A stretch of DNA of 35,259 nucleotides from Alphaproteobacteria bacterium (GCA_022827685.1 JAJEIH010000118.1:1-35259), one strand, 5' to 3'; counted from the first letter of the stretch, positions 1 to 35,259 are shown. A program made the numbers and translations. Notes: generated by a model not told the origin, from the sequence alone.

Positions 1-229
1 ACGCCCCGGCATCGTGCGACCGTGACAAATCCCGGCCCGCGAACCCCCGATTGTCACCAATCGCCGTCAAGCGACCTCCAAAACGAACAGGAAATCCATA
101 TAAATCATACAGTTCCAATCGCTATCTCAGACTTGCACCCCGCTCGACGGTCCGTAGAAGCAATGTCGGGAACCAAAAATCGATTCCAATTCGGGCGAAA
201 AGGACGAAGGAAGCGTGGGCGCTATGCCT
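1..229. other. no gene recognised at left edge
   Basis: This stretch lies downstream of the proline-rich small gene and runs off the window. It is visibly richer in A/T than the rest of the window. All open frames here are short or lack coding character. I see no convincing promoter pair, RNA gene or repeat. The composition shift could mark the edge of a transferred segment or simply a long intergenic region; the window is too short to tell. Confidence 0.5.
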
Positions 230-349
230 TCACTTCTTCTCCGGCTGTGCATCCGAAGCCCTGCGCGCCCATTCCGGCGGGGGCGGCGGAGGCGGCGGGG
301 GAGGGGGCCTTACAGCGTCAGGCGGCAGGACATTTGGCTCTTTCGCCAT
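230..349 (-). CDS. proline-rich microprotein (39 aa)
   Basis: No function is recognised. The frame encodes 39 residues with a run of 11 consecutive prolines in the middle, flanked by a short N-terminal part (MAKEPNVLPP) and a charged tail ending in EKK. The start was chosen because a GAGAGAG purine tract lies just upstream of the ATG and because the frame begins 11 bp after the stop of the DUF6338-type gene, so the two look like one transcript. A longer frame open to 493 overlaps that gene and is rejected. The proline run is encoded by a GGC/GGG-type simple repeat on the plus strand, which is prone to slippage. Translation of such a run would be expected to depend on elongation factor P (known biology). 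It could also be non-coding. Confidence 0.45.
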   Translation of the reverse strand: MAKEPNVLPPDAVRPPPPPPPPPPPEWARRASDAQPEKK

Positions 350-360
350 TGCGCTCTCTC

Positions 361-1008
361 TCACCGGTTTTGCATGGGCACGAATTCGACCATAGAGACT
401 TCGGCAGCCGGTATCAAGATTGCGGCCACACCGTTCGCCGGCGGTCGCTCTCCGTCCGCCTCCGGCGGCTGCTCGTTTTCGTCGTCCAGCCATTCGGGCC
501 TGGCGATGCGGAAATGGCCTTCACCCGGATTGCTGGGCCATTCTGCGGCATACCCATAGAGGCGTCGGCCGCTCCGCAGATGAAGGACGACGAAGCTGCG
601 GTCTCCCAGCCGGGCGAAGGCGGAATACCATTCCGACGGATGGGACGTCTCCCTGGTGATACGCGCCCAGCGAAGGGGCCTGTGCAGGATGTCGGCGTTG
701 GACAAGCAGGCGAAAACGACCCCAAGCGCGACAGCGACGAGAATGAACAGAAGGGGCCGCCATTCGCCGATGGCTTTGACGGTTTCGTCGGTCTTAGCGG
801 TACTTCCGGTCCCGTATATTTCGGCAACAGCCCATAGGCCGAATTCTGTTATTGCGTATCCGAGCGCGGTGAAGATCAGCGCCGAAACGATGCGTTCGAA
901 CGTGCCGGGACGAGGCCAGCAGGTGAGGGAATAGAAGACCGCGGCCGCAACGAATCCGGGCAGCAGGAAAGCGAGGACAGCGACGACCTCGCTGGAAGCC
1001 CAATTCAT
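361..1008 (-). CDS. DUF6338-type membrane protein
   Basis: This 215-residue protein has three hydrophobic segments at about residues 7-28, 37-62 and 85-104, followed by a soluble C-terminal half. The soluble part carries a SEWYSAF segment and a YGYAAEWPSNP segment that resemble my recollection of the DUF6338 family, which is of unknown function. The start is supported by a GGGGAAGAG ribosome-binding site nine bases upstream. It is the penultimate gene of the minus-strand run, separated from parE by 115 bp that include a 9-bp hairpin, so it may have its own transcript. The inferred topology is an inner-membrane anchor with a cytoplasmic domain. The family assignment is from memory and moderately sure; no reaction can be proposed. 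Confidence 0.7.
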   Translation of the reverse strand: MNWASSEVVAVLAFLLPGFVAAAVFYSLTCWPRPGTFERIVSALIFTALGYAITEFGLWAVAEIYGTGSTAKTDETVKAIGEWRPLLFILVAVALGVVFACLSNADILHRPLRWARITRETSHPSEWYSAFARLGDRSFVVLHLRSGRRLYGYAAEWPSNPGEGHFRIARPEWLDDENEQPPEADGERPPANGVAAILIPAAEVSMVEFVPMQNR

Positions 1009-1074
1009 GTCTCTTCCCCGTTGCCGAAAGCGCTCAGCATGGCCCTCACACCAACCTGCTCAATGCTCGCGCTC

Positions 1075-1102
1075 CCCTCCCGCTCCGGTGGGGGCGGGAG
1101 GG
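1075..1102 (-). terminator. U-less hairpin after parE
   Basis: A perfect 9-bp inverted repeat, CCCTCCCGC at 1075-1083 and GCGGGAGGG at 1094-1102, with a 10-nt loop. It begins 21 nt after the parE stop codon. No T-tract follows on either strand, so it is not a classical intrinsic terminator. It may stabilise the 3' end of the parE transcript or act with Rho. Confidence 0.45.
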
Positions 1103-1123
1103 ACGCGCGGAACCGGAAGCCGC

Positions 1124-3082
1124 TCAAACGTCCAGTTCGCCTGCGAATTCGGCGTTTTGCTGGATGAAGGCGAGGCGGTGGCGGGGGTTGCGGCCCATCA
1201 GGCGTTCGACGGTCTCCAGCGACTCCTCCGGCTCGAACTCCACCCGCAGCAGGCTGCGGCGGTCGGGGTCCATGGTGGTTTCGCGCAGCTGTCCCGGCGG
1301 CATTTCGCCGAGGCCCTTGAAGCGCGAGACCTCGACCTTGCGCTTGCCCTTGAAGACCGACTCCATGAGCTCGATGCGGTGGGCGTCGTCGCGGGCATAG
1401 GCCGTCGTTCCGCCCGCGCTCAGCCGGTAGAGCGGCGGCCGCGCCAGATAGAGGCGGCCCTTCTCGATCAGCGCCGGCATCTCGCGCAGGAAATAGGTCA
1501 TCAGCAGGGACGCGATATGCGCGCCGTCCACATCCGCGTCCGTCATGATGATGACGCGCTCGTAGCGCAGCTCGTCGTCGAGATAGTCCTCGCCGGTGCC
1601 GCATCCGAGCGCGAGCTTCAGGTCCGCGATCTCGCGGTTGCCGCGCAGCTTGTCGTCCGTGGCGCTCGCCACATTCAGGATCTTGCCGCGCAGCGGCAGG
1701 ATCGCCTGCGTCTCGCGCTGCCGGGCCTGCTTCGCCGAGCCGCCGGCGGAATCGCCCTCGACGAGGAAGATCTCCGTGCCGTCGCGCTCGCGCCGGGAGC
1801 AGTCGGTGAGCTTGCCGGGCAGGCGCACCCGCCCGTTGCCATTGGCCTTGCGCTTGCGGTCGCGCTCCTCGCGCCGGCGCTGGCGGTCTTCGGCGCGCTC
1901 GACGGCGAAGGCGGCGATCGCGTCGGCGGCGCCCGTGTCGGCGGCGAGCCAGTGGTCGAAGCGGTCCTTGATCGTCAGCTCGACGAGGCGCTGCGTCTCG
2001 GGGCTTTCCAGCCTTTCCTTGGTCTGGCCCTGGAATTGCGGGTTGCGGATGAAGACGGACAGCATGACGCCAGCGCCGCCCATCGCGTCGTCCGCATTGA
2101 CCTTGACGGCCTTGCGGTTGCCGGCGCGCTCCCCGTGGGCGCGCAGGCCGCGCATCAGCGCCTGGCGCAGGCCCGCTTCATGGCTGCCGCCGAGTGGCGT
2201 CGGGATGGTGTTGCAGTAGGTGTGGGAGAAGCCCTCATTGTCGGCGAGCCAGGCAATCGCCCATTCGACCCTGCCGGCGTCTCCCGGGAACTCCACCGCG
2301 CCGGTAAAGGCCCTGTCGGCGATGCGCCGCCGCTCCCCGGTCGAAAGGTCGAGGAAGTCCGCGAGGCCGCCCGGAAAATGCAGCTCCGCCTCCGCCGGCA
2401 CCTCGGAATTCGCGGGCAGCCGGTCGGCGTCGCAGCGCCAGAGAATGCGGACGCCGCCGAACAGGCAGGCCTTGGAGCGCGCCATGCGGAACAGCCGCTC
2501 GGGCCGGAACCGGGCGGCCTTGCCGAAAATCTTCGGATCGGGCCGGAAGCGCACCGTGGTCCCGCGCCGGTTGCGGGAAATCCCCACCTTCTCCAGCTTG
2601 GAGACCGGCTCGCCCCTGGCATAGCTCTGCCGCCACAATATGCGGTCCCGCGCCACTTCCACCACGAGCTCGGCGGCGAGCGCGTTGACGACCGATACGC
2701 CGACGCCGTGCAGGCCGCCCGCCGCCCGGTAGGCCCGGTCGTCGAACTTGGCGCCGGAATGCAGGGTCGTGAGGATGACTTCCAGCGCCGAGCGGCCCTT
2801 GAACTTGGGATGCGGGTCCACCGGGATGCCGCGCCCGTTGTCGCGGACCTCGACCCAGCCCTCGCCGTCCAGGGAGAACTCGATGCGGTCCGCATGGCCG
2901 GCGATCGCCTCGTCCATGGCGTTGTCGAGCAGCTCGGCCGCGAGATGGTGGAGCCCGGTTTCGTCCGTCGAGCCGATATACATGCCGGGGCGGCGCCGGA
3001 CGGGCTCAAGGCCCTCGAGCACCTCCACATGCTCGGCGGTATAGTCGCTTTCGACGGCGGCTTGCTGGAAGAGGTTGGCCAT
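1124..3082 (-). CDS. parE: DNA topoisomerase IV subunit B (ParE)
   Basis: ParE is the ATPase subunit of topoisomerase IV, which decatenates daughter chromosomes together with ParC. The 652-residue length is normal for alphaproteobacterial ParE. The GHKL ATPase motifs are present: ELLDNAMDEA near residue 50, DNGRGIP near 100 and the lid motif GLHGVGVSVVNAL near 124. The TOPRIM domain shows EGDSAGG at residues 442-448 and the metal-binding DADVD aspartates D515, D517 and D519. The C-terminal RFKGLGEM segment is also typical. The ATG has no strong Shine-Dalgarno sequence, but the N-terminus matches the family. It follows trpE by 48 bp and is probably co-transcribed. parC is not in the window. 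Confidence 0.97.
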   Translation of the reverse strand: MANLFQQAAVESDYTAEHVEVLEGLEPVRRRPGMYIGSTDETGLHHLAAELLDNAMDEAIAGHADRIEFSLDGEGWVEVRDNGRGIPVDPHPKFKGRSALEVILTTLHSGAKFDDRAYRAAGGLHGVGVSVVNALAAELVVEVARDRILWRQSYARGEPVSKLEKVGISRNRRGTTVRFRPDPKIFGKAARFRPERLFRMARSKACLFGGVRILWRCDADRLPANSEVPAEAELHFPGGLADFLDLSTGERRRIADRAFTGAVEFPGDAGRVEWAIAWLADNEGFSHTYCNTIPTPLGGSHEAGLRQALMRGLRAHGERAGNRKAVKVNADDAMGGAGVMLSVFIRNPQFQGQTKERLESPETQRLVELTIKDRFDHWLAADTGAADAIAAFAVERAEDRQRRREERDRKRKANGNGRVRLPGKLTDCSRRERDGTEIFLVEGDSAGGSAKQARQRETQAILPLRGKILNVASATDDKLRGNREIADLKLALGCGTGEDYLDDELRYERVIIMTDADVDGAHIASLLMTYFLREMPALIEKGRLYLARPPLYRLSAGGTTAYARDDAHRIELMESVFKGKRKVEVSRFKGLGEMPPGQLRETTMDPDRRSLLRVEFEPEESLETVERLMGRNPRHRLAFIQQNAEFAGELDV

Positions 3083-3122
3083 GCGCCTGCGTTCGGGTCG
3101 AAACGGTTCCGCTTCCGGTTAC

Positions 3123-3158
3123 TCCCGATTCTAGCCCGGGTTCAACGCCGAATCGGGA
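3123..3158 (-). repeat. inverted repeat over the trpE stop codon
   Basis: TCCCGATTC at 3123-3131 pairs perfectly with GAATCGGGA at 3150-3158, with an 18-nt loop that contains most of the trpE stop codon. In the transcript this 9-bp stem would sit on the trpE/parE junction. There is no following T-run. It may be a weak terminator or processing site between the two genes; it could be chance. Confidence 0.35.
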
Positions 3159-4684
3159 AGATTGACTCCCGAGGGCCGCGCATGGGACGCGAACCGCACC
3201 GCCTCCTCCGCCGCGCGCATCAGCGCGCGGGCCTTGTCCCAGCTTTCCCGGTACTCCGTCTCCGGGTCGCTGTCGGCGACCACGCCCACGCCCGCCTGCA
3301 CATAGAGCACATCGTCCTTCACCAGCGCCGTGCGCAGCGCGATGCAGGTGTCCATGGAGCCGTCCGCCGCGAAATAGCCGATGCAGCCGGCATAGATGCC
3401 GCGCTTCTCCGGCTCGAGCTCGTCGATGATCTCCATGGCGCGCACCTTCGGCGCGCCCGAGACGGTGCCGGCCGGGAAGCCCGCCACCAGCGCGCCGATG
3501 GCGTCGTAGCGCGGGTCCAGGTCGCCCTGCACCTCGGAGCCGATATGCATGACATGGGAGTAGTATTCGATCTCGAACTGCTCCGTGACCTCGACGCTGC
3601 CGATGCGGCTCACCCGCCCGACATCGTTGCGGGCGAGATCGAGCAGCATCAGGTGCTCGGCCACCTCCTTGGGGTCGCTCAGCAATTCGCTCGCAAGGAG
3701 GCGGTCCTCGGCGGCGTCCCGGCCGCGGGGCCGGGTTCCGGCCAGCGGCCGGATGGTGACGCGCCCGTCGCGCACCCGCACCAGGATTTCCGGGCTGGAG
3801 CCGACGATGGAGAAGGCGCCGAAATCGAGGTGGAACAGGAAGGGCGAGGGGTTGAGGCGGCGCAGCGCGCGGTAGAGCGCGAAGGGCGGGAGCGTGAAGT
3901 CCATGGAGAAGCGCTGCGCCGGCACGATCTGGAAGGCGTCTCCGGCGTGGATGTAGTCCCGCGCCGTCTCCACGACCTCGTGGAACCGCTCGCGCGTCAT
4001 GTTGGAGCGCGGGGCCGCATCGGGAAGCGCGGCCGGCGCGCTCTCGCGCCGGTCGACGGCGGCGCCTTCCAGGTCCGCCAGCGCAACCGCAAGGCGCTCC
4101 TCCGCGCGGAGCCAGGCCGTGTCGGCGGCCATGCCGTCCCCGGGCCAGACGGGCGTGACCAGCGTGATGCGGTCCTCGATGAGGTCGAACACCGCCATGA
4201 CGGTCGGGCGAAGGAACAGCCCGTCCGGAATGCCCACAGGGTCGGGCGGCTCGTCCGGCAGGTGCTCCATGAGCCGCACCATGTCGTATCCCATGTAGCC
4301 GACGAGCGCGGCCGCCATTGGCGGCAGGTCTTCCGGCAGGTCGTCGATGCGGCACTCCTCGACCAGGTCGCGAAGGGACTCGAGGGCGCCCTTGCCGCAG
4401 GGCTCGAACCGGTCCGGGTCGTCGAGCGCTCCGCGGTTGATCTCGGCCCTGTCGCCCCGGCAGCGCCAGACGATGTCCGGGTCCCGGCCGATGAAGGAGT
4501 AGCGCCCGCGGATCGCGCCGCCCTCGACCGATTCGAGCAGGAAGCAATTGGCGCGCCCGGCGGACAGCTTGAGCATCGCCGAGACCGGCGTTTCAAGGTC
4601 CGCGACCAGGGTGGTCCAGAGGAGTTGCGCGCGGCCGGACCGGTAGCGGGCCTCGAAGGAGGGAAAGTCGGCAGGCTCGAGCAT
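3131..4684 (-). CDS. trpE: anthranilate synthase component I (TrpE)
   Basis: TrpE converts chorismate to anthranilate, the first committed step of tryptophan synthesis, with ammonia supplied by a TrpG glutaminase. At 517 residues it has the usual length of the unfused subunit. The tryptophan feedback-site motif LLES is at residues 49-52. The chorismate-binding domain carries GTRPRG, DLARNDVGR, PAGTVSGAPK and GIYAGCIGY. The ATG lies 25 bp after the ppiD-like stop with only a weak ribosome-binding site, so translation may be coupled. The neighbour is unusual: parE follows rather than trpG, trpD or trpC, so the amidotransferase partner must lie elsewhere. No tryptophan leader peptide was found in the short gap upstream. 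Confidence 0.96.
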   Translation of the reverse strand: MLEPADFPSFEARYRSGRAQLLWTTLVADLETPVSAMLKLSAGRANCFLLESVEGGAIRGRYSFIGRDPDIVWRCRGDRAEINRGALDDPDRFEPCGKGALESLRDLVEECRIDDLPEDLPPMAAALVGYMGYDMVRLMEHLPDEPPDPVGIPDGLFLRPTVMAVFDLIEDRITLVTPVWPGDGMAADTAWLRAEERLAVALADLEGAAVDRRESAPAALPDAAPRSNMTRERFHEVVETARDYIHAGDAFQIVPAQRFSMDFTLPPFALYRALRRLNPSPFLFHLDFGAFSIVGSSPEILVRVRDGRVTIRPLAGTRPRGRDAAEDRLLASELLSDPKEVAEHLMLLDLARNDVGRVSRIGSVEVTEQFEIEYYSHVMHIGSEVQGDLDPRYDAIGALVAGFPAGTVSGAPKVRAMEIIDELEPEKRGIYAGCIGYFAADGSMDTCIALRTALVKDDVLYVQAGVGVVADSDPETEYRESWDKARALMRAAEEAVRFASHARPSGVNLPDSALNPG

Positions 4685-4709
4685 GGCTGGCGCTATCCGG
4701 TCGTCCGGG

Positions 4710-6569
4710 TCAGTTGAACTGGGCGAGCAGATCGCGGTTGATCACGACCCCGAACCGGTCCTGCAGCGCAGCGTGAAACTGCTGCCGGACATCCTCGACC
4801 ATTTCGGCCGAAAGCTGCTCCCTTATCGCCTCGATCTCCCGCTCGGAATAAGGCGGAGGCTCGATGCCGTCCACGACCGCGACCGCGTAGCCGTCGCCGG
4901 CGCGCGCCACGACGACCTCGCCGCGCTCCGCCGCGAACACCGCCTCGACGACCTCATGGGACCGGCCCGAATCCGGCTCGGCCTCCGTGCGGGTGAACGG
5001 CCCGGTTTCGGCCACCGCGAGCCCGCCGGCGACCGATGCGGGCGTGCGGCCCTCGCGCAGCTTCTCCGCCAGGGCGTCGGCCCTTGCCTTCGCCGCCTCG
5101 TCGAGCCGCTCCCTGCGCCACGCCGAAAGCACCAGCGGCTTCGCTTCCTCGAACCCGCGCACGGCCGGCGGCGTCTCGCTCTCCACCCGGAGCACGAAAT
5201 AGCCGCCGTCCCCGAGTTCGCCGAGAAGGCTGTCTTCGCCGACGGGCGTGGAAAAGGCCGTCCGCAGGAAGTTCGCTTCGGTCGGCAGGCCCTCCGGCTG
5301 CTGGCCGGCGCGGTCGCGGCCGGACGCGTCCACGGCCGCGATCGTCAGCAGCGGCAGGTCGAGCGCGCGCGCCGCGTCCTCGAAGGTCGCGCCGCCGCCC
5401 AGTTGGTCGTCCAGGTCGTTCGCAAGGTCCGCCAGCCGCTCGACCGCGATCTCGCGCGCCGCCTCCCGTTCGAGACCTTCCTTCACGTCCTCGAACGGGA
5501 TCACCTTTTCCTCCGCGATCTGGTCCACGGCCAGCACATGCCAGCCGAGCGGCGTCTCCACCGGGCCCGTGACACCCGCTTCCCCGAGGGAGAACACCGC
5601 CTCGGCCAGGGCGGGCTGGGGCAGCTGGTCGCGGGAGACGGGGCCGAGGTCGCTGACGGCAGCGCCGATGTTCCCGGCCGCCTGTGCCAGTTCGGCGCCG
5701 GTGGCCAGCGCCGACATGAACTCCTGCGCCTTCGACTCGCCGTCAAAGAGCACCTGCCGGACGCGCCGGGTCGCCGGCACGGTGAAGTCCGCCAAACGCG
5801 CCTCATAGGCCTCCCGCGCCAGGGCGGGGTCGGCGTCCACCCGGTCCAGCCACCGGTCGGGGTCGAGCATGATTGCCGTGACGGCCCGGTAGGCGGGCGC
5901 CATGAAGCTGTCCCGGTTGGCCTCGTGCCAGGCGCGCAGCTCGCCCTCGCCCGGGTCTTCCGGGAGGGCGGTGGCCTCCGGCACCCGGATCAGCACCGCC
6001 TTGCGAATTTCGTTGCGGTAGCGGTGCACCGCCTCCGCCATGCTGCGCGACGCGCGGACATTGCGCTCGACCGAACGGTCAACCTGGCGCCTTGATATGT
6101 CGCGGCGAAGCATGGCCACGAACTCGCCCTCGCTCAGCCCGTTGGTGAGCAGCACCCGCTCGAAGAGCGCGCGGTCGAAGCCGCCGAGGCGGCCGCCGAA
6201 ATTCGGGTCCTCCTCGATTGTCCGGCGGACCTGGCCGTCCCCGACCGCGAGGCCCAGCCTGCCGGCTTCGAGCTCCACCAGCCGGCGGCGGACCGTCGCC
6301 TGGAGCACTTCCGCCGGCAGACCCAGCTGCGCGGCGATTTCCGGCGTGACATTGCCGCCGAGGCGCCGGCGCCATTCATTGAACTGGCGGGAATATTCGC
6401 GCCTGAACTCCTCGGCACCGATCTCGGACTCGCCGACCGTTGCCACGGCGTCGTCCACTTCCGGCGACAGGTAGTCCCCGACGCCCCACGCGGCGAAGCT
6501 CAGGATGAGCAGGGCAAAGAGGATTTTGGCGAGCCAGGAAGCGGCGCCTTTTCGGAGCGAGGTCAGCAT
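4710..6569 (-). CDS. ppiD: PpiD-like membrane-anchored peptidyl-prolyl isomerase
   Basis: This 619-residue protein has the PpiD/SurA layout. There is a short basic N-terminus, one membrane segment at about residues 14-33, a SurA-type helical chaperone region to about residue 200, and a parvulin-like domain around 225-360 (RVRQVLFDGE through GWHVLAV). A second long helical and isomerase-like region follows. PpiD proteins assist folding of secreted proteins at the periplasmic face of the inner membrane. The start is the first ATG of the frame, with the membrane anchor immediately after. It heads the minus-strand run ppiD-trpE-parE. Its upstream region faces the broken IsdG-like gene, so 6570-6701 should hold its promoter. 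Confidence 0.9.
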   Translation of the reverse strand: MLTSLRKGAASWLAKILFALLILSFAAWGVGDYLSPEVDDAVATVGESEIGAEEFRREYSRQFNEWRRRLGGNVTPEIAAQLGLPAEVLQATVRRRLVELEAGRLGLAVGDGQVRRTIEEDPNFGGRLGGFDRALFERVLLTNGLSEGEFVAMLRRDISRRQVDRSVERNVRASRSMAEAVHRYRNEIRKAVLIRVPEATALPEDPGEGELRAWHEANRDSFMAPAYRAVTAIMLDPDRWLDRVDADPALAREAYEARLADFTVPATRRVRQVLFDGESKAQEFMSALATGAELAQAAGNIGAAVSDLGPVSRDQLPQPALAEAVFSLGEAGVTGPVETPLGWHVLAVDQIAEEKVIPFEDVKEGLEREAAREIAVERLADLANDLDDQLGGGATFEDAARALDLPLLTIAAVDASGRDRAGQQPEGLPTEANFLRTAFSTPVGEDSLLGELGDGGYFVLRVESETPPAVRGFEEAKPLVLSAWRRERLDEAAKARADALAEKLREGRTPASVAGGLAVAETGPFTRTEAEPDSGRSHEVVEAVFAAERGEVVVARAGDGYAVAVVDGIEPPPYSEREIEAIREQLSAEMVEDVRQQFHAALQDRFGVVINRDLLAQFN

Positions 6570-6701
6570 GGGAACGGGCCGTTAGCAGGAAGCCGCGCAT
6601 CATAGGCAGCCGCCAACAGGGCTGCAACGCGGCTTCCCCTGCGGGTGCAGCCGGGTATTCTTGCCCCGACGCCGGCGGCGGCGGGGAAGGACGGGCAGGC
6701 G

Positions 6702-7010
6702 ATGTTCATTGCAATGAACCGCTTTCGCATCGTGCGCGGGCGCGAGGCGGATTTCGAGCAGCTCTGGTCGGAGCGCAACTCCCATCTCGACGGGGTGCCG
6801 GGATTCGTCGAATTCCGCCTCCTCAGGGGGCCGGAGGAAGAAGACCACACGCTCTACGCCTCGCACTAGATCTGGCGCGACCGGGACGCCTTCACCGACT
6901 GGACGCGCTCGGAAGCCTTCCGAAAGGCCCATGCGGGCGCCGGCGGCCGGCGCGACCTCTATCTCGGCCATCCGCAATTCGAGGGGTTCGAGTCGGTTCT
7001 CGACCGCTAA
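6702..7010 (+). pseudogene. IsdG-like heme-degrading monooxygenase, interrupted by an in-frame amber codon
   Basis: The frame encodes a complete 102-codon ABM-fold protein of the IsdG type, except that codon 56 (6867-6869) is TAG. The frame resumes without any shift and runs to TAA at 7008-7010. Counting through the stop, Asn6, Trp67 and His77 fall at almost exactly the positions of the IsdG catalytic triad (Asn7, Trp67, His77). Other family-like segments are VPGFVEF at 32-38, YASH at 52-55 and IWRDRDAF at 57-64. Trp67 and His77 lie after the stop, so the 55-residue product cannot be active. A GGAAGGA ribosome-binding site precedes the ATG. The last codon overlaps the convergent thioesterase gene. 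The lesion looks recent; sequencing error or stop read-through are alternatives. Confidence 0.85.
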
Positions 7011-7423
7011 AGCGCGCCGGCGGCCTCCGCCTTGGCCCGGCGCGCGGCGAGGCGCTCGCGCTGGCGGCCCTTGTCGATGACGAACCGGGTATGGCGCGCG
7101 CGGCCCACCTGGCCGAGCGCATCGCAAATGTCCGCGGCAAGCTCGATGCGCTGGCCGTCGAGCGTCAGGACGCGCGCCGAGACCTCGATCCACATGCCGG
7201 CGAGCGTCGGCCCCAGATGGTCGATCTCCACCCGCATGCCCACCGTGTCCTCGCCGTCGTCGAGATGGGACACCACAAGGTCGCGGCAGGTCTGCTCCAC
7301 CCGCGCCAGCATGAACGGCGTCGCCAGCACCCGCAGGTCCTCGCCCATGAAATCGATGGTCTGGTCCGCGGTGACATCGAACCGGCGGACGCTTTTCAGG
7401 TCGGGCGCGAGCGATGGTTTCAT
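7007..7423 (-). CDS. FlK-like hotdog-fold acyl-CoA thioesterase
   Basis: This 138-residue protein fits a single hotdog domain. Thr35, Glu43 and His69 are spaced by 8 and 26 residues, exactly as Thr42, Glu50 and His76 of the fluoroacetyl-CoA thioesterase FlK of Streptomyces cattleya, and the local motif TPFMLARVE agrees. Members of this family hydrolyse small acyl-CoA esters; fluoroacetyl-CoA specificity cannot be inferred. The ATG at 7423 was preferred over an upstream start because an AGGGGAC ribosome-binding site lies just before it. The gene is convergent with the IsdG-like pseudogene (4-bp overlap of stop codons) and divergent from the crotonase-fold gene. A role in CoA-ester turnover alongside that cluster is an inference. 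Confidence 0.8.
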   Translation of the reverse strand: MKPSLAPDLKSVRRFDVTADQTIDFMGEDLRVLATPFMLARVEQTCRDLVVSHLDDGEDTVGMRVEIDHLGPTLAGMWIEVSARVLTLDGQRIELAADICDALGQVGRARHTRFVIDKGRQRERLAARRAKAEAAGAL

Positions 7424-7521
7424 GCCATGTCCCCTGCTTCTCCCCAAGGCCGGGCATGGTTGGATAGCACGCGCGCCCGTGCAAGACTTTCCGGCAGAAA
7501 AAATGACAATTCGAGGAATCG

Positions 7522-8277
7522 ATGCCGATTGTCCTGGTCGAACGCGAGGGTCCGGTGCGCACCGTGCGGCTGAACCGCCCGGAAAAGCGCAACGCGCTCA
7601 ACCGCGAAATGCTCGACGCGCTCCTCGACGCCTTCCGGAGCGAGCCGGAGAGCGCCGAACGGCTGACCGTGATCCGCGCCGAGGGGCCGGCCTTCTGCGC
7701 CGGAATGGACCTGCGGGAGCGGGCGGGCACGCTCGACACGGAAAGCCCGATCGAGGCGGTTCTGGACGCGGTGCAGCACTATCCCCTGCCGGTGGTCGGG
7801 GTCGTGCACGGCGATGCGATTGCGGGCGGCAATGAGCTGGCGCTGCATTGCGACCTTGTGGTGGCGGCGGAGAGTGCGCGCTTCGGCATGTCGCTGGCGC
7901 AGATCGGGCTGGTGCCGACCTGGTTCCTCGCCAAGAAGATCGTGGAGACGGGCGGCCCCGTAGCGGCGCGCGAAATGCTGCTCCTCGGCGACCCCCTGCC
8001 GGCCGCCCGGATGCACGCGCTCGGCATGATCCACAAGGCGGTGCCCGACGACGGACTGGAAGCGGCGGTCGAGGCCGTCACCCGGCGCCTTGCTGCCAAT
8101 GCGCCGCTCGCGATGAAGGCGATGAAGGCCGTCATGCTCCGGCAGATGGCCTTCCGCGACGCCACGCCGCATGAGGACCTGCTGGGGATGCTGCGCGCCG
8201 CCCGCCTTTCCGCAGACGCGAAGGAAGGCATCGCGGCGAGGCTGGAGAAGCGCCCGGCCAACTTCACGGGGGAGTAG
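7522..8277 (+). CDS. enoyl-CoA hydratase/isomerase (crotonase) family protein
   Basis: The 251-residue protein has the crotonase fold: LNRPEKRNAL at 17-26, the oxyanion segment FCAGMDL at 58-64 and AIAGGNELALHCD at 99-111. Glu105 corresponds to the first catalytic glutamate of rat crotonase (Glu144). The position of the second glutamate (Glu164) is Leu125 in the segment FGMSLAQIGLVP. It is therefore unlikely to be a standard hydratase and may act as an isomerase, a decarboxylase or on an unusual acyl-CoA. A GAGG ribosome-binding site precedes the ATG. It opens the plus-strand acyl-CoA cluster, and its TAG stop directly abuts the ATG of the next gene. Confidence 0.92.
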   Translation: MPIVLVEREGPVRTVRLNRPEKRNALNREMLDALLDAFRSEPESAERLTVIRAEGPAFCAGMDLRERAGTLDTESPIEAVLDAVQHYPLPVVGVVHGDAIAGGNELALHCDLVVAAESARFGMSLAQIGLVPTWFLAKKIVETGGPVAAREMLLLGDPLPAARMHALGMIHKAVPDDGLEAAVEAVTRRLAANAPLAMKAMKAVMLRQMAFRDATPHEDLLGMLRAARLSADAKEGIAARLEKRPANFTGE

Positions 8278-8613
8278 ATGGCCGTGCGACTCGACAGGCC
8301 CTGGCGGCGGCTCGACGCGGAGGCCGTGGCCGGGCTTAGCGGCCAGCTCGGCGTCTATCAGCTCTCCGACGACGGGGCGACCGTGCGGGCGATCCACCGG
8401 GTCGATGCGCGCTCGCTGTTCGGCCTGCGCGGGGAGCTCGGGCGCGAACTGGAAGAGCGCGGCGAGGGGCTGTTCTTCCGTCTGGAGGTCAACCACCAGC
8501 CGCGCACCCGCTGGCTGGAGCTGATGATGGTCCACAAGGCCGATCACGGCAGCCTGCCGGCGTGGAACCCGCCGGAGGACGGCGAGGGTCTCGGGCGCCT
8601 CAGCCCGGCCTGA
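8278..8613 (+). CDS. small DUF7508-like protein
   Basis: This 111-residue soluble protein begins at the base after the preceding stop codon, and the GGGGGAG before that stop serves as its ribosome-binding site, so the two are translationally coupled. Features include LDRPWRRLD at the N-terminus, GQLGVYQL near residues 22-29, SLFGLRGELGREL, a basic RTRWLELMMVHKADHG segment and a GLGRLSPA tail. I associate this pattern with DUF7508, an uncharacterised family also found in haloarchaea; the match is from memory. The GVYQL and FGLRGELGR segments faintly recall a degenerate GIY-YIG-like core, which is speculative. Its place between crotonase and acyl-CoA dehydrogenase genes suggests an accessory role in CoA-ester metabolism. 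Confidence 0.75.
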   Translation: MAVRLDRPWRRLDAEAVAGLSGQLGVYQLSDDGATVRAIHRVDARSLFGLRGELGRELEERGEGLFFRLEVNHQPRTRWLELMMVHKADHGSLPAWNPPEDGEGLGRLSPA

Positions 8614-8656
8614 CCGGCCTCGACAGAATTTTCGGAATCAGGAAAGCGCAAGACTT

Positions 8657-9823
8657 ATGGACCTGTCCCTTACCGACGAGCAGAAACTGATCGTGGACCA
8701 GGTGCGCCGCTTCGTCCGCGAGGAGATCGTGCCGCTGGAGGACGGTCTCGACCCCGACGCCGACAGCCTGCCGCCGGAGGACCATGAACGGCTCGCCAGA
8801 AGGGTGGCGGAGATGGGCCTTTACGGCCTCGACATTCCGCCGGAATTCGGCGGGCCGGACGTGGATATCGTGACCCGCACCCTGCTCGCCATCGAGATGT
8901 CGCAGCACCGCGCCGGCCTCTATGCGCCCTGCTACAACGTCTTCGGCGGCGCGGGCCTGGCCCAGATGTTCGAGGCCAATGACGACCAGAAGCAGCGCTT
9001 CCTCTTTCCGATGCTGAGAGGCGAGAAGAAGACCTTCTTCGGCCTGACGGAGCCCTCGGGCGGCTCGGACCCGGCCCGCGCCATCCAGACCCGCGCGGTC
9101 CGCGACGGCGACGACTGGGTCATCAACGGCGCCAAGATGTTCATCTCCGGCGCCGACCGGGCGGATTTCGGCCTCGTCTTCGCCCGCACCGACCCGGGCA
9201 AGGGGCGGGCCGGCGTCACCTGCTTCATCGTCGAGACGGACACGCCGGGCTTCCATGTGCGGCGCATCGTCCACACGCTGCGCGCGGCGCGCTATGCGAC
9301 AGAGCTGCAATTCGAGGACATGCGCGTGCCGCACGCCAATGTGCTGGGCGAGGTCAATGGCGGCTTCGCCATCGCCAATGACCGCGTGTCGCGCCAGCGC
9401 ATCCCCTATGCGGCCACCTGCATCGGCGTCGCCGTCAAGGCGCAGGAGCTGGCGGTCGAATATGCCGGGATAAGGGAGACCTTCGGCGACAAGCTGGCGC
9501 ATCGCCAGGGCATCCAGTGGATGGTGGTCGAGAACGAGATCGACATCCGCCAGTCGCTCTGGATCACCCTTGCGGCCGCCGACAAGGCGCGGCGTGGCGA
9601 GGCCTTCCGCACCGACTCCGCGCTCGCCAAGATCGTGGCGACGGAGGCCTCGGGCCGGGTGGTGGACCGCGCCATGCAGATCCACGGCGGCTACGGCGTC
9701 ACCAAGGACCTGCCGTTCGAGCGCTGGTACCGCGAAATGCGCATCCGCCGCATCGGCGAGGGCCCGAACGAGGTCCAGCGCCACATCGTCGCCCGCGACC
9801 TGTTCGGCAGCTCGCTGCGCTAG
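8657..9823 (+). CDS. acyl-CoA dehydrogenase
   Basis: This 388-residue flavoprotein is full length for the acyl-CoA dehydrogenase family, which introduces the alpha-beta double bond in acyl-CoA and passes electrons to ETF. The N-terminal helical domain (residues 1-110), the FAD-binding beta domain with FGLTEPSGGSDP near 127-138, and the C-terminal helical domain with the MQIHGGYGV segment are all present. The catalytic base is Glu368 in IGEGPNEVQR, in the position of Glu376 of medium-chain enzymes. The gene follows the DUF7508-like gene by 43 bp. With the crotonase-fold gene and the SDR it could make up successive beta-oxidation-like steps. Chain length or branched substrates cannot be told from sequence. 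Confidence 0.95.
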   Translation: MDLSLTDEQKLIVDQVRRFVREEIVPLEDGLDPDADSLPPEDHERLARRVAEMGLYGLDIPPEFGGPDVDIVTRTLLAIEMSQHRAGLYAPCYNVFGGAGLAQMFEANDDQKQRFLFPMLRGEKKTFFGLTEPSGGSDPARAIQTRAVRDGDDWVINGAKMFISGADRADFGLVFARTDPGKGRAGVTCFIVETDTPGFHVRRIVHTLRAARYATELQFEDMRVPHANVLGEVNGGFAIANDRVSRQRIPYAATCIGVAVKAQELAVEYAGIRETFGDKLAHRQGIQWMVVENEIDIRQSLWITLAAADKARRGEAFRTDSALAKIVATEASGRVVDRAMQIHGGYGVTKDLPFERWYREMRIRRIGEGPNEVQRHIVARDLFGSSLR

Positions 9824-9911
9824 GGAGCAGCGGTTTTGACAGGCGGCGCAATAGCCCGCACATTCGCGGCGGGGTATTGAGTTGCCGGAAATATGGAGGG
9901 GAGACGGGTCG

Positions 9912-10832
9912 ATGGGAATGCTGGAAGGGCGGGTTGCGATCTGCACCGGTTCCGGGCGCGGCGTCGGCGCCGAAGTGGCGAAGATGATGGCCGCGAACGG
10001 CGCGAGCGTCATTGTCAACGACCCCGGCGTCGGCGGCGGCGGCGAGGGCGGCGACCAGACGCCGGCCCAGGCGATTGCGGACGAGATCAGGGCGGCGGGC
10101 GGCCAGGCGGCCGCCAATTTCGGCTCGGTGGCCAAATTCGAGGACTGCCTCGACATGGTGCAGCAGGCGCGCGACGAGTTCGGCGGGCTGCATGTCGTCT
10201 TCAACCCCGCCGGCATCCTGCGCGACCGCATGTTCCACAAGATGTCGCCGGAAGACTGGCAGGCGGTCATCGACGTCCACTTGACCGGCCACTTCAATGT
10301 CAACCGGGCGGCGATCAACCTGTTCCGCGAGCAGGAATACGGGCGCATCATCATGGTCTCCTCGACCTCCGGCCTGCTCGGCAATATCGGCCAGGCGAAT
10401 TACGGTGCGGCGAAGCTCGGCATCGTGGCGCTCGCGCGTATCGTGGCGATGGAGAACGCATCGAAGAACGTGACCGCCAATGTCATCGCGCCCTCGGCCG
10501 ACACCCGCATGACCCGCAGCGTGCCAACGCCGAAGGACCCCGCGGCGGCGGCGATCCGCGACGAGCGCCTGAGGCTCAGCCGGGCGGACGCCATCGCCCC
10601 GCTCTGCACCTTCCTCGCCTCGGAGGAGGCGGGCTATGTCAACGGCCAGGTGTTCCACCAGCGCGCGGGCGAACTCACGCTTTACGGCCATTCCCGGCCC
10701 GTGCGCACGGTCCACCGCAACGGCAACTGGACGCCGGAAAGCATTGCCGAGGTGGCCATGCCGTCGCTTTCGGGCCAATTCTACGAAATCGCGAACTCCC
10801 GCAGCGTCCATGCGGGAATGCCGATGGCTTGA
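9912..10832 (+). CDS. SDR-family dehydrogenase, MFE-2/hydroxyacyl-CoA type
   Basis: This 306-residue short-chain dehydrogenase has the nucleotide motif TGSGRGVG at residues 12-19, NPAG at 98-101 (in place of the usual NNAG), the catalytic serines 150/151 and Tyr164-x3-Lys168 in NYGAAKLG. The glycine-rich insertion after VNDPGV near residue 40 is typical of the hydroxyacyl-CoA dehydrogenase part of peroxisomal-type multifunctional enzyme 2. The start at 9912 is set by GGAGGGGAG nine bases upstream; an upstream in-frame ATG at 9882 lacks this. The C-terminal 60 residues beyond the core are longer than in minimal SDRs. It lies 88 bp after the acyl-CoA dehydrogenase and would fit the 3-hydroxyacyl step. 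Confidence 0.92.
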   Translation: MGMLEGRVAICTGSGRGVGAEVAKMMAANGASVIVNDPGVGGGGEGGDQTPAQAIADEIRAAGGQAAANFGSVAKFEDCLDMVQQARDEFGGLHVVFNPAGILRDRMFHKMSPEDWQAVIDVHLTGHFNVNRAAINLFREQEYGRIIMVSSTSGLLGNIGQANYGAAKLGIVALARIVAMENASKNVTANVIAPSADTRMTRSVPTPKDPAAAAIRDERLRLSRADAIAPLCTFLASEEAGYVNGQVFHQRAGELTLYGHSRPVRTVHRNGNWTPESIAEVAMPSLSGQFYEIANSRSVHAGMPMA

Positions 10833-10864
10833 GCCGCGGCGCGCCCCAGGGAGGAGGAAACGCC

Positions 10865-11491
10865 ATGCAGTCGAACGGATGGATCGGGAGCGAGGCCGAG
10901 CTGGAGGCGCTCTACGAGATGCCTCCCAGGCGGCGCGCGATCCTCAAGGAGATCGACCATATCTCCGACCACTACCGCGCCTTCATCGACGCTGCCCCCT
11001 TCGTCGTGCTGGCGACGGTCGGGCCAGAAGGGCTCGACTGCAGCCCGCGCGGCGACCCGGCAGGATTTGTCCAGGTGCAGGATCCGAAGACCGTGCTGCT
11101 GCCCGACCGGCGCGGCAACAACCGGCTCGACAGCCTGCGCAATATCGTCCGCGACCCGCGCGTCTCGCTGCTTTTCCTCATTCCCGGCGTCGGCGAGACG
11201 CTGCGCATCAACGGGCGCGGGCGCATCGGCACGGACCCGGAGCTGCTGGCGCGTTTTGAGATAAGGGGGCAGTTGCCGCGCAGCGTGCTGTCGGTCGCCG
11301 TGGACCGGGTCTATATCCAGTGCCCGAAAGCGCTCGTCCGCTCCCGCCTCTGGCGCCCGGAAACGCGCGTGCCGCGCGACTCCCTGCCGACCCTCGGCGA
11401 GATCATGGAAGCGCTCGACACCGAAGGCGAGTTCGAGGCGAAGTCCTGGGACCGCGCCTATTCGGCCGAGTTGGAGAAGACGATCTACTAG
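10865..11491 (+). CDS. pyridoxamine-phosphate-oxidase-like FMN protein (MSMEG_1061 type)
   Basis: The 208-residue protein fits the split-barrel PPOX superfamily. After a helical N-terminal segment it shows PFVVLATVGPEGLDCSPRGD near residues 44-63, then LLPDRRGNNRLDSLRNI and a GRGRI barrel strand. This agrees with the MSMEG_1061 subfamily as I recall it. Such proteins bind FMN or F420 and reduce or oxidise small molecules; the true substrate is unknown. The ATG has an excellent GGGAGGAGG ribosome-binding site. A longer reading frame from 9893 is a shadow across the SDR gene and is rejected. It is the last gene of the plus-strand cluster and shares the palindromic CTAG (11488-11491) as stop codon with the convergent amidase. 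Confidence 0.88.
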   Translation: MQSNGWIGSEAELEALYEMPPRRRAILKEIDHISDHYRAFIDAAPFVVLATVGPEGLDCSPRGDPAGFVQVQDPKTVLLPDRRGNNRLDSLRNIVRDPRVSLLFLIPGVGETLRINGRGRIGTDPELLARFEIRGQLPRSVLSVAVDRVYIQCPKALVRSRLWRPETRVPRDSLPTLGEIMEALDTEGEFEAKSWDRAYSAELEKTIY

Positions 11492-12900
11492 GCGGACAGG
11501 CTGGGGCGGCGGTCGGCCCAGGGCGCGATGCGCTCGAAGGCGGCGGCGGCCTGCAGCACCCGCCGGTCCTCATGGAGCCGGCCCACGATCTGGAGGCCGA
11601 TGGGGAGCCCGTCGCGGGTGAAGCCGCAAGGCACGCTCGCGGCCGGATTGCCGGAGGCGTTGAACGGGAAGCTGAACGGGGTCCACGCAAACAGGTCCTC
11701 CGCTTCGAACCGGCCGGGCTCCGGCGCCACCTGGCCCACGGGGAATGCGGGAACGGCGGTCGCAGGCGTGAGAAGCAGGTCGTAGCTTTCGAAGAACCGG
11801 GCCAGCCGGTCGCAGAAGGCGAGCCGCTCGATCCGTGCCTGCACATATTCGACCGCGCTGTATTCCATGCCACGGCGCACCATATGCACGAGGCCGGGGT
11901 CCATCTCGGACTCCCACTCGTCGAGATGTTGCACGAGGCCGCCGGCGACCGCGCTCTGGTAGAGCAGGATGAAGAAATCCGTCGCATTGCCGATGCCGGG
12001 ATCGCCTTCCTCGACTTCGGCGCCGAGTTCGGCGAAGCGGGCGGCAGCCCGCGCCGTCGCCTCCGCGACTTCCGGGTCCACCTCCGCATAGCCGAGGGTC
12101 GGGCTCCAGAACACCCTGAGGCCGGCGACCCCGTCATGCAGGCCGGCAAGGAAGTCCTGCGGCGGGCCCGGCTGGCTGAAGCGGTCGGCCGGGTCGTAGC
12201 CGGAAAGTGCGCTCAACATGAGCGCGGCGTCGGCCACGGTGCGGGTCATCGGCCCGAGATGGGACAGGAGGCCGTTATGCGGCATCGGTGCATAGGGCAC
12301 GAGGCCGATGGTTGGCTTGATGCCGAAAATGCCTGCGAAGGAAGACGGTATGCGGATCGAGCCGCCGCCGTCGCCGCCCTGGGCGAGCGGTCCGAGACCC
12401 GCCGCAATCTGGGATGAAGCGCCGCCGCTCGACCCGCCGGGCGTGCGTTCCAGGTTCCACGGGTTGCGGGTGATGCCGGTGACGGGGCTGTCGGTCGCTC
12501 CCTTCCAGCCGAACTCCGGCGTCGTGGTCTTGCCGAGGAAGACGCCGCCGGCCCCGCCGAGGCGCCGTTCCAGAGGCGTGTCGTCTTCGGGGACGTTGTG
12601 CTCAAAGATCTTCGAGCCGCGCATGGTGCGCACGCCCCTGGTCGGCTGCATGTCCTTTATCGAATAGGGAATGCCGTGCAACAGGCCGAGAGGCCGGCCG
12701 CGCATGACAGCCTCTTCCGCCGCCTCCGCCTGCTCCAGCGCCGTCTCGGGGGTCGGCGTGCAGAAGCAGTTGAGGGCCGGATTGAGTGCCTCGATCCGGG
12801 CGACCACCGCCCGGGCAAGCTCCACCGGCGAGAGGCGGCGGGCGCGGATGTCGGCGGCGAGATCGACCGCGGAGCGAAAACAGAGGTCTTCGTCCTGCAT
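11488..12900 (-). CDS. amidase (amidase-signature family)
   Basis: This 470-residue protein is a full-length amidase-signature hydrolase. The Ser-cisSer-Lys machinery is visible: lysine in PYSIKDM, cis-serine in the glycine/serine-rich GGSSGGASS and nucleophile serine in GGGSIRIPSS. Members cleave carboxamides; GatA itself is unlikely because no gatB or gatC is adjacent. The start at 12900 was chosen because GGAG lies nine bases before that ATG. A GTG seven codons earlier lacks a site of its own and would place GGAG inside the gene. It follows the solute-binding protein gene on the same strand across 82 bp that contain a strong hairpin. Import of an amide or peptide followed by its hydrolysis is a reasonable inference. 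Confidence 0.93.
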   Translation of the reverse strand: MQDEDLCFRSAVDLAADIRARRLSPVELARAVVARIEALNPALNCFCTPTPETALEQAEAAEEAVMRGRPLGLLHGIPYSIKDMQPTRGVRTMRGSKIFEHNVPEDDTPLERRLGGAGGVFLGKTTTPEFGWKGATDSPVTGITRNPWNLERTPGGSSGGASSQIAAGLGPLAQGGDGGGSIRIPSSFAGIFGIKPTIGLVPYAPMPHNGLLSHLGPMTRTVADAALMLSALSGYDPADRFSQPGPPQDFLAGLHDGVAGLRVFWSPTLGYAEVDPEVAEATARAAARFAELGAEVEEGDPGIGNATDFFILLYQSAVAGGLVQHLDEWESEMDPGLVHMVRRGMEYSAVEYVQARIERLAFCDRLARFFESYDLLLTPATAVPAFPVGQVAPEPGRFEAEDLFAWTPFSFPFNASGNPAASVPCGFTRDGLPIGLQIVGRLHEDRRVLQAAAAFERIAPWADRRPSLSA

Positions 12901-12931
12901 GGCTTCGTTCTCCAGTTTCACTTGGCCGGAC

Positions 12932-12965
12932 CCGCCCGCCGCCCGGTTTCGGCGGCGGCGGGCGG
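12932..12965 (-). repeat. strong intercistronic hairpin after the solute-binding protein gene
   Basis: CCGCCCGCCGCC at 12932-12943 is perfectly complementary to GGCGGCGGGCGG at 12954-12965, giving a 12-bp all-G/C stem with a 10-nt loop. It begins 17 nt after the stop codon of the solute-binding protein gene and precedes the amidase. No T-run follows. In other bacteria such hairpins protect the mRNA of the abundant binding protein from 3' decay and lower expression of the downstream gene; that role here is inferred. Confidence 0.6.
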
Positions 12966-12982
12966 ACGGCGACAGAGGCGGC

Positions 12983-14578
12983 CTAATTCTTCTGGATGTT
13001 CCAGAAGAAGGCGTCGGTCGATTTGATGATTCCGCTCACGTCGTTCCGGTAGGCGCGGTAGAAGAAATACTGCCCCAGAGGAATGTAGGTGACATATTCC
13101 ATCGCCCGCTCCTGCATCCGCCGGGAAAGCGTGACCAGCATTTCCGGATCGGATTCGCTGGAGAACTTCGCCCTGAGCTCCTGGAGCTCATCGTCGCAGG
13201 GCCAGCCGAACCATGCCGCGTCGCAGGCGCCCGAGACGCCGTTATGCATCATCGGGTTGAGCAGCATGTTCGCCGGCCAGGCCGTGTGGAAGAGGTTCCA
13301 GCCGCCGTCGGCCGGCGCCTTCTTCTCGGCGCGGCGCGAGGTGAGGGTGGACCAGTCCATCGCCTGGTCGTCCACATTGATGCCGATCTCGCGCAGGAGG
13401 GCGGCGCTCACCAGGCTTGCGGAGTGGAGCTGCGGAATGTCGGTCGGGTGCAGGAGAACGACCGGCTCTCCGTTGTAGCCGGACTCGGCCAGCAGCTTCT
13501 TCGCTTCCTCGAGATTCTGCTGCATGAGGCGTTCGGACCCAAGGTCGCTGGCATGGGGCGTGTCGCAGATGAACATCGCCGGGCAGGTGCGCCACGAGCC
13601 TTCCAGCGAACTGTTCGCCAGCTGGTAGGTCGCCTGGTCCGCCATGAGCTGGAGGGCCTGGCGGGCCTTCACATTGTCGAAGGGCGGATGCAGGTGGTTG
13701 ATGACCAGCCAGGGCTGCCAGCCGAGCGCGTCCGTCGGCTCCGCGGTGACGCCCTCGGCGGCGATGAGCTGTGGCACGAGGTCGGCCGGGACGTTCTCGA
13801 TGACGTCGATCTCGCCCGCCACGAGCGCGTTCGCGGTGGTCTGCGCATCGGGGATGTACTGCCAGACGAGGCGGTCGAAATGGACGACCTTGCCGCCCGC
13901 CGTTTCGCTGGCCGGTTCCGCGCGCGGCACATAGTCCGCGTTCTTCTCGTAAACGACCCTGCTGCCGGGCACCCACTCGTCCTCCAGGATCCTGAAGGGC
14001 CCCGAGCCGGTCATTTCCTTGATCTGCTCGTGCGGATCGGTCATCGCGACCCGCTCCGGCATCATGAAGGGCACATTGGCGTTCTTCTTGCCGAGAGCGT
14101 CGATGACGAGCGCCCAGGGTTGCTTGAGCGTAATCACGATGGTGCGATCGTCCGCCGCCACCATGGTGTCGACGCGCTCCATGAGGAGCTGTCCGAACAC
14201 GTCGCGCTGGCCCCACCGCTTGATGGAGGCCACGCAGTCCTTCGCGGTCACCGGCGTCCCGTCATGCCAGTTGAGGCCGTCGCGGAGCGTGATGGTATAG
14301 ACGAGGCCGTCATCGCTCTTCGTGTAGCCCTCGGCCATCTGCGGCTGGACGTTGAAATCCGCGTCCGTGGCGAACAGCGTGTCATAGACCGCGTAGCCGT
14401 GATTGCTGGTGATGAGCGCGGTGGTCCAGATCGGGTCGATGTTCTTCAGGTCCGCGTGAATGGCTACATTGAGCTCGGTCTGGCCCGCGGCCGGGAAGGC
14501 GAGGGCGAGGCTGAGCGCCGCCGCCGGCACGATGCCCCGCGCCCTTCGGGCCAACCAGTTGCGAGGTGGGTTCGGCAT
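12983..14578 (-). CDS. ABC transporter solute-binding protein, family 5 (peptide/nickel type)
   Basis: This 531-residue protein is a periplasmic family-5 binding protein. A signal peptide occupies about residues 1-32 (basic start, hydrophobic core, AAG then QT). The mature protein has the family hallmarks ITLRDGLNWHDGTPVTAKD, GSGPFRI, a DALG...NHLHPPFDNVKARQAL region and a C-terminal YIPLGQYF segment. Such proteins bind oligopeptides, nickel, glycosides or other small solutes. The start at 14578 has AAGGAG upstream; an earlier ATG at 14734 would add an unlikely 52-residue leader and is rejected. No permease or ATPase gene lies nearby, so it is an orphan in this window. The Rieske gene is 156 bp upstream and the amidase downstream. 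Confidence 0.93.
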   Translation of the reverse strand: MPNPPRNWLARRARGIVPAAALSLALAFPAAGQTELNVAIHADLKNIDPIWTTALITSNHGYAVYDTLFATDADFNVQPQMAEGYTKSDDGLVYTITLRDGLNWHDGTPVTAKDCVASIKRWGQRDVFGQLLMERVDTMVAADDRTIVITLKQPWALVIDALGKKNANVPFMMPERVAMTDPHEQIKEMTGSGPFRILEDEWVPGSRVVYEKNADYVPRAEPASETAGGKVVHFDRLVWQYIPDAQTTANALVAGEIDVIENVPADLVPQLIAAEGVTAEPTDALGWQPWLVINHLHPPFDNVKARQALQLMADQATYQLANSSLEGSWRTCPAMFICDTPHASDLGSERLMQQNLEEAKKLLAESGYNGEPVVLLHPTDIPQLHSASLVSAALLREIGINVDDQAMDWSTLTSRRAEKKAPADGGWNLFHTAWPANMLLNPMMHNGVSGACDAAWFGWPCDDELQELRAKFSSESDPEMLVTLSRRMQERAMEYVTYIPLGQYFFYRAYRNDVSGIIKSTDAFFWNIQKN

Positions 14579-14734
14579 GGTCCTGTCTCCTTCCGGGTTG
14601 TGCCTGGAGTCCGCCGCACTACCGGTCGGCCGTTGCCACGGTCGCAGCATCCTCCCCAAGGCATTACACGCCGGAACCCGGGCGTCTGCAATCCACCCGA
14701 GCCGATTGCGCGACGGGAAGCGGTTCAACAGCAC

Positions 14735-16318
14735 TTAAATGTCGGTCTCGACGAAGCGCATTGCCTGGCGGGCCGTGCGGCGCACCATCTTGCGGCGCAC
14801 CGGCGAATGCAGCAGGCGGTTGAGCGCCGCAAGCGCCAGCTCACCGGACCGTCCCGCCTCGCCCGAAGCCAGCAGGCTGCGCACCGATGACGCCGTCTTC
14901 ACCAGATGGACGGAGACGATGTAGCGGTCCTGGCCGTGGTCGAGGAGCGTGTGCTTTACCCCGGCGAAAAAGGCGTCCGGGTCCGCAACCGTCCAGTCCT
15001 CCGGGTCCACCCTGTCGTCCTGATGCCCGATATTGCGACCGGAGAAACAGGCCATCTGCAGCAGACCCGACGGCCACAGTTCCGGAAACTTCGAACAGAG
15101 GCCGAGCACTGCGTCCGCAAAGGTGAGGCCGTGGGTCAGGTCGAGCCAGCCGAAATCGCTTCCATAGGGCTGGTCGAGGTCCTCCAGGTGCCTGAGGTTG
15201 AAGCGCACCATGTTGAGCGCATTGGCCCCCAGCAGGCTGCGGAAAAGGTCGAGCGCCGGCGCGGCGCCGCGCCCGGCGGTGAACGCCATCGCCCTGTTGG
15301 CGTTCAGGCCGTCATAGTCCGCCGCGGCGGGCGCCGCTCCGTTCGGTTCCGATCCGAAACTCTCCAGGGCTGCGCCGTAGCCGCGGAACTCGGGGATCAG
15401 GTCCTCGCGAAACGCCGCCGCCAGACCCCTCACCAGCGAAAGCAGGACCGGTTCCGCGATGTCCTCGCCCAGCCGGCGGACCAGTGCCCCGGCCTTGGTC
15501 ACATAGATGGCGGAGTGGCCGAAACCGGCATAGTGGGCGAGCGCGGACCGGGCCAGCCCGCGCTCCATGGCGCCCCAGGCGTCGCCGGTGGCGACCGCGC
15601 CGCGGGTCAGGCGGATGGCGCAAGCTTCGTCTTCCTCCTCGACCGCCCGGCAGAAAGCCTCCTCGTCCCATGCCTCGACGCCTTCGGCATAGGGGTAGCG
15701 CCGCTCGCGCAGGGTGTCTTCGGCCATGTGGCCGACGGCCTCCAGAAGGCAGATGAGCCGGTCCTCGGACCCGTCCTCATGCTCGTCGTAAAGCGCGAGC
15801 CAGTCCGCCGCGCCGGCATAGGCATGCGTCCATCCGAACTCCAGCCTGTCATGCGACCAGCGGATCGCTTCCTTTATGGCGCGCACGGGGTCGACGCCGA
15901 TCCGCGCAATCCGGGCGATCTCGCGCGCCAGCCGCTCATAGTCATGGTCGCGGAAGCCCTGCTTCAGGTCGTCAAGCGATTTCGACAGGCGCTTCCCGAC
16001 GGGCGGATCGACGATCTCGATCCACACATCGCCGCTGCGGACCTCGACCGGATAGACGCGCAGCCTGTCGCCGTCGCGCTGGTTCTCGCCCGTCTCCAGG
16101 TCGAACTTCCAGTTGTGCCAATTGCAGGTGAGCAGGCAGTCGCCGTCGAGCGTCCCTTCGCGCAGCGGATAGCCCTCATGCGGGCAGCGGTTGTTGCAGG
16201 CGCGGATGCCTTTCACGGTGTCGAAGAGAGCGATCTGGCGGCCATCCAGCCGGAAGACCGTCCGGCCCTTGCGGCGAAGCTCCTCGACGCTGACGGCCCT
16301 GATCCAGCCTTGGTGCAT
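14735..16318 (-). CDS. Rieske [2Fe-2S] protein fused to a large unrecognised helical domain
   Basis: Residues 1-105 form a Rieske domain with CPH at 45-47 and CNWH at 65-68, the C-x-H...C-x2-H spacing that ligates a [2Fe-2S] cluster. The remaining 420 residues are not the catalytic domain of a ring-hydroxylating oxygenase as far as I can tell. They look mostly alpha-helical and carry scattered histidine motifs (WTHAYAGAADW, AHYAGFGHSA, LTHGLTFADA, HTLLDHGQDRY, VSVHLVKTAS). A distant relation to questin-oxidase-like or other helical oxidases is possible but unproven. The start at 16318 has a GGGAGG site; an earlier in-frame start at 16432 is rejected. It follows the amidohydrolase by 58 bp. 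An electron-accepting oxygenase or oxidase acting on the compound taken up by the neighbouring binding protein is an inference. Confidence 0.85.
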   Translation of the reverse strand: MHQGWIRAVSVEELRRKGRTVFRLDGRQIALFDTVKGIRACNNRCPHEGYPLREGTLDGDCLLTCNWHNWKFDLETGENQRDGDRLRVYPVEVRSGDVWIEIVDPPVGKRLSKSLDDLKQGFRDHDYERLAREIARIARIGVDPVRAIKEAIRWSHDRLEFGWTHAYAGAADWLALYDEHEDGSEDRLICLLEAVGHMAEDTLRERRYPYAEGVEAWDEEAFCRAVEEEDEACAIRLTRGAVATGDAWGAMERGLARSALAHYAGFGHSAIYVTKAGALVRRLGEDIAEPVLLSLVRGLAAAFREDLIPEFRGYGAALESFGSEPNGAAPAAADYDGLNANRAMAFTAGRGAAPALDLFRSLLGANALNMVRFNLRHLEDLDQPYGSDFGWLDLTHGLTFADAVLGLCSKFPELWPSGLLQMACFSGRNIGHQDDRVDPEDWTVADPDAFFAGVKHTLLDHGQDRYIVSVHLVKTASSVRSLLASGEAGRSGELALAALNRLLHSPVRRKMVRRTARQAMRFVETDI

Positions 16319-16376
16319 CGTCGGGCCTCCCGGTAGCCATCTCCCGGAATCTAGTGCGGTTTGCCGGGATGTCACC

Positions 16377-17357
16377 TCACAACCCGAGCAAACGCGCCGT
16401 CGAACAGGACAGGATTTCGGCCCGCTGGGCATCCGTGAGGGGAGTGTCGTCCACGACCTTGCGGGGCGCGGGGTCGCCGATGGGGAAGGGGTAGTCGGAG
16501 CCGAGCATCACGCGCTCCGCCCCCATCAGGTCCACCAGGAAACGGAGCGCATCCGGCCGGAACACGCAGCTGTCCACATAGAGCCGCGAGAGGCCTTCCG
16601 CCGGGTCGGCATACTGGCCCGGATGGGCATCGACGTTCCTCACCAGACGGCCGAGCGCGAAGGGCAGCGCCGCCCCGCCATGGCTCAGGATCAGCCTGGC
16701 GCCGGCGTATTTCAGCACGTGGCCCGAAAACAGGATCCGCGCCACGGCCACGGTCGTGTCCGCCAGCCTGCCGACCGCATTGACCATGTCGTAATCCACG
16801 ACGCGCGGGTCGCTTGTCACATACATCGGATGGACATAGAGCACGGCCCCGCGCTCATGCGCCGCCGCCCAGAAGGGCTCCAGGGACGGGTGGTCGAGCA
16901 CGCCGGAATCGCCATGCGGCTGCGTGCCGATCATGAAGCCGCGGAAGCCGTGGTCGAGCGCCTCGCAAAGCACCTCGGCGGCACGCTCGCCGTCCTGCAG
17001 CGGCACGCCGGCCAGCGGGATCAGGCGTTCCTCGCCCTCGCAGGCCCGCCAGAGCGCCTCGTTGCAGAAGCGGTTCCAGTCCGCCCCGGTCCCGCCGTCC
17101 AGCTCGTAGCCGAAGCTGTCGGTCCAGGGCGCGACCACCTGCCGGTCGAGGCCCTGCTCGTCCATCCAGGCCAAGCGTTGATCGGCTTCGCGCAGCTTCG
17201 GGTTGACCGGGCGCGTCGGGTCCCTTCCCCCGAAGGCGAGCCGGAAGCGCCCGTCCTCATGCAGGCATTCGACCCCGTCGAAGCGGGCCGCTCCCCGGGC
17301 CAGCGTGTCGAACACCGTCTGGGGAACGTAATGGGCATGCGAGTCGATGACCTTCAC
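16377..17357 (-). CDS. ACMSD-like amidohydrolase (metal-dependent decarboxylase/hydrolase)
   Basis: The protein of 326 residues is an amidohydrolase-2 family TIM barrel. Counting from the GTG start, His7, His9, His176, His226 and Asp288 closely match the zinc ligands and catalytic histidine of Pseudomonas ACMSD (His9, His11, His177, His228, Asp294). This supports a metal-dependent nonhydrolytic decarboxylase or a lactone/amide hydrolase. The start is a GTG at 17357, preceded by GGAG at a normal distance and followed at once by KVIDSHAH, as in relatives. Upstream ATGs would extend into the promoter region of the divergent molybdenum hydroxylase gene. It probably leads the operon amidohydrolase, Rieske fusion, binding protein, amidase. 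Confidence 0.9.
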   Translation of the reverse strand: MKVIDSHAHYVPQTVFDTLARGAARFDGVECLHEDGRFRLAFGGRDPTRPVNPKLREADQRLAWMDEQGLDRQVVAPWTDSFGYELDGGTGADWNRFCNEALWRACEGEERLIPLAGVPLQDGERAAEVLCEALDHGFRGFMIGTQPHGDSGVLDHPSLEPFWAAAHERGAVLYVHPMYVTSDPRVVDYDMVNAVGRLADTTVAVARILFSGHVLKYAGARLILSHGGAALPFALGRLVRNVDAHPGQYADPAEGLSRLYVDSCVFRPDALRFLVDLMGAERVMLGSDYPFPIGDPAPRKVVDDTPLTDAQRAEILSCSTARLLGL

Positions 17358-17451
17358 CGGAGCACTCCGTTCGTGAATCGGGACGAAGCGCATCATTGCC
17401 GGAGCGTCCGGCAATGCCAAGAATGACCCGATGCGCGGGGGAGGCGGGGCG

Positions 17452-19764
17452 TTGAGCGAAATCGGCAAGCCGAGAAGACGGGTGGAGGACGGCCGGCTGG
17501 TGACGGGCCGGGGCCGCTATGCCGACGACTTCACGCCCGAAGCGGCGGCCTATGCCTTCGTCCTGCGCAGCCCCCATGCCCATGCCCGCATATGCGGGAT
17601 CGAAACGTCGCGCGCCGCGGCCCTGCCCGGCGTGCTCGCCGTGCTGACGGGCGCCGACGCGGCCGCCGACGGGATGGGGCCGATCCCGCACAATCCGGAC
17701 TGGCAGGGCGGGCCCGATGTCGAACTGCGCCTGCCGGACGGCTTCGAGGTTGCGCTTGTGCCGAACCTGCCCCTGCCGGTCGATACCGTGCGCTATTGCG
17801 GCGAGGCGGTGGCTCTGGTCGTGGCCGAAACCGCGGCCCTGGCGGCCGACGCGGCGGAGCTGGTTGCGGTGGACTACGAGCCCCTGCCGGCCGTGACGGA
17901 TGCGCGGGCGGCCATGGGCGGCGCCGCGCCGCAGCTCTGGCCCGACTGTGCGAACAATCTGGCGCTCACCTGCGAGGTCGGCGACCGCGAGGCGGTGGAG
18001 GCGGCCTTCGCGGACGCGGCCCATGTCGTGACGCTCGAAAGCCATATCCACCGCGTCAACGGCGTGCCCATGGAGCCGCGCAGCGTCGTCGGCGAATACG
18101 ACGCCCGCACGGAGTTCTACACCCTGCGCGCCGCCTCCGGGCGCGGCGCCGTGCAGACGCGCGAGCGGCTGGCGGCGGTGCTCGGCGTGCCGCTGGAGAA
18201 GTGCCGGGCCGTATTCGGCGACATGGGCGGCAATTTCGGCACGAGAAACGCCTTCTCGCCCGAATTCGCGCTGATTCCCTGGGCGGCGAGGCGCACCGGG
18301 CGGCCGGTAAAGTGGACGGCGGACCGCCGCGAATGCTTCCTGAGCGACTATCAGGCCCGCGACCTCCGTTCCGAGGCGGCGCTGGCGCTCGACGAGGACG
18401 GCAATTTCCTGGCGCTCCGGGGCGTGAACACGCTCAATCTCGGCGCCTACACGGTCTATTTCTGGCCACTGCGCAAGGGCCTCTCGATGATGCAGGGGAC
18501 CTACCGGATACCCGCCGTCCATTTCCGGGGCCATGCGGTGCTTACCAACACGGCGCCGACCGCCGTCTATCGCAGCGCCGGCCGGCCCGAGGCCATCTAC
18601 ATGATCGAGCGGCTGATCGACCTCGCGGCCGGAGAGCACGGCTTCGACCGGGTCGAACTGCGCCGGCGGAACCTGATTGCGCCGGAGGCCATGCCGTTCA
18701 CCAACGCGGTCGGCGTCACCTATGACAGCGGCGACTACGCCGCCGGCATGGACAAGGCGCTCGAGGCGGCCGACTGGGCGGGCTTCGAGACGCGGCGCGC
18801 CGCATCCCGCCGGCGGGGGCGCCTCCGGGGCATTGCGGTCGCCAACTATATCGAGGTGACGAGCGGCATTCCCCGCGAGCGGGTGGAGGTCCGGGCGCTG
18901 GCGGACGGCACGATAGAACTGGTCGTCGGCACGATGAGCAGCGGACAGGGCCACGAGACCAGCTTCCCGCAGCTTGCCGCCGACTGGCTGGGCGTGCCGT
19001 TCGAGCGCATCCGCTATGTCGCCAACGACACGGAGCGCGTGTCGGTCGGCGGCGGTTCGCATTCCGGCCGCTCCATGCGGCTCGCCAGCATCGCCATCGA
19101 CAAGGCGGTGGCGGCATTGGTGGAGCGGGGCAAGGCCATTGCCGCCCGCGCGCTGCAGGCTGCACCCGAGGACATCGCCTGGCGCGGAGGCGCGTTCCAC
19201 GCTGCGGGCGGCGCCAGCCTCGGCCTCGCCGAAGCCGCGGCCCTTGCCGACGGGCCGCTGGAAGGCATCGGCGACATCACCGACCGATCCGGCGGCTATC
19301 CCTACGGCGCGCATGTCTGCGAGGTCGAAGTCGATCCCGAGACGGGCCATGTCTGTGTCGCGGCGTGGACGGCGCTCGACGATGTCGGCCTCGCGGTCAA
19401 TCCGCTGATCCTGCACGGGCAGGCGCAGGGCGCGGTGGCGCAGGGCCTCGGCCAGGCGCTGATGGAGGCGGTCTGCTACACGCCGGAGGACGGCCAGCTG
19501 GTCACCGGCTCGTTCATGGATTACGCCATGCCGCGGGCCGACACGGTGCCGCCGATCCACACGCTGATAACGGAGGTGCCGGCGAGTTCGCACCCCTTCG
19601 GCATCCGCCCTGGCGGCGAGGGCGGCACCACGCCCGCGCTCGGCCTCCTTGCCAACGCCGTCTGCCACGCGCTCGGCGATCTCGGCGTCCGGCATATCGA
19701 AATGCCGCTGACGCCCGAGCGCGTGTGGCGGGCGATCCGGGACGCGCAGCGGAACCGCCGGTAG
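17452..19764 (+). CDS. CoxL/XdhB-type molybdenum hydroxylase large subunit
   Basis: This is the molybdopterin-binding large subunit of the xanthine dehydrogenase / CO dehydrogenase family (about 770 residues, normal length). The N-terminal a/b hammerhead begins RRVEDGRLVTGRGRYADD, and molybdenum-cofactor loops such as GDMGGNFGTRN follow. The active-site loop reads VYRSAGR at 372-378, like the AYRGAGR of form-II enzymes rather than the AYxCSFR of true CO dehydrogenase. The catalytic glutamate is Glu723 in GEGGTTP. A TTG start at 17452 is preferred because GGGGGAGG lies just upstream and relatives start with SEIGKP; ATG at 17431 is the alternative. No genes for the FAD or [2Fe-2S] subunits are nearby, which is unusual. 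CO oxidation is unlikely; hydroxylation of an aldehyde or N-heterocycle is plausible. Confidence 0.93.
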   Translation: MSEIGKPRRRVEDGRLVTGRGRYADDFTPEAAAYAFVLRSPHAHARICGIETSRAAALPGVLAVLTGADAAADGMGPIPHNPDWQGGPDVELRLPDGFEVALVPNLPLPVDTVRYCGEAVALVVAETAALAADAAELVAVDYEPLPAVTDARAAMGGAAPQLWPDCANNLALTCEVGDREAVEAAFADAAHVVTLESHIHRVNGVPMEPRSVVGEYDARTEFYTLRAASGRGAVQTRERLAAVLGVPLEKCRAVFGDMGGNFGTRNAFSPEFALIPWAARRTGRPVKWTADRRECFLSDYQARDLRSEAALALDEDGNFLALRGVNTLNLGAYTVYFWPLRKGLSMMQGTYRIPAVHFRGHAVLTNTAPTAVYRSAGRPEAIYMIERLIDLAAGEHGFDRVELRRRNLIAPEAMPFTNAVGVTYDSGDYAAGMDKALEAADWAGFETRRAASRRRGRLRGIAVANYIEVTSGIPRERVEVRALADGTIELVVGTMSSGQGHETSFPQLAADWLGVPFERIRYVANDTERVSVGGGSHSGRSMRLASIAIDKAVAALVERGKAIAARALQAAPEDIAWRGGAFHAAGGASLGLAEAAALADGPLEGIGDITDRSGGYPYGAHVCEVEVDPETGHVCVAAWTALDDVGLAVNPLILHGQAQGAVAQGLGQALMEAVCYTPEDGQLVTGSFMDYAMPRADTVPPIHTLITEVPASSHPFGIRPGGEGGTTPALGLLANAVCHALGDLGVRHIEMPLTPERVWRAIRDAQRNRR

Positions 19765-19770
19765 CCCCCC

Positions 19771-20493
19771 TTACCCGATGGCGCAGCCGAAGCCTCCGTC
19801 CACGGAGATCGTCTGGCCGGTGACGAAGCCGGCGAGGTCGGAGGCGAGGAAGAGCGCCACCTTCGCCATGTCGTCTGGCAGGCCCCAGCGGCCGAGCGGC
19901 GTGCGCGCGACGATCCCGCGGTCCGCCTCTTCGTTCTGCTTGAAGCGGTCGGTCATCTGCGTGTGGACATAGCCCGGCGCGACGGCGTTGACGCGGATGC
20001 CGTCGCCGCCCCAGGCCACGGCCAGCGTCTTTGTCATCTGCACGATGCCGGCCTTGCTCGCCCCGTAGCCCGGATTGCCCTGGCTGCCGAAGAAGGCCGT
20101 CATCGAGGAGAGGTTGATGACCGAGCCCGGGCGCGCGGCGAGCCGGTCATGCAGCAGGGTCGCGAGATGCAGGCCGGCGCCGAGGTTGACCTCCAGCACC
20201 CGGCGGAAGGTCTCGGGCTCGTATTCCGCCCGCCGGTAGGCGACCATGCCGGCATTGTTGACCAGCACGTCCAGCCGGTCGAACCGTGCCGCCAGCGCGC
20301 GCCGCTGTTCCTCGTCGCCGACATCGACGGTGTGGAACTCGATCCCGTCAAGGTCGCTCTCATAGGTATCGCGCGGCCTCGTGCCCGTCGCCGCCACTTC
20401 CGCGCCGGCGTCGCGGAAGGCCGTCGCCATGGCGTTGCCGATGCCGCTCGACCCGCCGGTCACCAATATCCTGTAGCCGTCGAATCGCAGCAT
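19771..20493 (-). CDS. SDR-family oxidoreductase (FabG-like)
   Basis: A classical 240-residue short-chain dehydrogenase with TGGSSGIG at 12-19, NNAG at 79-82, Ser129/Ser130 and the YGASK motif (Tyr143, Lys147), ending in the usual TGQTISVDGGFG. It would oxidise or reduce a hydroxyl/keto group with NAD(P). It is the last gene of the five-gene minus-strand operon, starting only 3 bp after the stop of the PaiB-like gene, so translation is probably coupled. Its end lies 6 bp from the end of the convergent molybdenum hydroxylase gene. Fatty-acid FabG is unlikely in this context; a catabolic dehydrogenase is more probable. Confidence 0.93.
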   Translation of the reverse strand: MLRFDGYRILVTGGSSGIGNAMATAFRDAGAEVAATGTRPRDTYESDLDGIEFHTVDVGDEEQRRALAARFDRLDVLVNNAGMVAYRRAEYEPETFRRVLEVNLGAGLHLATLLHDRLAARPGSVINLSSMTAFFGSQGNPGYGASKAGIVQMTKTLAVAWGGDGIRVNAVAPGYVHTQMTDRFKQNEEADRGIVARTPLGRWGLPDDMAKVALFLASDLAGFVTGQTISVDGGFGCAIG

Positions 20494-20496
20494 GGG

Positions 20497-21135
20497 TCAG
20501 TCCGCCTCCGGCAGGTTCCGCATCAGGCCCGCAAGCAGCGCCGTCTCCATCCCGAAGCCCGCTGCCTCGACATGGCCGGCGGCGGTCAGCCGTGCCGTAT
20601 CAGGCCTGTTCTGGTTCAGCTTCCAGGTGCCGTCCACCGCCTCCACCTCAAGCTCGACCGGCAGGATCGCCCGCATCAGCCCTTCCAATTGGCGCTCGGG
20701 GACCTTGGTTGTCCGCCAGGGCCGCTTGGGCCGCAGCCGTTCCTCGAATTGCGCCGCCAGTTCATCCAGATGGCCCCGGATCGTCTCTTCCGGACGAAGC
20801 CGCAGCACACCGCGCAGATGCACCGCCACATAGTTCCATGTCGGCACCAGCCCGGGGTCGGCCTCGTACCAGTCCGGCGAGATGTAGCCGTCCGGGCCGC
20901 CGACCGCCAGCACGGCCGGCCGCTCTCCATCCTCCAGGCACCGCAGGATCGGGTTGGGCCGGGCGAGATGGGCGTGGACCGCACTGCCGTCCTCCGCCAG
21001 CAGGAACGGGATGTGACTGAGCAAGGGCCCGCCGGCGTCGCCCGCGCTGACAGCGAGGACGCCGAAGCCGCGCTCTCTCGCAAAGGCCAGGTTGGCCGCC
21101 CGCGAAGCCCGCCGGAACAGCGGGGACGGGTGCAT
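20497..21135 (-). CDS. PaiB-type FMN-binding split-barrel protein
   Basis: The 212-residue protein belongs to the PaiB family, named FMN-binding negative transcriptional regulators after Bacillus PaiB. Diagnostic segments are LLSHIPFLL near residues 36-44, VHAHLARPNP, GGPDGYISPDWY near 80-91, VPTWNYVAVHLRG, and WKLNQNRP near the C-terminus. The true biochemical role of the family is uncertain and may be flavin- or heme-linked rather than regulatory. The ATG at 21135 has GGGAGG upstream; a longer frame reaching 21540 overlaps the previous gene and is rejected. It sits 16 bp after the tandem CMD gene and 3 bp before the SDR. Confidence 0.9.
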   Translation of the reverse strand: MHPSPLFRRASRAANLAFARERGFGVLAVSAGDAGGPLLSHIPFLLAEDGSAVHAHLARPNPILRCLEDGERPAVLAVGGPDGYISPDWYEADPGLVPTWNYVAVHLRGVLRLRPEETIRGHLDELAAQFEERLRPKRPWRTTKVPERQLEGLMRAILPVELEVEAVDGTWKLNQNRPDTARLTAAGHVEAAGFGMETALLAGLMRNLPEAD

Positions 21136-21151
21136 GCGCCTGCCTCCCGCC

Positions 21152-22330
21152 TCAGCCTGCCGGGAACCGGCCGTCGGGTGCCCAGACCGTGTCGCCTTCC
21201 TCATGCGGCGCGCCGCTGCTGCGCAGGACTTGCGAATACATGCGCCAGTGGGAAATCGCCGCCACGAGTTCAAGGAGTTCGGGCAGGGTTCCGAACGCCG
21301 CCTCGCAGGCCGCCCAGGCCTCGTCGCCGACCGCGCCTGTTTCCAGCGTGTCGTCGGTCGCCATGAGCGCCGCGCGCTCGGCTGCGGTGAAATCCGTGTC
21401 CTCCAGGGGCCTTCGGACCGCGAGCAGGTCCGTGTCGCTGACGCCGATCCGCCGGCAGAACGGCACATGGCGCGCCCATTCCACCGCCGAGCCGGTCCGC
21501 CAGGCGGTCCGCATGATGACCAGTTCGCGTACGCGGGCATCCAGCACGCCGTTATAGAGAAGGCGCGAGAGCAGGCCGTTCAACGCCCTCGCAAGCGGTG
21601 GATGCTGCAGCAGCAGCCGGTAGGGCGCGCGCCGCGCCTGTCCGTCATCGAGGCCGAGTTCTGTCCCTCGGGCCGCGGATTCGTCGGGCTGGAGCAGCGG
21701 CAGAACGGGGTCGTCGTCCACGCCTTCCCGTCCCGCTAGGCCGCCTGAAACGCCGATCTCGGGCTCCGGCGGCGTCTCGCCGTCGGGTGGCCAGGGCGCC
21801 ACGCCTTCCTCAAGCGGGACGCGCAGGGTGCGCAGCAATTGCGAGAACATGCGCCAATTGCCGATTGCCGCCAGAAGCTCGATTCCCTGCGCGGGGCCGC
21901 CGAGGGTTTCGAGACATTCCGCCATCGTTGCGGGCGATACGGCGCCGGTGTCGAGCGTCTCGTCCACGGCGGCGAGCACGGCGCGCTCCGGCTGGCCGTA
22001 GCCGGTGAAACCGCGCCAGTCGCGCACGCCCAGAATGTCGGTTTCTTCCATGCCGAGGTCGCGGGCGACACGCCAGTGCTGCGTCCATTCATAGAGAGAC
22101 GCCGTCCGCCATGCGATGCGCATGATGAGGAGTTCGCGCAGCCGCTCGTCCAGGATCCGGCCCTTGTAAAGCAGCATGATGAGCAGCGTCTGGATCGCCT
22201 TGGCGAGCGGCGGGTGGTGCAGCAGGGCCCGCATCACCTCGAGACGCGCAAGGTCGGGATGGATGCGCACCTCGCCGCCGCGCGCGACGGCCTCCTCGAC
22301 GGAAAGCGGCGCTATGCGGTGCCCGGTCAT
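21152..22330 (-). CDS. tandem carboxymuconolactone-decarboxylase-like protein (two fused domains)
   Basis: This 392-residue protein is an internal duplication of a CMD/AhpD-fold domain. ELLIMRIAWRT at 66-76 is repeated as ELVIMRTAWRT at 269-279, and Glu81/His85 recur as Glu284/His288, a shift of 203 residues. The segments around AIGNWRMFSQLLR (155-167) and AISHWRMYSQVLR (358-370) also repeat. There is no CxxC pair, so alkylhydroperoxide-reductase activity of the AhpD type is unlikely. The domain linker (about 185-232) is acidic and probably disordered. The start codon overlaps the TauD-like stop as ATGA (22327-22330), showing coupling. A decarboxylase or lactone-processing function in a ring or dicarboxylate pathway is only inferred. 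Confidence 0.88.
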   Translation of the reverse strand: MTGHRIAPLSVEEAVARGGEVRIHPDLARLEVMRALLHHPPLAKAIQTLLIMLLYKGRILDERLRELLIMRIAWRTASLYEWTQHWRVARDLGMEETDILGVRDWRGFTGYGQPERAVLAAVDETLDTGAVSPATMAECLETLGGPAQGIELLAAIGNWRMFSQLLRTLRVPLEEGVAPWPPDGETPPEPEIGVSGGLAGREGVDDDPVLPLLQPDESAARGTELGLDDGQARRAPYRLLLQHPPLARALNGLLSRLLYNGVLDARVRELVIMRTAWRTGSAVEWARHVPFCRRIGVSDTDLLAVRRPLEDTDFTAAERAALMATDDTLETGAVGDEAWAACEAAFGTLPELLELVAAISHWRMYSQVLRSSGAPHEEGDTVWAPDGRFPAG

Positions 22331-23277
22331 GGACGGTCTCCGGTGGCAACGGATGGCTTCGGCGCGATGCCGCCTCCGGCGCGGTCGTGCCGGGCGTGCA
22401 TGGTCATGGTCTCCGGGCGCGGCGGCCAGTCCGGCATCATCAGCCAGAGGCGCAGCATGTGCCGCTTGCGCTCCGGGTCAGGTGAATCCCGGTAGTCGGC
22501 CCGGCCGTGAAGAATGAGCCGGTTATTGAGGAACTGCATATCGCCCGGTTCGAGGTCCATCTCATAGGCGAGGTCGGACCGCGCGGCTGTTCGACTTACC
22601 GCCTCCAGCGCCTCGCGCTCCAGTGGCGAGAGCGGCACTCCCGCCTTCTCGGCATTGCGGATGGCGATCGGCAGCAGGAAGGCGGCGAACCGGCCGTCGA
22701 TTTCGCCGAACACCGGCACCCGGTGCGGGGTGGTCGGGGGCGCGCCGGCGGCTTTGTCCTCCTGCCGGCTGGTGTAGTGGAAGCCTCTCCGCAGCACCGG
22801 AACGAGGTCGGGCCGTTCCGCCAGCACGGCGTTATGCACCGCGGCCGAACTCGCGATGCGGCTTTCCCCGCCGCGGGCGGCTTTCTTCAGGCAAAGCAGC
22901 CCCACGACATCGACCGGGTCCATGTGCATTTCGAGCGCGCCGCCCACCGTGTAGTAGCGCCCGGCTTCCCCGATGTCGCGGACATGGCCGATCCGGTCGC
23001 CCTTGTAGCTCTGCGAGACGGCGATGCCGAGCGCCTCGCCGAGCCCGCTGAAGATCGCCGTTGCCGTTTCTTCGCCATAGCGCGCGACCGGCAGGCCCCG
23101 GACCAGTGCGAGGCCGTGCCCGCTCTCCAGCCCGGCCCGTATCTCGGACAGGCGCGGCAGATCGAAGCGGCCCGCTTCCAGCGATGCGATCTCCGCCGGG
23201 GCAAGGTCGATACACCAGGACCGGTCGGCGGCGAGGTCCGCGGCCCGCCAGACATGCGGGCCCTCGGCCGGCTTCAT
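22327..23277 (-). CDS. TauD/TfdA-family Fe(II)/2-oxoglutarate dioxygenase
   Basis: This 316-residue protein carries the facial triad of iron/2-oxoglutarate dioxygenases: His118 and Asp120 in EMHMDP and distal His257 in LILHGRADY. Arg276 in HMLRLW probably binds the 2-oxoglutarate carboxylate. The family hydroxylates taurine, phenoxyacetates, gamma-butyrobetaine and many other substrates, so the reaction class is clear and the substrate unknown. The start at 23277 is an ATGA overlap with the CMD stop, and its own stop is an ATGA overlap with the tandem CMD start. A long frame continuing upstream to 24921 is a shadow across the divergent hydrolase and is rejected. Confidence 0.94.
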   Translation of the reverse strand: MKPAEGPHVWRAADLAADRSWCIDLAPAEIASLEAGRFDLPRLSEIRAGLESGHGLALVRGLPVARYGEETATAIFSGLGEALGIAVSQSYKGDRIGHVRDIGEAGRYYTVGGALEMHMDPVDVVGLLCLKKAARGGESRIASSAAVHNAVLAERPDLVPVLRRGFHYTSRQEDKAAGAPPTTPHRVPVFGEIDGRFAAFLLPIAIRNAEKAGVPLSPLEREALEAVSRTAARSDLAYEMDLEPGDMQFLNNRLILHGRADYRDSPDPERKRHMLRLWLMMPDWPPRPETMTMHARHDRAGGGIAPKPSVATGDRP

Positions 23278-23603
23278 TCGGACCCGCGCTCGGCGACCAC
23301 GTCCTTGGCAACCAGCGCCGCCGTCATCGCCGCCGGCCATCCTGCATAAAGCGCGAGGTGGGTGATGAGCTCGGAGAGCTCCTCCGGCGTCACGCCGTTG
23401 TCGAGCGCGCGCCCGACATGGCCCTTCAACTGCCGCTCGCGGCCCAGCGCCACCAGGGTCGCGACGGTAATCAGGCTGCGGTCGCGCTTGGACAGCGCCT
23501 CGCGTTCCCAGACATCGCCGTAAACGACCTTCTCGGTCATCTCGATCATCTTGGGCACGAAATTGCGCACCGCGTCCCTGTCGGGCGGTATCTGCGTGGC
23601 CAT
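23274..23603 (-). CDS. single-domain carboxymuconolactone decarboxylase family protein
   Basis: At 109 residues this is a one-domain CMD-family protein resembling the C-terminal part of PcaC. Family-like segments are RSLITVATLVALGR near 42-55, LKGHVGRALDNGVTPEEL and ITHLALYAGWP near 79-89. There is no CxxC motif. PcaC decarboxylates 4-carboxymuconolactone in the protocatechuate branch, but many family members have other, unknown roles. An AGAGGGGGA ribosome-binding site precedes the ATG. It is the first gene of the coupled five-gene operon CMD, TauD, CMD-CMD, PaiB-like, SDR, and its promoter should lie in the 76-bp gap shared with the divergent metallo-hydrolase. Confidence 0.92.
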   Translation of the reverse strand: MATQIPPDRDAVRNFVPKMIEMTEKVVYGDVWEREALSKRDRSLITVATLVALGRERQLKGHVGRALDNGVTPEELSELITHLALYAGWPAAMTAALVAKDVVAERGSE

Positions 23604-23679
23604 CGGGCATCCCCCTCTTCATGTTCGCATCCGGTATGATTGTATCCGACCGCCCGCAGCGAGAAAGGGCCCGAGCCCC
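23604..23679 (-). promoter_or_regulatory. divergent promoter region (candidate -10 TACAAT)
   Basis: This 76-bp gap separates the CMD operon from the divergent metallo-hydrolase and must serve both. On the minus strand TACAAT at 23639-23644 is close to a -10 element and would give a leader of about 30 nt; the -35 position is poor. On the plus strand TATGAT at 23635-23640 overlaps it, also without a good -35. The overlap would make transcription of the two sides mutually exclusive, if real. No operator was identified. Confidence 0.3.
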
Positions 23680-24558
23680 ATGTCCGCACCGACCGCCCAG
23701 ATTCCCGGCGTCTATCACCGCCGCATCGGCGACATCGCCGTCACCGCCCTCAGCGACGGCTATCTCGACGGCGACCTCACTGTCCTGCAGGGGATCGATC
23801 CCGCAGTCGGCGAGGCCGAGATGGCCGCCGTGTTCCAGCCGGCGCGACGCACCTCGGTGAATACCTTCGTCGTTCATTCGGGCGGGCGCACGGCGCTGAT
23901 AGACACCGGCTCCGGCACCTATCTCGGCCCCACCGCCGGATGGCTCGGCCGCAATCTCAAGGCGGCGGGGGTCGAGCCGTCCGAAATCGATACCATCCTC
24001 TTGACCCACATGCACCCGGACCATTCCGCCGGTCTCTCGGACCGGGAGACGGGCGAGCGCCTCTTCCCCAATGCCGAACTCGTCATGCATGAGAACGAGC
24101 CCGGCCACTGGGCGGACGACGCCGCGATGAGCCGCGCGACCGAGCGAGAGAAGTTGCTCTATTTCCAGGCCGGCCGGGAGCAGATCGCGCCCTACAAGAG
24201 CGCCATGCGGCTCTTCGGGTCCGGCGAGGTGTTCCCGGGTGTGACTGCCTTGCCCGCCCATGGGCACACGCCCGGCCACACGGCCTATCTGGTCGCGTCG
24301 GGAGACCGCAGCCTGCTGATCTGGGGCGACACGGTGCATGTGCCCGATATCCAGGTGGCGCATCCGGAGGTCACCATCGCCTTCGACACCGACCCGGAGC
24401 GGGCGGCGGCGTCCCGCATACGGCTTTTCGACATGGCCGCCAGCGACCGGCTGCTGATCGCCGGGATGCACCTGCACTTCCCCGGCTTCTCGCACCTGGT
24501 CCGCGACGATGGCGGCTACCGGCTGCTCCCGGAGAGCTGGGACCAGGCTTTCGAATGA
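23680..24558 (+). CDS. metallo-beta-lactamase-fold hydrolase
   Basis: The 292-residue protein has the MBL-fold zinc signature HMHPDH (His110, His112, Asp114, His115), preceded by ALIDTGSG near 72-79 and followed by GHTPGHTAYLV and WGDTVH, which supply further ligands. Such stand-alone enzymes include lactonases, esterases and arylsulfatase-like hydrolases. A lactonase acting near the CMD-family proteins is attractive but unproven. The ATG at 23680 is supported by a modest GAGAAAGGG site and by the family-like start; a longer frame from 23551 overlaps the CMD gene. It is transcribed alone, divergent from the CMD operon, and ends 20 bp before the convergent VOC gene. Confidence 0.93.
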   Translation: MSAPTAQIPGVYHRRIGDIAVTALSDGYLDGDLTVLQGIDPAVGEAEMAAVFQPARRTSVNTFVVHSGGRTALIDTGSGTYLGPTAGWLGRNLKAAGVEPSEIDTILLTHMHPDHSAGLSDRETGERLFPNAELVMHENEPGHWADDAAMSRATEREKLLYFQAGREQIAPYKSAMRLFGSGEVFPGVTALPAHGHTPGHTAYLVASGDRSLLIWGDTVHVPDIQVAHPEVTIAFDTDPERAAASRIRLFDMAASDRLLIAGMHLHFPGFSHLVRDDGGYRLLPESWDQAFE

Positions 24559-24578
24559 GGCAGTCGAGCAGGTGCGGG

Positions 24579-25016
24579 CTATAGAGCGAAATAGCGGGCG
24601 AGGGCAGGGGGCATGTCTCCGGTGTCGATCTGGAACAGCTCCAGCAGCACGCCGTCCGGCGCCTCGCACATGATGTAGCGCCACGACCCGAACTCGCGGA
24701 TGCCGGACCGGAACGGCACGCCGAGCGCCGCCAGCCGGCGGTGGAGCGCGGGAAGGTCGTCCGTCTGGATACCGACATGGTGCACGGCCCCGCCCGGCGC
24801 CCCGCGCGGCGGCTGGTCGTAAAGATGGAGGCGGCCGCGCCCGACTTCCATGAACACATTGCGCGCCCCGCCGAACTCGCCGTCGAAGGCCACGACGCCC
24901 CCAAGCTTCTCCCGCCACCACGCCACGGCCGCATCGATATCCGCCGCGAAGAGATGCACATGGTGCAGGTGCATGGCGGGAGGCGGGTTTGTCCCGGAGG
25001 GGGTGCGGGTCGTCAT
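24579..25016 (-). CDS. VOC (glyoxalase/extradiol-type) superfamily protein, second copy
   Basis: The 145-residue protein has the two beta-alpha-beta-beta-beta modules of the vicinal oxygen chelate fold. The start of module 1 is HLHHVHLFAADIDAAVAWW and module 2 begins AVHHVGIQTDDL, with GVLLELFQ near the end providing the glutamate ligand. These proteins bind a divalent metal and carry out isomerisation, epimerisation or ring cleavage. The ATG at 25016 overlaps the stop of the upstream VOC gene (ATGA, 25013-25016), which fixes the start; a longer frame to 25202 is rejected. It is the last gene of the TRAP cluster. The two VOC genes are not close copies of one another. Confidence 0.88.
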   Translation of the reverse strand: MTTRTPSGTNPPPAMHLHHVHLFAADIDAAVAWWREKLGGVVAFDGEFGGARNVFMEVGRGRLHLYDQPPRGAPGGAVHHVGIQTDDLPALHRRLAALGVPFRSGIREFGSWRYIMCEAPDGVLLELFQIDTGDMPPALARYFAL

Positions 25017-25432
25017 GCCGGCTCCGGGGCGCTGACGAGTTCCACCGTGTTGCCGTCGGGGTCCTTCACATAGATGGAATGCCAGCCGACCCATTCGTGA
25101 AAGGCGGTCCGGGGTTCGAGGCCCCGGGCGGCGAGCGCGGCCAGCGCGGCGGGGCGTTCGGCATGGGGGATGCTGAGCGCGAAATGGTGGAGCGTGGAGC
25201 ACGGCTGGTCGTGCCCCTGCCAGCCTTCGCCCCGGTCGAGAGGGAAGAGGGCAAGCACGGCCGTGTGGCCCTCGAAGCCGGGCGCCAGGCGGAAGAAGGT
25301 CATGCCGTCGTCGAAAACCCGCATGACCTCCAAGCCGATCACGTCCCGGTAGAAGGCCCGCATCTCGTCGAGCCGGGCCGTCCGCAGCACAACCTCGCCG
25401 AGCGCGCGGACCGGGATGCCCGCGTTACCCAT
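25013..25432 (-). CDS. VOC (glyoxalase-like) superfamily protein, first copy
   Basis: This 139-residue VOC-fold protein shows RTARLDEMRAFYRDVIGLEV in module 1, TLHHFALSIP in module 2 and YVKDPDGNTVELV at the end, with the usual histidine and glutamate metal ligands (LHHFAL, VELV). An AAGGAG site lies just upstream of the ATG. The gene begins inside the last 8 bp of the MT-A70 gene and ends in an ATGA overlap with the next VOC gene, so it is part of a coupled array. Possible activities are a glyoxalase, an epimerase or a dioxygenase; none can be chosen. Confidence 0.9.
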   Translation of the reverse strand: MGNAGIPVRALGEVVLRTARLDEMRAFYRDVIGLEVMRVFDDGMTFFRLAPGFEGHTAVLALFPLDRGEGWQGHDQPCSTLHHFALSIPHAERPAALAALAARGLEPRTAFHEWVGWHSIYVKDPDGNTVELVSAPEPA

Positions 25433-26018
25433 CGCCTGCTCCTTCGCTTCCCGGGTGGTCCGGCCCGGAGCCCCGGGCCTCCAGTCCCCAGGTCGTCCAG
25501 CCCGGAGCCCGGTCGCGGGAGAACAGCTCGATTTTCGACTGGCCGGGGAACATCGCCTCGATGCGCCGCCGGACTTCCGTCGGCTTCTCGGAGTGCGGAC
25601 CGCGCTCGGCGCTCACAAGCTGGCGGATGTTCCTCGCACCCCTGGGCTGCGGAATCTTGCCCCGCTTGAAGACGAGGCAGAGTTCGCACTGGCTGAGTGT
25701 GTAGAAGCCGGGATTGGTCTTTCGCTTGTCCCACACGAATGCGACCGTCGCCCAGCTGAAGCCCCACGCCTTCCCGAGTTCGATGGCCTGGTCCAGATGC
25801 GGATTGGTGGCCCAGAGGAACAGCAGCGAATCCTGCGCTGCAATGCGCGCGACCGGCAAGGTCTTCAGGTCCTCCAGCGTGACGGTCGGATAGTGCCGGA
25901 CCGCGCCGCCGGAGTCGCCGGACCCGGGCCCGGCATGCTGCAACTGGCCCTTGTAGTCCCAGGGCGGGTCGGCATAGACGATCTCGAAGACCCGCTTCGG
26001 GAGTTCGGGGAAGACCAA
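25425..26018 (-). CDS. MT-A70 family adenine methyltransferase
   Basis: The 197-residue protein carries the catalytic DPPW motif at residues 17-20 (IVYADPPWDYKG) and other MT-A70 features: LLFLWATNPHL, FSWATVAFVWDK, NPGFYTLSQCELCLVFKRG and the late SRDRAPGWTTWG segment. MT-A70 enzymes transfer a methyl group from S-adenosylmethionine to N6 of adenine in DNA or RNA. No ATG fits; a TTG at 26018 with AGGGAGG upstream is the probable start. It lies 33 bp after the alpha/beta-hydrolase stop and overlaps the next VOC gene by 8 bp. No restriction endonuclease or specificity gene is nearby, so it appears to be an orphan inside a metabolic operon. Its last 15 residues look unconserved. Confidence 0.9.
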   Translation of the reverse strand: MVFPELPKRVFEIVYADPPWDYKGQLQHAGPGSGDSGGAVRHYPTVTLEDLKTLPVARIAAQDSLLFLWATNPHLDQAIELGKAWGFSWATVAFVWDKRKTNPGFYTLSQCELCLVFKRGKIPQPRGARNIRQLVSAERGPHSEKPTEVRRRIEAMFPGQSKIELFSRDRAPGWTTWGLEARGSGPDHPGSEGAGDG

Positions 26019-26051
26019 CCGGGCGCCCTCCCTGTCGCCGGATGCAGCGGT

Positions 26052-26849
26052 TCAGGCGAAGAACGCTTCGATGGTTCGCGCCACGTCCGCCGGTTTGTCG
26101 AGCTCGGCGAGGTGGCCGGCGCCCTCGATGACTTCCAGCCGCGCCGGGCCGCCGAGCCCTGCCGCCATCCGCTCTGCGTATGAGCGCGGCAGGATGCGGT
26201 CCTCCGCGCCCCAGATCAGCAGGGCAGGCGCCTGCACCCGGCCGAGGCGCCTCTCCAGCCCGCTGTTGCCGAGCGGCCAGAAAGCCCGAGCGGACGCTTC
26301 CAGCGCGCGTGTCTGCTCGATCGGCCATTCGATGGAGTTCGCGCCCTCCGGCGCCGCCTTGAGCGCGTTCCAGTTCTCCGGGTCGGCGCAGAGCATGCCC
26401 GGCAGCTCCGGCAGGCGCTGGGCCCAGGGGTCGGTCATCGGTTCGGCTTCATCGAACAGGCCCCATGGCGCGATGAGCGCAAGCCGGCCGACCTTGTGCG
26501 GCCAGAGTGCGGCGACCTCCAGCGCGAAGGACGCGCCGGGGCCGGAGCCGGCAAGAAGGGTGTCGCCCGCTTCGAGCCCGCAGCCGTTCAGCAGGTCGCG
26601 GACCGCCAGTATCCAGTCCAGCTGGCTGTCGAGCTTCGTGTGTCCGAGGCCGCCCGGATAGCCGGGGATCGAGGGGACGACGACCTCATGCGTCTCCGCC
26701 AGCCGGTCGAGGAAAGCCGGCCATTTCGGCAGGCCGCCATGGCCCGCGAGGAAGGCAAGCGGCCGGCCGGACCCCTTGCGCCAGACACGGCAGGGGGCGC
26801 CATTGACATCCACATGGTCGATGGCGGGCGGGACGGAAATGGAGTCCAT
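26052..26849 (-). CDS. alpha/beta-hydrolase-fold protein lacking the nucleophile serine
   Basis: The 265-residue protein has a clear alpha/beta-hydrolase fold: AGHGG at 35-39 for the oxyanion site, Asp217 in WGAEDRILP and His246 in EGAGHLAEL. The nucleophile elbow reads GSGPG at 101-105, where the usual motif is G-x-S-x-G, so the nucleophile position is Gly103. Either the protein is not a hydrolase of the usual kind, Ser102 acts from a shifted position, or it resembles fold members that work without a serine nucleophile. The start at 26849 gives a normal N-terminus; a longer frame to 26954 overlaps the flavin monooxygenase gene. The gap to that gene is 14 bp. Confidence 0.88.
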   Translation of the reverse strand: MDSISVPPAIDHVDVNGAPCRVWRKGSGRPLAFLAGHGGLPKWPAFLDRLAETHEVVVPSIPGYPGGLGHTKLDSQLDWILAVRDLLNGCGLEAGDTLLAGSGPGASFALEVAALWPHKVGRLALIAPWGLFDEAEPMTDPWAQRLPELPGMLCADPENWNALKAAPEGANSIEWPIEQTRALEASARAFWPLGNSGLERRLGRVQAPALLIWGAEDRILPRSYAERMAAGLGGPARLEVIEGAGHLAELDKPADVARTIEAFFA

Positions 26850-26863
26850 TGCTTCAGCAGCCC

Positions 26864-28138
26864 CTATTCCGCGGCGAGCGAAGAATAGGCGATGGGGTCG
26901 GGCGCGGCCCGGTCGGCGGCGGCCATCGGCGTCGGCCACCAGTGGTTCTCCCATTCGCTCCAGACATCCCGGAGCTGCGGCGCCACCTGCTCGGCGTAGA
27001 GCCGGGTGTTATATTTGGCCAGCTGCTTGTCCATATTGCCGAATTGCAGCAGCAGCATGAGCTGGCCGAAGCGCAGGTCATGGATCACCTGGCGCAGCTT
27101 CTCGGCCACCTGGTCCGGCGTGCCGATGATGACATAGCCATTGTCCAGAATGGCGTCGAACTCGCGCGCCGACTTGCTGACCTGCAGCGCCTTGCGGTTC
27201 TGCAGCGCCGCACTGGCGACCTGGCTCTGGATGCCGGCGCGCTGCGTCGCCTCGGTGGTGTAGCCCGGCGGGGCGGCGAAGCGCGGGTCGATATGCAGGC
27301 AGCGCCCGTAGAAGTATTCCGCGGGCTCGCGGTAGAGCTCATAGGCTTCCGCCTCGGTCTCGGCGACGCCGACGAATTGCAGGAAGCCGGCGCGGTAGGG
27401 GTTCGGCTCCTTGCCGAGCCGCTTCATCTCCTCCCAGAAGCCCTGCATGGTCTGGAGGCCGGCCTTGTAGCCGAAATAGGAGAGGTAGCAGTACACATAG
27501 TCCATCTCGGCGCACCAGCGCCAGGTCTCGACCGAGCCGCCTCCGGGAATCCAGACCGGCGGGTGCGGCTTCTGCACCGGGCGCGGCCAGATGTTGACGT
27601 AGCGCTGCTGGTTGAACCGGCCGTTGAAGGCGAAGGTGTCGGGCTCGGTCCAGGCGCGCATCACCAGGTCGTGGGCCTCGAGATAGCGGTCGCGGAGCAG
27701 GCTCGGGTTCTGGCCGTAGGCGTAGCAGGTGTCCATCGGCGAGCCCACGGGGAAGCCGGCGATCAGCCGCCCGCCCGAGATACAGTCGATCATCGCGAAC
27801 TCTTCCGCGACGCGGGTCGGCGGGTTGTAGAGCGCGAGGCTGTTGCCCATGACGCAGAGCGCGGTGTCGGGGTTGGCGCGGCGCGCGAGGGAAGAAGCGA
27901 TCAGGTTGGGCGAGGGCATCAGCCCGTAGCCGTTGGAGTGGTGCTCATTGCAGCACACGGCGTCGAAGCCGACCTCCGCCGCATACTCCATTTCGTCCAT
28001 GAAGTCGTTGTACATGTAGTGCGCGCGCTCGGGATCGAAGAGGCGCGAATGGATATCGACCCACACCGACGGGTTCTGCTCCCGGAAATCGTCCGGCAGT
28101 TCGGTATAGGGCATGAGGTGGAACCACAGATGCTTCAT
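26864..28138 (-). CDS. LLM-class (bacterial luciferase-like) flavin-dependent monooxygenase
   Basis: The 424-residue protein is a luciferase-like monooxygenase with a TIM-barrel core. Typical segments are GFDAVCCNEHHSNGYGLMPSPNL near 57-79, EEFAMIDCISGGRLIAGFPVG near 111-131 and a PVWIPGGGSVETW region. The EHH pair is common in this class. Such enzymes use reduced FMN and oxygen to hydroxylate, cleave C-S or C-N bonds or perform Baeyer-Villiger reactions; a separate flavin reductase is needed and none is in the window. It lies 97 bp after dctM, beyond a large hairpin, and is followed by the hydrolase-fold gene. Oxidation of the compound imported by the TRAP system is an inference. Confidence 0.94.
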   Translation of the reverse strand: MKHLWFHLMPYTELPDDFREQNPSVWVDIHSRLFDPERAHYMYNDFMDEMEYAAEVGFDAVCCNEHHSNGYGLMPSPNLIASSLARRANPDTALCVMGNSLALYNPPTRVAEEFAMIDCISGGRLIAGFPVGSPMDTCYAYGQNPSLLRDRYLEAHDLVMRAWTEPDTFAFNGRFNQQRYVNIWPRPVQKPHPPVWIPGGGSVETWRWCAEMDYVYCYLSYFGYKAGLQTMQGFWEEMKRLGKEPNPYRAGFLQFVGVAETEAEAYELYREPAEYFYGRCLHIDPRFAAPPGYTTEATQRAGIQSQVASAALQNRKALQVSKSAREFDAILDNGYVIIGTPDQVAEKLRQVIHDLRFGQLMLLLQFGNMDKQLAKYNTRLYAEQVAPQLRDVWSEWENHWWPTPMAAADRAAPDPIAYSSLAAE

Positions 28139-28179
28139 GGGGCCTTCCCGCTTCCTTCATCGTCCGCAGCCGAGTATTG

Positions 28180-28218
28180 CCGCCGCCCCGCCCCGGCGCA
28201 AGCGGGGCAGGGCGGCGG
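28180..28218 (-). repeat. strong hairpin between dctM and the flavin monooxygenase gene
   Basis: The arms at 28180-28194 and 28204-28218 pair over 15 positions with a single C/A mismatch, plus one further G-C pair inside the 9-nt loop. The stem starts 17 nt after the dctM stop codon. No T-tract follows in the direction of transcription. It could stabilise the upstream dctPQM message, attenuate the downstream genes, or mark an operon boundary. Confidence 0.55.
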
Positions 28219-28235
28219 AAACCGTCGTCAGCGGG

Positions 28236-29555
28236 TCAGCGGTCGAACAGGACGCTCGGCAGCCAGGTCGCGGTTCCCGGGAAGAAGAACACGATCGCCA
28301 GGCCGATCACCTGCAGCATCATGAACGCCGCCATGCCGCGGTAGATGTCGCCCAGCGACCAGTGTGGCGCCACGGCGCGCAAATAGTATGCGGCCATCGC
28401 AACGGGCGGCGACAGGAACGCCGTCTGCAGGTTGACGGCCACCAGCGTGCTGAACCAGACCAGGTCGAAGTTGAGCTTCTGCACGACGGGCACGAAGACC
28501 GGGAGGAAGATGAACACCACCGCCGGCCATTCCAGCGGCCATCCGAGAATGAAGATGACCACCATCAGGATGGCGAGCAGGAACAGCGGGTCCACGGGCA
28601 GCCCGAGCATGAAGTTGGTCAGCAGGTTGCCAGTGCCGAGCCGGGTGAACACCGCGCCGTAGATGTTCGAGGCGACGGCCAGGAACAGCACCAGGCTCGT
28701 AGTGGTGAGCGTGTGGCGGCAGGCGTCGAGCAGGATGCGCCAGGTCAGCCGGCGATAGGCCACCGTCAGCAGGGTCGCGCCGAGCGCTCCCATGCCGGCG
28801 GCCTCTGTCGGCGTCGCGATGCCGACGATGATGCTGCCCAGGGCCGAGAACATGATGACGGCCAGCGGCACGATGCCCGAGAAGAATTCCCGGAAGATCT
28901 GGCCGATCGAAGTCGCGCGGTCTTCCGGCGGCAGCGGCGGCCCGAGCTCCGGGTTCAGGAAGGAGCGGATCATCGCGTAGCCGATATAGAGGCCGGCCAG
29001 GATCAGGCCCGGAATGAGCGCAGCGGCGAACAGGTCGATGACCGAGACGCCGATGATGGGGCCCATGACCAGCAGCATGACGCTTGGCGGGATGAGAATG
29101 CCGAGGCAGCCGCCGGCGGCGATGACGCCCGCGGACATGCGCGGATCGTAGCCGGCGCGGGTCATGGCCGGCGCCGCCATCATGCCCATCACGGTGATCG
29201 ACGCGCCGATGATGCCGGTCGCCGTGGCGAAGAGCGTCGCGGTGCCGAGCACGCCCAGATAGAGCGAGCCCCGCACCGGGGCCAATATGAACTGGAACGA
29301 TCGGAAGAGCCGCGCCATCAACCCGGCGCGTTCCAGAATGTGGCCCATGAAGATGAACAGCGGAGCCGCGGCGAGTTCGCTTGCCTTCATGATGCCCAGG
29401 GTCTGGAAGTACATCTGGTAGAAGACCGAATCGCCGAAGACGGCATAGCCGAAACCGGTCGCCAGGATGATCAGCGTGAAGGCGATCGGGAAGCCGACGA
29501 AGATGCCTGCGATGAGCGAGCAGAGCAGGACCAGGCCGAGAATGTCAGTGCTCAT
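28236..29555 (-). CDS. dctM: TRAP transporter large permease subunit (DctM family)
   Basis: The 439-residue protein is the large membrane subunit of a TRAP transporter, with about 12 hydrophobic segments and the DctM hallmarks PLFIFMGHILERAGL, TGIIGASITVMGMMAAPAM, GCLGILIPPSVMLLVMGP and ATPTEAAGMGALGA. It carries the substrate-translocating elevator domain and uses a sodium or proton gradient. The ATG overlaps the DctQ stop codon as ATGA (29552-29555). A large hairpin follows 17 nt after the stop. The length is normal for the family. Confidence 0.96.
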   Translation of the reverse strand: MSTDILGLVLLCSLIAGIFVGFPIAFTLIILATGFGYAVFGDSVFYQMYFQTLGIMKASELAAAPLFIFMGHILERAGLMARLFRSFQFILAPVRGSLYLGVLGTATLFATATGIIGASITVMGMMAAPAMTRAGYDPRMSAGVIAAGGCLGILIPPSVMLLVMGPIIGVSVIDLFAAALIPGLILAGLYIGYAMIRSFLNPELGPPLPPEDRATSIGQIFREFFSGIVPLAVIMFSALGSIIVGIATPTEAAGMGALGATLLTVAYRRLTWRILLDACRHTLTTTSLVLFLAVASNIYGAVFTRLGTGNLLTNFMLGLPVDPLFLLAILMVVIFILGWPLEWPAVVFIFLPVFVPVVQKLNFDLVWFSTLVAVNLQTAFLSPPVAMAAYYLRAVAPHWSLGDIYRGMAAFMMLQVIGLAIVFFFPGTATWLPSVLFDR

Positions 29556-30118
29556 ACTTCGCTCCCTATCAGCTCAGCATCCTCAAGGAGCGGCTTGTTT
29601 TCCATCATGGCGTAGAAGCTCTTGCAGAGTTCCGAGACGCCCTGGAACAACAGCAAGGCCGCCGAGGCCGGTATCGTCGCCTTGAACGGCACGATAGACG
29701 GCCCCCACGGTGTCATGTCCGACCGTTCGGCGGTGTTGTAGGCGTGGAGCATTTCTTCCCAGCCGACGATGAAGAAGAAGATCATGCCGGGGAAGAAGGC
29801 GACGATGTAAAGCGTCGTGTCGATGATGCCGCGGGTGCGGAACGACCAGTTGTTGTAGAAGATGTCGGTGCGGACATGGCCGCCCTTGAGCAGGGTGTAG
29901 CCGGCGCCCAGCATGAAGAAGGCGCCGTAAGTCATGAAGGTGAGTTCGAACGCCCAATTGGTCGGCGCATTGAACACATAGCGCGCGATCACCTCGTGGC
30001 AGACGACATACAGCAGCGGCAGCGCCAGGAACGCGAGGATCCAGCCCCCGATCCAGTCGGACACGCCATCGACGAAGCCGACGATACGTCGCATCCACTT
30101 CTCAACCGTTTCGTTCAT
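29552..30118 (-). CDS. dctQ: TRAP transporter small permease subunit (DctQ family)
   Basis: The 188-residue protein has four hydrophobic segments at about 27-47, 60-80, 100-120 and 140-165 and the DctQ features EVIARYVFNAPTNWAFELTF and GHVRTDIFYN. It forms the small membrane subunit that pairs with DctM and receives the binding protein. The ATG at 30118 follows a GAGAGGGA site. A much longer frame reaching 30922 is a shadow across the alcohol dehydrogenase gene and is rejected. It is separated from the dctP gene by the alcohol dehydrogenase gene, an uncommon arrangement. Confidence 0.94.
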   Translation of the reverse strand: MNETVEKWMRRIVGFVDGVSDWIGGWILAFLALPLLYVVCHEVIARYVFNAPTNWAFELTFMTYGAFFMLGAGYTLLKGGHVRTDIFYNNWSFRTRGIIDTTLYIVAFFPGMIFFFIVGWEEMLHAYNTAERSDMTPWGPSIVPFKATIPASAALLLFQGVSELCKSFYAMMENKPLLEDAELIGSEV

Positions 30119-30177
30119 CGCAGCCTCGTTCCCTCTCGAATTGGCGGAACCCGCGCCGTCTGCTCCGGCGCCGGCCG

Positions 30178-31221
30178 TCACATCAGGAATACGCCCTTGC
30201 CGGTCGTCTGGGTGTCGAAAAGCTTGTAGGCGTCCACGGCCTGGTCGAGCGCGAACTCGTGCGTGAACAGCGCGTCCACGTCGATCCCGCGCTCGGCGAC
30301 GAAGCGCGCGCATTCGGCCTGGCCGTTCTTGGAGAAGGTCCATGAGCCGACCACGGTTACCTGGCGGCGCAGCATGTCGTTCGACACATCGATGGTGACA
30401 TCGCCGCCTTCGCCAACGAAGCAGGCCGTGCCCCAGCTTCGCACTGCCCGCACGGCATCGCGGCGCGCCTCGGGGCTGGACGAGCAGTCCAGCGATTTCT
30501 GCGCGCCCTCGCCGTCGGTCAGGTCGCGGATCGCCTGGACGACATCGTTGGAGCGCGGATCGACCACCTCGTCGGCGCCGAACTTCAGCGCCAGGTCGCG
30601 CCGTTCCTCGCCGATGTCGAGCGCGATCACCCGGGCGCCCATCGCCTTGGCGAGCTGCGTTGCGCTCAGGCCGACCGGGCCCTGGCCGAAAATCGCGATG
30701 GTCTCGTCGCCGGCCAGCGCCAGGCGTTTCAGAGCGCCGTAAGCCGTACCCGTGCCGCAGGAAATCGCGGCGCCGGTCTTGTAGGAAAGCTCGTCCGGCA
30801 GCTTCACCAGCGTGTGCGCCGGCACCTTCATGTAGGCCGCATGCGCGCCGTGGCCCGTCGCGCCGAAGACAGTGGTGCCTTCGAGGCACATCTGCGACCA
30901 GCCCTGCCGGCAATGCTTGCACACCCCGCAGCCGTCATAGTGGTGGTCCATGACGCGGTCGCCGACCTTGGCGAGCGCTTCCGGCACGCCGTCCCCGACG
31001 GCCGCCACCACGCCGCAGGGCTCGTGGCCGGCGATCACCGGTCCGCCCGGGCCGCCCAGGCCGAGCGCCGCAGCCCCGCCCTTTGCCCGGTACATCTTGA
31101 GGTCGCTGCCGCACATGCCCGAAGCCTTGATCTCGATCACCGCCTCTCCGGGGCCGGGAACGGGATCGGGAAACTCCATGAATTCGAGTTGGCGGTCGCC
31201 GAGAAACACCACGGCCTTCAT
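30178..31221 (-). CDS. zinc-dependent medium-chain alcohol dehydrogenase
   Basis: The 347-residue protein is a medium-chain zinc dehydrogenase. Catalytic zinc ligands are Cys37 in GMCGSD and His66-Glu67 in AGHEPCG. The structural zinc site is Cys98, Cys101, Cys104 and Cys112. The nucleotide site appears as GQGPVGLSATQLA. The start at 31221 has a GGAGG site; a longer frame to 31290 is rejected. The gene sits between dctP and dctQ, 105 bp after the first and 59 bp before the second, so an alcohol or polyol carried by this TRAP system, or a product of it, is a likely substrate. NAD dependence is probable. Confidence 0.95.
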   Translation of the reverse strand: MKAVVFLGDRQLEFMEFPDPVPGPGEAVIEIKASGMCGSDLKMYRAKGGAAALGLGGPGGPVIAGHEPCGVVAAVGDGVPEALAKVGDRVMDHHYDGCGVCKHCRQGWSQMCLEGTTVFGATGHGAHAAYMKVPAHTLVKLPDELSYKTGAAISCGTGTAYGALKRLALAGDETIAIFGQGPVGLSATQLAKAMGARVIALDIGEERRDLALKFGADEVVDPRSNDVVQAIRDLTDGEGAQKSLDCSSSPEARRDAVRAVRSWGTACFVGEGGDVTIDVSNDMLRRQVTVVGSWTFSKNGQAECARFVAERGIDVDALFTHEFALDQAVDAYKLFDTQTTGKGVFLM

Positions 31222-31275
31222 GCGCCTGCCTCCGTGCGGGATCGTCTGCGTGTCCGGGACGCGCCGGACGAAACC

Positions 31276-31306
31276 GCCTGCCTCCCGCACGGAACGGGAG
31301 GCAGGC
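31276..31306 (-). repeat. perfect 12-bp hairpin after dctP
   Basis: GCCTGCCTCCCG at 31276-31287 pairs perfectly with CGGGAGGCAGGC at 31295-31306, with a 7-nt loop. The stem begins 20 nt after the dctP stop codon and lies upstream of the alcohol dehydrogenase gene. Only a short GGTTT follows, not a true T-run. As with the hairpin after the family-5 binding protein, a likely role is stabilising the abundant binding-protein message relative to the genes downstream. Confidence 0.6.
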
Positions 31307-31326
31307 AGCCCGTCAGGCTGTCGCCG

Positions 31327-32433
31327 TTACTTCTTCCAGTAGTAATCCGCCAGCCAGTCGTAATCGACCTGCGAGAACTGCCGTGCAGGCACGATCTCCT
31401 CGGCATAGACGCGCTGGGACTCGATCACCTCGGCGAAGAAGGGATTCTCCGCGATCGCCTTGTCGCGGATTTCCTCCCAGGCCTTCATCTGGCCGTCGAG
31501 GATGCTGTCCGGGGTCTTGTGGAACTGGACGCCGGCCTCCTTCAGCTTCTTGATCGCAATGGCGTTGAGCCTGTGCGTCTGGATCACCTGCCAGAGCGTC
31601 GCCTCCCAGCTCACCGACTTCATGATCTCCTGGATGTCCTTCGGCAGCGAGCGCCATACCTCACCGTTGATGATGAGCTCGATCAGCGTTGCCGGCTCGT
31701 GCGCGGACGGCAGGTAGTAGTGCTTCAGGATCTGGTAGAAGCCCATGTCGATGTCGGCGGCCGGACCCGCCCACTCAGCGCAGTCGATGATGCCGCGCTC
31801 GACGGCGGGCAGGATTTCGCCGCCGGACATGTTGACGGTCTTCATGCCCGACTTCGACATCACCTCGCCGGTGATGCCCGTGGCCCGGCACTTGATCGTG
31901 GCGAGGTCCTCCCAGCTCTTTACCTCGCGGTTGAACCAGCCGAGCGGCTGGTTGCCCACCGGCGAGATCGGGAACACGACGACATCGCGGTCGAGGATTT
32001 CCGTGAAGAGCCGGTTGTGCAGCTCCAGGCCGCCGCCGTCATAGACCCAGCCCCAATAGTCGATCCAGTCGAAGCCCCAGGGGCCGCCCGGCGCCGGGCC
32101 GAACAGCGCCGCGGCGCGGTTCTTGCCGACATAGTAGGCCGATGCCGAGAATCCGCCGTCCAGCACCTTGCGGGCCGTCGCGTCCAGAAGCTCGAACGAG
32201 GGCACGATCGCGCCGCCCGGCTGGACGATGATCTCGACGCGCCCGTTCGACAACGCTTTCACGCGGTCTGCGAAATACAGGAAGCTGTTGTGGGTGTAGA
32301 ACGAAGACGGGAACGCCGTCTGGAATTGCAGCTTGATTTCCTGCGCCGAAGCATCCCTTGCCGGCGCCATTGCGATCAGCGCGCCGGCGAACAGCGCCAG
32401 GCACCAGACCGTAATTCGTTTCAACCCTGTCAT
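31327..32433 (-). CDS. dctP: TRAP transporter solute-binding protein (DctP family, TakP-like)
   Basis: The 368-residue periplasmic protein has a signal peptide to about residue 30 (ASA then QE). The mature protein shows DctP features: LQFQTAFPSSF, a WEDLATIKCRATG segment in which Arg183 is the probable carboxylate-binding arginine, and GGEILPAVERGIIDCAEWAGP near 204-224. The latter pattern recalls TakP-type proteins that bind 2-oxo acids; that specificity is an inference. A GGAGG site lies seven bases before the ATG. It is the first gene of the cluster and is followed by a strong hairpin. Confidence 0.95.
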   Translation of the reverse strand: MTGLKRITVWCLALFAGALIAMAPARDASAQEIKLQFQTAFPSSFYTHNSFLYFADRVKALSNGRVEIIVQPGGAIVPSFELLDATARKVLDGGFSASAYYVGKNRAAALFGPAPGGPWGFDWIDYWGWVYDGGGLELHNRLFTEILDRDVVVFPISPVGNQPLGWFNREVKSWEDLATIKCRATGITGEVMSKSGMKTVNMSGGEILPAVERGIIDCAEWAGPAADIDMGFYQILKHYYLPSAHEPATLIELIINGEVWRSLPKDIQEIMKSVSWEATLWQVIQTHRLNAIAIKKLKEAGVQFHKTPDSILDGQMKAWEEIRDKAIAENPFFAEVIESQRVYAEEIVPARQFSQVDYDWLADYYWKK

Positions 32434-32835
32434 CGATAGTCCTCCTCACTCCTCGCTTCGGCGCGGGCCTTCAACGACCGCTTTAACAACGCGGTAGATA
32501 CAGGCTCTGGCGCCGTGAAGGCGAAAGCCTGCGTCCATACGGCGCGGCCGTCAAGGAAATAGAATCGACAATCACTCGCTGCCCTGCTGGCGGGAGAGAT
32601 GGCCGATGTCATCGAAGGCGTGATGCAGGAGAGGGCCGCCGAGGCGGCGCACCCGGAGCCCGGCGGGAATGCGGAACTGGTCCCATGCGCTTCTGGTGGC
32701 CGCCGCCCGGCCAGGGCTGTTCGACCTTCGGCAATCCCGCCAGCAATGTGAACGCCAAGTTCGCTGAAGACTGGCGTCTTCCCCCGATCGGTTGCAGGCT
32801 GCAAGCAGAAACTCCCTGGAGGAACGGAGGCGGTC
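32434..32835. other. 402-bp intergenic region between divergent dctP and hydrolase genes
   Basis: No intact gene is seen. It must hold the promoters for dctP on the minus strand and the hydrolase on the plus strand. An inverted repeat, ACCGC at 32477-32481 and GCGGT at 32491-32495 with a 9-nt spacer, lies in the presumed dctP leader and could be an operator. On the minus strand, the stretch from about 32684 down to 32572 translates to a segment (LGGPLLHHAFDDIGHLSRQ) that faintly resembles the C-terminus of family-2 glycosyltransferases; it may be a gene relic or chance. Confidence 0.5.
32526..32554 (-). promoter_or_regulatory. candidate dctP promoter
   Basis: On the minus strand TTGACG at 32549-32554 resembles a -35 element. 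A 17-nt spacer leads to CAGGCT at 32526-32531, a weak -10. This would start transcription about 85 nt before the dctP ATG, upstream of the ACCGC-N9-GCGGT repeat. The -10 match is poor, so the call is tentative. Confidence 0.25.
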
Positions 32836-33612
32836 GTGACGGATGGAACGGACCCGGCGCCCGACCTGCTTGCGCGCCCCGGCGGGCCGGCGCTGGCTTA
32901 CCGTCGCGCGGCCGGGGAAGCGCCCGGCGTGGTGTTCCTCGGCGGGTTCATGTCCGACATGACGGGCGAGAAGGCAAGCGCCCTGGACGCCTTCTGCCGG
33001 CGGCAGGGCAGGGCCTTCCTGCGCTTCGACTATCGCGGCCACGGCGCGTCAGGCGGGCGCTTCGAGGAGGCGGTGATTTCGGACTGGCTCGCCGACACGC
33101 TCGCAGTGCTCGACCGGCTGACGGCGGGGCCGCAGGTGCTCGTCGGCTCCAGCATGGGCGGCTGGCTGATGCTGCTGGCGGCGCTGGCCCGTCCGGAACG
33201 GGTTCATGCGCTCATCGGCATTGCCCCGGCGGCCGATTTCGTGCGGCGCATGGAGGCGGCGTTGACCGCGGACCAGCGGCGCGCCCTCGACGGGCAGGGC
33301 TTCTTCCTGCGTCCGAGCGAGTACGGGGACGGGCCCTACACGATCACGAAGGCGCTGATCGAGGACGGCAAGCGCCATTGCCTTCTGGACGGCCGGATCC
33401 CCGTAAGCCGCCCCGTGCGCCTCCTTCACGGGATGCGCGACGATGCTGTCCCCTGGCGGGACTCGCTGCGCCTGGCCGACTGTCTCGAGAGCGAGGACGT
33501 GCGCACGGTCTTCGTGAAGGACGGCGACCACCGGTTGAGCCGCCCCGCCGACCTCGCGCTCCTTGCGGCCGTTCTGGAAGGGCTGCTGCGTCCTCCGACG
33601 ACAGGTCAGTAG
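32836..33612 (+). CDS. alpha/beta-hydrolase (serine hydrolase, ABHD10-like)
   Basis: The 258-residue protein is a complete alpha/beta-hydrolase: oxyanion segment LGGFMSDM near 35-42, FDYRGHGAS, nucleophile motif VGSSMGG near 103-109, the acid in [10 protein letters not shown] and the histidine in GDHRLSR. The overall pattern resembles ABHD10-type thioesterases/esterases. The start is a GTG preceded by GGAGG at normal spacing; no in-frame ATG is available near the N-terminus. It is a single gene, divergent from dctP, and its last 7 bp overlap the end of the convergent ahcY. In contrast to the hydrolase at 26052, its catalytic triad is intact. Confidence 0.9.
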
Positions 33613-34892
33613 CGGTAGTAGTCGGGCTTGAACGGCCCGGCCTGCGGGACGCCGATATAGTCGGCCTGTTCGGGACGCAGTTCGGTCAGCCGGGCGCCGA
33701 GCCTCGCCAGGTGCAGCATGGCCACCTTCTCGTCGAGATGCTTCGGCAGCACATGCACCTGCCGGTCGTATTGCTCCCCATTGGTCCAGAGCTCGATCTG
33801 CGCCAGCACCTGATTGGAGAAGCTTGCCGACATCACGAAGCTCGGATGCCCCGTCGCGCATCCGAGGTTCACCAGCCGGCCTTCCGCCAGAAGGATCAGC
33901 CGCTTGCCGTCCGGGAACTCCACCTCGTCCACCTGCGGCTTGACATTGTGCCAGGCGAGATTGCGAAGCGCGTCCACCTGAATCTCATTGTCGAAATGGC
34001 CGATATTGCAGACGATCGTGCGGTCCTTCATGGCGCGCATGTGGTCGATGGTGACGACATCGGTGTTGCCGGTCGCCGTCACCACGATGTCCACACGGTC
34101 GGCGACCTCGTCCAGACGGACGACTTCGTAGCCTGCCATGCAGGCCTGTAGCGCGCAGATCGGATCGACCTCGCTGACCATCACCCTGGCGCCCTGGCTG
34201 CGCAGGCTCTGGGCCGAGCCCTTGCCGACATCGCCATAGCCGCAGACCAGAGCGGACTTGCCGGCGATCATCACGTCGGTGGCGCGCTTGATCCCGTCCA
34301 CGAGGCTCTCCCGGCAGCCGTAGAGATTGTCGAATTTCGACTTCGTCACCGAATCGTTGACATTGAAGGCGGGGCAGGCGAGCGAGCTGTTCTTCGCCAT
34401 CTCATAGAGACGCAGCACGCCCGTCGTCGTCTCCTCCGATACGCCCCGCACATCCGCCATGAGCTCCGGGTAGTCGTCGTGCATGAGCTTGGTGAGGTCG
34501 CCGCCGTCATCGAGCAGCAGGTTGGGGTGCCAGCCGCCCGGACCCTCGACCGTGCGATGCACGCACTGCCAGTATTCCTCCTCCGTCTCGCCCTTCCAGG
34601 CGAAGACCGGCACGCCGGACGCCGCCATGGCCGCGGCGGCCTGGTCCTGCGTGGAGAAGATGTTGCAGGACGACCACCGCACCTCTGCGCCGAGCGCCTG
34701 CAGCGTCTCGATGAGCACCGCGGTCTGGATGGTCATGTGCAGGCAGCCCGCTATGCGCGCGCCCTGCAGCGGCCGGGACGCGCCGTATTCCTCGCGGATC
34801 GCCATGAGCCCCGGCATTTCGGTTTCGGCGATGGCGATCTCCTTGCGGCCCCAGTCGGCAAGCGAGATGTCGGCAACCTGATAATCGGGCAT
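33606..34892 (-). CDS. ahcY: adenosylhomocysteinase (S-adenosylhomocysteine hydrolase)
   Basis: AhcY splits S-adenosylhomocysteine into adenosine and homocysteine and so relieves product inhibition of methyltransferases. The 428-residue protein has [17 protein letters not shown] at the start, [12 protein letters not shown], the NAD motif GYGDVGKG, the substrate-binding segment [18 protein letters not shown], and the conserved KPDYYRY C-terminus. The start at 34892 agrees with the family, with GAGGA about 11 bases upstream; a longer frame to 34970 runs through the structured leader and is rejected. The presence of MT-A70 in the window does not link them, as the enzyme is general housekeeping. 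Confidence 0.97.
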
Positions 34893-34980
34893 CGGGAGGT
34901 GTATCCTCGTTCCGGAAGGGATGCGCCACAAGGCGGGAGGCGTATAGCAATCGGCGGGCCTCCCTTTCAACCGGAGGCCG
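34893..34980 (-). promoter_or_regulatory. ahcY leader with mutually exclusive hairpins
   Basis: In the transcript, segment b (GGGAGGCC, 34957-34964) can pair with the upstream segment a (GGCCTCC, 34973-34979; 7 bp, 9-nt loop) or with the downstream segment c (GCCTCCC, 34935-34941; 7 bp, 16-nt loop). It could also pair with CCTCCC at 34894-34899, right before the AUG. The pairings exclude one another, as in riboswitches or attenuators. The known SAH-riboswitch core, as I remember it, is not present. Regulation is inferred from the pairing alone. Confidence 0.4.
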
Positions 34981-35259
34981 GGAACCCGATAGTCGGAGGA
35001 CGAAGACGTCGGCGGCGGTGATGTCGACTGTCGGATGAGCTGACAGGCGGTTGCGGGAGAGGGCTGGGAGGCATGTGCGCTGTTTGGAACCGCTTTCTGA
35101 GCAAGGGCTCCGGCTGGTCTGAGATTTTTCTTACCCCGTTGGCTTGACGGATTTCCGCGGGTTCGGGTTGGTCCACGAGGAGTGATCGGGGGTTTTTCAC
35201 CCCACGCCCTGCGAGGCGCCGGTCCGGCGGCGTGGTCTTTCTGTAACCCGGGTCGCCTT
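34981..35259. other. no gene recognised at right edge
   Basis: No frame here has coding character; a 77-codon minus-strand frame (34967-35200) is low-complexity and lacks a ribosome-binding site. The region must include the ahcY promoter, but no good -35/-10 pair was found. It contains a T-rich patch near 35131-35140 and G/C-rich inverted repeats near its end. Confidence 0.45.
35202..35242 (+). terminator. possible terminator at right edge
   Basis: CCACGCC at 35202-35208 pairs with GGCGTGG at 35229-35235, enclosing a smaller CGCCG/CGGCG hairpin. The pyrimidine-rich TCTTTCT follows on the plus strand. It resembles a weak intrinsic terminator for a plus-strand transcript, but no plus-strand gene ends nearby, so it may be chance. 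Confidence 0.25.

Follow-up and report, generated by a model that had tools for sequence, protein, structure and literature searches.

A lineage-specific operon in one alphaproteobacterial genus that brings known enzyme families together in an undescribed way

The operon and its neighbouring genes

The window analysed in this study is a whole contig of 35,259 nucleotides (C80) from an alphaproteobacterial genome of 4.3 Mb that is 99% complete (G000). Five genes on its minus strand form one tight run. The first encodes CMD1 (23274..23603, 109 aa), a single-domain PcaC-like protein of the gamma-CMD type (Pfam CMD, 1.4e-23). It is followed by a TauD/TfdA-family Fe(II)/2-oxoglutarate dioxygenase (22327..23277, 316 aa; Pfam TauD, 4e-34), by CMD2 (21152..22330, 392 aa), in which two AhpD-like domains stand in tandem (Pfam CMD, 1.5e-25, in two stretches), by a PaiB-like protein that is a probable heme binder (20497..21135, 212 aa; Pfam FMN_bind_2, 2.7e-39), and by a classical SDR as the last gene (19771..20493, 240 aa; Pfam adh_short_C2, 2.9e-57). 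ATGA overlaps of 4 bp join CMD1 to TauD at 23274 and TauD to CMD2 at 22327, with the junction sequences AATGAAG and CCATGACC; the gaps are 16 bp between CMD2 and the PaiB-like gene and 3 bp between the PaiB-like gene and the SDR gene. An MBL-fold hydrolase gene (23680..24558, plus strand, 292 aa; Pfam Lactamase_B, 2.1e-23) is divergent from the operon, and the 76 bp between them (23604..23679, not assigned to a strand) were taken from a seven-species alignment as a putative promoter region. The initial annotation had described five coupled genes and a divergent MBL hydrolase, and all of them were recovered with the same positions, overlaps and gaps and with strong Pfam assignments. Neither a transporter nor an obvious regulator was found inside the operon. 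The literature searched held no description of this gene combination, in agreement with the earlier statement that it matches no known pathway.

Downstream, the 3' end of the operon is faced by the 3' end of a gene for the molybdopterin-binding large subunit of a xanthine-dehydrogenase-family enzyme (17431..19764, plus strand; Pfam MoCoBD_2, 3.3e-68). No small or medium subunit for it was identified in the window. The synteny was kept where contigs reach (L030 and L029), and the gene is also kept in a species of the genus that has no operon (G007), where it adjoins an amidohydrolase, again with no partner subunit identified. The next gene in the window encodes an Amidohydro_2 protein (16377..17396, minus strand; Pfam 4.1e-29) and is syntenic in L030 and in G007. 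Beyond it lies a gene for a protein of 527 aa (14735..16318, minus strand) composed of an N-terminal Rieske ferredoxin domain (Pfam Rieske, 4.3e-15) and a helical stretch of about 420 aa, which matched no Pfam family; the PDB fold matches listed for this protein cover the Rieske part only. Within the order, the Rieske protein was present in all seven genomes with the operon and in none of the seven without it. As an exclusive partner of the operon it was rejected, because two distant families (f35 and f66) carry copies of 82–85% identity without the operon. Such high identity suggests either horizontal transfer or extreme conservation of the sequence. Elsewhere in the window, genes for a TRAP transporter, an LLM monooxygenase, VOC proteins, an amidase and an ABC binding protein were found. 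An MT-A70-family methyltransferase gene (25425–26018, minus strand) overlaps a VOC/glyoxalase-family gene by 8 bp and is an odd neighbour for a catabolic region.

Residues and folds of the encoded proteins

The iron triad of the TauD-family protein (His118-x-Asp120 and His257) and its 2-oxoglutarate arginine (Arg276) were invariant in 13 sequences, so that the HxD...H triad and C-terminal arginine typical of TauD/TfdA enzymes are both present. Its nearest solved structures were FrbJ (5eqn, E 4.8e-34) and 7n7v. The SDR carries TGGSSGIG, NNAG and YGASK, which include the TGxxxGxG and YxxxK motifs of classical SDRs. The MBL enzyme has the zinc motif THMHPDH, and its nearest structures were 4le6 (1.1e-68), 5hif and 1p9e. 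With the profile for AidB quorum-quenching lactonases (NF047979), the MBL enzyme scored 210.6 bits, below the cut-off of 360.

The nearest solved structures of CMD1 were 4g9q and 2af7. It fell short of the curated cut-off for PcaC (4-carboxymuconolactone decarboxylase), with 81.1 bits for TIGR02425 against an equivalog cut-off of 155.7. The AlphaFold model of CMD2 had a pLDDT of 87 and a pTM of 0.89. In Foldseek it matched Atu0492, PA0269 and Sestrin2 with a probability of 1.00 and with all E-values above 0.001, and the target-normalised TM score to 2gmy was 0.79–0.81. Together with a Pfam CMD score over the cut-off, this gives CMD2 the AhpD-like helical fold of the CMD superfamily. A tree bearing on the origin of its two domains had weak support.

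The proton relay of PA0269 consists of Glu36, Cys48, Tyr50, Cys51 and His55 (PMC3141380). Aligned to these residues, domain 1 of CMD2 has Glu66, Ser78, Tyr80, Glu81 and His85, and domain 2 has Glu269, Ser281, Val283, Glu284 and His288. Glu66/Glu81/His85 and Glu269/Glu284/His288 were invariant across 20 domains, and Cys-x-x-Cys was absent. The role of AhpD peroxidase was therefore rejected for CMD2, since both catalytic cysteines are replaced while the glutamate and histidine are kept; the protein is very unlikely to be a thiol peroxidase and more likely to use acid/base chemistry. The decarboxylation suggested by the initial annotation came from the CMD name only. Because CMD2 has an AhpD-like fold without cysteines and CMD1 lies far below the PcaC cut-off, decarboxylation is not indicated.

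The PaiB family (PF04299) binds heme through a histidine together with asparagine, threonine and lysine (PMC13274692). When these ligand residues were mapped from that report, His56, Asn61, Thr99 and Lys172 of the PaiB-like protein made up the same set, and all were kept in the genus and in a relative of 35% identity. The structure matches were PaiB, NohD (7.6e-16) and piperazate synthase (2e-10). Judged from its residues, the protein is probably a heme binder. The earlier label of flavoprotein is therefore doubtful. The role of piperazate synthase was also rejected, as Asp177, Lys178 and Tyr150 of that enzyme are missing from the PaiB-like protein.

Conservation within and beyond the genus

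Eight species of the genus were sampled, seven with the operon (G000–G006) and one without it (G007). The gene order was kept in seven of the eight, with some copies split over contig ends. The identity of the operon proteins to those of the window was 86–98%. Against G000, pairwise dN/dS was 0.04–0.23 across the five genes (0.04–0.08 for CMD1), which indicates that all five are under purifying selection, and dS across the seven operon-bearing species was 0.17–0.59. In the 76-bp divergent region, a block of 33 columns was nearly invariant in the alignment of the seven species and reads TTTCTCG.TGCGGGCG.TCGGATACAATCATA on the operon strand. This block is consistent with a shared regulatory region. 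A strict-rule sigma-70 scan of the divergent region gave no match, and its promoter role is therefore only putative. The 16-bp gap is not shared by all species, as two carry an insertion of 393 nt between CMD2 and PaiB (L026 7334–7726 and L027 6532–6924). The insertion holds a putative membrane ORF of 60-odd residues and was not found in the other loci compared alongside these two. The order kept in seven species, the low dN/dS and the near-invariant intergenic block indicate that the operon is more than a chance arrangement. The genes had been proposed to form one unit, and their packing and purifying selection bear this out, as they are co-transcribable and functional. The operon is a real, functional unit of known enzyme families whose combination is undescribed.

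The genome of G007 is 100% complete. CMD2, the TauD ortholog and PaiB were absent from it, and the operon was missing in contiguous sequence; at the expected site, the xanthine-dehydrogenase-family gene and the amidohydrolase stand together with other genes, presumably dnaN-, recF- and gyrB-like. The SDR was represented only by a 49% paralog and CMD1 only by a 37% relative, and the MBL gene survives without the operon on another contig.

The initial annotation had named conserved order in distant genera as a sign of a functional system. This expectation failed, as orthologs were scattered and no conserved linkage was seen outside the genus. In the sister genera (g2 and g3), genes of ortholog-like identity lay apart from one another; the SDR ortholog was present in all six genomes (56–60%), CMD1 had 55–62% identity, and PaiB had 33–37% only. 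One of these genomes (G008) was the only one with a TauD ortholog (59%), and its MBL protein had 61% identity. In the same genome (L174, about 8500–10254), the SDR ortholog is divergent from another small PcaC-like CMD gene, 39% identical to CMD1, and a MarR-like gene follows. We regard this arrangement as a partial echo of the CMD–SDR linkage.

Across the class, 60 neighbourhoods of TauD relatives of 8.5–16 kb were surveyed. CMD1 was found within about 7 kb of the TauD relative in none of the 60; the survey did show a single distant CMD2-like gene, about 6 kb away, and a single PaiB. TauD was adjacent to an SDR gene in four of the 60 relatives (1.6 expected) and to a substrate-binding-protein gene in five (1.4 expected), both weak enrichments. 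Relatives of the tandem CMD protein were examined at 36 loci of named genomes, of which 13 were annotated, while L032 and L034 had no gene calls. The loci with gene calls were mostly in beta-oxidation contexts, and single-domain CMD2 relatives in Parvibaculum, Actinomycetota and Nevskia adjoin genes for acyl-CoA dehydrogenase, enoyl-CoA hydratase, CoA ligase and Zn-alcohol dehydrogenase. No TauD match was found at the CMD2-relative loci outside the genus. At several loci, statements of absence refer to tblastn or phmmer only. Other tandem CMD proteins, 28–31% identical to CMD2, occur at L011 (G012) and L012 (G011), and the G012 locus also holds LLM and polysaccharide-deacetylase-like genes. 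The tandem CMD protein was not found in the plasmids or phages searched, nor any TauD relative in the viral contigs searched. A plasmid of Variovorax SRS16, whose source was linuron-contaminated soil, encodes a TauD relative (39.5% identity) with an SDR directly after it, in a cluster that looks degradative and includes an amidohydrolase, an aldolase-family gene, a CoA-transferase and a tripartite transporter.

A multi-genus functional system was rejected, because the gene set was linked in no distant genus examined. The operon is therefore a lineage-specific assembly, limited to one genus among the genomes examined and built from genes scattered in sister genera. As linkage is not conserved outside the genus, it does not follow that the enzymes act in the same pathway.

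Proposed function and comparison with known systems

The genus is probably sponge-associated. A named member, bin95 (MPNF), lives in symbiosis with the sponge Aplysina aerophoba and belongs to guild I, where carnitine-metabolism COGs showed the strongest enrichment (PMC5649159). The genome of the window has 37 TauD-family genes, and the numbers across the order were 16 to 48, a large expansion; among 14 control genomes, a single one gave a TauD-family match. The 37 genes and the guild membership of bin95 fit an oxidative specialist.

In this study, we believe, with confidence divided about evenly, that the five genes make up an oxidative catabolic operon that is co-transcribed and specific to the lineage of this one genus. 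The operon probably helps to break down a small molecule. This catabolic reading is supported by the tight unit, its order in seven species, purifying selection, the conserved divergent block, and the intact iron triad and 2-oxoglutarate arginine of TauD; the SDR and MBL enzymes keep their catalytic motifs as well. It is also supported by the acyl-CoA clusters around CMD2 relatives, by the TauD–SDR cluster of Variovorax SRS16, by the transporter, monooxygenase, VOC, amidase and binding-protein genes of the window and, weakly, by the adjacency of TauD to SDR and binding-protein genes. Against it stand the missing conserved linkage outside the genus, the MBL gene that occurs alone in G007, the lack of a transporter or regulator inside the operon, and the PaiB fold, which is also found in proteins annotated as regulators. 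The specific chemistry is tentative and unlikely to hold in full. The TauD-family enzyme would hydroxylate a small carboxylate or similar metabolite, and the SDR would oxidise the resulting alcohol. One or both CMD-fold proteins may then carry out non-redox acid/base chemistry on the product, such as isomerisation, C–C cleavage or decarboxylation. For the PaiB-like protein, a heme-based role in sensing or modifying an intermediate is possible, and the MBL hydrolase may open or trim an ester or lactone, whether within the route or independently of it. The initial annotation had proposed hydroxylation, oxidation, ring-opening and decarboxylation of an acid; hydroxylation and oxidation are also part of the reading given here, ring-opening is an unsupported guess, and decarboxylation takes its basis from the CMD name. 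The MBL enzyme resembles hydrolases and lactonases and is present in G007, which has no operon. A wider proposal, which we consider doubtful, is a full undescribed route for degrading a sponge metabolite, in which CMD2, as a tandem AhpD-fold enzyme without cysteines, and a heme enzyme of the PaiB type would perform new catalytic steps after 2-oxoglutarate-dependent hydroxylation.

The operon might instead remove a secondary metabolite of the sponge or a co-symbiont, for example a haloaromatic or an isonitrile, rather than feed carbon. The life of bin95 in A. aerophoba (PMC5649159) would suit such detoxification, and there is a weak match between the CMD profile and the debrominase Bmp8 (E 0.018). 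The complex structure of Bmp8, however, is that of the C82A mutant, which points to a catalytic cysteine, whereas CMD2 has serine and glutamate at the cysteine positions; the operon also contains no recognised gene for a dehalogenase or for efflux. We consider detoxification unlikely, and to a similar degree so is the explanation that metabolic genes of separate roles drifted under one promoter in the genus. The scattered orthologs in sister genera and the absence of the small CMD gene from all 60 class neighbourhoods are what such drift would leave, but order, overlaps and the divergent block were kept over seven species at dS of 0.17–0.59, and G007 lacks the whole operon and not part of one. 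Least probable of all is a tailoring cassette for a natural product, in which the PaiB-like protein would be a heme enzyme acting on N–O bonds like piperazate synthase or NohD. The structure matches to both enzymes and the closeness of TauD to FrbJ, a natural-product hydroxylase, speak for it; the replaced piperazate-synthase residues, and an annotated window that yielded no NRPS, PKS or N-hydroxylase, speak against it.

At present, the operon is limited to one lineage and is built from ordinary families. If the catabolic reading is true, it is a compact, testable case of oxidative specialisation in sponge symbionts, and it places two enzymes with unexplained chemistry, the tandem CMD2 without cysteines and the PaiB-like heme protein, in a setting from which a substrate might be identified.

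Compared with known systems, the operon TauD shares the facial triad and 2-oxoglutarate arginine with FrbJ and other TauD/TfdA dioxygenases, but no phosphonate biosynthetic genes were identified near it. In the beta-ketoadipate module, PcaC is the gamma-carboxymuconolactone decarboxylase and PcaD the enol-lactonase. CMD1 is also of the gamma-CMD family and has a hydrolase nearby, whereas neither a ring-cleaving protocatechuate dioxygenase nor an enol-lactonase could be recognised here, and TauD, PaiB and SDR are foreign to that pathway. In fold and zinc motif, the MBL enzyme is similar to methyl parathion hydrolase, dihydrocoumarin hydrolase and AidB lactonase, but its gene is transcribed apart from the operon. 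The PaiB-like protein has the fold and the His/Asn/Thr/Lys set common to PaiB, piperazate synthase and NohD, while Asp177, Lys178 and Tyr150 of piperazate synthase (SbPZS numbering) correspond to Asn176, Arg177 and Gln149, the Tyr150 equivalent being placed by offset only. CMD2 shares the fold and the Glu36 and His55 positions with the AhpD-like proteins PA0269 and Atu0492 and differs from them in the replacement of Cys48 and Cys51 by Ser78 and Glu81 (Ser281 and Glu284 in domain 2). Similarly, Sestrin2 has two AhpD-like domains, as CMD2 does.
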